From positions 3,162,001-3,226,000 of the forward strand of contig NC_019902.2 in NCBI RefSeq assembly GCF_000321415.2: 64,000 nucleotides of DNA. Reading direction: 5' to 3'. The notes under the pieces are model-generated. The model had not been told where the DNA came from, did no database searches, and saw nothing but the letters and a program-made list of their open reading frames with translations. The position numbers and the translations under genes are program-made. Source of the DNA: Thioalkalivibrio nitratireducens DSM 14787. Lineage in GTDB: Bacteria > Pseudomonadota > Gammaproteobacteria > Ectothiorhodospirales > Ectothiorhodospiraceae. This document shows, piece after piece, positions 1 to 64,000 of the stretch (within the stretch, counting starts at the first letter, position 1; each line of letters begins with the position of its first letter).

Positions 1-882
1 AGCAACGTCGGCGCGGAGGTCGCGGTGGTGGCGGCACGCCCCGCGGGTGGCTCCGACGGGGTCCGCGGTCTCGCCCTGTTCCTGGTACCCCGCAGACGCG
101 CCGACGGGAGCCTGAACTACCGGATCCGGCGCCTGAAGGACAAGATCGCGACGCGGTCGGTGCCGACCGGCGAGGTGGAACTGCAAGACGCGGAGGCGTC
201 GCTGCTGGGCGAGCCGGGCCAGGGAATCTACCTGATCATGGAGGTACTGAACGTGTCGCGGGTGGCGAACAGCGTGGCGAGCGTTGCGCTGATGCAGCGT
301 GCGATCGCCGAGGCACGCGCGTTCGCCGAACGGCGGGTGGCCTTCGGCCGCCCGCTGCTGGAGCAGCCCTTGCTGGACCGGCAGATGCGTGAACGCCAGA
401 ACTCCCTGCGTGCCTGCTTCGGACTGGCCTGGGAATCAGCACGGCAGCTGGACCGGGTATGGCAGGAGCGTCCCCCGTACTCGGAACGTCACCGGATGTT
501 CCGGCTGATCGCCCACCTGGCCAAGTACTGGACCGCTGAACAGGCGATCCGCACGGCCCAGTGGGCAATGGAGGTGCACGGCGGTGCCGGCGTATTGGCC
601 GATTACGGCATCGAGCGACTGCTCCGGGAGGCGATGATCCTCGCAATCTGGGAAGGCTCGCCGCACCGCCAAATGCTCGACGGGCTCGAGCTGATGGCCC
701 GGCATCGGGCCCACGAGGGCCTGTTCACGCAGCTCGGCCATCCACCCGGCACCGATCGCCTGCGGGCGACGATCGAGCATCTGTTGAACCGGGACCAGGC
801 CGAGCGCGAAGCTGGGGTCGAACCGGTCTTCCGGGAACTGGCGGCCTGGACCGCCGAGGCGCTCGCGCCACCCCCGGCGTGA
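1..882 (+). CDS. Acyl-CoA dehydrogenase family protein, C-terminal part (5' end outside window)
   Basis: The reading frame is open from the first base, so the N-terminus lies outside the window; 293 codons are visible. The protein is a flavin-dependent acyl-CoA dehydrogenase, which introduces a double bond alpha-beta to a CoA thioester. The visible part covers the middle beta domain and the C-terminal helical domain. The helical domain has the family motifs VHGGAGVLADYGIERLLREA (about 100 residues from the end) and IWEGSPHRQM, which sits where acyl-CoA dehydrogenases carry the substrate/FAD contact loop (usually YEGT). The IWEG form and the long tail recall the AidB-like/large ACAD subgroup. 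The substrate cannot be told from this fragment. An AraC regulator follows on the same strand after about 320 bases. The family call is secure; the subfamily is a guess. Confidence 0.88.
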   Translation, partial: SNVGAEVAVVAARPAGGSDGVRGLALFLVPRRRADGSLNYRIRRLKDKIATRSVPTGEVELQDAEASLLGEPGQGIYLIMEVLNVSRVANSVASVALMQRAIAEARAFAERRVAFGRPLLEQPLLDRQMRERQNSLRACFGLAWESARQLDRVWQERPPYSERHRMFRLIAHLAKYWTAEQAIRTAQWAMEVHGGAGVLADYGIERLLREAMILAIWEGSPHRQMLDGLELMARHRAHEGLFTQLGHPPGTDRLRATIEHLLNRDQAEREAGVEPVFRELAAWTAEALAPPPA

Positions 883-1202
883 CCGGTCCAGGAAGAAGGT
901 TCGGTGCGCTCGCAGGCATCCGCCTTCCTCTGGCGTCACGGTCGCTCGGCCGATCCCTCGTTGCTCTGATCCGATCGGCCGTGCTCGTCCCCGCCACGGG
1001 CTTGCAGACACGAGACACCGTTCGTCCGGTCCCCCTCCGCCCAGCACCTGCGGCTGCACCGAGGAGAACGGCGCCCAGGCACCAGACGGCACTCCCCATT
1101 CTGTCCTCCGCATTTCGACGGCTCTACATACCCGCGCGCACAACCCGGCAACGGGGAAGACCGCCCGGAAGCAGTCTATACCCTCCCTCCGGAGTACAGG
1201 AC
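883..1202. other. Intergenic stretch without a recognised gene
   Basis: About 320 bases lie between the acyl-CoA dehydrogenase stop and the AraC start. Open frames cross it on both strands, but none has a family signature, and the plus-strand one is only the upstream extension of the AraC frame. A CGGAG stretch at about 1191-1195 could serve as the ribosome binding site of the AraC gene. I see no clear terminator or tRNA. Confidence 0.5.
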
Positions 1203-2195
1203 ATGCCGCAACCGTCGCAGAACATGCTCGAGTTCTTCACCCGGGGACGAGAGGCACCGTCCCTGGAGGAGTCGCGTGCCCGGCCCGACCTTGCGGTGCA
1301 GATGCTCGAGAACGCCCACCCTCCGGGCGACCTGGCCACCCCACCCATCCGCGAACTGATGCTGAGCCAGGCAGTGGGGCGGCCTTTCCGCCATCACAGC
1401 GACATCGGCGCCGGGCCGTTTTCCGGATGCGCACTACCCGGGGCGTTTGTGATCATTCCACCGCGCGTTGCGGGCCGCTGCCACATGCGCGATCCCGCAC
1501 GCATGCGGTTCCTTGGCATCCCCGCCGATCTTGCGTGCGACTGCCTTGAGTGTGATCCGAACGCCCCCCTGGACTTCGGGCGGCTGCACGCCATGCTGCA
1601 CCAGGATCCTCTGATTACCCAGGCCCTGGACGTCCTATGGCAGGAAATGGAGCGCGACGACCCGGCCGCGCACCTGTTCATCGACAGCATGATCTCGGCG
1701 GTGGTCGTGCGCTTGGCCCGCCTGTCCGAGCAGACGCGCGACATCGATGCGTGCCGCGGAGGCCTCGCGCCGCACCAGTCGGCGCGGGTCATCGAGTACA
1801 TGCACGCGAACCTGGATCAGCGCATCACGCTCCGCGATCTGGCAGGTTTGACCGGCCTGTCGCCGTGGCACTTCGCGCGCGCCTTTCGCCACAACCACGG
1901 TCTGCCCCCGCACCGTTACCTGACGCGGTTACGCATCCAGCACGCACGCAATCTCCTGACACGAACCTCCCTGCCGGTAACAGCGGTCGCCGCCGCCACC
2001 GGCTACTCCCTCCCGCAACTGGCGCGCCACTTCCGGCAGGCGGTCGGCATAACGCCCAGCGAGTACCGGCAACAGATCCACCATGGGTCCTCAGGGGATC
2101 CCGAGCCATCACAGCCGGCCGTGATCGGCAGCGAACCGCAAGATCCGACACCAGACCGCAAGATTCTGAAAACCGACTCCCGATCCACTGCCTAG
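1203..2195 (+). CDS. AraC/XylS-family transcriptional regulator
   Basis: This 330-residue regulator has a C-terminal AraC-type DNA-binding domain (about residues 195-290). It shows two helix-turn-helix units: ITLRDLAGLTGLSPWHFARAF, with the RYLTRLRIQHARNLL linker helix, and then the second HTH ending in the family signature AAATGYSLPQLARHFRQAVG-TPSEYR. The N-terminal 190 residues are a sensing domain of unknown ligand. The frame is open much further upstream, to about 561, but the extension overlaps the acyl-CoA dehydrogenase gene and looks like random translated GC-rich DNA. The ATG at 1203 is preceded by a CGGAG sequence and fits the usual family length (about 300-340 aa). A 46-residue polar tail follows the HTH. 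Its target is unknown; the flanking acyl-CoA dehydrogenase is a candidate. Confidence 0.85.
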   Translation: MPQPSQNMLEFFTRGREAPSLEESRARPDLAVQMLENAHPPGDLATPPIRELMLSQAVGRPFRHHSDIGAGPFSGCALPGAFVIIPPRVAGRCHMRDPARMRFLGIPADLACDCLECDPNAPLDFGRLHAMLHQDPLITQALDVLWQEMERDDPAAHLFIDSMISAVVVRLARLSEQTRDIDACRGGLAPHQSARVIEYMHANLDQRITLRDLAGLTGLSPWHFARAFRHNHGLPPHRYLTRLRIQHARNLLTRTSLPVTAVAAATGYSLPQLARHFRQAVGITPSEYRQQIHHGSSGDPEPSQPAVIGSEPQDPTPDRKILKTDSRSTA

Positions 2196-2317
2196 ACTCG
2201 AAACGAGCGATGCCAGTCCGGACCCGATTCCGGCAGTTCCCCATGCCGGTCGGTCCGGTGCCCCGTCGCGGGCGCACCCGTCGCCATGTGCATACCAACA
2301 CGGAACGGAGGCTGACC

Positions 2318-3925
2318 ATGACCAGAATCCCCCTGATCCTGCTGACCGCGATGCTCGCAACCGGGGCTGCAGCCCAGCACGACGACGCACCGGTCGGTGC
2401 CAAGCAGCAGATCGGCACAGTCGCGTTCGGCGCGGCTTGCGTCGACGAGGCGCAGCAGGCGTTCGATCGTGCCCTGGGGCTGATGCATCACATGATGTAT
2501 GTGCAGGCCCGCGGCGAATTCGCCGCGATCGCCGAGGCCCACCCCGACTGCGCGATGGCCCACTGGGGCGTCGCGACCACATTGTTCCAGCCGCTGTGGG
2601 CCACGACGCCAAGCGATGCCGAGATTGCCCGTGGCCGCGACGCGATCGAGCAGGCGCGCGCCACCGTCAACGAGGAGCGCGAACAGGCGCTGATCGAGGC
2701 CACCGCCGCCTTCTTCGAGCCGGACACCGACCGGCAATGGGATCGCCTGTCGGGCTGGACCGACGGCATGGCAGCCGCGTACCAGGCCTACCCCAACGAT
2801 CACGACATCGCCGCGCTCTACGCGTTGTCGCTGCTGACAGAGGCCACGCGGGCCGATGACCGTGATGCGCTGCACGACGAGGCCGAGGCGATCCTCAAGC
2901 GCGTTTGGGACGAAGAGTCGACCCACCCCGGCGCCATCCACTATGCGATTCATGCCACCGACGCCGACGGGCGTGCCGAGAACGCGCTCGAGATGGTCGA
3001 GTCCTATGGCAAGATCGCGCCGAACGTGCCGCACGCACTGCACATGCCTTCGCACATCTACGTGCGCCTCGGCGACTGGCCGCAGGTCATCGACTGGAAC
3101 GCACGTTCGGCCGAAGTCGCTCGGGAACACAAGGTCAACGGCGCGATCTCGTTCCACTACATCCATGCCATCGACTACCTCGTGTACGGTCACCTGCAAC
3201 GCGGCGAGGACTCGACCGCCGAAAACATTCACCAGGCTGCCTTCGACGAGGGTCGCCACCAGGGCTCGTTTCCCGGCGCGTTCCACCTGGCCGCGATGCC
3301 GGCGCGACTGGCGGTAGAACAGCGTGACTGGGACGCCGCGGCCGCGATCGAGCCACGCGTGCCCGACTACATCGCCTGGGAGAACTTCCATTGGGCCGAG
3401 GGCCTGAGCTGGTATGGCCGTGGTCTGGGCGCAGTCCATACCGGTGACCTGGAAGCCGCCCGCGAGGCCGAACAACGCCTCGCGAGTCTGGCCGATGGGG
3501 CCGCATCAGCCCCCGACGACCGCTTCCAGGTCTACATCGAGGCCGATCGGCACATCCTGGCCGGATTCATCGCGCATGCCGAAGGCGACCACGAGCGCGC
3601 CGTCGAATTGATGCGTACGGCCGGCGAGCTCGAGTCCTCGGTCGAAAAGCACCCAGTGAGCCCCGGCGCACTGTTGCCACCTTACGAGGCGCTCGGCGAA
3701 GTGCTGCTCGCACTGGATCGGCCCGACGAGGCCCTGGCTGCCTTCAAGCGCTCCGATCAGATGTGGCCGGGCCGTTACAACACGCTGCTTGGTGCCATTC
3801 GCGCCGCCGACGCGGCGGGAGATGCGGCAGCGGCAACGAGCTGGGCCGCGCGGCTGCTGGAGGTCGCACCCAACGCCGAGCGCGACACCATCGACCGCGC
3901 CCGGACGCTGGCGCAACGCCACTGA
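2318..3925 (+). CDS. Secreted tetratricopeptide-repeat protein
   Basis: The product is a 535-residue protein with a Sec signal peptide (residues 1 to about 19; hydrophobic LILLTAMLATGAAA followed by QHDD). It is therefore likely periplasmic. The mature part consists of degenerate TPR-like helical hairpins, for example the block around HALHMPSHIYVRLGDWPQVI and later repeats with regularly spaced A/G/W positions near the C-terminus (EALGEVLLALDRPDEALAAF). Proteins of this type are widespread but lack an assigned function; TPRs usually mediate protein-protein contacts. The ATG at 2318 is chosen because a strong AACGGAGG ribosome binding site precedes it and the signal peptide begins there; the longer upstream open frame overlaps the AraC gene. 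The histidine-rich motif (HALHMPSH) is notable but I assign no metal to it. Confidence 0.8.
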   Translation: MTRIPLILLTAMLATGAAAQHDDAPVGAKQQIGTVAFGAACVDEAQQAFDRALGLMHHMMYVQARGEFAAIAEAHPDCAMAHWGVATTLFQPLWATTPSDAEIARGRDAIEQARATVNEEREQALIEATAAFFEPDTDRQWDRLSGWTDGMAAAYQAYPNDHDIAALYALSLLTEATRADDRDALHDEAEAILKRVWDEESTHPGAIHYAIHATDADGRAENALEMVESYGKIAPNVPHALHMPSHIYVRLGDWPQVIDWNARSAEVAREHKVNGAISFHYIHAIDYLVYGHLQRGEDSTAENIHQAAFDEGRHQGSFPGAFHLAAMPARLAVEQRDWDAAAAIEPRVPDYIAWENFHWAEGLSWYGRGLGAVHTGDLEAAREAEQRLASLADGAASAPDDRFQVYIEADRHILAGFIAHAEGDHERAVELMRTAGELESSVEKHPVSPGALLPPYEALGEVLLALDRPDEALAAFKRSDQMWPGRYNTLLGAIRAADAAGDAAAATSWAARLLEVAPNAERDTIDRARTLAQRH

Positions 3926-4094
3926 GCCGGGTTTCCGGGGTCGATCGCCGGGATGCCCGACGGATCGGGTCGCCTGCGACTCACGGACGAGTCACGGCGG
4001 CCGCAGCCTCCGGGGCGAACTCAGTCGTGCATCAGCGGCTGGTCGAAGCCAGCCGTCCATGGACGATTAGGTGGCAAGCCCCGGACAGAAAAAG

Positions 4095-4113
4095 CGGGCC
4101 CCCACGGGGCCCG
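4095..4113 (-). terminator. Intrinsic terminator of the persulfide dioxygenase gene
   Basis: On the minus strand a GC-rich hairpin (arms CGGGCCCC and GGGGCCCG, 3-nt loop) is followed directly by a U-tract (TTTTTC, positions 4093-4088). It lies about 65 bases downstream of the stop codon of the persulfide dioxygenase gene, the expected place for its terminator. Confidence 0.85.
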
Positions 4114-4178
4114 TCGTCCCATCGGGCGGGTCTCCCAAGATGGCCTGGCAACGCCGCGCGGCGTGTCGGGCAAGCCGG

Positions 4179-5606
4179 TCAGGCTGCATCAGGCCAGAGA
4201 CCCGCAGCCTCGCTGCCGGCGGCGTTCCATGCCGCCATGCCGCCGACCACGTTGGTCACCCGCTGGTGGCCCAGCCGCTTGAGGATCGAGGCCGCCACGG
4301 TAGAGCGATAGCCTGTGCCGCAGATGACGGCGACCGGGTCTTCCATCCGAACCCCGGGCACGCCTTCGCGAGTCTCGGAGACGGAGCGATGGATGGCCCC
4401 GTCATGGCGATCCTCGGCGTATTCCGCCGGAGTGCGCACGTCAACCAGTTTCGCGTCGCCGCGTTGCACGGACTCGCGGGCCTGATAGGCGTCGACTTGC
4501 CTCAGGGTAGCCAGCGGAAGGCCGGCCTCGGCCCAGGCGGCCATCCCGCCGTGCAGGTAGCCATCGATGTAGTCGCGGCCGGTGCGGACCATGCCACGTA
4601 CCGCCTCCTCGATCAGTTCCGGATCTCCGGTGTCGTCCACGAGGATCACCGGCTTGTCGTCCGGCGTGACCCAACCGGCCCAGTTGGCGAAGGGCCCGCG
4701 AATGCCGATGCCCAGCGCGCCAGGGACGTGGCCCCCGCCGAAGGCCAGCGGATCGCGCAGGTCGATCACGGTGATCTCGTCCGCCCGCACGCGTCGGGCC
4801 ACGTCCAGCGGGTCCAGTGGCACCATGCCGGGCAGCGGGATCACGTCCCTCGGGCCCTCGGTGTTGATGCCCTTGTTGCGCGGGTAAAAGTCCGGAATCT
4901 CCGGCAGCCCGTGCAGCAACCTCTCGACGAAGGCCTCCTCACTCAGCGCCGGATCCAGGTAAGGATTGGTTCGGCGCTCGTACCCGAGCGTGGAGACTGG
5001 GCGTCCGGACATGCCGGCGCCGCAGGCGGAACCGGCCCCGTGCCCAGGGTGGACCTCTACGCCGTCGGGCAGGTCCGCCAGCTTCTCACGCACGCTGCGA
5101 AACATTTTCCGCGCCAGGTCGCGCTTGGCCTCCTCACCCAGCAGATCAGGCCGGCCGAGCGAGCCGACGAACAGGAAGTCACCGGTGACGAGAGCCACCG
5201 GGTCGGTTTCCGAGCGTGCTCCGTCATAGACCACGAACATAAGATGTTCCGGTGTGTGGCCGGGGGTGTGCCGCACCTTGATGCGTACGTTGCCGATCTC
5301 GATCCGATCGCCGTCGTGGATGTCATCGTGCGGGAACTGCACCTGGAAATGTTCCCCCGCGTCATGACCGGACAGCATCAGCCGCGCCCCGGTCTTGTCC
5401 GCCAGCTCGCGGGCCCCGGAAGCGAAATCGGCATGGATGTGGGTGTCCATCACGTACCTGATGCGATAGCCGTTGTCACGGGCATAATCCAGGTAGACAT
5501 CGACGTCGCGCTGCGGGTCGATAACGGCGATCTCCCCAATGCCCTGGCAGCCGACCACGAAGGAATGCTGCGAAAGGCCAGGATCGACGAAGCGTTCAAA
5601 GATCAT
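4179..5606 (-). CDS. CstB-like persulfide dioxygenase with pseudo-rhodanese and rhodanese domains
   Basis: This 475-residue protein has three domains. Residues 1 to about 245 are a metallo-beta-lactamase-fold ETHE1-type persulfide dioxygenase, with the mononuclear iron motif THIHADF (H56, H58, D60), TPGHTPEH (H117) and GDFLFVGSLGRPDL (D143). Residues about 260-355 form a rhodanese-like domain whose active-site loop reads LVDDTGDP, with no cysteine. Residues about 370-470 are a complete rhodanese with the catalytic loop CGTGYR (C429). This is the architecture described for CstB, which oxidises low-molecular-weight persulfides to sulfite and uses the rhodanese to make thiosulfate, detoxifying sulfide in the cytoplasm. 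The ATG at 5606 follows a GTGAGGTG ribosome binding site; the open frame extends upstream but without a plausible start. No sulfide-responsive regulator (CstR/BigR/FisR) lies next to it. Confidence 0.88.
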   Translation of the reverse strand: MIFERFVDPGLSQHSFVVGCQGIGEIAVIDPQRDVDVYLDYARDNGYRIRYVMDTHIHADFASGARELADKTGARLMLSGHDAGEHFQVQFPHDDIHDGDRIEIGNVRIKVRHTPGHTPEHLMFVVYDGARSETDPVALVTGDFLFVGSLGRPDLLGEEAKRDLARKMFRSVREKLADLPDGVEVHPGHGAGSACGAGMSGRPVSTLGYERRTNPYLDPALSEEAFVERLLHGLPEIPDFYPRNKGINTEGPRDVIPLPGMVPLDPLDVARRVRADEITVIDLRDPLAFGGGHVPGALGIGIRGPFANWAGWVTPDDKPVILVDDTGDPELIEEAVRGMVRTGRDYIDGYLHGGMAAWAEAGLPLATLRQVDAYQARESVQRGDAKLVDVRTPAEYAEDRHDGAIHRSVSETREGVPGVRMEDPVAVICGTGYRSTVAASILKRLGHQRVTNVVGGMAAWNAAGSEAAGLWPDAA

Positions 5607-6131
5607 CGTGCACCTCACTATCTTTGCAGGGGGTTTACCTAACTCGTTATCCGTTGGGTCGAATCTTAGATGTAACGTTCCGCCTGTATAAATTCGATAG
5701 CCTTTTACTATTTCCATGTTCCCACGAACCCAGCAGCCGGCACTGGAGGTCAACCCGCCAGCGCTTGAGGCCGGGACCGCTCAGGAACTCGTTCTCGATG
5801 CCGAGAATGCCCCTCAAGGACTTGTTCGGGATGTTTTTCAGGACGATTGTGCGAAGGATCAGTGGGTTGTCTTGGTCCGACCCGGCTGGACCACGGCTGG
5901 ACCACGGCTGGGGCGGCCGGCTGGAGCTTTCCTTGGCGGGTTTCGCGCTTTTTGCGGGAGAAGACTGCTGTCGAAGTACTTCACGCGCTTCATGGTTCAA
6001 AGTGTTCCGGATGACTGGCGATCCCCGGCACAGGCCAATACACTCAGGGGACGCTGACGGCGAACCGCCTGCAGGTCATCACACATCGCGATCGGCCGGA
6101 AGCTGCGGACCTCAACCGCGGGAGGTGGCTC
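5607..6131. other. Intergenic region with divergent promoters and a short tandem repeat
   Basis: About 525 bases separate the minus-strand persulfide dioxygenase from the plus-strand aldolase. The AT-richest part (5640-5720) is next to the dioxygenase and probably carries its promoter; a TTATAC-like -10 element can be read on the minus strand there. At 5884-5910 an 11-base unit (GGCTGGACCAC) is repeated two and a half times in tandem. Open frames in this region (for example 5716-6057) have no family signature and no convincing ribosome binding site. Confidence 0.5.
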
Positions 6132-7154
6132 ATGAGCGGAAATGATCTTGCATCCATTGCGCAGGCCACGGTCGCCCCGGGCAAAGGCATCCTCGCAATC
6201 GACGAGAGCCTGGGCACCATCAAGAAGCGCCTCGACAGCATCCATGTCGAGTCCACCGAGGAAAACCGCCGCGCCTACCGGGAACTCCTGATCACGGCCC
6301 CGGGCGGCGGCGAGTACATCAGCGGCATGATCCTCTTTGACGAGACCATCCGTCAGCAGACCCGTGACGGTGTGCCGTTCGTTCAGGCCCTTGCCGATCA
6401 GGGCATCCTGCCCGGCATCAAGGTGGATTTCGGCGCAAAGGATCTGGCCGGGCATCCCGGCGAGAAGGTCACCGAAGGCCTGGACGGGCTGCGCGAGCGT
6501 CTGGCCGAATACGCGCAGCGGGGCGCGAAGTTCGCCAAGTGGCGCGCGGTGATCACCATCGGCGAGGGCATTCCCTCGTCGGGCTGCATCGAGGCCAACG
6601 CCCATGCACTGGGCCGCTACGCGGCCCTGTGTCAGGAGGCCGGACTGGTGCCCATCGTGGAACCCGAGACCCTCATGGACGGCGACAACACGATCGAGCG
6701 CTGCTACGAGGTGACGGAAAGGACGCTGCGAAGCGTTTTCCGCGAACTGTACCGACAACGCGTCGTCACCGAGCACACGATTCTCAAGGTCAACATGGTC
6801 GTGCCGGGCAGGCAATGCCCGGACCAGGCCGGCGTCGAGCGGGTCGCCGACCTGACCGTGCGCTGCCTGAAGAACTGCGTGCCCGCGGCGCTGGCCGGCA
6901 TCGTGTTTCTCTCGGGCGGACAGAGCGCGCGGAATGCCACCGTGCACCTCGACGCCATGAACAGGAAATATCCCGACCTGCCCTGGCCGCTCAGCTTCTC
7001 CTATGGCCGCGCCCTGCAGGAGCCGTGCCTCAAGGCGTGGGCCGGGCGCCCGGAGAATGTCGAGGCCGCACAGGCGGCGCTGCTGCATCGCGAGAAGTGC
7101 AACAGCCTCGCCGCGCTCGGGCGGTACGACGAGTCGCTGGAGGAGGCGGCCTGA
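6132..7154 (+). CDS. Class I fructose-bisphosphate aldolase
   Basis: The 340-residue protein cleaves or forms fructose 1,6-bisphosphate in glycolysis, gluconeogenesis and the Calvin cycle. It belongs to the class I (Schiff-base) aldolases of the eukaryote-like type. It begins with the typical KGILAIDES motif, and carries the Schiff-base lysine in TILKVNMVVPG (K219), GIKVDFGAKDL in the position of the barrel strand with a catalytic lysine, and LSGGQSARNATVHLDAMN plus SFSYGRALQEPCLKAW near the C-terminus. Length and motifs are complete. GGGAGGTGG lies just upstream of the ATG. A SelW-like gene follows after 5 bases, so the two are probably cotranscribed. Sedoheptulose-1,7-bisphosphate is a possible second substrate, as for other aldolases of autotrophs, but the sequence does not show this. 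Confidence 0.93.
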   Translation: MSGNDLASIAQATVAPGKGILAIDESLGTIKKRLDSIHVESTEENRRAYRELLITAPGGGEYISGMILFDETIRQQTRDGVPFVQALADQGILPGIKVDFGAKDLAGHPGEKVTEGLDGLRERLAEYAQRGAKFAKWRAVITIGEGIPSSGCIEANAHALGRYAALCQEAGLVPIVEPETLMDGDNTIERCYEVTERTLRSVFRELYRQRVVTEHTILKVNMVVPGRQCPDQAGVERVADLTVRCLKNCVPAALAGIVFLSGGQSARNATVHLDAMNRKYPDLPWPLSFSYGRALQEPCLKAWAGRPENVEAAQAALLHREKCNSLAALGRYDESLEEAA

Positions 7155-7159
7155 ACCCC

Positions 7160-7432
7160 ATGAAACCGCGCGTCGAGATCGAGTTCTGTACGGCATGCCG
7201 TTTCACGCCGCGCGCCGGCTGGCTGGCCCAGGAACTGCTGTTCACCTTCGGCGAGGACCTCGGCGAGGTCGCGCTTGTCCCGTCCACCGGCGGCGTCTTC
7301 GAGGTCCGCTGCGACGGCACGACCCTGTGGTCGCGCAAGTCCGACGGCCGACAACCCGACGCCAAGGAACTCAAACAACGCCTGCGCGACCACATCGACC
7401 CTGGGCGGTCGCTGGGCCACAGCGACAGGTGA
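7160..7432 (+). CDS. SelW/SelT/SelH-family (Rdx) thioredoxin-like protein, cysteine form
   Basis: This 90-residue protein matches the small Rdx/selenoprotein W fold. It has an N-terminal beta strand running into a CxxC redox motif ([22 protein letters not shown]9 and C12), then the strand with STGGVFEV and a final helix after the conserved [16 protein letters not shown] stretch. In selenoprotein W the second cysteine is often selenocysteine (CxxU); here both are cysteines. The role is probably thiol-redox chemistry in the cytoplasm, with unknown partners. It starts 5 bases after the aldolase stop. The C-terminal tail after the final helix is variable. Confidence 0.85.
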
Positions 7433-7604
7433 CCACCGTCGGAGATCGCCACTGGCGCGGTCCTTTTCAGCATCCCACCCCCGGGTCCATACCGGGGCAG
7501 GCGTTCGCGGAGAAACCGGGACTGCAGTGGGGCACCATCGGCACTCTGGTAACCCACTGATTTCACGTTGTCCTGGCAGTTTGTTTCTCAAGAGGAGTCA
7601 CGCG

Positions 7605-9284
7605 ATGTCTGACAACCGCAGAAGCCGGGTCGTCACCGAGGGTGTGCAGCGTAGCCCCAACCGCGCCATGCTGCGCGCCGTGGGATTCGGCAACGGCGAT
7701 TTCACCAAGCCCATCGTCGGCGTGGCCAGCGCCCACAGCACCATCACCCCCTGCAACATGGGCCTCGGCGCGCTCGCCGGGCGCGCCGAGGCGGCACTGC
7801 GCGCGGCGGGTGCCATGCCGCAACTGTTCGGCACCATCACCATCTCCGACGGCATCTCCATGGGCACGTCCGGCATGAAGTACTCGCTGGTCTCGCGGGA
7901 GGTGATCGCCGACGCCATCGAGACGGTGTGCATGGGGCAGTCCATGGACGGCGTGCTCGCGTTCGGCGGCTGCGACAAGAACATGCCGGGCGCCATGATC
8001 GCCATCGCGCGCATGAACATCCCGGCAGTGTTCGTCTATGGCGGCACCATCAAGCCCGGGCACTACAAGGGCGAGGATCTCACCATCGTGTCCGCCTTCG
8101 AGGCTGTCGGCCGTCACGCCGCCGGGCGCCTCAGCGACGAGGACCTCTACGGCATCGAGCGCAACGCCTGCCCCGGTGCCGGTTCCTGCGGCGGCATGTA
8201 CACCGCCAACACCATGTCCAGCGCCTTCGAGGCCATGGGCATGAGCCTGCCGTACTCCTCCACGATGGCGGCAGAGGATGCCGAAAAGGCCGACAGTGCC
8301 GCACGCTCCGCCGACGTGCTGGTGGAGGCCATCCGTCACCAGCGACTGCCCCGGCGAATGCTGACCCGCGAGGCCTTCGAGAACGCCATCGCCGTGGTCA
8401 TGGCGCTCGGCGGCTCCACCAATGCCGTCCTGCATCTGCTGGCCATCGCCCATGCGGCGGAGGTGCCCCTGTCGCTGGATGATTTCGAGGACATCCGCAC
8501 CCGGGTGCCGGTGCTGTGCGACCTCAAGCCCTCCGGGCGCTATGTGACCACCGAGTTCCACCAGGCCGGGGGCGTGCCACAGGTGATGCGCATGCTCCTC
8601 GAACGCGGCCTCCTGAACGGCGACTGCCTCACCGTCACGGGTCGCACCCTGGCCCAAACCCTGGACGGGATTCCGGCCAAGCCGCCTGCAGGCCAGTCGG
8701 TGATCCGTCCCTGGGACGACCCGGTCTACGCGAGCGGCCACCTGGCCGTCCTCAGGGGCAACCTGGCCCCGGATGGGGCGGTGGCCAAGATCAGCGGTGT
8801 GCGCAACCTGGAGGTCACCGGACCGGCGCGCGTGTTCGATTCCGAGGAGGCGTGTCTGGAGGCCATCCTCGGTGGACGCATCCATGCCGGCGACGTGCTG
8901 GTGATCCGCTACGAGGGTCCGAAGGGCGGGCCGGGCATGCGCGAGATGCTTGCCCCCACCTCGGCCATCATCGGTGCGGGCCTCGGCGACAGCGTGGGCC
9001 TGGTGACCGACGGGCGTTTCTCCGGCGGCACCTATGGCATGGTGGTGGGCCACGTGGCTCCGGAGGCCGCCGTGGGCGGTCCCATCGCGCTGGTGCAGGA
9101 GGGAGATACCGTCATTATCGACGCCCGCGCACGCCGGCTCGAGCTCAATGTGTCCGAGGCGGAGCTGGAGCGGCGACGCGCACGGTGGACACCGCGCCCG
9201 CTGCCGGAGCGGGGGGTGCTGGCGAAATACGCCCGGCAGGTCGGCTCGGCGGCCCGCGGGGCCGTTACAGACGGGCCAGCATGA
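7605..9284 (+). CDS. ilvD: Dihydroxy-acid dehydratase
   Basis: The 559-residue enzyme dehydrates 2,3-dihydroxy-isovalerate and -methylvalerate to the 2-keto acids that precede valine, leucine and isoleucine. The cysteines that bind its Fe-S cluster are in place: [16 protein letters not shown] and [18 protein letters not shown]. The C-terminal swivel domain carries [43 protein letters not shown] and the usual end. The length is that of the short ilvD type (about 560 aa). A clear AAGAGGAG ribosome binding site stands 8 bases before the ATG. It is convergent with the patatin-like gene, with about 30 bases between the stops. Confidence 0.95.
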
Positions 9285-9315
9285 GCGCATTCGCGAAACC
9301 CTCGGCACGCAGGTA

Positions 9316-10581
9316 TCACGGGGCGCCGAACCGGATCGGCTCCATCTGCAGCGCGCTCCCGGGGAGCTCTGGAGCAAGCGCCTCCGATCGCCAGGATGAA
9401 GGATCAAGCCCGAGCCGAAACCCCTCAGCTGCCAACCGGTGCATGAGCTCCTGGTCGAACAGCCGGTGCCGGCTCTCGGGAAGTTCGAGGTCGTGCGGAA
9501 CCGCGATGTACCGGAAGTCGACATCGGTGTTCAGATCCTGCGCCAGCAGTTCGGCACCGAACTGCATATGGCGAAGCGTGACACGCATGGAATAGCTGGT
9601 GAGCACCGCAACGCTCCGCCGGACCACCGGTACCCATGCCGCCTGGGTCAATTCCGGGCTGGTGTCCAGGTAGCCGTTCACGATCACCCAGAAGCGCAGT
9701 CTCGGCATCGGCGTACCCGGATTCCGCGCGGCGAATTCCCGGAACACCTGGACGATCTCCTTTCGATCCAGACCGACGAAGGCGGCCTGCGCCGCGGCGC
9801 CGTCGGCGTACAACGCACCCTCGATTGCGACTGGAGGAAAGGCCGCCGGAATCGACGCCGAGGAGAGCAGAATCCGGTGCAATTTCCCGGCATCGTCGGT
9901 TTCCAGCGCGCGGACCGCTTGCGGACCCAGATCCCAGATCCGGAAACGTCCCAGGTCGAGATCCGTGGAACCCAGCAACAGCTTGCGATGCTCCGCGTGT
10001 GCTTCGGCAATACCGCGAATGGTGTCCCTATCCACTTCCACCGCGATCCGCTCGGCCAGCGGCCGGTTGTCGAAGAACGATGGCTGCCAGGGCAGGAAGA
10101 AGAGCAGCCCGCGCAGCAGTGCCAGGCGGTCGCTCGCCTCGTGGTAGAGCTGGCCGATCCGTCGAATCGAGTCGTCGGTACCGAGCAGGCCGAAGGGAGC
10201 GATCAGCGCGCCGGTACTGACACCGGTCACCAGATCGAACTCCGGCCTTCGGACCGATGCGTCAGTCACCTGCGACCAGCCCTGCAGCACTCCGACCCCG
10301 AACGCCCCATACTGACCACCGCTGGAGAGCATCAGGATTTCGTAAGTAAACGGCTGATCCTCCCGCCCGAGCGCCTGTTGCTCGGCATGGCGGGTTTCCA
10401 GACGCTGCAGCAGGCGGGCCGCGATCCGGTCACGCTGTGCCAGCGCTTGAGCCTCGTGTGCGGCAACGCGTTCCTCGAAGGCGTCTGCCGTGATCGTGCG
10501 CGCTGGGCTGGCACAGCCTGCAAGGTGGATCGCCGTCGCACACAGCGAGGCGCACACGAGCAACGAATGATCGAAACGCAT
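9316..10581 (-). CDS. Patatin-like phospholipase, lipoprotein
   Basis: The 421-residue protein has a lipoprotein signal peptide ending in a lipobox (HLAGC, cysteine near residue 22), so it is probably anchored in the outer or inner membrane. The patatin domain follows, with the oxyanion motif SSGGQYGAFGVGVLQG, the nucleophile elbow GVSTGAL (Ser) and the dyad aspartate in YADGAAAQAAF. Patatins are acyl hydrolases with a Ser-Asp dyad; the lipid substrate is unknown. A helical segment after the lipobox (TADAFEERVAAHEAQALAQ) may be coiled coil. The ATG at 10581 is preceded by GAGGAGAACC. The longer open frame upstream lacks a signal peptide. A Fur-like palindrome stands about 105 bases upstream of this start. 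Confidence 0.9.
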   Translation of the reverse strand: MRFDHSLLVCASLCATAIHLAGCASPARTITADAFEERVAAHEAQALAQRDRIAARLLQRLETRHAEQQALGREDQPFTYEILMLSSGGQYGAFGVGVLQGWSQVTDASVRRPEFDLVTGVSTGALIAPFGLLGTDDSIRRIGQLYHEASDRLALLRGLLFFLPWQPSFFDNRPLAERIAVEVDRDTIRGIAEAHAEHRKLLLGSTDLDLGRFRIWDLGPQAVRALETDDAGKLHRILLSSASIPAAFPPVAIEGALYADGAAAQAAFVGLDRKEIVQVFREFAARNPGTPMPRLRFWVIVNGYLDTSPELTQAAWVPVVRRSVAVLTSYSMRVTLRHMQFGAELLAQDLNTDVDFRYIAVPHDLELPESRHRLFDQELMHRLAAEGFRLGLDPSSWRSEALAPELPGSALQMEPIRFGAP

Positions 10582-11460
10582 CGTCGGTTCTCCTCCTGAA
10601 CTGGGCGGTTTCTGGCGGTCGCAAGAGGCCGCGCTGGCGCGCGCGAGGTGACCGTCATCGTGTCCGGGAACGGATGTTGACATGCATATGATAACCATTA
10701 TCATATGAGTCGCAGTTGCAGGGTGACCCCCGGTGGCTGTGTTCTTCTCCTCCTCACTTCCTGCTGTTGCCAAGCCCGCACCGCCTCCAGGCACGCCAGC
10801 CAGGCAACCTTTTTTCCCGCACCCAAACCGGCCGGAAGCCAAACCGCAGAGTGGCCAGAGGCGCCGTCCTGCTTCGATTGCGCCGCGCTCTGACAAACGT
10901 TGTCGTGTAACCGGGAACACGCGTCCGCCGCGGTGCCTCGCCGGATCGTGAACCGACCCGCGAACGCAACGATTCCGAAAGCTGGCCCGACGGGTGAGCG
11001 AAGCAAACGCTCCGGAGCATGCGCCATCAATGCTTGCGTGGGTCGCCTCGTCGCTCCGTACCTCACGATCTCGGGCTCAGTCAGCGCGTGCGTTGTCGAA
11101 CACGTCGCCTCACGGAGCGCGGCAAGTACAGTCTTGATGCACCACACGGTTGTTGCGCCCTCGATCTGCGCGGGCCGGAAGCTGTGGCAACGCACGTCAC
11201 GCACGAACCGACACCCTATCGAGTGTAGGGCATCGCATCGAATCAGGAGGGCAGTTTTTTTTCTGGCTAGGACGATGCACGCCTCTTCCGCGCACGGGGG
11301 GCACCGACCACCCGCCTCGCAAGCAACTGTACTGGGAAGAGATCCGGCCTCGAAGGCTAACCGCCTTGCCCGATATTCCGGGTGTGCGGCCCGCCGTCAC
11401 GGGATACACGCACATGACCGCAGGCCGCTTGCTGCCCGCACCGCTCCGGACGATCGGCCG
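10582..11460. other. Long non-coding or decayed region
   Basis: Nearly 900 bases lie between the patatin-like gene and the SNF2 remnant without a gene I can recognise. Several open frames exist on both strands (the longest on minus, about 10701-11204), but none has a domain signature or a good ribosome binding site. The only clear signal is the Fur-like palindrome at 10685-10707. As the neighbouring segment to the right consists of pseudogene fragments, this stretch is probably also degraded DNA; that is inference. Confidence 0.45.
10685..10707. promoter_or_regulatory. Fur-box-like perfect palindrome
   Basis: Two perfect 10-base arms (CATATGATAA and TTATCATATG) are separated by CCA. The inner 15 bases, TGATAACCATTATCA (10689-10703), match the 7-1-7 Fur consensus TGATAATnATTATCA at all but one arm position. 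It stands out from the GC-rich surroundings by being almost purely A/T. It lies about 105 bases upstream of the minus-strand patatin-like gene; on the plus side no intact gene follows. Another Fur-family repressor or a different dimeric regulator could bind here. Confidence 0.7.
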
Positions 11461-11473
11461 GGCGACCCTCCTA

Positions 11474-11760
11474 CGGCTGCCGGTTCAGGCAGGCGCGCAG
11501 GAGCGGCGGACTGAGCTCCTTAAGGTCGCTGCGGTCCACCACGGCCCAGCGCTCTTGTCGGTCCAGCAGAACCCGCAACTCGGGGCAGAAACATCGTGCC
11601 TGGGCGAATCAGTTTCCGAGTACGCGGGTGGGGGCGATCACCAGAGCCGGAGCCCTTGAACGGCCCGCGGCGCGCTCGGGCATCAGGTGCGCGAGCACCT
11701 GCAGCGTCTTGCCGAGGCCCATATCATCGACCAGGATGCCGCCAGGACCAAGCCGCTGCC
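11474..11760 (-). pseudogene. Fragment of an SNF2-family helicase (remnant)
   Basis: On the minus strand the Walker A and downstream region of an SNF2-type ATPase can be read: [16 protein letters not shown], then [32 protein letters not shown] stop codon follows where functional relatives have tryptophan (TGG to TGA), and the frame then continues as FAQARCFCPELRVLLDRQER before ending at a further stop. This is the normal order of motifs I and Ia of SNF2/HepA-like DNA translocases, but the N-terminal region and most of the helicase domain are missing. The fragment is directly joined to the remnant of an oxidoreductase gene on its upstream side. It is surely non-functional as a helicase. Confidence 0.8.
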
Positions 11761-12114
11761 GCAGCGAAGTTCAGGTTGCCTCTGCTGTCCCCGACCCCGA
11801 GCGTCGACCGGCAAGATCAGCCGAGCGACGCCGACCCGCTCCATTGCACGAACGATGCTCTCCGTTCACTTTGCGCGCACACCTCCACGAGGACCGCCTC
11901 CGAGCGTACAGTACACGGCATCGTGACGGGGCATCACCCTTTCCATCGATGCTGGGTCCAATACGTCGCCTCGCACTGTCGGCAGCGCGGGATGCCTGAC
12001 GTCCACTTTCGTCGGGTCACGTATAAACGCCGTGACGGAGTACCCCTGGTAAAGGGCCTGTCTGACAAGATGGCGGCCAATGCTACCCGTGGCCCCGAAA
12101 ACGATCAGTTTCAT
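11761..12114 (-). pseudogene. Broken NAD(P)-binding (NmrA/SDR-like) oxidoreductase gene
   Basis: The gene starts well, with an AAGGAGG ribosome binding site and an N-terminal Rossmann fold (MKLIVFGATGSIGRHLVRQA, then RGDVLDPASMERVMPRHDAV and YCTLGGGPRGGVRAK). An in-frame TGA at 11866-11868 then interrupts it where relatives have a glycine codon. Beyond the stop the same frame continues with TESIVRAMERVGVARLI, which fits the family. One extra base near 11815 shifts the frame, after which [14 protein letters not shown], the next conserved stretch, can be read. The rest is lost, and the sequence runs into the SNF2 fragment. So there are at least a nonsense mutation, a 1-base insertion and a 3' deletion. 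The 82-residue product before the first stop could still be made, but would lack the catalytic part. Confidence 0.82.
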
Positions 12115-12220
12115 ATGCGGCCTCCTTGTCGAAACCGCCGTGGGCGGCCGGGAGGCCGGAAGAGCGCAGCGTCATCCGCCACCCGGCGTTCGTGCCGGAC
12201 TGCTTGCTCGTGATGGTCAT
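12083..12220 (-). CDS. Short open frame with a good ribosome binding site, unrecognised
   Basis: A 45-codon frame starts at an ATG preceded by AGGGAGGTG and runs into the start of the broken oxidoreductase gene, ending 32 bases inside it. The translation (MTITSKQSGTNAGWRMTLRS...) has no motif I recognise. It may be a small upstream gene, the N-terminal remnant of another decayed gene, or chance. The strong ribosome binding site is the only evidence for it. Confidence 0.25.
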   Translation of the reverse strand: MTITSKQSGTNAGWRMTLRSSGLPAAHGGFDKEAAYETDRFRGHG

Positions 12221-12628
12221 GGCACCTCCCTGCAAGTGTGGGCCACCGATCCCTAGTGGGTCATGCGGCGGTTCCATACGGCCCGACCAGCGCACGCCCG
12301 GCGTTGGACACAAGGGCCAGCCATGGCCGGTGCCGGTGCGCCGGCCACCCTTTCCGGGCTACGGGGCGGAACCTTTCATCTGCGGGCTCGTCAACGAGAA
12401 CGGTGCGTTGTCTGGCACTCCCGCTTCACTCCTCTGCCCGGATCCGTGCAGCCAACCACCGGCACTCGGCAGAACCCGGGATGGGGCGGGAACCCGATTG
12501 CCTGCACTACGGACCGGAATCCATCCCGAGCGTAGCGGCGGCACGGGTTAGGTATTTCCCCGAATTCAGGATTCGTGCGAGCGGGCCTAGGCTTCAGGGT
12601 ACGACCCACGAATCTGGAGGACGACGCA
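12221..12628. other. Intergenic region, no recognised gene
   Basis: About 400 bases upstream of the Tat-exported protein gene hold no gene I can support. Open frames on either strand lack family signatures. The promoter of the Tat-protein gene must lie here, but I cannot place -35/-10 elements with confidence. Confidence 0.45.
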
Positions 12629-13696
12629 ATGACCATCGCCATCAACCGCCGCCGTTTCCTGACCCTGGGCGCGGGCACCTCGGGCCTGGCGCTGGCTTCC
12701 GGCCTCGGGCTGGGCGCGCTGGCCGGTACGCCCCGTGTCGCGGGTGCCGCAACCGGCGAGGGGCGGGCGATCGTGAAGGACGTGATCGATTTCCGCCTGA
12801 AGCCCGGCGACTGGCCCGGTGCCTTCGGCTTCGTCACCTTCCGCCTGCACCAGGGGTTTCACGATGGCGGCATCGTGCACTACATCCGTACCGACGCCTC
12901 GGACGCCGACTACGCGGAACGTCACGGGCTGGTGTTCGTTCCGCTGCTGGGCCTGGTCGACCGACCGGAGCTGCAGAATCGCCTGTACGTGTTCGAGAAT
13001 GGGCAGCCGCCGGTGCTGCAGCATGTTCCCGGCTCGGACGGGTACACCCCGCTGTTCCGCATCCACCGGGTGAGCGGCAATGCCGGCGGCCGCATCCTGA
13101 CCGCCGAGGGCGAGATCGAGGAGGCCGTCGCCACCGGCAGGCTGACCGTCGAAGAGACGCGCGTGCGCGTGAACTTCCCGCTGGTGCAGTGGGGCGACGA
13201 GCACCTCGCGGTCGACACCGAGCGCGACAGCTACCTCGGCACCGGGCAGTTGCTCGACGCGCCCGACCTGGAGAATCGGCAGGTCACGTTCAAGCTGCAC
13301 GAGGCCTTCCCCGGAAGCTGGTACATCCTGACGGACACCTCCGCCGCGCCGATGGCACCGATGATGAGCATTCCGGCATCGCCCGCGACGGCCGACCTGC
13401 CGTCGGTGCATGCCACCGACAAGGTCTGGGTCTTCGTCAACGGTATCGAGGGTGCGGGCGTGATGGGCTTCCAGTCGGCCATCTTCGGGAACCCGGCGGG
13501 GCATGCGGCCTGGAGCCCGTTCTGGGACCACTTCGCGCTGCGCTGGGAGGATCCGGACGAGGCGCGCGTGCTGGAAAATGCCGCCGAGGTCCGGGAGCTC
13601 GTCGCCGCCGAGCGCCTGGTCCAGTACAACGGCACACCGAACTCACACCCGCAGGGGTTCGTGGTCAACTGCCCGGTGCCGGTGATGTCCGGGTAA
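12629..13696 (+). CDS. Tat-exported protein of unknown function
   Basis: The 355-residue protein begins with a twin-arginine signal (NRRRFLTLGAG at residues 6-16, then a hydrophobic stretch and AGAA near residue 45). It is therefore probably folded in the cytoplasm, perhaps with a cofactor, and exported to the periplasm. The mature part is rich in beta-type sequence with several aromatic G-x-W/Y motifs. The C-terminal half contains KVWVFVNGIEGAGVMGFQSAIF and WSPFWDHFALRW. I do not recognise an enzyme signature; similar proteins are annotated as conserved hypotheticals. The ATG at 12629 has TCTGGAGG upstream. Ligands, partners and substrate are unknown. Confidence 0.8.
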   Translation: MTIAINRRRFLTLGAGTSGLALASGLGLGALAGTPRVAGAATGEGRAIVKDVIDFRLKPGDWPGAFGFVTFRLHQGFHDGGIVHYIRTDASDADYAERHGLVFVPLLGLVDRPELQNRLYVFENGQPPVLQHVPGSDGYTPLFRIHRVSGNAGGRILTAEGEIEEAVATGRLTVEETRVRVNFPLVQWGDEHLAVDTERDSYLGTGQLLDAPDLENRQVTFKLHEAFPGSWYILTDTSAAPMAPMMSIPASPATADLPSVHATDKVWVFVNGIEGAGVMGFQSAIFGNPAGHAAWSPFWDHFALRWEDPDEARVLENAAEVRELVAAERLVQYNGTPNSHPQGFVVNCPVPVMSG

Positions 13697-14008
13697 ATCC
13701 CGACTCACGCAATCGGCCCCCTCTCCTGCTCGCGGGAGAGGTTCGGGCAAGGGTCGTTAGGCGGTTCGCGACGCCCCGCCAGACTATCCGCGTTGCTGAC
13801 GACTGCTCCCCGCGATGATGCGCCAACTGTCATCACGCGGGCCGCCACCCGAGACCATGAACGCCGCGGAAGAGGCCGAAGGGTGTCCTCCGCCGGTCCC
13901 ACGCCGGGATTGCCGCGGATTATGGGGCGTCGCGAACAACGAACGGCGAATGACGCTGCGCTCGTCGGCAGACGGGCCGGCGAGAGGTGCATGTCGGGTT
14001 CCTGCACG
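13697..14008. other. Convergent intergenic region with a palindromic repeat copy
   Basis: About 310 bases lie between the stops of two convergent genes. At 13724-13746 is a CTCTCC/GGAGAG hairpin followed by TTCGGGCAAGGGTCG, a copy of the dispersed palindromic element also seen twice at 21.1-21.2 kb. It probably serves as a bidirectional transcription end. Nothing else is recognisable. Confidence 0.5.
13724..13746. repeat. Dispersed intergenic palindrome, copy 1
   Basis: The arms CCCTCTCC and GGAGAGG flank a short TGCTCGCG-type loop, and the hairpin is followed by a G-rich tail. Two more copies of the same design lie between guaA and guaB. Elements of this kind are frequent between genes in GC-rich proteobacteria; a terminator or RNA-stability function is inferred only. 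Confidence 0.55.
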
Positions 14009-14749
14009 TCAGCTCTGCGTTTCATTTGAATCTTGATCCGGGGGCGGCGCGACCGCGACCGTGTGACGTTCACCTGCCGGCTCCCTGAAGAGGAACCCGA
14101 CGGCATCGTTGCCAATGGCGAAGTCGCCTCGGGCGTGCGACCAGGCACGGGTCTGTACCTGCGCATCCATCCACTCGAAGAGCTCCTGCAGCGCGAGCGC
14201 GATATATGGACGCGCTGCGTAGTCCAGCCCCTGCGCGGTCCATGCAGCCCTCGCAGCATCCCGGCGCAGCCAGCCCTGGTGGACAAACCCGGCCGTGAAC
14301 AGAGCACGCAGGACGCCATCGCCGAGTTCCCGGCGCAGGGTCTGTAGCGCGTCCCTCGGATCATTTCCGGGGCCGATCCCCGCTGCCACAGAAGCCGGCA
14401 GAAGCGCGGTCCAGTCCACTCCCATCACGGCCCCCGGCAGCAGATCCTCGTCAATGATCTGCTGGAAATCCGCCACCGGGTCGGACCCGGTGCGCTGCGC
14501 GAGCTGAACCAGCGCGCCGGCTTCATCCAGATAGCCGGAGAGCCGGAATCCGCACAGATGATGGTCCACGAGATCGTGGACGAAGACCGAGGTCGGGATG
14601 CGTTCTCCAGTGTACGGTGTCCCGGCAATCACGTCGGGTCCGGTACCGGGCACGTCAAGTTTCCAGCCGCGCACCCCGAAGTCGTCATTCCAGTGCTCGG
14701 CATAGCGGGCGGGCACGGCTACCGGGCCAGGCACGGGCTGCATCGCCAT
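14009..14749 (-). CDS. Conserved-looking protein of unknown function, divergent from a TetR regulator
   Basis: The 246-residue protein has no signal peptide or membrane segment, so is probably cytoplasmic. It has one region that looks conserved (PTSVFVHDLVDHHLCGFRLSGYLDEA, residues about 55-80) with several histidines and aspartates, which could bind a metal. The C-terminal half is helical. I recognise no family. It starts at an ATG with AAAGGAG upstream and is transcribed divergently from the TetR-family gene with 66 bases between the starts. This is the usual arrangement for a repressor controlling its neighbour, so it probably belongs to the TetR regulon. Confidence 0.7.
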   Translation of the reverse strand: MAMQPVPGPVAVPARYAEHWNDDFGVRGWKLDVPGTGPDVIAGTPYTGERIPTSVFVHDLVDHHLCGFRLSGYLDEAGALVQLAQRTGSDPVADFQQIIDEDLLPGAVMGVDWTALLPASVAAGIGPGNDPRDALQTLRRELGDGVLRALFTAGFVHQGWLRRDAARAAWTAQGLDYAARPYIALALQELFEWMDAQVQTRAWSHARGDFAIGNDAVGFLFREPAGERHTVAVAPPPDQDSNETQS

Positions 14750-14789
14750 CGCGGTCTCCTTTCGCTACTGCTCGTCGCTTGGATTTTAC

Positions 14790-14799
14790 TGACTGGTCA
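14790..14799. promoter_or_regulatory. Possible TetR-family operator
   Basis: The sequence TGACTGGTCA, with arms TGAC/GTCA, lies in the only 66 bases between the divergent unknown gene and the tetR-type gene, 17 bases before the latter's start. Short inverted repeats of this kind are typical TetR-family operators. The assignment rests on position and symmetry only. Confidence 0.4.
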
Positions 14800-14815
14800 A
14801 CTAGACTTCCAGCCC

Positions 14816-15460
14816 ATGGACACTCAAGAAGCCCGCCCGGACACCCGGTCCGCCCTGCTCCATGCAGCGCGCGAACTGATCTTCACCCGCAGCTTCGAGC
14901 ATGTGGGCACCGCGGAGATCTGCGAACAGGCCGGAGTCCACAAGGGCAGCCTGTACCACTTCTTCCGCAGTAAGGAAACGCTGGTACTGGCCATGCTCGA
15001 CGACCTGATGCGCGATTTCGAGCGCGACGTTCTGGTACCGAGCCTGGCCACGCCGGAGCCGATCAGGGCACAGATCGACGCCTTCGTCCGTGCGGTGCAC
15101 GCCTTTCAGGCGGCGGTGCACCGCGAGACCGGCCATCTTCCCGGCTGCCCGTTCGGCAACCTGATCGTCGAGACGGGCACCTACAGCTCCGGGCTGCGGC
15201 AGGCGATCAAGCAGCACCTGGATCGTATTGCCGGGTACTTCCAGCGTTCGTTGCAGACCGCCGTCGAACGCGCCGAACTTCCGGCACACACCGACACGCG
15301 CACCCTGGCCGAGCACTGGCTGACGCTGATGGAGGGCATCCTGGTGATGGCCAAGGTAGACCAGGATCCCGCCACCATCCTGCGCCTGGGCCCGGCGCTG
15401 CATGTGCTGCTCGGGGTACCCGGTGCCGAATGCGGGCTTCGACAACCGCCACACGACTGA
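14816..15460 (+). CDS. TetR/AcrR-family transcriptional regulator
   Basis: The 214-residue repressor-type protein has an N-terminal helix-turn-helix (residues about 14-58: ALLHAARELIFTRSFEHVGTAEI, then EQAGVHKGSLYHFFRSKETLVLAML). The C-terminal helical ligand domain includes HLPGCPFGNLIVE, a motif of the TetR subgroup that often regulates oxidative or electrophile-stress genes. The ATG at 14816 was chosen over an upstream in-frame start that would run through the intergenic operator region. The AhpD-like gene starts 52 bases downstream, so the two may form an operon. The ligand is unknown. Confidence 0.9.
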   Translation: MDTQEARPDTRSALLHAARELIFTRSFEHVGTAEICEQAGVHKGSLYHFFRSKETLVLAMLDDLMRDFERDVLVPSLATPEPIRAQIDAFVRAVHAFQAAVHRETGHLPGCPFGNLIVETGTYSSGLRQAIKQHLDRIAGYFQRSLQTAVERAELPAHTDTRTLAEHWLTLMEGILVMAKVDQDPATILRLGPALHVLLGVPGAECGLRQPPHD

Positions 15461-15512
15461 GCCTGCCAGACGGCTTCACCCTGATCGTCATCCCAAGCCA
15501 AGGAGAAACGTG

Positions 15513-16088
15513 ATGAACCACGCCGATTTCCCGCTGCACAACCGCGACAGTGCCCCCGATGCCGCCGCCGCATTCGACCGCGCCGAGGCTATCTTCGGCA
15601 TGGTCCCGAATCTCACGCGCAAGATGGCAACCTCGCCCGCCCTCGCGCAGGCGTACCTGGATCTGACCGGCCTGTTCGAGGGATGTTCGCTGTCTGCGCA
15701 GCAGCGCGGCGTCGTCCTGTTGACGGTGAGCCGCTTTCACGGCTGCGACTACTGCATGGCGGCGCACAGCATGACCGGCCGCATGACCGGCCTGCCGGAC
15801 GCGGAAGTCGACGCCCTGCGCGAGGATCGGCCGCTGCGGGATCCGCGGCTGGAAGCGTTGCGGCGGTTCGTACACGCGATGCTGGAAGGACGCGGCTGGG
15901 TCGATGCGGCCGATCTGGCGGCATTCCGCCACGCCGGGTTCGGCGAGCAGCAGGTACTGGACGTGATCCTGGGGATCGGTCTCAAGACGCTCTCCAACTA
16001 CACCAACCACATCGCCGGCACCCCGGTCGACACGGCCTTCGAGCACGAGCGTTGGGCCGCGCCGGGAGTGGCGGCCAGGCGGACCTGA
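15513..16088 (+). CDS. AhpD-like / carboxymuconolactone decarboxylase-family peroxidase-related protein
   Basis: The 191-residue protein shows the AhpD core: the helix LSAQQRGVVLLTVSRFHGCDYCMAAHSM with a CxxC pair (C78, C81) and histidine H85, preceded by the IFGMVPNL motif of this subgroup. AhpD-type proteins use the cysteine pair to reduce hydroperoxides or shuttle electrons to peroxiredoxins. The IFGMVPN subgroup is often annotated as a peroxidase-related enzyme or as an alkylhydroperoxidase AhpD-core protein. AAGGAGAAACG precedes the ATG. It lies just behind the TetR gene, suggesting control by it in response to an oxidant or electrophile. Confidence 0.85.
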   Translation: MNHADFPLHNRDSAPDAAAAFDRAEAIFGMVPNLTRKMATSPALAQAYLDLTGLFEGCSLSAQQRGVVLLTVSRFHGCDYCMAAHSMTGRMTGLPDAEVDALREDRPLRDPRLEALRRFVHAMLEGRGWVDAADLAAFRHAGFGEQQVLDVILGIGLKTLSNYTNHIAGTPVDTAFEHERWAAPGVAARRT

Positions 16089-16216
16089 CCGCCTCCGTTC
16101 GATCCACTACCGCCCGACCGCGGCCCACTTGTCCAACCCCGGTCACAGTGCATGCACCGGTCGGCCGGCAGGCAGGCACAGCTGGGCTGGAGCGCGGCAC
16201 CGGGTAGAATGCCCGG

Positions 16217-16822
16217 ATGGACGGCATCGGTGACCTGGGCACCCTTTCCGCGCTGCTGGCGGGGATCAGCCTGAGCGCTGCGGCCGGCCTGCGGGTATTC
16301 CTGCCCGTGCTGGCACTGGGCCTGGCCTCGCGCTTCGGGGTGCTGGAACTCGGCGAGCCGTTCGCGTGGCTGGCCTCCGACCCGGTGCTGCTGGTGGCCG
16401 GGATCGCGGCATTGCTGGAGATCGGCGGGTATTACATCCCGCTGGCCGACAACCTGCTCGACACCCTGGCCACCCCGGCCGCGATCGGCGGCGGCACGGT
16501 CATCGTGGCATCCCTGCTGCCCGAGATGAACAACTTGCTGCAATGGGGCTCGGCTGCACTGCTCGGCGGCGGGGCCGCAGGCATCGTGCAGGGCACGACC
16601 GTCGCGGCGCGCAGCGCATCCACGGCATCCACCGGCGGCCTCGGCAATCCCCTGATCGCAACGTCGGAGACCGGCGGCAGCCTGATCGCGATCATGCTGG
16701 CGCTGCTGATCCCGGTGGTCTTCGGCGTGCTGGTGATCGCGGCCCTGGTCTGGCTGGCGGTTCGGCTGGTCCGGGTGCTACGCCGGCGCCGGGCGCGCAA
16801 GGCCATGCACGCAGGGCGATGA
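16217..16822 (+). CDS. DUF4126 integral membrane protein
   Basis: The 201-residue protein has about five hydrophobic segments and glycine/alanine-rich helices typical of DUF4126, including LSAAAGLRVFLPVLALGLASRFG near the N-terminus and the signature PLADNLLDTLATPAAIGGG. It ends in a short basic tail (RRRRARKAMHAGR), which should lie in the cytoplasm. The function is unknown. It sits alone between the AhpD-like gene and the convergent DUF1328 gene. I take the ATG at 16217 as start; no strong ribosome binding site is seen. Confidence 0.8.
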   Translation: MDGIGDLGTLSALLAGISLSAAAGLRVFLPVLALGLASRFGVLELGEPFAWLASDPVLLVAGIAALLEIGGYYIPLADNLLDTLATPAAIGGGTVIVASLLPEMNNLLQWGSAALLGGGAAGIVQGTTVAARSASTASTGGLGNPLIATSETGGSLIAIMLALLIPVVFGVLVIAALVWLAVRLVRVLRRRRARKAMHAGR

Positions 16823-16932
16823 ACACACGGAGCGGTGAACGGGCCGCGGCGGGATCGCGCAGCCGTCTGACCCACGGGCGGGCGCTCAACGTGCAGCATG
16901 AAATGCGCCGAGGTACACAGAGCACCAGCGGG

Positions 16933-17097
16933 TCAGAGGCGAGGCCCCCTTCCGCTGATCAGCGACACCACTACCAGCACCAGGCCCACGATGAACAGGA
17001 TCCAGGCGATGTTAGTCGCGGTTCCGGCGATCCCGCCAAGCCCCAGTACACCGGCAATGATCGCGACGATCAGGAAGATCAGGGCCCAGGAAAACAT
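16933..17097 (-). CDS. Small DUF1328 (YtjA-like) membrane protein
   Basis: The 54-residue protein has two transmembrane helices: [19 protein letters not shown] and [19 protein letters not shown], with LGGIAGTAT between them. This is the full length and typical sequence of DUF1328 (E. coli YtjA). The role is unknown; relatives are often expressed under envelope or osmotic stress. CGGAGACC is placed correctly before the ATG. It is convergent with the DUF4126 gene. Confidence 0.88.
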
Positions 17098-17344
17098 GCG
17101 GGTCTCCGATGGTGGCTGATCATGAACCGTAGCAGGCCCGGCCCGGGGCTGCCCGGATCCCCGCGGGCGCCCTCATCCGGGAGCGACCGCATGCCGACGG
17201 AACCGCGAAGCTCGTTGGGATACGGGTCGGGCGATCGTCCGGCGTGAACAGTGACCGACCGGGCTGGTCGGAATGATCAGGGACGCCGCCGCTTCTCGCG
17301 GGGCGGTCCCGGTTTATCAGGGTACAACTGCCGAGGAGGCTGCG

Positions 17345-17578
17345 ATGAGCGAGCACATGGTGGACGTGACCGTCCATATCGACGAGACCATCGGCGCCGA
17401 GGCGCGCGAGGGCATCCAGGACAGGCTGCGCGACCTGAACGGCGTGATGGCCGCCTCCAGCCACGACGACAAGCCCCACTTACTGCTGGTCGAGTACGAT
17501 CCGGAGCGGGTCAGCGGCCAGGAGATCCTCGACACGGTGGTCGGCACTGGAGTGCACGCGGAACTGATCGGGCTTTGA
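17345..17578 (+). CDS. Small HMA-like domain protein without metal-binding cysteines
   Basis: The 77-residue protein has the beta-alpha-beta-beta-alpha-beta pattern of heavy-metal-associated (ferredoxin-like) domains: VDVTVHIDETIGAEAREGIQ, then LNGVMAASSHDDKPHLLLVEYDPERVSGQEILDTV. The usual MxCxxC loop is absent, replaced by an acidic stretch. It may thus be a regulator or bind something other than copper. The gene stands alone between divergent and convergent neighbours, with GAGGAGGC directly before the start. Confidence 0.72.
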   Translation: MSEHMVDVTVHIDETIGAEAREGIQDRLRDLNGVMAASSHDDKPHLLLVEYDPERVSGQEILDTVVGTGVHAELIGL

Positions 17579-17683
17579 CCCGGCAACCCCGCCGGTCGCC
17601 ACGCCCGACGGGGGCCAGCCACGACCGGGCCGTCCCGTCACTCTCCCGCGCTCACCGAACCGTGCCGGGATCCGGCCCGCAGG

Positions 17684-18136
17684 TTATTGCTCGGTGGTCA
17701 CCGAATCCTCGTCGCCCGTCAGCGCGGTGTTCAGCGTGTGCCAGGAAAGCGTCGCGCACTTGACCCGCATCGGGTATTCGTGCACGCCGGCCAGCGCGCC
17801 GAGGCTGCCCAGTTCCGCGGGATCGACCGGCGCATGGTCGCCGGTCAGCAGTTCGTGCACGTGTTCGAACAGGTCACGGGCCTCGTCTACCGTCCGACCT
17901 TTGACCGCCTCGGTCAGCATGGACGCCGAGGCCATCGAGATCGCGCAGCCGACGCCGACGAAACTGACGTCCTCGACGCGGCCGTCCGCGAGCTTCACGA
18001 ACAGCCGCAACTGGTCGCCGCAGAGCGGGTTGTGGCCGTCCACTGCGCGGGTGGCGTCGGGCATCTCGCGGAAATTCCGCGGATGCCGCTTGTGGTCCAG
18101 GATCAACTCCTGGTAGAGATCGTCGAGGTCGCTCAT
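17684..18136 (-). CDS. sufU: SufU-type Fe-S cluster assembly protein
   Basis: The 150-residue protein is of the IscU/SufU fold. Its conserved residues are in place: NPLCGDQL (C39, D41), GVGCAISMASASMLTEAVKG (C64) and VKCATLSWHTL (C127). It has the insertion of about 20 residues before the last cysteine (residues 98-125) that distinguishes SufU from IscU. SufU binds zinc and accepts persulfide sulfur from the desulfurase SufS, passing it to the SufBCD scaffold. Its start codon overlaps the sufS stop by 4 bases, so the two are translationally coupled. The other suf genes are not in the window. Confidence 0.92.
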   Translation of the reverse strand: MSDLDDLYQELILDHKRHPRNFREMPDATRAVDGHNPLCGDQLRLFVKLADGRVEDVSFVGVGCAISMASASMLTEAVKGRTVDEARDLFEHVHELLTGDHAPVDPAELGSLGALAGVHEYPMRVKCATLSWHTLNTALTGDEDSVTTEQ

Positions 18137-19380
18137 GCCAACATCTCCCGTGCATAGTGCAGCGCCGCCGCGAGCCGGTCGATCTCCTCCGGCGTGTTGT
18201 AGAACGCCATCGAGGCCCGGGAGGTCGCGGGCACCCCATACCAGGTCATCACCGGCATCGCGCAGTGGTGGCCGGCCCGCACCGCGAGGCCGCAGCGATC
18301 CAGGATCGTGCCCATGTCGTGCGGGTGCACGCCGTCCATCACGAAGGAGATCACCGCGACTTTGTCCCGCGCCTGCCCAATGATGCGCAGGCCGGGCACC
18401 TGCATCAGGCATTCTGTCGCGTACGCCAGCAGCCACTGTTCGTAGGCCGTTGCGGCGTCCCAATCCAGCGCTTCCAGGTATTCGATCGCTTGTCCCAGGC
18501 CGATGGCCCCGGCGATATCCGGTGTCCCTGCCTCGTAGCGGTGCGGCAGACCTGCATAGGTGGTCTTTTCGAAGCTTACGGTCCGGATCATCTCGCCGCC
18601 GCCCTGGTACGGCGGCATCGCCTCGAGCAGACGTTCCCGGCCGTAGAGCACGCCGATGCCGGTAGGCCCGAACGCCTTGTGCCCGGAGAATGCGTAGAAG
18701 TCGCAGTCCAGCGCCTGCACGTCCACCCGCAGGTGCGGCACCGCCTGGGCCCCGTCGAGCAACACCGGCACGCCCCGCTCCCGCGCCGCGGCGACAAGTT
18801 CCCGCACCGGGTTGATCGTCCCGAGCGCGTTGGAGACATGGACCATCGACAACAGCCGGGTACGGCGACTGAACAGGCCTGGAAGCGCGTCCAAGTCCAG
18901 TTCCCCTGCCGCGGTGATCGGCAGCACCCGCAGCACGATACCGGTCCGTTCGCGCAGCAGCTGCCAGGGCACGATGTTCGCATGGTGTTCCATCGCGCTC
19001 AGGATCACCTCGTCACCTTCAGCGAACCCACCGCCGAAGCTGGAAGCGACCAGGTTGATCGCCTCGGTGGTCCCGCGCACGAAAACGATTTCGCGGGTGG
19101 TACGCGCGTTCAGGAAACGCCGCGCGGACTCCCGCGCGGCCTCGAACGCAACAGTGGCACGCTCGGCCAGCGCGTGCACACCGCGGTGCACGTTCGCATT
19201 GTCGTGGCGATAGTAGCGGTCCAGCGCGTCGAGCACCGCCTGCGGCTTCTGGGTCGTGGCGGCGTTGTCGAGGTAGGCCAGCGGGTGGCCATGCACTTGT
19301 TGTTCGAGGATCGGGAAATCCCTGCGCACAGCGGCCACGTCCCAGGCTTCCGGCATCGGGGGCGGCATGGCTGCGTTCAT
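18133..19380 (-). CDS. sufS: Cysteine desulfurase SufS
   Basis: The 415-residue PLP enzyme is a class II cysteine desulfurase: it removes sulfur from cysteine as a persulfide for Fe-S cluster assembly. It has the N-terminal YLDNAATTQKP motif, the PLP-binding lysine in FSGHKAFGPTGIGVLYG (K235), and the catalytic cysteine in RAGHHCAMP (C372) with the short class II loop. The start at 19380 is preceded by GAGGAGG. The frame is open far upstream inside guaA, but that is a shadow. sufU follows with a 4-base overlap. The guaA stop lies about 120 bases upstream on the same strand. Confidence 0.95.
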   Translation of the reverse strand: MNAAMPPPMPEAWDVAAVRRDFPILEQQVHGHPLAYLDNAATTQKPQAVLDALDRYYRHDNANVHRGVHALAERATVAFEAARESARRFLNARTTREIVFVRGTTEAINLVASSFGGGFAEGDEVILSAMEHHANIVPWQLLRERTGIVLRVLPITAAGELDLDALPGLFSRRTRLLSMVHVSNALGTINPVRELVAAARERGVPVLLDGAQAVPHLRVDVQALDCDFYAFSGHKAFGPTGIGVLYGRERLLEAMPPYQGGGEMIRTVSFEKTTYAGLPHRYEAGTPDIAGAIGLGQAIEYLEALDWDAATAYEQWLLAYATECLMQVPGLRIIGQARDKVAVISFVMDGVHPHDMGTILDRCGLAVRAGHHCAMPVMTWYGVPATSRASMAFYNTPEEIDRLAAALHYAREMLA

Positions 19381-19499
19381 CCACTCCTCCTCGGGCTCGG
19401 GCGGCTTTGCGAGCCCCGTTTGCCGCGGTGATCGGCGGGCTTCCAAGGATCCAGGGCCTCGCCCCGGAGCATAGGGTATCAGGCCCCGGGCCGCCCCAG

Positions 19500-21077
19500 T
19501 CATTCCCACTCGATGGTCGCGGGCGGCTTGCCGGAGATATCGTAGGTGACACGCGAGATGCCGTCGATCTCGTTGATGATACGCCTGGAGACGAGGTCGA
19601 GGAACTCGTAGGGGAGGTGCGCCCAGCGAGCGGTCATGAAGTCGATGGTCTCGACCGCACGCAGCGCGACCACGTAGTCGTAGCGGCGACCGTCGCCCAT
19701 CACCCCGACCGAGCGTACCGGCAGGAACACCGCAAAGGCCTGTGACACCTGGTCGTACAGGTCCGCCCGGCGCAGTTCGTCGATGAAGATGTCGTCGGCC
19801 CGGCGCAGCAGGTCGGCGTATTCCTTCTTCACTTCGCCGAGGATGCGCACGCCGAGCCCTGGGCCCGGAAACGGATGACGGTAGACCATCTCGGTCGGCA
19901 GACCGAGCTCCACGCCGATCTTGCGCACCTCGTCCTTGAACAGCTCGCGCAGCGGCTCGACCAGGCCCATCTTCATCTGCTCGGGCAGCCCGCCGACGTT
20001 GTGATGGGACTTGATTACCTGCGCCTTGCCGGTTTTCGACCCGGCAGACTCGATCACGTCCGGATAGATCGTGCCCTGCGCCAGCCAGCGGGCATCGGTG
20101 ATCTTCCCGGCCTCCTCGTCGAACACCTCGATGAAATGTCCGCCGATGATCTTGCGCTTGTGCTCGGGATCGGCCACCCCTTCCAGCGCCTTCAGGAAAC
20201 GTTGCTCGGCGTCGACCCGGATCACCTTCACGCCCATGTGCCGGGCGAAGGTGGCCATCACCTGATCGCCCTCGTGCAAGCGCAGCAGGCCGGTATCGAC
20301 GAACACGCAGGTCAACTGGTCGCCGATGGCCTTGTGCAGCAGCGCACCGACCACCGAGGAATCCACGCCGCCGGACAGCCCGAGGATCACGTGGTCCGAA
20401 CCGACCTGTTCGCGCACCCGGGCCATCATGTCGTCGATGATGTTGCCCGGTGTCCAGAGATCCTCGCAGCCACAGATCTCGTGGATGAACCGCGACAGAA
20501 TCCGCTTGCCCTGGCGCGTGTGCGTCACCTCGGGGTGGAACTGCAGACCGTAGAAGCCACGTTTCTCGTCGGCCATGCCGGCGATCGGCGCGGAGTCGGT
20601 CGAGCACATCAGCTTGAAACCGGGCGGCAGCTCGGCGACCCGGTCACCGTGCGACATCCAGACGTCCAGCAAGCCGAAACCCTCGGGCGTGGTGTGATCC
20701 TCGATGTCGGTCAGCAACCGGGTGTGGCCACGGGCGCGGACCTGCGCGAACCCGAACTCGCGGTAAGTCGACGGCTCGACCTTGCCCCCGAGCTGTGCGG
20801 CCATCGTCTGCATGCCATAGCAGATCCCGAGCACCGGCACGCCGAGTTCGAACACCAGCGGGTCGGCAACGGGCGGGGCCTCGGTGTGCACCGACTCCGG
20901 ACCGCCCGACAGGATGATGCCGCTCGGGGCAAACGCGCGAATCGCCTCTCGTTTCATGTCCCAGGGGTGGATCTCGGAATACACGCCGGCCTCGCGCACC
21001 CGCCGCGCGATCAATTGCGTGTACTGCGAACCGAAGTCCAGCACCAGGATCCGGTGCGCATGTACGTCCTGGGTCAT
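19500..21077 (-). CDS. guaA: GMP synthase (glutamine-hydrolysing)
   Basis: The 525-residue enzyme converts XMP to GMP with ATP and glutamine. The N-terminal class I glutaminase domain has the catalytic cysteine in VLGICYGMQ (C86) and the histidine/glutamate of FHPEVTH. The ATP-pyrophosphatase domain follows with the P-loop [10 protein letters not shown], and the C-terminal dimerisation domain ends in the family-typical PPATIEWE. The ATG at 21077 gives the N-terminus expected for gammaproteobacteria ([20 protein letters not shown]); a TTG four codons upstream is a less likely start. guaB lies upstream on the same strand, separated by about 170 bases with palindromic repeats. Confidence 0.97.
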
Positions 21078-21139
21078 CTTGTCATCCAACGGCGGTCAAT
21101 CGGCCCCCGGCGAGCAGCGCCAGGGGAAACCACCCTCCT

Positions 21140-21240
21140 CCGTGAACCGGGAGGGGTTAGGGAAGGGCAAGTGCACGGCACCGGCCCAGTGCACTCGCCC
21201 TCACCTACGGCCCTCTCCCGCCAGACGGGAGAGGGGAGAA
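21140..21240. repeat. Two inverted copies of a dispersed palindromic element between guaA and guaB
   Basis: The left copy has CCCTCC and GGGAGG arms and then a tail GGTTAGGGAAGGGC. The right copy is its mirror: GCCCTCACCTACGGCC, then a CCTCTCCCG/CGGGAGAGG hairpin (21218-21236). Between them, GTGCAC occurs twice in mirrored position. The copy at 13724 has the same design. Transcripts of guaB would form a long fold here, perhaps ending or stabilising the mRNA. Origin as a mobile palindromic repeat is inference. Confidence 0.55.
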
Positions 21241-21246
21241 CATTCG

Positions 21247-23057
<1,811 letters not shown>

Positions 23058-24500
23058 ATGACAATTGAACGCAGTGTCCTTTCCGTGAGCCAGCTGAACC
23101 AGCAGGCAGACCGCCTGCTGCGCACCGGACTAGGCTCGGTCTGGGTCGAGGGTGAGGTATCGAACCTGCGTCGCTACGCTTCCGGACACCAGTATTTCTC
23201 GCTGAAGGACGCGCAGGCGAGCGTCAGCTGCACATTGTTCCGCGGCAACGCCCGCAATGCCTCACCCTTCGCCGACGGTGACCGGGTGGTGGTGTTCGGG
23301 CGTGCGGGCGTGTACGCCGCCCGCGGCCAGTTCCAGCTGGTCGTCGAACGCCTGGAGAGCACCGGCGAGGGGCGCTTGCTGCTGGAGTTCCAGCGGCTGA
23401 AGGCACGCCTCCTCGCCGAGGGGCTTTTCGCACCCGAACGCAAGCGCGCGCTGCCCCGCTGGGTGCACCGGCTGGGGGTGATCACCTCGCCGCAGGGTGA
23501 CGTACAGCACGACATCGCACGCACCCTGGCGCGGCGCTTCCCCCTGTTGCTGCCGTTCCGGCTCTACCCGGTCGCGGTACAGGGTGCGGGCGCCGCGCCG
23601 CAGATGGTACAGGCGCTGGAACAGGCGGGCCACGAAGGCGCGGTCGACGTGCTGATCCTCGCCCGCGGCGGCGGGTCGCTGGAAGACCTGTGGGCCTTCA
23701 ACGAGGAAGCCGTCGCCCGCGCGATCGCTGACTGCCCGATCCCGGTAGTCACCGGAATCGGGCACGAGACCGATGCCACGATCGCCGACTACGTAGCCGA
23801 CCTGAGCGCCTCGACTCCGACCGCAGCGGCAGAGGCCGTGAGCCCCGACGCGAGAGTGCTGCACCGCCAGCTCGCCGAGACAGCCGCCCGCCTGGAACGA
23901 ACCCTGGCCGATCGCATCCGCGATCGGCGGCGGATGCTGGAGTCGCTCGACGCACGCCTGCAACGCGCCCACCCGGGCCGGCGCGTGGAGCAGCACCTGC
24001 AGCGCGTCGACGAACTGCAGCAGCGCCTGCAACGCTCGATCCACCGAGTGTTCGACACCCGGCGGGGACGGCTGCGACAGCTGCTCCTCGCGTTGCGGGT
24101 GCACAACCCGGCACACCGGATCCTGGTGCACCGGGGCCGACTGGAGCAGCTGCGCCACCGGCTGTTCCAGGCCCGCCCGAGCCGCCTCCTGCAGACGCAG
24201 CAGGCCCGGCTCGACGGTCTCCGCGATCGGTTGGCACGGGAGATTCGGCACCAGCTGGAGCGTGAGACGACCCGGCTCGAAGCCGCCCACGGTCGGCTGC
24301 GGGCCCTGGATCCGGATGCGGTCCTGGAGCGGGGTTACAGCATTCTGCTGACCCACGACCAGCAGGTCGTACGCAGGGCCGAGCCGTCCCTGCAGGGCGC
24401 CTCCCTGCACGCCCGCCTCGCGTCGGGTCGACTCGACCTGCACGTGGAGGCGGTGCACCCAGCCGGCAGCCGCTCAGGCAAGCCCGGCTCGGGGACGTAA
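23058..24500 (+). CDS. xseA: Exodeoxyribonuclease VII large subunit
   Basis: The 480-residue large subunit of the single-strand exonuclease ExoVII contains an N-terminal OB-fold (VLSVSQLNQQADRLLRTGLGSVWVEGEVSN), the catalytic domain with GVITSPQGDVQHDI, ARGGGSLEDLWAFNEE and VVTGIGHETDATIADYVAD, and a long arginine/glutamine-rich coiled coil (residues about 270-420). The C-terminal segment has the DPDAVLERGYSI motif. With XseB it cuts single-stranded DNA in repair. The ATG at 23058 is the family-typical start. The usual xseA position next to guaB/guaA in gammaproteobacteria supports the call. xseB is not seen nearby. Confidence 0.95.
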   Translation: MTIERSVLSVSQLNQQADRLLRTGLGSVWVEGEVSNLRRYASGHQYFSLKDAQASVSCTLFRGNARNASPFADGDRVVVFGRAGVYAARGQFQLVVERLESTGEGRLLLEFQRLKARLLAEGLFAPERKRALPRWVHRLGVITSPQGDVQHDIARTLARRFPLLLPFRLYPVAVQGAGAAPQMVQALEQAGHEGAVDVLILARGGGSLEDLWAFNEEAVARAIADCPIPVVTGIGHETDATIADYVADLSASTPTAAAEAVSPDARVLHRQLAETAARLERTLADRIRDRRRMLESLDARLQRAHPGRRVEQHLQRVDELQQRLQRSIHRVFDTRRGRLRQLLLALRVHNPAHRILVHRGRLEQLRHRLFQARPSRLLQTQQARLDGLRDRLAREIRHQLERETTRLEAAHGRLRALDPDAVLERGYSILLTHDQQVVRRAEPSLQGASLHARLASGRLDLHVEAVHPAGSRSGKPGSGT

Positions 24501-24865
24501 CCTGCTCCGAAGGGGATACCCGGGTTGTTGTGCCTCCCGGAACGGCCTACGGCGGCGCAGGGCGGAAGGCTGAGCAGATCTTGGGCGAACAAACGTCGCA
24601 CTCGGGCCGCCAAGGCAGTCGGCGCTTGGCGCAACGCGAACCACTGGAGCCGCGAACGGCCACTCGGGAGGGCGCATCGATTCCGTCGCTCGAAGACCTC
24701 CAGATCGCTCTCGCAGCCTCGAAACGTCATCCGCCACTTGGCTGTTCGCCCCCGCCGCTTGTGGCAACATCGGCACCGGATGCCGAATGACGGCCCTCGG
24801 CCTCTTCCGCGCTACGCCTGCTGGAGGATCCTGGGTACCGGCGCAGCGTCGAACGCGTCAAACAC
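24501..24865. other. Convergent intergenic region, no recognised gene
   Basis: The 365 bases between the xseA stop and the cbbY-like stop show only shadow open frames without signatures. No strong terminator hairpin with a U-tract was found. Confidence 0.45.
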
Positions 24866-25642
24866 TCACGCACTGCCCTGTGCCATCCGATGCCAATGCA
24901 GCAGGCTCGGCACGTCCACGTAGGGCGATACCGGGGCTGCGCCCGCCAGCACCGTGGCCGGCGCACCGGGCTCCCCGAAGCCGTCGAGGACCACCAGCGC
25001 ACCGGTAAAATCCTGGTCCCGCGTATACTCGTTGGTGGTCACGATCACCGGCAGCCCGGCACCCCGCGCCGCACGCACGCCGTTGTCGGAGTCCTCGAAC
25101 GCCAGACAGGCCGCGGGCGGGAGATCCAACGCCTGCAGTGCCCGATGAAAGATATCGGGCGCGGGCTTCTTGGCTGGCACCACATCGCCAGCCGCGATCA
25201 CCTCGAACCACCCGATACCGTCCCCGCCGAGCGTGGCCTTCAGCAGCGCGGTCACGTTCTCCGGCGTCGTGGTGGTCGCGATCGCGAGCCGCAGACCGCC
25301 GGCGCGGGCCTCTTCGAGGAGCCGCCGAACCCCCGGCCGCAGCGGGATCGCGCCGGTCTCGAGCATCGCCACATAGTGCCGCGTCTTCGCCGCGTGCAGC
25401 GCGCGAATGCGCTCGTCGATCCCGGGCTCGCGCAACCGATCGGGCCAGTCCTCGGACAGGTACTGCCGGATGCGTTCCTTGCCCCCGGTCACGCGCAGCA
25501 GCCGGCCGTATCGGGCCACGTCCCAGTGCCAGCCGAGCCCAGCCTCGTCGAAGGCGCGATTGAACGCGACGCGGTGGCCATCGCGCTCGGTGTCCGCCAG
25601 AGTCCCATCGACATCGAAAACCAGTGCTGCCAGCGGTTGCAT
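24866..25642 (-). CDS. HAD-superfamily phosphatase, CbbY-like
   Basis: The 258-residue hydrolase has the HAD nucleophile motif LVFDVDGTLADTE (D10, D12), motif II in IATTTTPENV, the lysine of motif III in AKKPAPDIF and motif IV in AFEDSDNGVRAA. The cap insert carries VTGGKERIRQYL, which is characteristic of CbbY. CbbY dephosphorylates xylulose-1,5-bisphosphate, an inhibitor of Rubisco, so its presence fits an organism with a Calvin cycle. No cbb genes lie here, so another sugar phosphate cannot be ruled out. AGGGGGGAAC precedes the ATG. It is divergent from dksA. Confidence 0.85.
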   Translation of the reverse strand: MQPLAALVFDVDGTLADTERDGHRVAFNRAFDEAGLGWHWDVARYGRLLRVTGGKERIRQYLSEDWPDRLREPGIDERIRALHAAKTRHYVAMLETGAIPLRPGVRRLLEEARAGGLRLAIATTTTPENVTALLKATLGGDGIGWFEVIAAGDVVPAKKPAPDIFHRALQALDLPPAACLAFEDSDNGVRAARGAGLPVIVTTNEYTRDQDFTGALVVLDGFGEPGAPATVLAGAAPVSPYVDVPSLLHWHRMAQGSA

Positions 25643-25746
25643 GTTCCCCCCTGCCCCGGACCCTCCGGGGGACCCGGTAAATTCGCAAGTTATAACATTC
25701 CTGAAATCGGCGCCTCGCCAACGGCGCCCCCGTGACCGCGGCGTGC

Positions 25747-25775
25747 TTGCCTGGGGGCGCGGACTCTGATAGTAA
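25747..25775 (+). promoter_or_regulatory. Putative dksA promoter
   Basis: TTGCCT (25747-25752) and TAGTAA (25770-25775) are spaced by 17 bases, about 30 bases upstream of the dksA start. Both are acceptable matches to the sigma-70 elements. This is the only good candidate in the 165-base divergent region on this strand. Confidence 0.5.
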
Positions 25776-25807
25776 AGGCGCCCATTTCAACCCGGAGACC
25801 AGCGAAC

Positions 25808-26260
25808 ATGGCCGCAGACCAGAATCAGGCGAAGCCCTCCTCCAAGCACATGGTGGCGAGTGGCATTGCTGCCTACGAGCCGGAAGCGGGCGAAGAATAC
25901 ATGAGCAAGGCCCAACTGGCACACTTCCGGGAACTGCTGCTGGCCTGGAAACAGGAACTGATGGAGGAGGTCGAACGCACCGTCGGTCACATGAAACAGG
26001 ATGCGGCCAACTTCGCCGATCCTGCAGACCGAGCGACCCAGGAAGAGGAGTTCGGGCTGGAGCTGCGCGCCCGCGACCGCGAGCGCAAGCTGTGCAAGAA
26101 GATCGACGAAGCCCTGCGCAACATCGACCTCGGCGATTACGGATACTGCGAAGCCTGCGGAGTCGAGATCGGCATCCGGCGGCTCGAGGCGCGCCCCACC
26201 GCAACGCTTTGCATCGACTGCAAGACGCTGGCCGAGCTCAAGGAGAAGCAGATGGCGTGA
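25808..26260 (+). CDS. dksA: RNA polymerase-binding transcription factor DksA
   Basis: The 150-residue protein acts with ppGpp on RNA polymerase in the stringent response. The coiled coil (about residues 38-110) has at its tip the DPADRAT sequence, holding the aspartate and alanine required for activity. The C-terminal zinc finger has all four cysteines (CEACG and CIDC). The N-terminus has a somewhat longer lead than in E. coli, but the ATG at 25808 is well supported by CCGGAG upstream. gluQ follows after 85 bases, a conserved pairing in gammaproteobacteria. Confidence 0.96.
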   Translation: MAADQNQAKPSSKHMVASGIAAYEPEAGEEYMSKAQLAHFRELLLAWKQELMEEVERTVGHMKQDAANFADPADRATQEEEFGLELRARDRERKLCKKIDEALRNIDLGDYGYCEACGVEIGIRRLEARPTATLCIDCKTLAELKEKQMA

Positions 26261-26345
26261 GGCCGGGGTCTCGCCATCGTTCCAACCCGTTCCGGTCCGG
26301 CACGGCAGTCTGCACCGGCCGCTGCCCCAAGACGGCGCACGGCTC

Positions 26346-27266
26346 GTGAGCGCCTACGTCGGCCGCTTCGCGCCAACCCCTTCGGGGCCCCTGCACCTGG
26401 GCTCGCTGGCGGCCGCAGTGGTCTCCTGGCTCGACGCCCGCAGCCAGCAGGGCCGCTGGCACCTACGCATCGACGACATCGACCGGCCGCGGGTCGCCGC
26501 AGGCGCGAGTGACGCGATCCTCCGCGCACTCGACTGCCACGACCTGGGCTGGGACGGCCCAGTGAGCCATCAGAGCCGCCACGGCTCCGACTACCAGGAT
26601 GCGGCAGAGCGGCTGCGTGACGCCGGCCACCTGTTTCCCTGCGCCTGCTCGCGCCAGCAGGTGCTCGAGGCGGGCAGAAGCGGCTGGGAAGGACCGATCT
26701 ACCCGGGCACCTGCCGCCGCGGGCTGCCGCCGTCTCGGCAGCACCGGTCGCTGCGGCTGCAGGTCACGCAGCGACACTGGACGATCGAAGACCGCGCCCT
26801 GGGCCCGGTTTCCTTCGACCTTCAGGCACTCGGTGGCGATTTCGTGGTCCGTCGGGCCGACGGGCTGTTCGCGTACCAGCTCGCAACGGTCGTCGATGAT
26901 CTGGCGCTGGGCGTGACCGACGTGGTGCGGGGGATCGACCTGCTGGGATCGGTGCCGCGCCAGATGCACCTGTATCGGGCGCTGGAACAATCCCCACCGC
27001 GCTACCTCCACCACCCGGTGGTGGTCGCGCGCGACCGTTGCAAACTCGCCAAGTCTCATGGCGCAGCGCCGATACGCTGCCGCGACGCGGTGTCGACGCT
27101 GGCCCGCATCCTGAGCGCGATCGGCATCCCGGACCTGGAACCCGAGATGACCGGCGGCGGTACCGGCGCGGTGACGAGCCTGCTGGAGCATGCACTGGGG
27201 CACTGGCATCCCGCACGGCTTCCCGTGCAACCTATCGCCGCGGCAACGCTGGAGCCCGGCGGCTAG
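26346..27266 (+). CDS. gluQ: Glutamyl-Q tRNA(Asp) synthetase
   Basis: The 306-residue paralog of glutamyl-tRNA synthetase consists of the catalytic domain only. It places glutamate on queuosine in the anticodon of tRNA-Asp. The HIGH-like motif is PTPSGPLHLGS (near residue 10), the KMSKS-like loop is RCKLAKSHG, and zinc ligands lie in FPCACSRQQ and YPGTCRRG. There is no anticodon-binding domain, as expected for the family. Translation must start at the GTG at 26346, since the MSAYVGRFAPTPSG N-terminus fits the family and no ATG lies there. The dksA neighbour supports the call. Confidence 0.94.
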   Translation: MSAYVGRFAPTPSGPLHLGSLAAAVVSWLDARSQQGRWHLRIDDIDRPRVAAGASDAILRALDCHDLGWDGPVSHQSRHGSDYQDAAERLRDAGHLFPCACSRQQVLEAGRSGWEGPIYPGTCRRGLPPSRQHRSLRLQVTQRHWTIEDRALGPVSFDLQALGGDFVVRRADGLFAYQLATVVDDLALGVTDVVRGIDLLGSVPRQMHLYRALEQSPPRYLHHPVVVARDRCKLAKSHGAAPIRCRDAVSTLARILSAIGIPDLEPEMTGGGTGAVTSLLEHALGHWHPARLPVQPIAAATLEPGG

Positions 27267-27540
27267 TGGGCCGTGCGGGAAATGCGGTGCCTGCTGAGCA
27301 CAGCGAGACGCGCCGGAGGAAGGTGGGCGAGTGCAGAAACGGCCAAGCTGTTTCAAACTGGCCCAACGCAGCGCCGGCGTATGTGGCGAAGCGATCGGGC
27401 GCGGAACGTTCGACACGGTTCACCGGGGGCGCCGTGATGGAATCCGCCGTTCGGGCCTGCCGGGGCGCAGGCCCATGGCACAGGCACTGGGGGGAAACGT
27501 TGAGAGCAGCAGCGGCCGGCCAGCGGCCGGGAGAGCACCG

Positions 27541-27711
27541 ATGAACCCGGCTGCTGGCGTGCTGGTCGTGCTGCTGGGAGTCCTGCTGTTCCTGTCACCG
27601 GTCCCGATGTGGGTCGCTTCCGTCGCCCCGGCCTGGTGGTGGCCGTTCGTGGCCTGGGCCGTGCTGATCGCGACCATCGCCTGCCACGTCCTCGGCCGCC
27701 GTGACCCTTAG
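27541..27711 (+). CDS. Small two-helix membrane protein upstream of the sensor kinase
   Basis: The 56-residue frame encodes two hydrophobic helices (VLVVLLGVLLFLSPVPMWVASV and WWWPFVAWAVLIATIACHVL) and a short polar end. GGGAGAG precedes the ATG at a good distance. It overlaps the GTG start of the large sensor kinase by 11 bases in a different frame, which suggests translational coupling. Small membrane proteins are often found before CbrA-like kinases, but I cannot assign it to a named family. A longer frame upstream is open but unsupported. Confidence 0.6.
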   Translation: MNPAAGVLVVLLGVLLFLSPVPMWVASVAPAWWWPFVAWAVLIATIACHVLGRRDP

Positions 27712-30631
27712 CCTCGGCCTGCTCTACACCGTCGGTGTCTTCTACCTGGCGCTGCTGTTCGGGATCGCGTTTGTCGCCGAACGCAGCCGCACGTTCGGCC
27801 GCATCGCGGGCAACCCGTGGGTCTACACGCTATCGCTGGGCGTGTACGCAACGTCCTGGACGTTCTACGGCAACCTGGGGTTTCTCGAGGACCACGGCTA
27901 CCTGTACCTGACCATCTACCTCGGGGTCACGCTGGCCTTTGCCGCGACACCGTGGCTGCTGCGGCCGATCCTGCAACTCGCCCGCGAACACCAGCTCACC
28001 TCGCTTGCGGATCTGTTCGCGTTCCGGTACCGCAGCACGCTGACCGGGCCGCTGGTCGCGCTGTTCATGCTGACCGGGATCCTTCCGTACATCGCGCTGC
28101 AGATCAAGGCGGTGGCAGAATCGGCCGCGGTCCTCACCGCCGACACGCCGCCGCACCTGCTGGCGCTGACCTTCAGCGCCACCATCGCGCTGTTCGCGAT
28201 CCTGTTCGGCGCCCGCCACATCTCGCCGCGGGAGAAGCATTCGGGGCTGGTCATCGCGATTGCGTTCGAGTCGCTGGTGAAACTCCTGGCGCTGCTGATC
28301 GTTGCCGCCATCGCCCTGTACGCGGTCTTCGGTGGCCTGTCGGGTCTCGACGCCTGGCTCGACCGGCACCCGGAGGCGGTCAGCGCACTGTACGAGCCGG
28401 TCACCGGCGGCGGCTGGTACAGCCTGATGGTGCTCGCCTTTGCCGCCGCCTTCCTGCTGCCGCGGCAGTTCCACATGCTGTTCACCGAGAACATCAATCC
28501 ACAGGCGCTGAACCGGGCGGCCTGGGGATTCCCGCTGTTCCTGCTGTTGCTGAACCTGCCGATGCCGGTGCTGTACTGGGCCGGCCAGGCCGCGGGACTG
28601 ACCGACAATCCCAACTACTACGCGCTGGGGCTCGCGGGCTGGCTCGAGTCTCCGGCCCTCGCGCTGCTGGTCTTCATCGGCGGCGTGTCGGCCGCCAGCG
28701 CGATGATGATCGTGACCACGCTGGCGCTGGCGAACATGGGCATGAACTACCTGTCCCTGCCCGCACGCCTGCGCGAACGCCAGAGCCTGCCGGCAAACCT
28801 GTACCGCAACCTGCTCTGGGGCCGGCGCATCTGGATCGTGCTGATCATCGCGCTGGGCTACGGTTTCTACGGCCTGCTGCAGGTCGTCGAGGGTCTGGCC
28901 CAGCTCGGCCTGATTTCCTTCGCCGCGGTGACCCAGTTCCTCCCCGGACTGATCGGGCTGATGCTGTGGCCGCGGGCAACCCGCGTCGGCTTCCTGCTGG
29001 GGCTCGTTGCCGGCATCACCGGCTGGTTCTTCGCGCTGGTCGCGCCGCTGCTCGCGAACGCCGGAATCTGGGCGTCGGCGCCACGACTCCAGCACGCGAT
29101 GGGCGCCGACGGCCTGGATGTCTGGACCTTCGCCCTGACGCTCAGCGTCGGCACCAACGCGTTGCTGTTCGTGCTCGGATCGATGTGGTCCCGGCCGAAT
29201 CAGCAGGAGATCGAGGCCGGCCAGGCCTGTTGTCCACGCGAGCCGTTCTACACCAGCGTCGACCTGCCTTTGGCCCGGGACGTGCCCGAGATGGAGGCGG
29301 AACTCGCCGCGACACTGGGTACGATGCCCGCCCGTCACGAGATCGAACGCGCACTGGACGACCTCGGCCTGCCGCGCCACACCCGCTCGCGGCGCGATCT
29401 GCAGCGCCTGCGCGAGCGTATCGAACGCAACCTCTCGGGGCTGCTCGGACCGGTGCTGGCGCGGATGATCGTCGACCGCCACCTGCGCCTGGACGCTGCC
29501 GGACGCTCCAGCCTCAGCGAGAGCCTGCGCCGGATCGAGCAGCAGCTGGAGGATGCTCGGCTGCCACTCACCGGGCTGGCGGCGGAACTCGACGCGCTGC
29601 GCCGTTTCCACCGGCAGATCCTGCACGAGTTGCCGTTGGGTGTCTGCAGCGTGACCGCCGGCGGCGAGATCACCGGCTGGAACCACGCGTTGACGCAACT
29701 GACCGGCGTCCCGACCGAGAACGCGGTGGGCCAGGTCGTCGAACGCCTGGAACGCCCCTGGGGCGGGTTGCTGCAGGCCTTTCTCGACAGCGACGACCGG
29801 CAGCTCTACAAACTGAACCTGGAAACCCGCCACGGTCCGCGGCGCCTGAACCTGCACAAGTCCTCGCTGGAGCTCGCGAGCGGACGCCGCGAAGGCCACG
29901 TGATCCTGATCGAGGACGTAACCGCCCGGGTGCAACTGGAGAACGAGGTCGCACACAGCGACCGGCTGGCCTCGATCGGCCGTTTCGCGGCCGGCGTCGC
30001 ACACGAGATCGGCAACCCGCTGGCCGGGATCGCCTCGCTCGCACAGACGCTGCCGCTGGAGGACGACCCCGACGAGATTCGGGACATTGCCGACGACATC
30101 ATCGACCAGACCCGGCGAATCAACGCGATCGTGCAGTCGCTGATCGCGTTCGCCCACTCGGACACACCTCCACGCAGCCGCTTCGAGCCGGTAGATCTCG
30201 ACGACGTGATCTCGGAAGCGATCCGCCTCACCCGGCTGGCCGGGCGCAAGGATCTGCACTATGCGCCAGTCGGGATCCAGGGGCTGTCGGTGGAGGGTGC
30301 ACGCGCCAAGCTGCTGCAGGTGTTCATCAACCTGCTGACCAACGCGGAACAGGCCTCGCCGCCCGGTGCCACGATCCGGATCCGCGCACAGGAGACCGGC
30401 GCCCGGGTGCGGGTCGACATCATGGACCAGGGGCCGGGCATCGAGCCTTCGGCACTGGACCGGCTGTTCGAGCCCTTCTTCACGACCAAGCCCGCCGGAC
30501 AGGGCACCGGGCTCGGGCTGCCGGTCGCCTACAGCATTGTGCAGGACCACGGTGGTAGCCTAATGGCTGCGAACGCACCGGAAGGCGGTGCAATGATGAT
30601 CCTGACACTGCCCCTCGGCAGAAAGGCATGA
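27701..30631 (+). CDS. CbrA/CrbS-type sensor histidine kinase with sodium/solute-symporter domain
   Basis: The 976-residue protein starts with an SLC5-type (SSS) transporter domain of about 12-13 transmembrane helices (residues 1 to about 490). A helical linker follows (about 500-640), then a PAS domain (about 640-745), a HisKA domain with H768 (GVAHEIGNPLAG), and a HATPase with N box LTNAEQ and G motif GQGTGLGLPVA. This is the CbrA/CrbS architecture, which senses small carbon compounds (histidine, acetate or the like) at the inner membrane. The start is GTG at 27701. The response regulator gene overlaps its stop by 4 bases. The symporter and acetyl-CoA synthetase genes downstream suggest it senses acetate or related acids, or the cell's carbon state. 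Confidence 0.93.
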   Translation: MTLSLGLLYTVGVFYLALLFGIAFVAERSRTFGRIAGNPWVYTLSLGVYATSWTFYGNLGFLEDHGYLYLTIYLGVTLAFAATPWLLRPILQLAREHQLTSLADLFAFRYRSTLTGPLVALFMLTGILPYIALQIKAVAESAAVLTADTPPHLLALTFSATIALFAILFGARHISPREKHSGLVIAIAFESLVKLLALLIVAAIALYAVFGGLSGLDAWLDRHPEAVSALYEPVTGGGWYSLMVLAFAAAFLLPRQFHMLFTENINPQALNRAAWGFPLFLLLLNLPMPVLYWAGQAAGLTDNPNYYALGLAGWLESPALALLVFIGGVSAASAMMIVTTLALANMGMNYLSLPARLRERQSLPANLYRNLLWGRRIWIVLIIALGYGFYGLLQVVEGLAQLGLISFAAVTQFLPGLIGLMLWPRATRVGFLLGLVAGITGWFFALVAPLLANAGIWASAPRLQHAMGADGLDVWTFALTLSVGTNALLFVLGSMWSRPNQQEIEAGQACCPREPFYTSVDLPLARDVPEMEAELAATLGTMPARHEIERALDDLGLPRHTRSRRDLQRLRERIERNLSGLLGPVLARMIVDRHLRLDAAGRSSLSESLRRIEQQLEDARLPLTGLAAELDALRRFHRQILHELPLGVCSVTAGGEITGWNHALTQLTGVPTENAVGQVVERLERPWGGLLQAFLDSDDRQLYKLNLETRHGPRRLNLHKSSLELASGRREGHVILIEDVTARVQLENEVAHSDRLASIGRFAAGVAHEIGNPLAGIASLAQTLPLEDDPDEIRDIADDIIDQTRRINAIVQSLIAFAHSDTPPRSRFEPVDLDDVISEAIRLTRLAGRKDLHYAPVGIQGLSVEGARAKLLQVFINLLTNAEQASPPGATIRIRAQETGARVRVDIMDQGPGIEPSALDRLFEPFFTTKPAGQGTGLGLPVAYSIVQDHGGSLMAANAPEGGAMMILTLPLGRKA

Positions 30632-31941
30632 CACGCATCCTCCTGGTCGACGACGAGGCCGCGATCCGCCGGGGTGTGCGGCGCTACCTGGAACACCACG
30701 GGTTCGAGGTCGCACTGGCAGAAGATCTCGGCGCTGCCCGAATCCGCGCCGCGGAGGAACCCTTCGATCTGCTGCTGGCCGACCTGCGCCTGCCCGACGG
30801 CGAGGGCACCACACTGATCGGGGAGTTCCCGAACCTGCCGACGGTGATCATGACCGCCTACGCCTCGGTACCATCGGCGGTGGAGGCGATGAAGTCGGGG
30901 GCGATCGACTATATCGCCAAGCCTTTCGATCACGATGCTCTGCTGCTGACCCTGCGCGCGGCGCTGCGCAGCAGCACCCGCAGGGAGCCGCCTGTGCGCC
31001 CGCCAACGGAGACCGGCCCGGAGCACGGGCTGCTCGGGCACAGCGCGGCGATCGAGACCCTGCGCCAGCAGATTCGCCGGGTCGCGGCGACCCACTCGAC
31101 GGTGCTGATCCGCGGCGAATCGGGTACCGGCAAGGAGGTCGCGGCACGCGCGATCCACGCGCTGAGCCCGCGGGCTGACAAGCCATTCGTCCCGGTGAAC
31201 TGCGCGTCGATTCCGGAGGGACTGGTCGAAGCCGAACTGTTCGGACACGCCCAGGGCGCCTATACCGGCGCGGTCAAGGCGCGAGCCGGTCTGGTCGAGG
31301 CCGCCGACGGCGGCGTGCTGTTCCTCGACGAGATCGGTGAACTCGCGCCCGCCGCCCAGGCCCGGCTGCTGCGGGTGCTGCAGGAGGGCGAGATCCGCCC
31401 GGTCGGCGCAAACCAGGCGCGGCGGGTCGATATCCGGCTGCTGGCCGCGACCCATCGGGACCTCGAGGCGATGATCGAGGCGCAGGCGTTCCGGGCCGAT
31501 CTCTATTACCGCCTGCGGGTGCTGGAAATCCGCATTCCGCCGCTGCGCGAGCGGCTGGAGGATCTGGAGCGGCTGGTTCCACACTGTCTGCGCGAACTGG
31601 AACGGCGCGTCGGCCGCGAGGGGCTGACCCTCAGCGACGACGCCCTCGCGCGCATGCAGGCGTACGACTGGCCGGGCAACGTTCGGGAGCTGAAAAACGC
31701 GCTGGAACGAGCGGCGGTGCTGTCCGAGGACAGCCGGATCGAATGGGAGCATCTCGGGCTCGACAGCCCCGCAGTCCAGCCCGAGGGCCAACCCCGCGGC
31801 GCCAGCCTGAACGATTACTTCCGGCGGTTCGTACTGGAAAACCAGACCCACATGAACGAGACCGAACTCGCCCGCGCCCTGGGGATCAGCCGCAAGACTC
31901 TCTGGGAACGCCGCCAGCGCGAACACCTGCCCAGGCCCTGA
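30628..31941 (+). CDS. NtrC-family sigma-54-dependent response regulator (CbrB/CrbR-like)
   Basis: The 437-residue protein has a receiver domain (residues 1-118) with phosphoacceptor D52 in LLLADLRLP, an AAA+ domain with Walker A GESGTGKE, the sigma-54 contact loop GAYTGA (the tyrosine variant of GAFTGA) and Walker [13 protein letters not shown], and a Fis-type HTH at the end ([20 protein letters not shown]). Enhancer-binding proteins of this kind open sigma-54 promoters using ATP. It overlaps the sensor gene by 4 bases (ATGA). The sigma-54 promoter at 32150, 210 bases downstream, with GTTAC palindromes before it, is its most probable target. Confidence 0.95.
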
Positions 31942-32050
31942 GCGCCGCCGCTGAAGGCTGGCTTTGGCGTCCCGGGTAGCGGATTTCGGTACGCGGCCGA
32001 CATCGATGACCCGTGCGCCAAGCCCCCCGCCGCCGCGCCGCAGATCCCGG

Positions 32051-32104
32051 CGTTACGGACCGTAACGTCCTCCCGTTACGCGGCGTAACACGTGCCGCGT
32101 AACG
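32051..32104 (+). promoter_or_regulatory. Upstream activating sequence: two GTTAC-N5-GTAAC palindromes plus a half-site
   Basis: Two perfect palindromes share the same half-sites and spacing: GTTAC-GGACC-GTAAC (32052-32066, extended to 8-base arms CGTTACGG/CCGTAACG) and GTTAC-GCGGC-GTAAC (32075-32089). Their centres are 23 bases apart, about two helical turns, so bound dimers would lie on the same DNA face. A further half-site GTAAC follows at 32099-32103. They lie about 50-100 bases upstream of the sigma-54 promoter, the usual enhancer distance. From memory, CbrB sites in Pseudomonas also use TGTTAC/GTAACA half-sites, but with a longer spacer. Confidence 0.78.
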
Positions 32105-32149
32105 GGCAAGAACACCTGCGCAACCCATTGTTTCAGCTAGCAACATGTC

Positions 32150-32166
32150 TTGGCACGGCCATTGCT
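32150..32166 (+). promoter_or_regulatory. Sigma-54 (RpoN) promoter
   Basis: TTGGCACG-GCCA-TTGCT matches the -24/-12 consensus (TTGGCACG-N4-TTGCW) at every position. GG at 32152-32153 and GC at 32164-32165 have the exact 10-base spacing. Transcription would start around 32177, leaving a leader of about 27 bases before the first DUF294 gene. The upstream palindromes and the NtrC-type activator gene just before it make the assignment strong. Confidence 0.92.
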
Positions 32167-32204
32167 GCTGGTCGCACAATCCCTGCTGACCTGCCAGGCT
32201 GCCC

Positions 32205-34079
32205 ATGTCCGATGCGCTCGACACCACCCGGGAATTCCTGAACGCCCACGCGCCGTTCGACCGGCTCGAACCGGACGCACTGGAGTTCCTGCTGCCGCGC
32301 CTGGAGTCCCGTTTCTACGCCAGCGGCGAGCGCATCACCGACCCCGATGCCGGCCCGGCACGGCGCTTTCACATCATCCGCCAGGGTCGGATCCGCGGGG
32401 AGAATCCCAGCGAGGACGAGCAAGTCTCCGGCAAGGCCTGGGAACTGGTGCCCGGCGAGAGCTTTCCGATCGGCGCGCTGCTCGGACGGCGTCCGGTGCA
32501 TACCGTGCATCGGGCGCTTGAAGACACGCTCTGCCTGGAACTCTCGCTCGAGGACTTCGACCGCCTGCGCGCCCGCTCGCCGGTCTTCAACGATTTCTGC
32601 TCGCGCCGGCTGGCCAGCCTGCTCGACCGACTCCACCAAGGACTGATCGCAGGCCAGCTGGGTCACTCCGGCGCCAGTGGACAGCTGAACACGCCGCTGG
32701 GCGCACGGGTTACCCGCGAGCCGGTCACCTGCAGCCCGGACACCCCGCTGCGCGCTGCGCTGACCACGATGCGCGACCAGAAGGTCGGCTCCATCGTCGC
32801 GGTGGATGGTGAAGGACGACCGCTGGGCATCTTCACGATGACCGACCTGCTCTCGCGGGTGACGCTCGAGGAACGGCCGCTGGATACGCCGCTGCGACAG
32901 GTGATGACACCGGACCCGATCGCCCTTCCGGACTCGGCGTTGGGTTTCGAGGGCATCGAGACCATGGCCGATCACGGCATGAAGCACATCTGCGTGGTCG
33001 CGAACGAACGCCTGGTCGGAGTGCTCGGCGAGCGCGACCTGCTGAGCTCCCACCCGCTGACGCTCGACCGGCTGGTGCGCGGGATCCTTCGTGCCGATGC
33101 CGTGTCCACGATCGCCGACCACCTGCGCGAGATGCCACGCCTGATCGGTGCGGTGATCCACCAGGGCGCCGAGGCCGACCAGATCCTGCGCCTGATCACG
33201 CGCATCAACGACCATGCCACACGGCGCGTGCTGACGCTGCTCCGCTCACGCCACGACATCGCGGACATCGGTTTCACCTGGCTGGCCTTCGGCTCGCAGG
33301 CGCGCGAGGAACAGGCGCTGACGACCGACCAGGACAACGGAATCCTGTTCCGCTGCGAGCCGGGACAAGAGGACGAGACCCGGGAACGCCTGCTGCCGTT
33401 CGCGCAGGGGGCCAACCAGGCGCTGGCGGAATGCGGGTTCGAACTCTGCCCCGGAGACGTGATGGCGGGGAACCCCGAGTGCTGCCTGAGCGGCGCCGAA
33501 TGGGAGCGGCGCTTCAGCCGCTGGATCGATCAGGGGACGCCGGAGCATCTGCTGAAAAGCTCGATCTTCTTCGATCTGCGCGCGATCGACGGCGATTCAG
33601 GTCCGGTGGAGAAGCTGCGCTCCGAGCTGCTGCACAAGACGGCGTTCAACAGCCGCTTCCGGCGCCAGATGGCGGCCAACCAGATGCGATTCCGGCCGCC
33701 GCTGGGGCTGTTCGGCGAGATCCGCAGCGGCTCCGACGGCATCAACGTCAAGCTGCATGGGCTAACGCCGTTCGTCGATGGCGCGCGGGTGATGGCGCTG
33801 GCCGCGGAACTGCCCGCGACCCGTACCCACGAGCGCCTCGACCAGGCGGTGTCGGCCGAGATCCTGCGCGAGGACGACGCCCACGACTACCACGCCGCAC
33901 TGCGCTACCTGCAGATGCTGCGCCTGCGCAGTCAGCAGCAGGCCCTGGCAGAGGGCCGCGAAGGCGGCAACCGCATCCGCCCGGAGGAACTCGGCGCCCT
34001 CGAGGGCCGTGTGCTCAAGGAGGCCTTCCGGCAGGCCCGCAAGCTGCAGGGGCAGCTTGCCGTTCAGTACCAGCTCTGA
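32205..34079 (+). CDS. DUF294 putative nucleotidyltransferase with cNMP-like and CBS domains, copy 1
   Basis: The 624-residue protein has an N-terminal cyclic-nucleotide-binding-like domain (residues about 10-135), two CBS domains (about 160-290), a GlnD-like nucleotidyltransferase domain with the signature FGSQAREEQALTTDQDNGILF (DUF294; the aspartates are the metal ligands), and a C-terminal helical domain (about 470-620). DUF294/GlnD-like proteins are thought to transfer nucleotides to proteins, or to be inactive signal sensors; no substrate is known. It is the first gene behind the sigma-54 promoter. A similar protein (copy 2) flanks the symporter on the other side. It probably couples the carbon or energy state to the transporter, which is inference. 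Confidence 0.88.
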   Translation: MSDALDTTREFLNAHAPFDRLEPDALEFLLPRLESRFYASGERITDPDAGPARRFHIIRQGRIRGENPSEDEQVSGKAWELVPGESFPIGALLGRRPVHTVHRALEDTLCLELSLEDFDRLRARSPVFNDFCSRRLASLLDRLHQGLIAGQLGHSGASGQLNTPLGARVTREPVTCSPDTPLRAALTTMRDQKVGSIVAVDGEGRPLGIFTMTDLLSRVTLEERPLDTPLRQVMTPDPIALPDSALGFEGIETMADHGMKHICVVANERLVGVLGERDLLSSHPLTLDRLVRGILRADAVSTIADHLREMPRLIGAVIHQGAEADQILRLITRINDHATRRVLTLLRSRHDIADIGFTWLAFGSQAREEQALTTDQDNGILFRCEPGQEDETRERLLPFAQGANQALAECGFELCPGDVMAGNPECCLSGAEWERRFSRWIDQGTPEHLLKSSIFFDLRAIDGDSGPVEKLRSELLHKTAFNSRFRRQMAANQMRFRPPLGLFGEIRSGSDGINVKLHGLTPFVDGARVMALAAELPATRTHERLDQAVSAEILREDDAHDYHAALRYLQMLRLRSQQQALAEGREGGNRIRPEELGALEGRVLKEAFRQARKLQGQLAVQYQL

Positions 34080-34127
34080 CCCCGCGTCGGCGGGAACGCT
34101 TTCACCCAAACCCCAAGGAGTAACGCC

Positions 34128-34388
34128 ATGACACAACAGGAAAGCAGGGCCGCCTACTGGCGGGCCAACCTGCGACTGCTGACCATCCTGCTGACCATCT
34201 GGTTCGTAGTGTCCTTCGGCCTCGGCATCCTGCTGTCGCAGCAGTTGAACCACATCAGCCTCGGTGGCTATCCGCTCGGCTTCTGGTTCGCCCAGCAAGG
34301 CTCGATCTACACCTTCATCGTGCTGATTTTCGTTTACGCCTGGCGCATGAGTGTGCTGGACCGCAAGTTCGACGTACACGAGGACTGA
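34128..34388 (+). CDS. DUF4212 small subunit of sodium/solute symporter
   Basis: The 86-residue protein has two transmembrane helices and the signatures AYWRANLRLLTILLTIWFVVSF and GYPLGFWFAQQGSIYTFIVLIFVYAWRM, typical of DUF4212. Such subunits always precede an SSS transporter of the VC_2705 type, which starts 7 bases downstream here. It probably assembles with it in the inner membrane. AAGGAGTAACGCC precedes the ATG. Confidence 0.93.
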   Translation: MTQQESRAAYWRANLRLLTILLTIWFVVSFGLGILLSQQLNHISLGGYPLGFWFAQQGSIYTFIVLIFVYAWRMSVLDRKFDVHED

Positions 34389-34395
34389 GACAGCC

Positions 34396-36171
34396 ATGGA
34401 TCTCAAGACACTGAGTTTGTTGGTCGTCGGTGCGACCTTCGCGATCTACATCGGCATTGCAATCTGGGCCAAGGCGAGCAGCACCAGCGAATTCTACGTG
34501 GCCGGCAAGGGCGTGCCGCCGGTCCTGAACGGCATGGCCACCGCGGCGGACTGGATGTCCGCTGCGAGCTTCATCTCGATGGCCGGCCTGATCGCGTTCC
34601 TCGGCTTCACCGGGGGCGCGTACCTGATGGGCTGGACCGGGGGCTACGTGCTGATGGCGCTGCTGCTGGCCCCCTACCTGCGAAAGTTCGGGAAGTTCAC
34701 GGTGCCCGAGTTCATCGGCGACCGTTTCTACTCGAAAGCCGCACGGATCGTCGCGGTGATCGCGCTGCTGGTGATGTCGATCACCTACGTGATCGGGCAG
34801 ATGCGCGGAGTGGGCATCGCCTTCTCGAACATCCTCGAGGTAAGGCTGGAGTACGGCCTGGTCACCGGCATGGCCGTGGTGTTCATCTACGCGGTGTTCG
34901 GCGGAATGAAGGGCATCACCTACACACAGATCGCGCAATACGTGATCATGATCTTCGCCTACACCGTGCCGGCCGTGTTCATCGCAATCCAGCTGACCGG
35001 AGCGCCACTGCCGCAGATCGGCCTGGGGTCGACGCTTGCGGGCGAGGACACCTACCTGCTGGAGGCACTCGACCGGACGCTGGTGGATCTCGGCTTCGCG
35101 GCCTACACCTCGGTTGCCGGCATGAGCATGCTGAACATGTTCCTGCTGACGCTGGCGCTGATGATCGGCACCGCCGGCCTGCCCCACGTGATCATCCGCT
35201 TCTTCACCGTGCCGCGCGTGCGCGACGCGCGCAAGTCCGCCGGCTGGGCGCTGGTGTTCATCGGCATCCTGTACACCACTGCGCCCGCGGTCGGTGCGAT
35301 GGCGATGTACAACCTGATCAAGACCGTGCAGCCCGGCGAGATCGGGGATCCGCAGGGAAACCTGGTGATCGACGAGCGTCCCGACTGGATGCTGCGCTGG
35401 GAACGCACCGGCCTGCTGGAGTGGGAAGACAAGAACGACGACGGCCGTCTGCAGTACTACAACGACGCCAACCCCGAGTTCGCCGAAATGGCGCGCGAGG
35501 AATTCGGCTGGGAGGGCTCCGAATTCACCCGGATCGACCGCGACATCATGGTGCTCGCGAACCCGCAGATCGCCAACCTGCCAAACTGGGTGATCGCGCT
35601 GGTCGCGGCGGGAGGGATCGCGGCGGCGCTGTCGACCGCTGCGGGCCTGCTGCTGGCGATCGCGTCGGCGATCTCGCATGACCTGCTGAAAGGCGTGTTC
35701 ATGCCGAAGATCTCTGAGAAACGGGAACTCCTCGCGGGACGCGTCGCGATGGGGGCCGCGATCCTGTTCGCGGGCTACCTGGGTCTGAATCCACCCGGCT
35801 TCGCGGCCGAGGTGGTCGCCCTGGCCTTCGGACTTGCCGCGGCGAGCCTGTTCCCGACGCTGATGATGGGGATTTTCGTCAAGCGGATGAACCGCGAAGG
35901 CGCGATCGCCGGAATGCTGGCGGGCCTGATCAGCACCCTGTTGTACATCTTCCTGTACAAGGGCTGGTTCTTCTTCCCCGGCACCAACGTGTTCCCCGAC
36001 ACCGCCGAATACTGGCTGTTCGGCATCAACCCGACCGGCTTCGGTGTGATCGGTGCGGTGCTGAACTTCGTCGTCGCCTACCTGGTGATGAAGGTTACCA
36101 AGGCGCCGCCGGAGCATATCCAGCACCTGGTGGAGGACGTGCGTGTGCCGCGCGTCGGAACGGGTTCGTAA
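34396..36171 (+). CDS. Sodium/solute symporter, VC_2705 type (probable acetate/carboxylate transporter)
   Basis: The 591-residue transporter belongs to the SSS (SLC5) family, with about 13 transmembrane segments. It has the family features GKGVPPVLNGMATAADWMSAASFISMAGLI near the N-terminus, and a large hydrophilic insertion (about residues 310-390, ending DIMVLANPQIANLPNWVIALVA) found in the VC_2705 subgroup. It imports a small carboxylate with sodium. Acetate is the best guess because acetyl-CoA synthetase and a CrbSR-type system are nearby, and because the ActP acetate permease is a relative. The substrate has not been shown from the sequence. A terminator-like hairpin follows the stop. Confidence 0.9.
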   Translation: MDLKTLSLLVVGATFAIYIGIAIWAKASSTSEFYVAGKGVPPVLNGMATAADWMSAASFISMAGLIAFLGFTGGAYLMGWTGGYVLMALLLAPYLRKFGKFTVPEFIGDRFYSKAARIVAVIALLVMSITYVIGQMRGVGIAFSNILEVRLEYGLVTGMAVVFIYAVFGGMKGITYTQIAQYVIMIFAYTVPAVFIAIQLTGAPLPQIGLGSTLAGEDTYLLEALDRTLVDLGFAAYTSVAGMSMLNMFLLTLALMIGTAGLPHVIIRFFTVPRVRDARKSAGWALVFIGILYTTAPAVGAMAMYNLIKTVQPGEIGDPQGNLVIDERPDWMLRWERTGLLEWEDKNDDGRLQYYNDANPEFAEMAREEFGWEGSEFTRIDRDIMVLANPQIANLPNWVIALVAAGGIAAALSTAAGLLLAIASAISHDLLKGVFMPKISEKRELLAGRVAMGAAILFAGYLGLNPPGFAAEVVALAFGLAAASLFPTLMMGIFVKRMNREGAIAGMLAGLISTLLYIFLYKGWFFFPGTNVFPDTAEYWLFGINPTGFGVIGAVLNFVVAYLVMKVTKAPPEHIQHLVEDVRVPRVGTGS

Positions 36172-36186
36172 ACCACCAGCCGTATG

Positions 36187-36212
36187 CCAGGCCCGCCGCT
36201 CGGCGGGCCTGG
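36187..36212 (+). terminator. GC-rich hairpin after the symporter gene
   Basis: Perfect 11-base arms CCAGGCCCGCC and GGCGGGCCTGG with a 4-base loop lie 15 bases after the symporter stop. There is no U-tract, so it may only slow transcription or stabilise the 3' end of the upstream mRNA. Confidence 0.5.
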
Positions 36213-36228
36213 CCCCTGGGCCGGACCG

Positions 36229-36264
36229 AACCGCAAGGGCATGCATGCCATTGCCCTTGCGGTT
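36229..36264. repeat. Perfect 13-base inverted repeat upstream of the second DUF294 gene
   Basis: The arms AACCGCAAGGGCA (36229-36241) and TGCCCTTGCGGTT (36252-36264) are separated by 10 bases. The right arm ends 22 bases before the ATG of the second DUF294 gene. It could be an operator, or an RNA hairpin that controls translation. It bears no resemblance to the GTTAC palindromes upstream of copy 1. Confidence 0.6.
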
Positions 36265-36286
36265 CCATCTGGGGTAAACGGGGAAT

Positions 36287-38143
36287 ATGGACGCGGAATT
36301 ACGGGAGATACGCGATTTCCTGGCCGCGAGCCCGGATTACGCGGTGTTGCCGGAGCCGGCGCTGGACCGCCTGCCCCGGCAGTTGGTCGTACGCTACCTG
36401 CGCCGGGGCAGCCCGTTCCCGCCCGTTCCTGCGGACGCCGGCGACCTCTGGCTGGTGCGCACCGGAGCGATCGACCTGCGCACGCGGCAGGAAGAACTGC
36501 TGGACAAGCTGGGCGAAGGCGACGTGTTCGCGGTTCCCGGCGACGACGGCGCGGAGGTCATCGGACGAGTCGTCGAGGATGCGCTGTTCTACGTGTTGCC
36601 AGCGCCGGAGGCGCGCGAACTGCGGCGCCAGCACCCGGAGTTCGCCGACCGTTTCGATCTCGCCAGCCGCCGCCCGCTGCAGCGGGCGCTGGCGGCCTTC
36701 CAGGGTTCCGCCGGCCGTGGCGACAGCGTACTGACCGTTTCGGTGGGAGAACTCGTGACCCGTGCTCCGGAGCATATCGGTCCCGACGCGACCATCCAGG
36801 ACGGGGCTCGCCACATGAGCGAGCAGGAGGTTTCGGCGCTGCTGGTGATGGCGGACGACGAACTGATCGGAATCGTCACCGACCACGACCTGCGCAAACG
36901 CTGCCTCGCGACCGGGCGTTCGCGCCAGGAACCGATCGGCAGCATCATGAGCAGCCGGCTGCAGAGCGTAACACCGGAGACACCGGCATTCGAAGCGCTG
37001 CTGCTGATGTCACGACTGGACATCCACCACCTGCCGGTTCTTGCCGGCACTCAGCCAGTGGGGCTGATCTCCACCACGGACCTGATTCGTCACCAGGGCA
37101 CCAATGCGGTCTATCTCGTACGCGACATTCGCCGCTGCGAGTCGGTCGCCGCCCTCAGGCGCGTGACGCAGGCCCTGCCGGAACTGCAGATCCACCTGGT
37201 GCAATCCGGGGCCACCGCGTTGCACCTGGGCCAGGCGGTGACGGCGGTGATCGACGCGCTGACGCGACGCCTGCTGAAACTGGGCGTGGCCGAACTCGGA
37301 ACGCCGCCCGTGCCTTTCGCCTGGCTCGCCTGCGGATCCCAGGGACGACGCGAGCAGACGGTTCACACCGACCAGGACAACGCACTGATCTATGCCGACA
37401 CCCGCGATGCCGGCACCGATGGATACTTCCAGCGTCTGGCCGAGTTCGTCACCGACGGACTTGACCAGTGCGGCATTGTCTACTGCCCGGGCGAGGTCAG
37501 CCCGCGCTCGCCGCACTGGCGGCGCACGGTCATCGGCTGGCGCGACGAATTCGCCCGCGTGCTGCGCAGTCCCGACCGCAAGGCGGCCATGCTCGCCGCG
37601 CATTATTTCGACCTGCGGGTGGTGCACGGCGACGCGCTGCTGTTCGAACCGCTGCGCGCCGAAGCCCTGCGTTACGCCGTCACGCGGCGCCCGTTCCAGG
37701 CGCAGCTCGCCGAGAATGCCCTGGACTCCCCGCCCCCGCTGGGCTTCTTCCGGCAACTGGTGCTGATCCAGGGGGGCGATCAAGCCGATACGCTGGACGT
37801 GAAAAAGCAGGGCCTGCTGTTGGTCACCGCCCTCGCTCGGGTCTATGCACTGCAGGCCGGGGTTCCGGGTCTGCACACCCTGGACCGTCTGCGCGGCGCG
37901 GTGGAAACCGGCGTAATCGGCCAGGACGACGGCGCCAATCTCTGCGGGGCCTACGAGACCCTGGCCTCGCTGCGCGCCCAGCATCAGACGCGCCAGATCA
38001 AGCGGGGCGAGCGCCCCGACAACTTCATCCCGCCCAGAACCCTGTCGCCGCTGGAACGCGGCCACCTGAAGGATGCGTTCGGAGTGATCGCGACGATGCA
38101 GAAGAACCTGCGCGCGCGCCTGGTCGGCCGGGGAACGCCATGA
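36287..38143 (+). CDS. DUF294 putative nucleotidyltransferase with cNMP-like and CBS domains, copy 2
   Basis: The 618-residue protein has the same plan as copy 1: a cNMP-like domain (residues about 1-130, more degenerate), two CBS domains (about 150-275; IGIVTDHDLRKRCLATG, VGLISTTDLIRHQG), the nucleotidyltransferase signature ACGSQGRREQTVHTDQDNALIYAD and a C-terminal helical domain. Both metal-binding aspartates are present, so it may be active. The exonuclease gene overlaps its stop by 4 bases (ATGA), so the two products are translationally coupled. Together with copy 1 it brackets the symporter genes. Its function is unknown; AMP- or ATP-sensing via CBS and modification of a partner is a reasonable model. 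Confidence 0.88.
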   Translation: MDAELREIRDFLAASPDYAVLPEPALDRLPRQLVVRYLRRGSPFPPVPADAGDLWLVRTGAIDLRTRQEELLDKLGEGDVFAVPGDDGAEVIGRVVEDALFYVLPAPEARELRRQHPEFADRFDLASRRPLQRALAAFQGSAGRGDSVLTVSVGELVTRAPEHIGPDATIQDGARHMSEQEVSALLVMADDELIGIVTDHDLRKRCLATGRSRQEPIGSIMSSRLQSVTPETPAFEALLLMSRLDIHHLPVLAGTQPVGLISTTDLIRHQGTNAVYLVRDIRRCESVAALRRVTQALPELQIHLVQSGATALHLGQAVTAVIDALTRRLLKLGVAELGTPPVPFAWLACGSQGRREQTVHTDQDNALIYADTRDAGTDGYFQRLAEFVTDGLDQCGIVYCPGEVSPRSPHWRRTVIGWRDEFARVLRSPDRKAAMLAAHYFDLRVVHGDALLFEPLRAEALRYAVTRRPFQAQLAENALDSPPPLGFFRQLVLIQGGDQADTLDVKKQGLLLVTALARVYALQAGVPGLHTLDRLRGAVETGVIGQDDGANLCGAYETLASLRAQHQTRQIKRGERPDNFIPPRTLSPLERGHLKDAFGVIATMQKNLRARLVGRGTP

Positions 38144-38847
38144 TCCGCCCCGGCCCGTGGATCTTCTGCTGGCGCCGCCGGCGGCTGGCCCTGCGCCTGC
38201 CCGATATCCCGCTGCGAACATACCTGAAACGCAGGATGCCGGGACTGTGCGGCGATTGCCGCGACACGCCATTCCTGGCGGTGGATCTCGAGACCACTGG
38301 CCTGAACCCCGCGCGCGATCAGATCCTGAGCATCGGCTGGGTCGCGATGGACGGCCTGTCGATCCGCCTGGAGACCGCACGACAGACCTGGGTGCGCCCG
38401 TCGCAAGCGATTCCGGAGGCCAGCGCCGTCATTCACCGTATCACCGACGACCAGGCGGCCAGGGGAGGCAGTCTCGGCTCCGCTCTGGCACTGTTGCTGC
38501 GGGCGCTGGAAGGACGGGTGATGCTGGCCCACCACGCGGCCGTGGAACTGGGTTTCCTGGACCGCGCCTGCGTGAGCGAGTACGGATACCCGTGCATGAT
38601 TCCAACCGTGGACACGCTGCGCCTGGCGCAGGAACAACTGGCCCGCAGGCAGGAAGCGGTCCGCTCGGACGGGCTGCGCCTCGGGGCCCTGCGCGAGCAG
38701 TTCAACCTGCCTCCCTACCGCTCGCACGACGCATTGAGCGATGCACTGGCTGCAGCCGAGCTGTTCTGTGCCCAGGTCAGCCACCGCGCGGGCGACGGTC
38801 CGCTGCCGCTGCAGCAGGTGCTGCACCGCCCGGGTGCCCTGTGGTGA
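38140..38847 (+). CDS. DnaQ-like 3'-5' exonuclease (DEDD family)
   Basis: The 235-residue protein has the DEDDh exonuclease motifs: [24 protein letters not shown] (Exo I, D and E), [18 protein letters not shown] (Exo II) and [17 protein letters not shown] (Exo III, H and D). It resembles the epsilon subunit of DNA polymerase III but is a shorter, separate paralog of the kind often coded after DUF294 genes. A basic N-terminal stretch ([11 protein letters not shown]) precedes the domain. It may hydrolyse RNA, DNA or nucleotide-linked products made by the partner. Its link to the symporter is unexplained. Confidence 0.88.
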
Positions 38848-39019
38848 GCCGGGGACCGATACCGCAGATGAGCCCCGAAACCCGCGTGCTATCCTCTTCG
38901 GGCTTCACTTCCGGCGCCGCGATGCACAGCAGGCCCGCGGCAGGAAATCCGGCACCCGACAGGAACCCGGCAGAACGTCCCGTGAACCCACGAGCCCTGA
39001 ACCATTCTGGAGGCAAGAG

Positions 39020-40978
39020 ATGAGTGACACGATCGAATCCGCGCTGCACGAGAACCGGCACTTCCCGCCGCCAGCCGACTTCGTGGCCAACGCCCGCCTG
39101 AAACCGGAGGAGGCCGAGGCGCTGTACCGCAAGGCCGAGGAGGATCACGAAGGCTTCTGGTCCGACCTCGCGCGGGAAAAGATCACCTGGCACAAGGAAT
39201 TCAGCGTCGGACTCGACGACAGCCGGGCCCCGCACTACGCCTGGTTCACCGACGGCCGGATGAACGTCTCCTACAACTGCATCGACCGGCATCTCGACCA
39301 GCGCGGTGACAAGCCCGCGATCATCTTCGAGGGCGAGAACGGCGATACGCGCACCTACACCTACCGGGATCTGTACAACGAGGTGGGCAAACTCGCGAAC
39401 GGGCTGCGCGCGAGCGGCGTGAAGAAGGGCGACCGCGTGGTGATCTACATGCCGATGATCGCCGAGGCCGTGATCGCGATGCAGGCCTGCGCGCGCATCG
39501 GTGCGATCCACTCGGTGGTCTTCGGCGGCTTTTCGGCAGACGCACTGCGCGACCGCATCGACAACTCGGGCGCCGAGGTCGTGATCACCGCCGACGGCGG
39601 AACCCGTGGCGGCCGCGTGGTCTCGCTGAAGAAGACCACGGACAAGGCGCTGGAGATCAGCAGCGGTACGGTCCGAAACGTGATCGTCTGCAAGCGGGCC
39701 GGCAACGAGGTCAATATGACCGAGGGCCGGGACGTTTGGTGGCAGGATCTGGTGGCCGATCAGCCCGCCGACTCCGAGCCGGAATGGGTGGAATCCGAGC
39801 ACCCGTTGTTCCTGCTCTACACCTCGGGTTCGACCGGCAAGCCCAAGGGGATCCAGCACGCGAGCGCGGGCTATCTGCTGAACACGATCGTCACCAACGA
39901 ATGGGTCTTCGACCTGCACGACGACGACGTCTTCTGGTGCACCGCCGACGTCGGCTGGGTCACCGGGCACTCGTATGTCGCCTACGGACCGCTGGCGATC
40001 GGGGCCACACAGGTGGTCTACGAGGGCGTGCCGACCGTTCCCGACGGCGGGCGCTGGTGGAAAATGTGCCAGGCACACGGGGTGACCGTGTTCTACACCG
40101 CACCGACCGCAATCCGCGCGCTGATGAAACTCGGTGACGAGTTTCCCGGCCAGTACGACCTGTCGAAACTGCGCCTGCTGGGCACGGTCGGCGAACCGAT
40201 CAACCCTGAGGCCTGGATGTGGTACTACCGGACGATTGGCGGCGAGCGCTGCCCGATCGTGGACACCTGGTGGCAGACCGAAACCGGCGCTCACATGATC
40301 GCGCCGCTGCCCGCGGTAACCACGCTGACGCCCGGTTCCTGCACCCGCCCCCTCCCGGGAATCGTCGCCGACGTGGTGAACGAGGAAGGCGAGAGCCTGG
40401 GGCCGGATCAGGGAGGCTTCCTGGTGATCAAGAAGCCCTGGCCATCGATGCTGCGCACGGTCTGGCAGGACGACAACCGCTACAGGTCGACCTACTGGCC
40501 GAAGTTCGGCGGCAAATACTATCTCGCCGGTGATTCCGCACGGCGCGACCCGGACGGGAACTTCTGGATCATGGGCCGGATCGACGACGTGCTGAACGTC
40601 TCCGGCCACCGGCTCGGAACGATGGAGATCGAGTCGGCGCTGGTCGCGCACGAGGCCGTCGCCGAGGCTGCCGTGGTCGGGCGGCCGCACGACGTGAAGG
40701 GCGAGGCCATCGTCGCGTTCGTGATACTGAAGGACGAGCGGCCCACCGGAACCGCAGCCGAGGAAATGGTGAAGGCGCTGCGCGACTGGGTCAGCGAGCA
40801 TATCGGCCCGATCGCGAAACCCGACGACATCCGCTTTGCCGATGGCCTGCCCAAGACCCGTTCCGGTAAGATCATGCGCCGCCTGCTGCGCTCGATCGCG
40901 AAGGGCGAGGAGATCACATCCGACACCTCCACGCTGGAGAACGAGGCCGTGGTCACCCAGTTGCAGGGCAAGGCGTAG
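39020..40978 (+). CDS. acs: Acetyl-CoA synthetase
   Basis: The 652-residue enzyme activates acetate to acetyl-CoA with ATP. Motifs in order are [20 protein letters not shown] (P-loop), [12 protein letters not shown] (adenylate contact) and [23 protein letters not shown] (hinge). The acetylation-controlled lysine is in [11 protein letters not shown] (K617). The length is exactly that of E. coli Acs. TGGAGG precedes the ATG. It lies 172 bases downstream of the exonuclease gene, so it is either the last gene of the sigma-54 operon or has its own promoter. In Vibrio, a CrbSR pair controls acs, which fits the local context. Confidence 0.97.
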
Positions 40979-41028
40979 GCGGGCGTACGGCAGCGCTGCG
41001 AGTCAACCGACGCCCCAGACCTCGAGCC

Positions 41029-41055
41029 CCCCGGCGGCGACGGTAGCCGCCGGGG
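41029..41055 (+). terminator. GC-rich hairpin after acs
   Basis: Perfect 10-base arms CCCCGGCGGC and GCCGCCGGGG with a 7-base loop lie 50 bases after the acs stop. No U-tract follows; it probably marks the 3' end of the acetate operon. Confidence 0.5.
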
Positions 41056-41186
41056 ATCCCGGGTGCGATCGGGCAGCACGACGCGACCGCTGCGTCCGCG
41101 GCCTGTGCCGCCGCGAGGGCCTTCCGTTGACGCTACCGGGACCCGGTCCTAGTATTCCGGGTCCGCGTTGCCCGGAAGCCCCGCCG

Positions 41187-41990
41187 ATGACTTATTGTGT
41201 TGCGATCAAGCTCGACGAAGGCCTCGTCTTCGCCTCCGATTCGCGGACCAATGCGGGGGTGGATCAGGTCAGCACCTACAGCAAGATGCACAGCTTCGAG
41301 ACCGAGGGCGACCGGCTGTTCATCGTGCTCACCGCCGGCAACCTCGCGACCACGCAGGCGGTGGTGAACCGCCTGAAGCGCGAGATGGAGGAAGGCGTCG
41401 AGGGCAGCTTCGCCGATGTCGTCCACATGTCCGATGCCGCCGAGTATCTGGGCCGCGTGAACCGGGAGGAGCAGGATAAGCACTCCGAAGCGCTGTCCAA
41501 GTCCGGCATCGTCGCCGAGGCCACGCTAATCCTCGGGGGGCAGATCCGCGGCGGGGAACCCGAGATCTACCGGGTCTACCCGCAGGGCAACTACATCACC
41601 ACCAGCCAGCACACGCCTTTCCTGCAGATCGGCGAGAGCAAGTACGGCAAGCCGATCCTGGACCGCATTCTCGCGCCGTCGACGCCGCTGGGGGATGCCG
41701 CACGCTGCGCACTGGTCTCGATCGATTCGACCATGCGCTCCAACCTGACGGTCGGCCCGCCGATCGAGGTGTTCGTTTACGAGACCGACTCGTTCGCCTT
41801 CGAACACTATCTGTGCCTGGAGGCCGACGACGACTACCTGCGGTCGCTGACCCATACCTGGGACGAAAACATCCGCAGGGCGTTCGTCGACCTGCCCCGC
41901 TTCGACTGGGAAACGACCCGCACGCGCAAGAAACGCGGGACCCAGGTGCACGCGGCCCCCGGGCGCAGCGGCCGCAAGAGTGCCCGCTGA
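41187..41990 (+). CDS. Anbu (proteasome-like peptidase, ancestral beta subunit)
   Basis: The 267-residue protein is a T1-family peptidase related to HslV and proteasome beta subunits. After removal of the initiator Met the N-terminus is a threonine (MTYCVAIKLDEGLVFASDSRTNAGVD), the expected nucleophile, and S-D-S-R-T-N-A-G is the Anbu signature. It forms an open-ring or helical assembly in the cytoplasm. The C-terminal tail is basic. Anbu is usually coded with alpha-E, circularly permuted ATP-grasp and transglutaminase-like proteins. The first two are here, on the opposite strand and convergent. The substrate is unknown. Confidence 0.93.
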   Translation: MTYCVAIKLDEGLVFASDSRTNAGVDQVSTYSKMHSFETEGDRLFIVLTAGNLATTQAVVNRLKREMEEGVEGSFADVVHMSDAAEYLGRVNREEQDKHSEALSKSGIVAEATLILGGQIRGGEPEIYRVYPQGNYITTSQHTPFLQIGESKYGKPILDRILAPSTPLGDAARCALVSIDSTMRSNLTVGPPIEVFVYETDSFAFEHYLCLEADDDYLRSLTHTWDENIRRAFVDLPRFDWETTRTRKKRGTQVHAAPGRSGRKSAR

Positions 41991-41991
41991 C

Positions 41992-42009
41992 GCCCGGGCC
42001 GCCCCGGGC
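41992..42009. terminator. Hairpin between convergent Anbu and alpha-E genes
   Basis: The arms GCCCGGG and CCCGGGC with a 4-base loop lie directly after the Anbu stop. They are symmetric, so may serve both directions. There is no U-tract; the assignment is tentative. Confidence 0.4.
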
Positions 42010-42056
42010 GAACAGCGCCTGCGGGCCGTCGGGAACGGACCGTGGACGTCAGGGCC

Positions 42057-42995
42057 TCAGGCGGCCTTCTCGATCCGGAACCAGGTGTCGACGACGGCCG
42101 TGTGAATCTCGCCGATATCCTGCTGCAGCGTGTCAATGAACCCATGCAGCCGATCCTCCGCGATCAACTGGTCGACGTCGGCGCCGAGCGCGTGCCGGCG
42201 CGCCTGCATCACCAGCCTCAGCGGCAGTTCGTTGCGCGGCAAACGCTCCAGCGCCTCCTGCACGTAACGCAACGAATGTGCGACCGCACGCGGAAACGGC
42301 ACATCCTGCAGCAGGAAACGCACCACATCGACCCCATTGATTCGCCGCTTCACGTGCTGGCGGTACATCTGGAAACCGCTCTGGGAACGCAGGATGCCGG
42401 TCCAGAGCAGCCCGTCGTACGGAGTCGGATCGGCGGTCTTCTTCAGGTAGCGGATCGCGCCGACGTCGATCTGGCGGCTGGTCATGTCGGCACGCTCCAG
42501 GTTGCGTCCGAGGCGGATGAAGTCGTAGGCCGCGTCGTGACTCATGCAGCCTGCGAGCAAGCCGGTGAGCGTCTGGCAGCGCTGCACGATCTCGGTCAGG
42601 AACTGGTAGCGCGCGCGCTTGCCGATGCCATTGTCGATATTGTCCCGCGCGAACAGGTACAGTTCGTTCACGACCTCCCACGCCTCGGAAGGCACCAGAT
42701 CGCGCGTGGTGCGCACGTTCTCCCGCGCGGCCTTCAGCGAACTGAGCACCGAGCTCGGGTTGTAATGGTCGGCGACGAGGAACTTCACGCAATTGCGCTC
42801 GTCCTCGCGCTGGTAGTGCGCGTCGAACACGTGTTCGTTGCCGGTGACCGCGACCAGCCCCTTCCAGGACAACTGCACGGTCTTGGGCATATCCAGCGAG
42901 ACCAGATGGAACGAGATGATCATGCGTGCGGTGTTCTCGGCCCGTTCGACGTAACGCGCCAGCCAGTAAACACGCTCGGCCACCCTGGAGAGCAT
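42057..42995 (-). CDS. Alpha-E domain protein (DUF403)
   Basis: The 312-residue all-helical protein has the N-terminal signature MLSRVAERVYWLARYVERAENTARMI and further family motifs (TSRQIDVGAIRYLKKTADPTPYDG). It is the alpha-E domain, always found with circularly permuted ATP-grasp proteins. Its start lies 1 base after the ATP-grasp stop, with the ribosome binding site inside that gene. The pair is proposed to modify or synthesise peptides, and Anbu may cut the product. No catalytic residues are known for this family. Confidence 0.93.
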   Translation of the reverse strand: MLSRVAERVYWLARYVERAENTARMIISFHLVSLDMPKTVQLSWKGLVAVTGNEHVFDAHYQREDERNCVKFLVADHYNPSSVLSSLKAARENVRTTRDLVPSEAWEVVNELYLFARDNIDNGIGKRARYQFLTEIVQRCQTLTGLLAGCMSHDAAYDFIRLGRNLERADMTSRQIDVGAIRYLKKTADPTPYDGLLWTGILRSQSGFQMYRQHVKRRINGVDVVRFLLQDVPFPRAVAHSLRYVQEALERLPRNELPLRLVMQARRHALGADVDQLIAEDRLHGFIDTLQQDIGEIHTAVVDTWFRIEKAA

Positions 42996-42996
42996 C

Positions 42997-44445
42997 TCAG
43001 GCCTCCTCGTCCACGATCCAGGTATCCTTGCTGCCTCCTCCCTGCGAAGAGTTCACCACCAGCGAGCCTCTGCGCATCGCGACCCGAGTCAGTCCGCCGG
43101 CGGTTACGTCCGTGCGCACCCCCTGCAGCACGAACGGACGCAGATCCAGGTGCCTTGGCTCCAAGCCTTCGTCACACAACGTCGGCGCAACGGACAGACT
43201 CAGCGTCGGTTGGGCGATGTAGTTGCGAGGATCGTTGCGGATCAGCTGCGCGAACTCGGCGCGCTGCTTTTTGCTCGCGTGCGGTCCGACCAGCATACCG
43301 TAGCCGCCGGACTCGTTCGCGGGCTTCACCACCAGTTGCTCGAGGTGGCCCAGCACGTACCCACGATGCTCGTCGTTCACGCAGAGCCAGGTGGGAACAT
43401 TGGGGATGATCGGGTCCTGATCGAGGTAGTACTTGATCATCGCCGGCACGAAGGCGTAGATCACCTTGTCGTCGGCGACCCCGGAGCCCGGCGCATTGGC
43501 GAGGCCGACGTTGCCCTTGCGCCAGGCGCGCATCAGGCCGCGCACGCCGAGCAGCGACTCGGGATTGAACTCCTCCGGGTCGATGAAGGCATCGTCGACG
43601 CGGCGGTAGATCACGTCCACGCGTTCGAGTCCCTGGATGGTGCGCATGTACACGCAGTCGTCGTCGCCGACGACCAGATCCGCACCCTCGACCAGCTCGG
43701 CGCCCATACGCTGCGCGAGGAACGAGTGCTCGAAGTACGCCGAGTTGAAGATTCCGGGGGTGAGCACCACAATCTCCGGATAATCCTGCGGGCGCGGCGA
43801 GATCGACGCCAGCATGTCGAACAGCTGGGTCGGGTACTCGTCGACCGGCAGGATGCTGGAGTTCTCGAAAACCTCGGGGAACACGCGCTTGGTCACCTCG
43901 CGGTTCTCCAGCATGTACGAAACGCCGGAAGGCACGCGCAGATTGTCCTCCAGCACATACAGCGTTCCGTCACCGTCGCGCACCAGATCGGAGCCACAGA
44001 TATGCGCCCATACCCCATGGGGCGGATGGATTCCCCGGCACTGCTCGCGGAAGTTCCTGGAATGTTCGAGTACGTAGGCCGGCATCACCCCGTCGCGGAA
44101 GATCTTCTGCTCGTTGTAGACGTCGTCGATGAACAGGTTCAGCGCGGTCAGCCGCTGGACCAGGCCCGCCTCGACTCCGACCCACTCGTTCTTGGGAATG
44201 ACCCGGGGAACGATGTCGAACGGCCAGGCACGGTCGATGTTCTCGCCCTCGCTGTAGACCGTGAAACTGATGCCCATCTCGAGGATCGCATGATCGGCAG
44301 CCTGCTTGCGGATCTGCAGTTCGTTGTCGTCGAGCGACCTGAGGTAATCCGTCAGGCGGCGGGCCACCGGCCTGGGGCTGCCCCGGGAAGCGATCAGCTC
44401 GTCGTAGAAGGGAGCGGGATCGTAGGTCTTCCAGTCGATCGACAT
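42997..44445 (-). CDS. Circularly permuted ATP-grasp protein (DUF404/DUF407)
   Basis: The 482-residue protein has the signature GIHPPHGVWAHICGSDLVRDGDGTLYVLEDNLRVPSGVSYMLENR and, in the second half, the permuted ATP-grasp motifs NESGGYGMLVGP and NSSQGGGSKDTWIV at the end. Members are thought to be peptide ligases that link amino acids or peptides using ATP. It is the first gene of a two-gene operon with alpha-E. Usually a transglutaminase-like gene is also present but none is here. A promoter must lie in 44446-44520, where the DNA is AT-richer (TTAACAAG), but I cannot define it. Confidence 0.93.
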   Translation of the reverse strand: MSIDWKTYDPAPFYDELIASRGSPRPVARRLTDYLRSLDDNELQIRKQAADHAILEMGISFTVYSEGENIDRAWPFDIVPRVIPKNEWVGVEAGLVQRLTALNLFIDDVYNEQKIFRDGVMPAYVLEHSRNFREQCRGIHPPHGVWAHICGSDLVRDGDGTLYVLEDNLRVPSGVSYMLENREVTKRVFPEVFENSSILPVDEYPTQLFDMLASISPRPQDYPEIVVLTPGIFNSAYFEHSFLAQRMGAELVEGADLVVGDDDCVYMRTIQGLERVDVIYRRVDDAFIDPEEFNPESLLGVRGLMRAWRKGNVGLANAPGSGVADDKVIYAFVPAMIKYYLDQDPIIPNVPTWLCVNDEHRGYVLGHLEQLVVKPANESGGYGMLVGPHASKKQRAEFAQLIRNDPRNYIAQPTLSLSVAPTLCDEGLEPRHLDLRPFVLQGVRTDVTAGGLTRVAMRRGSLVVNSSQGGGSKDTWIVDEEA

Positions 44446-44723
44446 CCGGGCGGGCCTCGCACGAAGGGAGAGATCTCCGCTACTCTAACGCAGCGGGGGC
44501 TGTGCAAGAATCCTGCAATTAACAAGTTCCGGCGTGAACCGCCTGCAACCCCAACGCAACGCGGGCCGCAATGCCGGCAGGCGCCGCGTGCCAGAGTCGA
44601 GCAGTGGGTAACGGTCGGACACCCGATGTCTTGCCTCGCGGGAACCTTACCCGCTGCGGCACGGTGCTGCGAGAGTCAGCTGAGGCCTCTTTCGAGGCGC
44701 CCTCAGCCGGGGCCATCGCCGAT

Positions 44724-45344
44724 TCAGGCCGACTTGGTGAACTGCACCTGCTTCCAGTAGCCGAACAAGCTGGCAGGCTCGATCGCAACCGGCTCGCGAC
44801 CGGTTACCGCGACGAAGTGATCCAGTTCCATGTCGGGCCGAAACCCGACGGCCCGCGACAGCGGACGCAGGCTGCGTTCCAGGGTACGCAGGAACCACTG
44901 GCGCGACGCGAAATGGTTCACTACCAGGATCTGCCCACCGGGCCTGCAGACCCGCCACATCTCCGCGAACAGTTGCTCGGGATTGGGCACCACGGACGCC
45001 ACGTACATCGCGACCACGGCGTCGAAGCTGTCGTCTGCGAAACCCAGCCGCTCGGCGTTCATCTCGGCGAGGCCGATCACCGCGGGGCAACCCTGGTCGG
45101 AGACGCGCCGGCGCGCGACCTCGAGCATCTCCCGGCTGATGTCGATCCCGACGACCTCTGCGTCCGTGCAATAGAACGGCAGCGAGATCCCGGTCCCGAC
45201 GCCGACCTCGAGCACGCGCTTGCCGGATACCGGCGCCAGGGTGTCCAGCGCGAGGCGCCGTCCCCGGGCGAAAACGCGCCCGAAGATCACGTCGTAATGG
45301 CGGGCGTAACGCCGATAGCTCTTGCGGATACTGATCAGGTCCAC
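44724..45344 (-). CDS. Class I SAM-dependent methyltransferase (PmtA-like)
   Basis: The 206-residue enzyme has motif I in VLEVGVGTGISLPFY, the acidic end of strand beta-2 (VVGIDIS), post-I and motif II (FDAVVAMYVASVVPNPEQLFAEM). The C-terminal half fits the Rhodobacter-type phosphatidylethanolamine N-methyltransferases and the related UbiE-like group: KRVLEVGVGTGISLPFY with RYARHYDVIFGRVFARGR at the start is typical of PmtA. It may make phosphatidylcholine precursors. The start codon is GTG. It reads away from the pnp gene in the same direction, after a terminator. Confidence 0.8.
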   Translation of the reverse strand: MDLISIRKSYRRYARHYDVIFGRVFARGRRLALDTLAPVSGKRVLEVGVGTGISLPFYCTDAEVVGIDISREMLEVARRRVSDQGCPAVIGLAEMNAERLGFADDSFDAVVAMYVASVVPNPEQLFAEMWRVCRPGGQILVVNHFASRQWFLRTLERSLRPLSRAVGFRPDMELDHFVAVTGREPVAIEPASLFGYWKQVQFTKSA

Positions 45345-45389
45345 GGCCTCAGAACCCCTCTCGGCACAACCGTTCGTCAGAATACGTGA

Positions 45390-45409
45390 AAGCCGCCCGA
45401 GGGCGGCTT
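45390..45409 (-). terminator. Intrinsic-type terminator after pnp
   Basis: The arms AAGCCGCCC and GGGCGGCTT with a 2-base loop lie 12 bases after the pnp stop. On the minus strand a short T-stretch (TTTCACGTATT) follows. It likely ends the rpsO-pnp transcript. Confidence 0.7.
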
Positions 45410-45420
45410 CACTTGGCGTC

Positions 45421-47505
45421 TCAGGCGGCGTCGACGGCCTTCATGCTCAGTCTGATTCGGCCCTGCTTGTCGACCTCGAGCACCTTCACGGTCACCGAGT
45501 CGCCTTCGTTCAGGAAATCGGTCACGTTCTCCACGCGATCATTCGAGATCTGGGAGATGTGCACCAAGCCGTCGCGGCCGGGCAGAATCGACACGAACGC
45601 GCCGAAATCCATGATCTTCACCACGCGTCCGCTATAGACCCGGCCTACCTCGACATCGGCGGTCAGCTCCTCGATGCGGCGCCTCGCTTCTTCGCCCGCG
45701 GCCTGATCGGTCGACGCGATCTTCACGATGCCGTCATCGGAGATATCGATCGAGGTGCCCGTTTCCTCGGTCAGCGCCCGAATGGTCGCCCCACCCTTGC
45801 CGATCACGTCGCGGATCTTCTCCGGGTTGATCCGCATGGTAATGAAGCGCGGAGCATAGCTCGACATCTCGGTGCGGTGCGAGCTGATGGCCTCGCCCAT
45901 ACGCTCGAGGATATGCAGACGCCCATCGCGCGCCTGCTGTAGCGCCGTCTCCATGATCTCCCGGGTGATCCCGTCGATCTTGATATCCATCTGCAGCGCG
46001 GTCACACCATCGCGTGTGCCTGCAACCTTGAAATCCATGTCGCCCAGATGATCCTCGTCGCCGAGGATGTCGGCCAACACCGCGAAGCGGTCGGCTTCCT
46101 TGATCAGCCCCATCGCAATCCCTGCAACCGGCGCCTTCATGGGTACCCCGGCATCCATCAGTGCGAGGCTGGTGCCGCAGACCGACGCCATGGAACTCGA
46201 ACCGTTGGACTCGGTGATTTCGGAGACCACGCGGATCACGTACGGGAAACTGTCGTCTTTCGGCATCACCGCCTGCACGCCACGCTTGGCGAGGCGGCCG
46301 TGCCCGATCTCGCGCCGCTTCGGCGTCCCGACCATACCCGTCTCGCCGGTGCAGTACGGCGGAAAATTGTAGTGCAGCATGAAGCGCTCGCGGCGCTCGC
46401 CCTCGATCGCGTCGATCACCTGGGCGTCGCGGTCGGTACCCAGGGTGGCAACCACCAGCGCCTGCGTCTCGCCGCGGGTGAACACCGCGGAGCCATGGGC
46501 GCGCGGAAGCACCCCAGTCTGCACGGTGATCGGGCGCACGGTACGGGTGTCGCGGCCGTCGATCCGCGGGTTGCCGTCCAGGATCCGGTCGCGCACGATC
46601 CGGTATTCCAGATCGTGGAACGCGTTCTTCACGGCCTCGGCGGAAGGCGCTTCGTCGCCGCCGGTGGCGACCTGCTCCACCACACCGGCACGCAGGCTGT
46701 TCAGACGCTCGGTCCGCGCCTGCTTCTCGGCGACCTGGTAGACCTCGACCAGTGCGTTACGGGCGACCTCGGCGACCCGAACGTCGAGGCTGTCGTCGGT
46801 CTCCGGCGCGGTCCAGTCCCAGGCCGGCTTGCCAGCGTCGGCGGCCAGTTCACGGATCGCCTGGATCGCCGCCTGCATCTGCTCGTGGCCGTACATCACC
46901 GCGCCCAGCATCACCTCTTCCGAGAGCTCGCTCGCTTCCGATTCGACCATGATCACCGCATTCTCGGTGCCGGCCACGACCAGGTCGAGTTGCGAGTCGG
47001 GCAATTCCGAAGCGGTGGGGTTCAGGAGGTACTGGCCGTCCCGGTAGCCCACGCGAGCCGCGCCGATCGGCCCAGCGAACGGCACGCCCGAGACCGCGAG
47101 CGCGGCCGAGGCGCCGAGCATCGCGACGATGTCCGGATCCACCTCGGGGTTGATCGACATGACTGTCGCGATGATCTGGGTCTCGTGCTTGAAGCCTTCC
47201 GGGAACAGCGGTCGCAATGGCCGGTCGATCAATCGGCTGGTCAGCGTTTCCTTCTCGTTGGGGCGCCCCTCGCGCTTGAAGAAGCCACCGGGGATCTTGC
47301 CGGCCGCGTAGGTCCGTTCCTGGTAGTTCACCGTCAGCGGGAAGAAGTCGCGACCTGGATCGGCCTCCTTGCGCGCCACCACCGTGACCAGCACCACGGT
47401 GTCCGCGATGTTGACCAGGACGGCTCCGCTGGCCTGCCGGGCGATGCCTCCGGTCTCGAAGGTGACCGTCTGATTTCCGTACTGAAACGTCTTCTTGTAT
47501 GACAC
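45421..47505 (-). CDS. pnp: Polyribonucleotide nucleotidyltransferase (PNPase)
   Basis: The 694-residue enzyme degrades RNA from the 3' end with phosphate and forms the degradosome core. It has two RNase PH domains (residues about 5-230 and 310-540), a KH domain with [15 protein letters not shown], and an S1 domain ([23 protein letters not shown]) at the end. Translation most probably starts at the GTG at 47505 ([20 protein letters not shown]); the frame is open upstream but runs into rpsO. Only a weak ribosome binding site (GGGAAG) is seen. In E. coli pnp also has a non-ATG start and is autoregulated through its leader. It follows rpsO by 26 bases. Confidence 0.96.
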
Positions 47506-47531
47506 GCTCTGCTTCCCGCTTGGTGGTGGAC

Positions 47532-47801
47532 TTACCGGCGTAGACCGAGACTCTGCACCAGCGCCTGATAGCGCTCCTGGTCCCTGCCCTTCAGGTAGCT
47601 CAGCAGCTTGCGCCGCTGATTCACCATCTTCAGCAGGCCGCGGCGCGAATGGTGATCTTTCTTGTGGGTCTGGAAATGACTCATCAGGTGCTGGATGCGC
47701 GCGGTGAGCAGTGCCACCTGCACCTCCGGCGAACCCGTGTCGTTGGCATCGCGGCGGTGCTGCTCGACGATGGCCATCTTGGCTTCGGTACCGATTGACA
47801 T
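47532..47801 (-). CDS. rpsO: 30S ribosomal protein S15
   Basis: The 89-residue protein binds 16S rRNA and is a primary assembly protein. The family signature is present: [37 protein letters not shown] and then [14 protein letters not shown] near the end. The order truB-rpsO-pnp is the classical one. The leader upstream may carry an S15-binding pseudoknot as in E. coli, but I cannot confirm this by eye. Confidence 0.97.
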
Positions 47802-47959
47802 GACGTAGCTTGACTCCTGAATCGTAAACCTTGTTACCTGTCTTCGGGCACGGCCCTGCCGGCCGCCCCCCCCCCTGGTCCATTGTCCGGGTGGCCCGCC
47901 TCCAGCACGCCGGAAGAGACGTTGTTCCAGCGCCGCGGGCACACGCGAAGGCGCGAAAT

Positions 47960-47988
47960 AGTATCACGCCGGGCGCCCCGAATACCAA
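47960..47988 (-). promoter_or_regulatory. Putative rpsO-pnp promoter
   Basis: On the minus strand TTGGTA (47988-47983) and GATACT (47965-47960) are spaced by 17 bases, inside the 216-base gap between truB and rpsO. In E. coli the same position holds the rpsO promoter. The leader to the rpsO ATG would be about 150 bases, long enough for an autoregulatory fold. Confidence 0.55.
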
Positions 47989-48017
47989 GGCAGCCGCCAA
48001 CCGCATCCGGCACCCGT

Positions 48018-48944
48018 TCAGGCATCTGCCGCGGCTCCGGCCACGAACAGCCGCCGGGGCGCGACCCGGCCGTCATCGAGCAGCTCGCCCACGCCAAGAA
48101 ACTCGCCGTTCGAACCGTAGAGGCGCAGCGGACCCTGCTCCCGGATCCGGGCAACGAACACCGGCTGCCCCTGGCGCACGAAACGCGTACTCGCGGCGTC
48201 CAGCCGCACCTCCGGGCAGTCCGCCAACGCGCTGTCCGCAGGGCGCAGCCAGCGCTCGAGCGCCTGGGGTCCACCCTCGGCGGACGCGGCCTCGAGTTCC
48301 TCCATGGTCACCATCTCACCGGCATCGAACGACCCGTGGCCCGTGCGGCGCAGTTCGGCGACGGCCGCTCCGCAACCGAGGGCGCGGCCCAGATCCTCGA
48401 TCAGGGTGCGGATATACGTTCCCTTGCTGCAGTGGACCTCCACACGCAGCCGGTCCGGCGCCTCCAGCACCCCGCGCAGCGCATGGATGGTCACGGTACG
48501 GGCAGGCCGCTCCACCTCGATGCCCTTGCGTGCCAGCGCATACAACCGCTGTCCCTGGTGCTTCAGCGCCGAGTGCATCGGCGGCACCTGCTGGATTTCG
48601 CCCCGAAAGCGGGCACAGGCGACGTCCACATCGGCGCCGGTCAGTGCCGGCACCGTATGCTCGCGCAGTATCTCGCCTTCCATGTCGCCGGTCGAGGTCT
48701 CGACACCGAGGCGGGCCACCGCGACGTAGTGCTTGTCGGCGTCGAGAAGCCATCCGGACACCTTGGTCGCCTGCCCGAAACACAGCGGCAGCAGGCCCGT
48801 GGCAAGCGGATCCAAGCTGCCGGTGTGCCCCGCCTTGCGCGCCGCGAGCAGGTACTTGACCCGCCCCAGGGCCTGGTTCGAACTCAGGCCCCGGGGCTTG
48901 TCAAGCAGGATGATGCCATCGATGTCACGGCGTTGAATCGGCAT
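48018..48944 (-). CDS. truB: tRNA pseudouridine(55) synthase
   Basis: The 308-residue enzyme makes pseudouridine 55 in the T-loop of tRNAs. It has the catalytic aspartate in [19 protein letters not shown] (D45) and other TruB motifs ([16 protein letters not shown], and [22 protein letters not shown]). A C-terminal PUA-like domain ends the protein. The ATG at 48944 gives the family-typical [17 protein letters not shown]; a TTG three codons upstream is possible. No strong ribosome binding site is seen. It follows rbfA by 59 bases. Confidence 0.96.
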
Positions 48945-49003
48945 AGTGCGCAAGGGTAACTGTGGTCCGGCCCGCCGTGATCGCGGGCCCGGGAGTCCCG
49001 GGA

Positions 49004-49423
49004 TCAGCGGCCGGGCTCCGGGTCCGTGGATTCGTCCGATGGCGCACCTTCCGGATGCCGGGCGGTGTCCTCGGCGATCGCCGAGTCGATCAGCGCCGAG
49101 ATACGTGCGCCGCGCTCAGGGGTATCGTCGTAGATGAAGCGCAGCGTCGGGACGCTGCGCAGGCGCAGGCGGGTTCCCAGCGCATGGCGCAGGTAGCCGG
49201 CGGCATGGTTCAGGCCCTGCTGGGCTTCGATCCCCTTGTCCTCCCCGCCCAACTGGGTGAAAAACACTTTGGCATGCGCGAGGTCGCGGCTGACCTCGAC
49301 ACCCGAGAGGGTGATCATACCGACACGCGGATCCTTGACCTCGACCCGGATCAGCTCCGCCAGTTCACGCTGAATCTGATCGCCGACCCGCTCGCTGCGG
49401 TGATAGTCGCGGTGTGCCGCCAT
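49004..49423 (-). CDS. rbfA: Ribosome-binding factor A
   Basis: The 139-residue protein assists late 16S rRNA maturation. It has the KH-like fold typical of the family with YHRSERVGDQIQRELAELI at the start, DPRVGMITLSGVEVSRDLAHAKVFF in the middle and RSVPTLRFIYDDTPERG near the end. A polar tail rich in Asp/Glu/Pro/Ser follows. The start codon shares one base with the infB stop (TAATG), so the two are translationally coupled. Confidence 0.96.
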   Translation of the reverse strand: MAAHRDYHRSERVGDQIQRELAELIRVEVKDPRVGMITLSGVEVSRDLAHAKVFFTQLGGEDKGIEAQQGLNHAAGYLRHALGTRLRLRSVPTLRFIYDDTPERGARISALIDSAIAEDTARHPEGAPSDESTDPEPGR

Positions 49424-52257
49424 TACAGCGACCGCGCGACTTCGACGCGCTGGTAGACCTCGATCTGGTCGCCCGGACGCACGTCGTTGTAGTTCTTCAC
49501 TGCGATGCCGCACTCGGTGCCGGTCTTCACCTCGTTCACGTCATCCTTGAACCGCCGCAGGCTCTCGAGCTCGCCCTCGAAGATCACGACATTGTCGCGC
49601 AGCACGCGGATCGGGTTGCCACGCTTGACCGTACCCTCGACCACCAGGCAGCCGGCAACCGCCCCGAAGCCGGAGGCCTTGAACACGTCGCGTACTTCGG
49701 CCAGCCCGACGATCTCCTCGCGCATCTCCGGCGCCAGCAGGCCGGACAGTGCCTGCTTCACGTCTTCGATCGCCTCGTAGATCACCGAGTAGTAGCGGAT
49801 GTCGATCTCGTTCTCCGCGGCCAGCCGACGCGCACCGGCATCGGCACGGACGTTGAAGGCGATGATGATCGCCTGGCTCGCCATCGCGAGGTTGATGTCG
49901 GACTCGGAGATCCCGCCCACCCCGGTGGACACGACCTTCACCCGCACCTCGTCGGTCGAGAGCTTCACGAGGGCATCACGCAACGCCTCGGCGGAACCCT
50001 GGACGTCGGTCTTCAGCAAAATGTTGACCGTCGCGACCTGACCTTCCTTCATCTGGTTGAAGATGTTCTCCAGCTTCGAAGCCTGCTGCGCGGCCAGCTT
50101 GTGCTCGCGCTGCCGGGTCTCGCGGTGCGCGGCGACCTCGCGCGCAGTCTTTTCGTCCGCGACCACCAGCACTTCGTCGCCGGCGTTCGGCACCCCGGAC
50201 AGGCCAAGGATTTCCACCGGCATCGATGGTCCCACCTGCTTCACCGCGGTCCCGGTGTCGTCGAACATCGCGCGCACACGGCCGTATTCCTGCCCACTGA
50301 GCAGGATGTCGCCATGCTGCAGGCGGCCGGCCTGGACCAGTACGGTGGCCACCGGGCCACGCCCCTTGTCCAGACGCGACTCGATCACGACGCCACGCGC
50401 CGGCCCCTCGTCGGGGGCCTGCAATTCCATCACCTCTGCCTGCAGGCCAACGGCATCGAGCAGTTCGTCGATCCCCTGGCCATTCAGCGCGGAAACCGGC
50501 ACGAACTGGGTGTCCCCGCCCCAGGATTCGGGAATAACCCCGTGCTGGGAGAGTTCGTTCATCACCCGATCCGGGTCCGCGTCCGGCTTGTCGATCTTGT
50601 TGACCGCGACGACCAGCGGTACACCGCCGGCCTTCGCATGCTCGACGGCCTCGATCGTCTGCGGCATCACCCCGTCGTCGGCCGCGACCACCAGGATCAC
50701 GATGTCGGTCGCCTTCGCGCCGCGCGCGCGCATCGCGGTGAACGCCGCGTGGCCGGGGGTATCCAGGAAGGTGATCCCGCCCTTGGGCGTCTCCACGTGG
50801 TAGGCACCGATATGCTGGGTGATTCCTCCAGCCTCGCCCGATGCAACCTTGGCCTTGCGGATGTAATCCAGCAACGACGTCTTGCCATGATCGACATGGC
50901 CCATCACGGTCACCACCGACGGACGTGGCTTCGCCTCACCGGTCTGATGGATCTCCAGGCTGATCTCGTCCTCGATGCTGCGGGCGACCGCGGGGACCGC
51001 CTTATGGCCCATTTCCTCGACCACCAGCACCGCGGTGTCCTGATCGATACTCTGGTTGATCGTGGCCATCACGCCCATCTGCATCAGCGTCTTGATCAGC
51101 TGCGGGGCCTTGATCGCCATCGCCTGAGCCAACTCGCCGACGGTGATGGTTTCCGGAATCTCAATCTCGCGCACCACGGGCGCGGTCGGCCGGGCGAAGC
51201 CATGCTTGCTGGCCACTGCTGCGGCCGCAGCCGTCTGCGCAACCCGGCTGCGCCCCTTGTCGCGGCGGCCACGTCGATCGCCGGCTACGTGCAGTTCCTT
51301 GCGGCCGCCCTCGTCACGGCCGCCACGGCGTCCCTTCTTCCGTCCCGGCTCGGCCTTGCCCGCCGCTTCCTGGCGGGCCTTGGCCTCCTTCTCGGCCAAC
51401 AGGCGCTGGGCTTCTTCCTTCTCCAGACGGCGCTGCTCCTCGGCCTTCGCCCGAGCCGCCGCCTCGGCCTCTTCACGCTGCCGACGCTCCTGGCGGACCT
51501 TGCGTTCTTCCTGTTCCTGCTGCCGCTGTTCGACCGCCCGCCGCATCGCTTCCCGCTCGGCCTCGACCTGCCTGGCGAGCTGTTCGGTACGGCTCAGAGC
51601 CCTACGGGACCCAGGCTGGGTGCTTGCTTCAGCCTCCCCTTCATCCGGCACGGTCGCGGCCTTCTCGGGCTCGACCTCTTCCGGCTCAGCCGCGGGTTCG
51701 GGGGAAGCAGGCTCCGGTTCCTCGAGATCCGAGGGCAGTTCCGCCGGGGCCGCTGCAACCGGCTCCTCGGGTTCTTCGTGCATCTCGGCCGCCGGTTCGG
51801 GCCGGGGCTCGGGGGCTTCCGTCACCGGAACCTCGGGCTCGTGCGTTTCGGTCACCGGTGCCGCCTCCGGTGCAACCGTCGGCGCAGCTTCCATCTCCGG
51901 CTCTGCGGCCGCAACCTCGGGTTCGGGAACGGGCGCCGCGACCTCGCGCTCAGGCTCGCGCCGCAGGATCTGCCGACGCTTGCGTACCTCGACACTCACC
52001 GTCTTCGTCCGCCCCTGGCCAGCGCTCACCTTCAGCGTCTGCGTAGTCGCCCGGCGCTTCAACGTCATGCGTCCGCCTTCGCTGCGCTCGCCACCGTGGG
52101 TCTCCCGCAGGTATTCGAGCAGGCGCAGTTTCTGCGCATCAGTCACCTTCGCGGCAGGACCATCCACCTCGACGCCCGCTTCCTTGAGCTGGCCAATGAG
52201 GCGGTCCACCGGTGTCCCCACCGACTCCGCGAGTTGCTGTACTGTCATCTGCGACAT
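49423..52257 (-). CDS. infB: Translation initiation factor IF-2
   Basis: The 944-residue GTPase brings initiator tRNA to the 30S subunit. It starts with a short IF2-N domain ([21 protein letters not shown]), followed by a long low-complexity region of Glu/Pro/Ala repeats and an Arg/Glu/Gln-rich charged helix (residues about 80-330), then a second IF2-N domain. The G domain has [18 protein letters not shown] (G1), DTPGHAAF (G3) and [10 protein letters not shown] (G4). Domains II to IV complete the protein. Internal starts giving shorter forms, as in E. coli, are possible. Long antisense open frames here are composition artefacts. Confidence 0.97.
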
Positions 52258-52326
52258 TGCGCCTACCTCCTATCCAATTCTATCCGCTCGGGCCCCACGC
52301 CTTGCACTGCCATCAGCGCGGCCCGT

Positions 52327-53823
52327 TCACGCGCCCTCGGCGAACCACGGCGCGCGCGCCGTCATGATCAACTCGGCCGCCTGCTCGGCATCGATGCCCG
52401 TCGCCTCCACCACGTCATCGACCGCCTGCTCGGCCAGATCCTCCATGGTGCAGATTCCGTGCGCCGCCAGCTTGTTGGCCAGCAACGGCGTCATGCCTTC
52501 CATGTTCAATAGGTCCGGACCCGGCTGGGCGCCCTCGAGCTGTTCCTCGGCGGCGATCGCACGGGTAAGCAGCGCGTCACGCGCCCGAGCCCGCAGCTCC
52601 TCGACGATCTCGGCATCGAATTCCTCGATCGCGAGCAATTCCTGCTCGTCGACATAAGCAACCTCGTCGAGCGTGGTGAAACCTTCCTGCACCAGGATTG
52701 CGGCGACCTCCTCGTCGACATCCAGGGCCTCCATGAACTGCCCCTGCAATTGCTGTGCCTCTGCGTCGCTCTTCTCCGCCGCCTGCGCCTCGGTCATGAC
52801 GTTCAAGTCCCAGCCGGTGAGCTGGGACGCGAGACGAACGTTCTGGCCACCGCGCCCGATTGCCAGCGAGAGCTTGTCCTCGGCGACCGCGATATCCATG
52901 CTCTGTTTCTCCTCGTCGACCACGATCGACAGGACCTCGGCCGGGGACATCGCGTTGATCACGAACTGCGCCGGATTCTCGTTCCAGACGATGATGTCGA
53001 TCCGTTCGCCCGCGAGTTCGTTCGACACCGACTGCACCCGCGAGCCACGCATGCCGACGCAGGCGCCGACCGGATCGAGCCGCGGGTCGTTGGAATGCAC
53101 CGCGATCTTCGCGCGCGCACCGGGATCCCGCGCAGCGCCCATGATTTCGATGATGCCCTGCCCGACCTCGGGCACTTCCAGCTTGAACAGCTCGATCAGG
53201 AATTCCGGAACCGTACGGCTGACGAACAGCTGCGGACCGCGCGCCTCCGGGCGAATCTCGCGCAGGTAGCCGCGCAGCCGGTCGTTGTTGCGCACCGATT
53301 CGCGCGGAATCATGTGCTCGCGCGGAACCAGCGCCTCGGCATTGTTGCCCAGGTCCAGGTATACCCCGTTGCGGTCGGTACGCTTGACGATGCCCATCAC
53401 GAGCGTGCCCACCCGCGACTTGTACTCGTCGAGCACCTTCGCGCGCTCGGCCTCGCGCACCTTCTGCACGATCACCTGTTTCGCGGTCTGGGCCGCGATG
53501 CGTCCGAAATCCACGGCCTCGACCGGTTCTTCGATCACCTCGCCGACCGCGATCTCCGGATACTTCTGCCGCGCGTACGAAAGCAGGATCTGGTGATCGG
53601 GCGATTCGAACTCCGGATCGTCGTCGTCGATTACGGTCCAGCGCCGAAAGGCCTCGTAGTCGCCGGTGGCCCGGTCGATCTTGACCCGCACATCCATTTT
53701 GCCACCGTGGCGCTTGCGTGTAGCCATCGCCAGCGCGGATTCCAGCGCCTCGAAGATAACGCTCTTGTCCACGCCCTTCTCGTTCGAGACGGCGTCGACG
53801 ACCAGCAGGATCTCCTTGTTCAT
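52327..53823 (-). CDS. nusA: Transcription termination/antitermination factor NusA
   Basis: The 498-residue factor binds RNA polymerase and nascent RNA. The N-terminal domain starts MNKEILLVVDAVSNEKGV, then come an S1 domain (GTLVMGIVKRTDRNGVYLDLG), two KH domains (DPVGACVGMRGSRVQSVSNEL and LSLAIGRGGQNVRLASQLTGWDL), and two C-terminal acidic repeats (AR1/AR2) as in E. coli. Length matches the E. coli protein (495 aa). It is followed by infB after 69 bases and preceded by rimP after 43. NusA probably acts on the terminators in the leader of its own operon. Confidence 0.97.
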   Translation of the reverse strand: MNKEILLVVDAVSNEKGVDKSVIFEALESALAMATRKRHGGKMDVRVKIDRATGDYEAFRRWTVIDDDDPEFESPDHQILLSYARQKYPEIAVGEVIEEPVEAVDFGRIAAQTAKQVIVQKVREAERAKVLDEYKSRVGTLVMGIVKRTDRNGVYLDLGNNAEALVPREHMIPRESVRNNDRLRGYLREIRPEARGPQLFVSRTVPEFLIELFKLEVPEVGQGIIEIMGAARDPGARAKIAVHSNDPRLDPVGACVGMRGSRVQSVSNELAGERIDIIVWNENPAQFVINAMSPAEVLSIVVDEEKQSMDIAVAEDKLSLAIGRGGQNVRLASQLTGWDLNVMTEAQAAEKSDAEAQQLQGQFMEALDVDEEVAAILVQEGFTTLDEVAYVDEQELLAIEEFDAEIVEELRARARDALLTRAIAAEEQLEGAQPGPDLLNMEGMTPLLANKLAAHGICTMEDLAEQAVDDVVEATGIDAEQAAELIMTARAPWFAEGA

Positions 53824-53866
53824 GCTCTTGCTCTCCACAACATCGGCGGCTGTCCGCGATGGTTGA

Positions 53867-54331
53867 TCAACGACTCGGTTCGATCGGCGGCAACAAACGG
53901 GCACGGGCAATCGCACCGAGGGGCAGCGCATACGCAACGCCATCCACCTCCACCTCGATCCCGCTGTCGGACACTGACAGCAGTCGGCCGCGGTAATTGC
54001 GACGGCCATGCTCCGGCCAGGCCAGTCGCACTTTCACGTCGCTCCCGATGTAGCGGCGATACTGCCCGAGCGTGAACAGCGGGCGTTCAATGCCGGGGCT
54101 CGAAACCTCCAGCGTGTATTCACCACGGATGGGCTCCTCGACGTCGAGGACCGCACCCACCTGGTCGCTGACCGCACCGCAGTCGTCCACGGTGATCCCG
54201 TCCGGGTGGTCGATGTACAGGCGCAGCAGCGCGGGGGTGGACCCCGACTGGTACTCCACACCCCACAGCTCGAATCCCAGCGCCTGCACCGACGGCGCAA
54301 GCATCACCCAGAGTTCCTGTGCCTTGTCCAA
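53867..54331 (-). CDS. rimP: Ribosome maturation factor RimP
   Basis: The 154-residue protein helps assemble the 30S subunit. Family signatures are DHPDGITVDDCGAVSDQVGAVLDVEEPI, then YTLEVSSPGIERPLF and the C-terminal beta-domain ending RARLLPPIEPSR. The start is probably the TTG at 54331 (M/L-DKAQELWVMLAPSVQALGFEL), with GCAGGTGG as ribosome binding site about 8 bases upstream; no ATG gives a family-like N-terminus. The longer frame upstream crosses terminators and is not coding. First protein gene of the nusA-infB operon. Confidence 0.93.
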   Translation of the reverse strand: MDKAQELWVMLAPSVQALGFELWGVEYQSGSTPALLRLYIDHPDGITVDDCGAVSDQVGAVLDVEEPIRGEYTLEVSSPGIERPLFTLGQYRRYIGSDVKVRLAWPEHGRRNYRGRLLSVSDSGIEVEVDGVAYALPLGAIARARLLPPIEPSR

Positions 54332-54385
54332 CGAAACACCACCTGCTTCGCAGGGCCGCGACTGGCCCCGTCCGGAAACAAAAAA

Positions 54386-54402
54386 GGGGCGTTCACCGCC
54401 CC
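54386..54402 (-). terminator. Intrinsic terminator directly upstream of rimP
   Basis: On the minus strand the arms GGGGCG and CGCCCC with a 5-base loop are followed by TTTTTTGTTT (54385-54376), a nearly ideal U-tract. It lies about 45 bases before the rimP start, so transcription from the tRNA promoter must read through it to express the operon. It looks like an attenuator. Confidence 0.85.
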
Positions 54403-54489
54403 GATACGGCCAACGGCCGCATCCGCGTCCGCCAGGCTTGCGTTCATCGTCCAGCCCCGGCCCATGCGCCGGGACGCGACCCAACAATA

Positions 54490-54509
54490 AAGGCCCCAAC
54501 CGGGGCCTT
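54490..54509 (-). terminator. Intrinsic terminator, second in the rimP leader
   Basis: The arms AAGGCCCC and GGGGCCTT with a 4-base loop are followed on the minus strand by TATTGTT. It lies about 90 bases upstream of the first terminator before rimP. The stem is strong; the U-tract is interrupted. Confidence 0.75.
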
Positions 54510-54943
54510 CGGGCATTCTCGCAGCACGAGCCGGTGAAGATCATCCAGATCGCCTGCGTGCTGATTCCGTATCAGCCCCCCGGCGAAGACCACCGCATCG
54601 GCCATCCTGCCACCAAGGGCCCGTGTGGCGGACCGGGGTCGTTCCACACGGGAGCAGTATCCTACCGCAGCCGACACCCGAGCGTAAAGGCCCAGGAGCC
54701 GCACCACCGATTGAACGCGATGGCTCATGCTGCCCGGCGGGGACCGCCAGCCGAAGGGCCCGCCGGACCGGGAATGCGGATATGCCCCTCGCCCGCTGCC
54801 TCTCGACGGGCGCAGGTGCCGCATCGGCGGGCCGGGCCAGCTCCGCTGCCAGGACGGTAGCCCATGCCGAGGATCCTGACCGGGTTGCATGGCGCCACTG
54901 GAGCGCGCCGACGCCAATCCCGACGCCCGCCCCAAAACAAGAA

Positions 54944-54968
54944 ACCCGCGCCGGAGCAGGACGCGGGT
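54944..54968 (-). terminator. Intrinsic terminator after the initiator tRNA gene
   Basis: On the minus strand the arms ACCCGCG and CGCGGGT, with an 11-base loop, are followed by TTTCTTGTTTT (54943-54933). It lies 17 bases downstream of the tRNA 3' end and would release the tRNA precursor. Confidence 0.82.
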
Positions 54969-54984
54969 CGGGTATAATTCGGGT

Positions 54985-55061
54985 TGGTAGCGGGGGCAGG
55001 ATTTGAACCTGCGACCTTCGGGTTATGAGCCCGACGAGCTGCCAGACTGCTCCACCCCGCA
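54985..55061 (-). tRNA. Initiator tRNA-fMet (CAU)
   Basis: The 77-base gene folds into a full cloverleaf on the minus strand, with the CCA end encoded. The anticodon loop is CTCATAA (CAU). The anticodon stem has the three consecutive G-C pairs (CGGG/CCCG) that mark initiator tRNAs. The first base pair is a mismatch as required for formylation and exclusion from elongation, but here it is U1-U72 instead of the usual C1-A72. The position upstream of rimP-nusA-infB corresponds to metY of E. coli. Confidence 0.95.
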
Positions 55062-55074
55062 TCCGAGAAACGGG

Positions 55075-55103
55075 ACTATACCAAAGCACTCCCTGCGACG
55101 CAA
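55075..55103 (-). promoter_or_regulatory. Promoter of the initiator tRNA and nusA-infB operon
   Basis: On the minus strand TTGCGT (55103-55098) and TATAGT (55080-55075) are spaced by exactly 17 bases. The -10 element ends 13 bases before the tRNA 5' end, a good distance for a stable-RNA promoter. The -35 element is moderate and the -10 strong. Confidence 0.75.
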
Positions 55104-55242
55104 GCGCGCGACCACTGGTGGCTCCGGATGCGATTCCGGCCAGCGCCGGCCGCCGGGCACCCGCACTGGCGTTCCTCGCGGCACAACCTGGGCGACTCGA
55201 CTCGGCCCCGTGCCGTGGTGCCACGGGGTACAAGCTGCGTGA

Positions 55243-56697
55243 CTACAGAAGGCTGCCGCCGACCGCGTAGTGGGTCAATCCGAACAGCAGCCCGGGGAAG
55301 ACGCCCAGCAGCAGCACCGCAAGGCCGTTCACGCTGATGGCAGTCGCGAACACGCCGCCCCGGTTGACCGGCTCGCGTTCCCCGACCGGGTCGTCGAAGA
55401 ACATCAATTTGACCACGCGCAGATAGTAGAACGCGCCGATGATCGAGAAGATCACCGCGTAGACGCCGAGCCAGACGTGGCCCGCGCCGATCGCGGCCTG
55501 GATCACCGCCAACTTCGCGAAGAAGCCGACGGTCGGCGGCACACCGGCCATCGAGAACAGCAGCAGCAGCATCATGAACGCGAACCAGGGATGGCGCTTC
55601 GCCAGGCCCTTGAAGTCGTCGAGCCGGTCGGCCTCGTAGCCACGGCCGGAGAGCAGGATGATCATCCCGAAGCCTCCGGCCGCGGTCAGCGCGTAGACGA
55701 TGATGTAGAACATCGCCGAGGCGTAGCCGCTCTCGGTACCTGCGAGGATACCCATGAACAGGAAGCCGACATGCGCGATCGTCGAGTACGCGAACATGCG
55801 CTTCAGGCTGGTCTGGGCGATCGCGATCACGTTGCCGACCGCGAGCGACAGCACCGCGAGCACGATCAGCATATCGCCCCAGTCGCCGTGCAGCGGCCCC
55901 AGCCCCTCTACCAACAGGCGCATCAGCAGTGCGAAGCCGGCGATCTTCGGTGCGGTCGCGATGAACAGCGTGACCGCGGTGGGCGCACCGTCGTAGACGT
56001 CGGGGACCCACATGTGGAACGGCACCGCACCCAGCTTGAACGCGACCGCGACGACCACGAACACCAGCCCGAACACCAGCGGCACGTTCATGCCCGCGTC
56101 CGCCGTGCGCAGTTCCGCGGCGACCGCGGCGATATCCAGGCTGCCGGTCATGCCGTAGATCATCGACAGGCCGTAGAGCAGCAGGCCCGACGCCAGCGCG
56201 CCGAGCACGAAGTACTTCATCGCGGCCTCGGAAGCCCGCGACGAATCGCGCCAGAACGCGACCAGCGCGTACGACGACAGGGCCAGCAACTCCAGCCCGA
56301 GGTACAGGGTCAGGAAGTTGTGCGCCGAGATCATCACCATCATGCCGAGCACGCCGAACAGTCCGAGCACGTAGAACTCGCCTTTGTAGATGTCGCGCTC
56401 CTGCAGGTACGGGCGCGCATACAGGAACACGAAGAAGGTCACGATGTACATCGCGAGCTTCAGCACGTCGCTCATCGGGTCGGCGACGAAGGTGCCGTTG
56501 AACGTGAGCTGCGCCTCGGGACCCGCGAGCCAGAGCGTCAGGACCGCCGCACCGGCCAGCGTCGCCTGCACCAGGCCGTAGGTGATGTCGCGGCGGGAAT
56601 CCGGCAGGAAGGCGTCCAGCACCAGGATCAGGCAGGCCATGCCCAGCACGAACATCTCGGGCACCGCGGGCAGAAAGGCAGGAATCTCGAAATTCAT
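55243..56697 (-). CDS. nuoN: NADH-quinone oxidoreductase subunit N
   Basis: The 484-residue antiporter-like membrane subunit of complex I has about 14 transmembrane helices. The family block [17 protein letters not shown], with the essential glutamate early, and [25 protein letters not shown] with the discontinuous helix lysine, are present. It ends close to the tRNA region. It is the last nuo gene; the operon reads nuoG to nuoN in the window, and 13 bases separate it from nuoM. Confidence 0.97.
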
Positions 56698-56710
56698 CTC
56701 AGGTCCCGTA

Positions 56711-58237
56711 TCAGAGTGCCGGCAGCTTCGACTGGGCGATGTGAGTCACGAGCTGGTCGATGGTCGCATTCATCACCTCGAGCAACGGCGCCGGCCAGAT
56801 CCCGAGCAGCAGCACGAAGAAAGCCAGCACCCCCATCACCAGGAACTCGCGCGGGGTCAGATCCTTGAGCTTCGCGACGTTGTCGTTCGCGACCTCGCCG
56901 AAGATCACGCGCTTCACCAGCCAGAGTGTGTAGGCGGCGGCCAGGATCAGCGTGGTCGCAGCCAGGAACGCGAGCCAGAAATCGGCGCGGAACGCGGCCA
57001 GGATCACCATGAACTCGCCGACGAATCCCGAGGTGCCCGGCAGCCCGGTATTGGCCATCGCGAACAGCACGAAGAAGCTCGCGAACCAGGGCATGGTGTT
57101 CACCACGCCGCCGTAATCGCCGATGTTGCGGCTGTGCAGCCGGTCGTAGAGCACCCCGACCGCGAGGAACATCGCCGCGGAGATGAAACCGTGCGAGACC
57201 ATCTGCACCATGCCGCCGGCGATACCGAGCGAGGCGCCGGTCCAGTCGCCGGTGTTGCGGAAAATCATGAACGCGATGAAGAAACCGAGCGTCGCGAAGC
57301 CCATGTGCGCGATCGACGAATACGCGATCAGTTTCTTCATGTCGCTTTGCACCAGCGCGACCAGCCCGATATAGACGATCGCGATCAGCGACAGCGTGAT
57401 CACCAGCACGTCGAGCACCGCGGAAGCGTCCGGGGTGATCGGCAGGCTGAAGCGCAAGAAACCGTAGCCGCCGATCTTCAGCATGATCGCGGCCAGGATC
57501 ACCGAACCGCCGGTCGGCGCCTCGACGTGGGCATCCGGCAGCCAGGTATGCACCGGGAACATCGGGATCTTTACTGCGAACGCCGCGAAGAATGCGAGGA
57601 AGATCAGGATCTGCGCCGTCATCGCCAGCGGCAGCTGGTGAAAATCGAGAATCGCGAAGCTGCCGTCGGCCTGGAAGTACATGTAGATCAGCGCGATCAG
57701 CATGAACACCGAGCCGAGGAAGGTGTACAGGAAAAACTTGATCGTCGCGTACACGCGGCGCGGCCCGCCCCAGATGCCGATGACCAGGAACATCGGGATC
57801 AGCATCGCCTCGAAGAACACGTAGAAGAGCACCGCGTCCAGCGCCGAGAACATCCCGATCATCAGCCCCTGCATGATCAGGAATGCCGCAAGGTAATACG
57901 CGACCCGGTCCTTCACCGATTCCCAGGCGGCGATCGTCACCAGCACCGTGGTCAGCGTCGTCAGCAGGATCAGCGGCATCGAGATGCCGTCGACGCCCAG
58001 ATGGTAGTGCACGTTGAACGCCGGGATCCAGGCCGTGAACTCCTGGAACTGCATCTCTGCCGTGCCGCGCTCGAATCCGAACCAGAGCACCAGGCTCGCG
58101 GCGAAGGTCGCAAGCGCCACCGAGAAGCCGATGCGCAGCGCGACCGCCGGCGCGTCGCGGCCGGCGACCAGCGTCAGGAAGCCGCCCAGGATCGGCAGCC
58201 AGATCAGCAGACTCAGGATGGGCCAGTCAGCAATCAT
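56711..58237 (-). CDS. nuoM: NADH-quinone oxidoreductase subunit M
   Basis: The 508-residue antiporter-like subunit of complex I has about 14 transmembrane helices. The signatures are [20 protein letters not shown] (with the proton-channel glutamate), [35 protein letters not shown] and [18 protein letters not shown]. It pumps protons in the membrane arm. It starts 85 bases after nuoL. Confidence 0.97.
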
Positions 58238-58322
58238 GGTCGTTCCTTGATGGGGCCGCGGCGCGCCCGGGCATCGCGCCGGCGCCTCGATGATTCGGGT
58301 CGGTGAGCATGGCGTTGGACAT

Positions 58323-60326
58323 TCAGATCACGAAGGCGAAGATCAGGACCAGCAGGCCGATGATCATCACGAACGCATAGTGGTAGAGGAAGCCGGTCTG
58401 TACCGCGCGCACCCGCGCGGCGATCCAGCCGACCGAACGCGCGGTGCCGTTGACCAGCACCCCGTCGATCACCAGCGCATCGCCGTAGCGCCAGAGCCAG
58501 TGGCCCAGGCGACGCGTACCGCCGGCGAACACCCGGTCGTTGAAGCGGTCGGCGTAGTACTTTTCCTCGAGGATCCGCACAGCCAGGCGCATCCGGTCGG
58601 CGATCACCCCGGGCAGATCCGGGCGTTTCATGTACAGATACCAGGCCGTGACCAGACCGGCGATCGCGAGCCAGAAAGCCGGCAGCATCAGGCCGTGCAG
58701 CACGAAGGCCAGGACACCGGTGTAGCTCTCGCCCTTCATTCCCAGCACGTCGTGTTCTTCCAGCACGAAGAGGCTGCCCGCGAAGAAGTCGCCGAACAGC
58801 ATCGGACCGATGAAATAGCCGGCCACCACCGACGGGATCGCCAGCAGGATCAGCGGCACGGTGACCACCCAGGGCGATTCCTTTGGCTTTAGCGGTCCGT
58901 GGTCGTGATGGTGATCGTCAGCGTGGTCGTCGCCATGGTCCGGCATGTACTTGTGCGCCTGGTCGTAACGCTCTTCGCCGTGGAACACCAGGAAGAACAT
59001 GCGGAAGGTGTACAGCGCGGTCACGAACACCCCGAACAGCACCATCCAGTAGGCGAAGGTCGCCCCCGGGATCTCGGAGTAGCCGACCGCCTCGATGATC
59101 GCGTCCTTGGAAAAGAAGCCGGAGAAGAACGGGAAACCGATCAGCGCCAGCGAACCGATCAGCGCGGTCACATAGGTGATCGGCATGTGCCGGCGCAGCC
59201 CGCCCATCGCCCGCATGTCCTGCAGGTGGTGCATCGCGATGATTACCGAGCCCGCCGCCAGGAACAGCAGCGCCTTGAAGAACGCGTGGGTCATCAGGTG
59301 GAACAGGCCGGCCGCGTAGGCCGAGGCCCCCAGTGCGACCGTCATGTAGCCGAGCTGGGAAAGCGTGGAATACGCGACCACCCGCTTGATGTCGTTCTGC
59401 ACCAGACCGATCAGCCCCATGAAGAACGCGGTGATCGCGCCGATCACCAGAATGAAGCTCAGTGCGGCTACCGAGAACTCGTAAAGCGGCGACATGCGCG
59501 CGACCATGAAGATGCCAGCGGTGACCATGGTCGCGGCATGGATCAGCGCCGAGATCGGCGTCGGGCCCTCCATCGAGTCGGGCAGCCATACGTGCAGCGG
59601 CACCTGTGCGGATTTGCCCATCGCACCGATGAACAGGAAGATCAGCGCGACGTCGAGCAGGCCAAAGGTCATTCCCGGCCACAACGTGATCGTCGCGTCG
59701 CGCATGCCCTCGGCCTCGGCGAAGACCTCGGTGTAGTTCAGGCTGCCGGCGTAGAACACCAGCGCCGCGATCCCGATCAGGAACCCGAAGTCGCCGACGC
59801 GGTTCACGATGAACGCCTTCAGATTCGCGTAGATCGCGGTCGGGCGCTTGTACCAGAAACCGATCAGCAGGTAGGAGACCAGGCCCACCGCCTCCCAGCC
59901 GAAGAACAGCTGCAGGAAGTTGTTCGCCATCACCAGCATCAGCATCGAGAAGGTGAACAGCGAGATGTACGCGAAGAAGCGCTGGTAGCCGGGATCGTCG
60001 GCCATGTAGCCGATGGTGTAGATGTGCACCATCAGCGACACGAAGGTGACGACCAGCATCATCATCGCGGTCAGGTTGTCGACCAGGAAGCCGATCTCGA
60101 AGTGCAGACCGTCGCTGACCATCCAGGTGTAGACGGTCTCGTTGTAGACGGGGGTGCCCCCGAACACGTGGGCGTAGAACACCACCGCCGACAGCACGAA
60201 CGAGACCGCGACCCCGAGGATGGTCACGCTGTGCGCGCCGACGCGGCCGATCTGCCGACCGAACAGGCCCGCGAGGATCGCGCCCAGCAGCGGCGCGAGA
60301 ACGATGATCAGGTAAACCGTATCCAT
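58323..60326 (-). CDS. nuoL: NADH-quinone oxidoreductase subunit L
   Basis: The 667-residue subunit is at the distal end of the membrane arm, with about 16 transmembrane helices and the long lateral helix near the C-terminus. Motifs are FFGWEAVGLVSYLLIGFWY, MGKSAQVPLHVWLPDSMEGPTPISALIHAATMV and RVVAYSTLSQLGYM. It is longer than E. coli NuoL (613 aa). Part of the extra length is a His/Asp-rich loop, DHGDDHADDHHHDHG, at about residue 468, which is probably exposed to water. Six bases separate it from nuoK. Confidence 0.97.
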   Translation of the reverse strand: MDTVYLIIVLAPLLGAILAGLFGRQIGRVGAHSVTILGVAVSFVLSAVVFYAHVFGGTPVYNETVYTWMVSDGLHFEIGFLVDNLTAMMMLVVTFVSLMVHIYTIGYMADDPGYQRFFAYISLFTFSMLMLVMANNFLQLFFGWEAVGLVSYLLIGFWYKRPTAIYANLKAFIVNRVGDFGFLIGIAALVFYAGSLNYTEVFAEAEGMRDATITLWPGMTFGLLDVALIFLFIGAMGKSAQVPLHVWLPDSMEGPTPISALIHAATMVTAGIFMVARMSPLYEFSVAALSFILVIGAITAFFMGLIGLVQNDIKRVVAYSTLSQLGYMTVALGASAYAAGLFHLMTHAFFKALLFLAAGSVIIAMHHLQDMRAMGGLRRHMPITYVTALIGSLALIGFPFFSGFFSKDAIIEAVGYSEIPGATFAYWMVLFGVFVTALYTFRMFFLVFHGEERYDQAHKYMPDHGDDHADDHHHDHGPLKPKESPWVVTVPLILLAIPSVVAGYFIGPMLFGDFFAGSLFVLEEHDVLGMKGESYTGVLAFVLHGLMLPAFWLAIAGLVTAWYLYMKRPDLPGVIADRMRLAVRILEEKYYADRFNDRVFAGGTRRLGHWLWRYGDALVIDGVLVNGTARSVGWIAARVRAVQTGFLYHYAFVMIIGLLVLIFAFVI

Positions 60327-60332
60327 GGCCGC

Positions 60333-60638
60333 CTACCCCTTCATTGCGTCCAGATCCTGGACGTTGATGGTGCGTCGATTGCGGAACAGCAGCACGAGGA
60401 TCGCCAGCCCGATCGCCGCTTCGGCCGCCGCGACGGTCAGGATGAAGAACACGAAAACCTGGCCCGCGAGATCCTGCAGAAAGAACGAGAACGCGATGAA
60501 GTTGATGTTCACCGCGAGCAGCATCAGCTCGATGCACATCAGCAGAACGATCACGTTCTTTCGGTTCAGGAAGATGCCGGCCACGCTGATCGAAAACAGC
60601 AGCGCGGCGAGCACCAGGTAGTGCGACAGCGTAATCAT
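60333..60638 (-). CDS. nuoK: NADH-quinone oxidoreductase subunit K
   Basis: The 101-residue subunit has three transmembrane helices and the two conserved glutamates in the membrane ([18 protein letters not shown] and [17 protein letters not shown]). The start [23 protein letters not shown] is typical. It lies between nuoJ (87 bases upstream) and nuoL. Confidence 0.97.
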
Positions 60639-60725
60639 GTGTTGGCCCTGAGTTCCCAGTCGGGGTTCCGGTCGCCCGAATCGTGTGTCCAGTGCGGCGG
60701 CTCATCGGCCGCCGGGCGGTGTGTG

Positions 60726-61370
60726 CTAGGCGCCCTCGTTGTTCCTGCCGTGTTCGCTCTCGTCGTGCTCGGCACCCGACCTCCTCGGCTCGGAGCGCAT
60801 CGAGACCAGACGCACCCGGTCGGCCCTGCGCACGCGGACCTGCCCGGCCGGATCGACGTATTTCGTGTCCGGGCGGCGGCGCATGGCCAGCGCGATCGCC
60901 GCGATGATCGCGACCAACAGGATCGCCGCCGCGATCTCGAACGCGTAGACGTAATCGGTGTACAGGATCCGCCCCAGCTCGAGCGTGTTCGCGTAGTCCG
61001 GCCCGGCACGCTCCGGCGGGTCCATGGTGATGAACCGGGTGATCACCAGCGTCAGCACCGTCGCCATTGCCGCGGCCACGACCAACCCGGCCGGCAGGTA
61101 CTCGGTGAAGCCCGCGCGCAGCCGGGCAAGGTTGATGTCCAGCATCATCACCACGAACAGGAACAGCACCATCACCGCGCCGACGTAGACGAGCACCAGC
61201 ACGATCGCCAGGAACTCGGCCTCGGCCATTAGCCAGATCGCTGCGGCGGTCACGAAGCACAGCACCAGGAACAGCGCCGCGTGCACCGGGTTGCGCACGC
61301 TGATCAAAGCCAGCGCGGAGCCGAGCAGGATCGCGCCGAACACGTAGAAAAGAAACAGTTCAAAGGTCAT
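60726..61370 (-). CDS. nuoJ: NADH-quinone oxidoreductase subunit J
   Basis: The 214-residue subunit has five transmembrane helices; the functionally important third helix reads EFLAIVLVLVYVGAVMVLFLFVVMML. A charged C-terminal tail of about 45 residues (from RRRPDTKYVDPAGQVRVRR to the end) follows the last helix; it is longer than usual for E. coli and should lie in the cytoplasm. nuoI lies 15 bases upstream. Confidence 0.96.
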   Translation of the reverse strand: MTFELFLFYVFGAILLGSALALISVRNPVHAALFLVLCFVTAAAIWLMAEAEFLAIVLVLVYVGAVMVLFLFVVMMLDINLARLRAGFTEYLPAGLVVAAAMATVLTLVITRFITMDPPERAGPDYANTLELGRILYTDYVYAFEIAAAILLVAIIAAIALAMRRRPDTKYVDPAGQVRVRRADRVRLVSMRSEPRRSGAEHDESEHGRNNEGA

Positions 61371-61385
61371 CGTCGAATCCCCGGG

Positions 61386-61874
61386 TCACCGGTACATCGC
61401 GTCCGCCGCACGCGCGGCCGCGATCTCTTTCTCGTAGCGATCGCCGATCGCCAGCAGCATGTCCTTGGTCATGATCTGCTCGCCGCGATTTTCGAAGTGG
61501 TATTCGAACAGGTGCGTCTCGACGATCGAGTCGACCGGGCAGGCCTCCTCGCAGAAGCCGCAGAAGATACACTTGAACAGGTCGATGTCGTAGCGCGTGG
61601 TGCGCCGGGTGCCGTCCGCCCGCTCTTCGGACTCGATGGTGATCGCGAGCGCCGGACAGACCGCTTCGCACAGCTTGCAGGCGATGCAGCGCTCCTCACC
61701 GTTCGGGTAGCGGCGCAATGCGTGCAGCCCGCGAAAGCGCGGCGACATCGGCGTCTTCTCCTCGGGATACTGCACGGTGAACTTGCGCGCGAACAGGTAG
61801 CGCCCGGTCAGGCGCAGGCCCAACAGCAATTCCCAGAGCAGGAAGCTCTTGAAGAAATGTCGGATCGCGTTCAT
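61386..61874 (-). CDS. nuoI: NADH-quinone oxidoreductase subunit I
   Basis: The 162-residue ferredoxin-like subunit carries two 4Fe-4S clusters (N6a and N6b). The motifs are [16 protein letters not shown] and [16 protein letters not shown], with all eight cysteines. It passes electrons towards the quinone site in the peripheral arm. It lies 18 bases after nuoH. Confidence 0.97.
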
Positions 61875-61892
61875 CTCAGCATCCTCCGCCGG

Positions 61893-62957
61893 CTAGGCGA
61901 ACCATGGACCCACCTGCAGGAACACCAGTACACCCAGCACGAACAGCCAGACGATGGTGACCGGGATCAATACCTTCCAGCCCAGGCGCATGATCTGGTC
62001 GTAGCGGTAGCGCGGGAAGGTCGCCCGCAGCCACAGGAACAGGAACAGGAAGAAGGCGGTCTTCAGCAGGAACCAGTGGATCCCGGAATCAAGGAACCAG
62101 CCGATCACCGGCCAGGCGAACGCGCTGTCCGGAACGATTCCCTGCAGCGGCGACAACCAGCCCCCGAAGAACAGCAGCGCGGCCAGCGCCGAAATCAGGA
62201 TCATGTTCGCGTATTCGGCCAGGAAGAAGACCGCAAAGGCCATGCCCGAGTACTCGACGTGGAACCCGGCGACGATCTCGGATTCGCCCTCGGCCACGTC
62301 GAACGGCGCGCGGTTGGTCTCGGCGACGCCGGAGATGAAGTACACCAGGAACAGCGGCAGCAGCGGCAGCAGGAACCAGTGATACACGCTCCCTTCCTGC
62401 GCGCGCACGATCTCGCCGACGTTCAGGCTTCCAGCCGCCATGATCACGCCGACCAGCGCGAAGCCCATTGCGATCTCGTAGGCGACGATCTGCGCCGCCG
62501 ACCGCATCGCGCCGAGCAGTGCGTACTTCGAGTTCGACGCCCAGCCCGCGATGAGCACTCCGTAGACCCCGAGCGAGGTCAGCGCCAGCAGGTACAGCAG
62601 GCCGGCGTTCACGTCGGCCAGTACCATGCCGTCGTCGAACGGTACCACCGCCCAGGCGGCGAGCGCGGGGAACAGCGCGAGTGTCGGCGCAATCAGGAAC
62701 AGGAAGCGGTTCGCGTTGGTCGGGACGATCACTTCCTTGGTCAGCAGCTTCACCGCGTCGGCGATGGGCTGCAGCCAGCCGCGCGGCCCGACCCGGTTCG
62801 GTCCGATCCGGACCTGTATGTAGCCGATGACCTTGCGTTCGGCATAGGTCGTATAGGCCACCGCCAGCATCAGGGGCGCCACGATCAGCGTGATCTTGAA
62901 CAGGATCTGCATCACCACCGGCAGCGCCTGAAAGCTTTCCATGAGCCAGTCGATCAT
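61893..62957 (-). CDS. nuoH: NADH-quinone oxidoreductase subunit H
   Basis: The 354-residue subunit links the peripheral and membrane arms and forms part of the quinone channel, with about 8-9 transmembrane helices. Motifs are [23 protein letters not shown] and [30 protein letters not shown]. The ATG at 62957 ([17 protein letters not shown]) is chosen; the frame is open upstream, overlapping nuoG. Spacing to nuoG is 13 bases. Confidence 0.97.
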
Positions 62958-62970
62958 GTGTCGTCCCTTG

Positions 62971-64000
62971 TCAGGCCCGGGCCAGGGTAACCGGGGTTCC
63001 GGGTACATCGAGATCGGCGAGCGCGGCGCTGCCGGCCACGGTCACCGCGACTCCGACCGGAACCGTCTCGTCGTGCACCAGCGTGAGTTCCGCGTCGCGC
63101 CGCCCCTGGCGCAGGCGCACCCGGGTTCCGTCGGCATGGGAGCCGGCCGATTGCGGATGGATGCGCACCGTATCCGCGCGCCGGCCCTCTGGCAATACTT
63201 GCAACGGCGCCGCCCGGCGCACCAGCGGGTCGCAGGAATAGAGCCCCTGCACCTGCATCCGCACCAACGCCGAAGCCGTGTCGGGTATTTCGACCTGCGC
63301 AAGTCGCAGGTCGACCTGCGTGCTGAACGCCGCCTCGGGCAGTTGCGCCTTCATCTCGTCGCGCACCGCACGCGAATCCAGGTAGCCCACCCCGCGCACG
63401 TCCAGGAGGTTGCCGAGCACCCGCCAGACCTTCCAGCCGGGGCGGGCCTCGGCGGGCGCGGTCGCGACTGCCCGGAAACTCTGCCAGCGCCCTTCCGCGT
63501 TGACCAGGGTGCCGGAGGTCTCGAACGCGGTCGCCACCGGCAGCAGCACGTCGGCAATCTCCTCCAGTACGGGGTTCGCGAAGGCGGTCAGCGCCACAAC
63601 CAGACGTGCCTCGCGCAGCGCACGCAGTGCCGGCACCGGGTCCGCGAAATCGCAGTCCGGATCGATACCGGCCAACACGAACGCATCCCGGCCCTGTGCC
63701 AGCATGTTCCGCACGTCGGACCCGGACAGTCCGGTGGCCGCGCCACCGACCGAGCGCGTGGGCACGCAACCCGCGAGCCAGGCCCCGGCGGCGTTGGCGC
63801 CGGGCGCGAGGTAGCCCAGACGCGCACCGGTTTGCCGGGCGATCCAGCCGGCAAGCGCGCGCAGCGTCGAGAAAGCCGGGCTGGCGATCGCGTCGGCACC
63901 GAGCAGCACGTGCGACTGATGCCCTTCGGACAGCGCGGTCGCGATGCGCCGCTGCGCCTCGAGCGTGGCCTCGTCCTCGGTGAAGGCGGCGGCGACCACG
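62971..64000 (-). CDS. nuoG: NADH-quinone oxidoreductase subunit G, C-terminal part (5' end outside window)
   Basis: The frame runs off the right edge of the window; about 342 codons are visible. The segment corresponds to the molybdopterin-oxidoreductase-like C-terminal half of NuoG, with the motifs [64 protein letters not shown] and the C-terminal domain. The Fe-S cluster domain lies outside. It is read before nuoH in the same operon. Confidence 0.93.

Follow-up and report, generated by a model that had tools for sequence, protein, structure and literature searches.

A predicted CbrB-dependent sigma-54 promoter with paired palindromic sites ahead of an acetate-type operon in Thioalkalivibrio nitratireducens

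The closest described system is the CbrAB/crcZ pathway of Pseudomonas. The consensus for its CbrB sites is given as TGTTAC-N12–14-GTAACA-N15–19-GTAACA and called non-palindromic (PMC6296734; PMC8871633). CbrB itself is reported to be a monomer in solution, and is described as a peculiar activator that acts on non-palindromic subsites (PMC6296734). A small gene, cbrX, sits ahead of cbrA and overlaps its start (PMC8871633), and 12 positions of CbrA have been named that form the histidine pocket or path together with the Na2 site (PMC13022988). Two abstracts describe CbrAB as exclusive to Pseudomonads; CbrA and CbrB homologues in a sulfur oxidiser are mentioned in PMC4136832. Two other described switches have sensors of the SLC5 type. 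The CrbS/R regulon of Pseudomonas fluorescens, whose DNA site is the ACTU inverted repeat, includes acetate genes, among them actP and a gene for a putative signal-transduction protein (PMC5715377). CrbR is reported as a LuxR-type regulator using a sigma-70 promoter. In the RpuS/RpuR pyruvate switch of Sinorhizobium fredii an SLC5/STAC sensor is reported to control a monocarboxylate symporter, with an imperfect direct repeat as the DNA site. No open-access paper on CbrAB in Thioalkalivibrio was found, and among the open-access papers listed for CbrB with Marinobacter and CrcZ, or for CbrA/CbrB with Ectothiorhodospira or Chromatiales, titles and abstract openings pointed to no work on the promoters described here.

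Thioalkalivibrio nitratireducens is a soda-lake sulfur bacterium. The window analysed here is a stretch of 64,000 nucleotides of its genome, and the features discussed are collected in Table 1. Gene content was read from the open reading frames of the window with domain and similarity matches. On the 5′ side of the enhancer–promoter region the gene order is dksA-gluQ-cbrA-cbrB. On the 3′ side lie genes for a cNMP/CBS/DUF294 protein (duf294a), a DUF4212 protein, a VC_2705-family symporter, a second DUF294 protein (duf294b), an exonuclease and an acetate–CoA ligase (acs). The initial annotation had placed a DUF294/symporter operon behind the promoter; this holds, except that the DUF4212 gene intervenes between the two. 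The symporter is probably of the acetate/monocarboxylate type, judging from family names.

Table 1. Features of the cbrAB–duf294a region (coordinates are those of the window)
Feature	Coordinates	Strand	Basis or remark
CbrX-like small ORF	27541..27711	+	overlaps cbrA start; likeness in position and hydrophobic sequence only
cbrA, SLC5-STAC-PAS-HisKA-HATPase sensor kinase	27701..30631	+	domain matches, alignment
cbrB, sigma-54-dependent response regulator, REC-AAA+-HTH, GAYTGA loop	30628..31941	+	domain matches, tree
Distal GTTAC-N5-GTAAC palindrome, predicted CbrB dimer site	32052..32066	+	pattern; N5 = GGACC
Proximal GTTAC-N5-GTAAC palindrome, predicted CbrB dimer site	32075..32089	+	pattern; N5 = GCGGC
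Extra half-site GTAAC	32099..32103	+	within 14-pair inverted repeat (predicted hairpin) 32072-32106
CAACCCATTGTTTC, IHF-like element between enhancer and promoter	32121..32134	+	weak consensus match, 6/9
Predicted sigma-54 promoter TGGCACGGCCATTGCT	32151..32166	+	GG 32152-32153, GC 32164-32165; start expected ~32176
duf294a, cNMP_binding-CBS-DUF294-DUF294_C protein	32205..34079	+	first gene past promoter; domain matches
DUF4212 small protein	34128..34388	+	between duf294a and symporter
VC_2705-family sodium/solute symporter	34396..36171	+	acetate/monocarboxylate type from weaker matches
duf294b, second CBS-DUF294 protein	36287..38143	+	domain matches
3′–5′ exonuclease, RNase_T family	38143..38847	+	start approximate
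acs, acetate–CoA ligase	39020..40978	+	domain and similarity matches

The NtrC-family activator and CbrA/CrbS-type sensor noticed upstream of the promoter are, on the tree, the domains and the gene order, a CbrB orthologue and its CbrA, and the pair is thus assigned as the orthologue of Pseudomonas CbrAB. Residues 2-595 of CbrA align to PDB 10ED over the SLC5 and STAC domains (E 8e-146), and are followed by PAS, HisKA and HATPase domains. The order dksA-gluQ-cbrA-cbrB is common to the window, P. veronii and M. nauticus. In a tree of 37 rows, all 33 CbrB sequences group together to the exclusion of four other NtrC-type rows (100/100), and the HTH of CbrB hardly differs between Thioalkalivibrio and Pseudomonas. 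The best CbrB matches in 17 genomes have 52–56% identity, and each lies after a cbrA; cbrA was found in 37/37 genomes searched and cbrB in 17/17. The sigma-54 contact loop reads GAYTGA in all nine CbrB rows of the host genus, and GAFTGA or GSFTGA in the other 24.

The promoter element had been said to match the –24/–12 consensus at every base, and it is the sole match to TGGCACN5TTGCW with no mismatch in the window. Both perfect GTTAC-N5-GTAAC palindromes are present as reported, and their position at an enhancer distance is borne out, with centres 70 bp (proximal) and 93 bp (distal) upstream of the –24 G. The centre-to-centre distance of 23 bp (19–23 bp across the family) corresponds to 2.2 helical turns, so that their placement on the same face of the helix is only approximate. 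The further half-site GTAAC also exists, as part of a predicted hairpin (Table 1), and is degenerate already in the nearest relative (G011). Classical enhancers of NtrC-family activators are palindromic dyads, and the arrangement as a whole is a predicted sigma-54 promoter with an NtrC-type enhancer.

Within the genome of 4,002,350 bases the perfect GTTAC-N5-GTAAC pattern occurs at these two sites only; a reversed control pattern gives three matches. Allowing one mismatch adds 20 sites (22 in all, against 42 for the reversed control). A sigma-54-like element (8/11 letters) at 45–129 bp accompanies only one of these 20, and there an open frame runs through the entire fetched stretch. The one-mismatch sites thus include no convincing second CbrB target in this genome.

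Conservation was analysed in a family set of 37 genomes. A complete or almost complete duf294a orthologue was recovered from 34 of them; the other three genomes (G008, G018 and G019) are all incomplete. A search for relatives that had lost the palindromes but not the regulator and the operon gave none: all 34 regions upstream of duf294a keep at least one perfect palindrome before a –24/–12 element. The proximal site is perfect in 33/34 regions, the distal in 21 and both in 20. Over 32 distinct contexts, the half-sites of the proximal palindrome carry 2.0 bits in nine columns and 1.8 bits in the tenth; its N5 columns carry 0.1–0.8 bits. The commonest flanks in the family are T before and A after, giving TGTTAC-N5-GTAACA; the window sites lack at least one of these two flanks. 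The distance from the proximal centre to the –24 G is 61–63 or 70–74 bp, two sets about one helical turn apart, and a YTG[AGT][TA][TC] core, weakly IHF-like, lies 24–26 bp upstream of the –24 G in 27/34 regions. Sites and promoter were taken in each region as the best match in a given zone (for the promoter the best GG-N10-GC), a procedure that favours matches; the perfect scores and a shuffled control, with a perfect site in 0/20000 stretches of similar size, guard against this bias.

The sites are also kept where the regulator genes lie elsewhere. Fifteen genomes of the same genus have cbrA on a different contig or no closer than 58 kb, with cbrB adjoining it in the four such loci examined. 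Every one of the 15 keeps a perfect proximal site; the distal site is perfect in two and degenerate in 13, and two perfect dyads are therefore not required.

In the class as a whole, a tandem N5 pattern was found in 7/369 genomes, in each case before a duf294a orthologue; the control pattern was found in one genome. A single N5 site with a sigma-54 element occurs in 25/369 genomes. Nine of these have it before duf294a, one before DUF4212-symporter, four more beside cbrA (on its divergent side; G345 has both positions) and 11 elsewhere, and since the reversed control matches nine genomes most of the 11 are probably chance. Among 16 genomes reached through duf294a loci, the N5 site with a sigma-54 element occurs in 6/8 outside Pseudomonas and Marinobacter (one of the six, G425, being by its coordinates the same genome as G035), always before duf294a, and in 1/8 Pseudomonas or Marinobacter genomes. 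In addition, 44 of 80 named loci were examined. Twenty-two of these lie outside Pseudomonas, Marinobacter and six distant records, 11 of them, ten from Thioalkalivibrio and one from Ectothiorhodospira mobilis, in genomes already in the family set of 34; a site with at most one mismatch is present in 21 of the 22 and perfect in 20, leaving one with only a one-mismatch site and one with none, and two lack a scored promoter. An N5 site with at most one mismatch was found at none of eight Marinobacter, eight Pseudomonas/Halopseudomonas and six distant named loci. In four genomes (G410, G412, G413 and G414) acs follows cbrB with a one-mismatch N5 site between them (GTCAC-N5-GTAAC in three, GCTAC-N5-GTAAC in one) and a sigma-54-like element in 3/4. 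The Lysobacteraceae genome G410 keeps cbrAB and duf294, the latter located behind acs with no N5 site of its own, and a genome-wide search of G410 and G413 for the perfect N5 and sigma-54 pattern gave no match.

The locus shares with Pseudomonas CbrAB/crcZ an orthologous sensor and regulator, the half-site TGTTAC/GTAACA, and a predicted sigma-54 promoter directly 3′ of cbrB with an IHF-type element between. The two differ in that the Pseudomonas sites follow the order F-N12–14-R-N15–19-R (F and R being the two half-site orientations) and drive the CrcZ sRNA, while in the window an acetate-type operon lies downstream of two N5 dyads. The initial annotation gave CbrB a spacer longer than N5, correctly on the review consensus. 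In six Pseudomonas/Halopseudomonas loci GTTAC is followed by GTAAC at +19, +21 or +22 and by the next GTAAC +22 or +23 further on; four Pseudomonas loci fit the published layout 3′ of cbrB, and in P. neustonica and Halopseudomonas the F–R gaps are two or three bases longer. CrcZ lies 3′ of cbrB in all six. The suggestion that the N5 dyad defines a distinct class of binding site therefore stands for the arrangement, the Pseudomonas spacing being longer both in the consensus and in these loci, and fails for the sequence, since neither half-site nor HTH sets it apart from Pseudomonas CbrB. The pattern GTTACN12-15GTAACN15-19GTAAC has no match in the T. nitratireducens genome. Across the class this asymmetric spacing is not enriched, being outnumbered by the matches of its reversed control, and the class-wide search hence informs only on its absence from this genome. 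An Rfam search of 31900-32300, up to E 1, gave no match, and no CrcZ-type sRNA was found next to cbrB there.

In Marinobacter, GTTAC, GTTCC and GTAAC follow one another at ten-base steps 3′ of cbrB, a layout that is perhaps intermediate. CrcZ-like RNAs were also seen 3′ of cbrB in two genomes of this genus (L165 890-1298 and L167 849-1248); they score 53 and 50 bits, below the Rfam cut-off of 95, with E ~1e-11 to 1e-10. In the CbrB tree, with site types labelled from the loci examined, the Pseudomonas–Marinobacter clade (100/99) lies inside a larger clade (99/99) that also holds N5 users. On account of this nesting the N5 dyads are probably older than the Pseudomonas layout.

The 12 pocket positions of CbrA read YSWAFSYKFSHF in P. 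veronii and YTWTYIYKAARF in the window, a difference at 7/12. In five Marinobacter kinases beside the DUF294/symporter operon, called CrbS-like from homology and neighbouring genes, they read YTWTFIYKAARF. The pocket of the window CbrA thus agrees at 11/12 positions with the CrbS-like kinases and at 5/12 with P. veronii, taken as representative of the histidine-binding Pseudomonas CbrA, against the overall identities of ~35% (residues 3-444) and 45% (1-971) respectively. T53 together with R257 is found in 11/11 CrbS-like kinases. Among CbrA rows the combination is missing from those of Pseudomonas, Marinobacter and Amphritea (0/3) and present in all the others (15/15). The match to kinases linked with acetate points to a small carboxylate, and we put acetate or a similar compound as ligand of the SLC5 domain at nearly, though not quite, an even chance. 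The presumed RpuS has T53 also, and a histidine at position 257. A second SLC5-type kinase, whose pocket resembles the CrbS type, occurs in family genomes G033, G035 and G036 (L274–L276).

We propose that CbrB and sigma-54 control the duf294a operon, with a probability of about 0.85. Phosphorylated CbrB, encoded just upstream, would bind both N5 dyads as dimers and, from positions about two helical turns apart, form an active AAA+ assembly. A DNA bend at the IHF-like element in between would let CbrB remodel the sigma-54 polymerase at –24/–12. This would switch on duf294a-DUF4212-symporter, and probably duf294b-exonuclease-acs as well, a set that would serve uptake and activation of acetate or a short monocarboxylate. 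Through its SLC5 domain CbrA would sense acetate, or another small carboxylate like it, as the signal. As Pseudomonas CbrB is a monomer in solution, dimer binding is not a given.

The palindromes could instead be bound by another sigma-54 activator or transcription factor, for which the separation of cbrA from the sites in 15 relatives would speak. We regard this as improbable, because the half-site is that documented for Pseudomonas CbrB, read by a nearly identical HTH, because cbrB or cbrA adjoins the site in many lineages, and because both genes were found in every genome searched for them. The inverted repeats might alternatively act in RNA, as a hairpin or terminator ending the cbrAB transcript. 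The segment 32040-32125 does fold unusually well (z –4.76), and over 20 regions the two N5 spacers complement each other at 49/100 positions, a value reached in 0/5000 shuffles (kinship uncorrected). This complementarity is complete in G006 and G028. Yet a search of 31900-32260 found no terminator-like site, the sites are kept where cbrA is elsewhere, the half-site letters themselves are fixed beyond what pairing would need, and the distances to the –24 element are conserved, all of which makes this RNA function very improbable.

The third alternative is that a LuxR-type CrbR drives the operon from a sigma-70 promoter, as in Pseudomonas and Vibrio. It draws on the similarity of the target genes to acetate genes reported as CrbS/R targets in Pseudomonas. 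The CrbS/R switch also has in common with the locus an SLC5-type sensor, with CrbS-like kinases sharing the pocket residues. The ACTU core, taken from listed ACTU sites, was scanned upstream of duf294 loci; it is present at 10/12 Pseudomonas/Halopseudomonas loci, 1/15 Marinobacter loci and 0/34 family regions, and is absent ahead of duf294a, duf294b and acs in the window. A sigma-70-like promoter was sought in 31900-32260 and none was found, the T. nitratireducens genome (G000) gave no second SLC5 kinase at E 1e-60, and the partner gene adjoining cbrA encodes the sigma-54-type CbrB and not a LuxR-type protein. We regard this alternative as very improbable. A LuxR-like HTH was also seen by eye in the open reading frame after the presumed RpuS kinase, another point in which that switch differs from the present locus. 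Control of duf294 appears to have changed regulator between these lineages, CbrB in one and CrbR in the other; with the ACTU core at just 1/15 Marinobacter loci, this exchange is documented for Pseudomonas only.

Taken together, sensor, sites and output suggest a tentative history, to which we assign somewhat less than even odds. CbrAB may have begun as a transceptor switch for acetate (or a small carboxylate) that controlled an uptake and activation operon by way of paired N5 dyads and sigma-54. The Pseudomonas–Marinobacter line would then have rebuilt the pocket (T53, I74, A248 and R257 giving way to other residues, with histidine binding in Pseudomonas), turned the dyads into asymmetric subsites, placed the CrcZ sRNA next to cbrB as output, and passed the acetate operon to the LuxR-type CrbS/R. 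The locus would on this account be a likely ancestral state of CbrAB, and it offers a simple promoter for biochemistry, together with a testable idea both of the CbrA ligand and of the joint rewiring of sensor, DNA sites and output. CbrAB orthologues reach several gammaproteobacterial families beyond the Pseudomonads, with palindromic predicted enhancers and a metabolic operon as output, and the N5 dyads form an arrangement that contrasts with the non-palindromic subsites described for CbrB.

Some further sites lie near cbrA itself. A single perfect N5 site is located ~175–200 bp before cbrA in three genomes of other genera of the family (L064, L069 and G036:C30:10476), which suggests autoregulation. 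A CbrA-like protein is found in 62 plasmid records, five of which were looked at. In L211, L224 and L225 (G189, G192 and G302) an N5 site and a sigma-54-like promoter are divergent from cbrA, and face a gene whose product, judged by eye, resembles a substrate-binding protein of the ABC type and carries a TAT-like signal; this gene is a possible second CbrB target in these three genomes.
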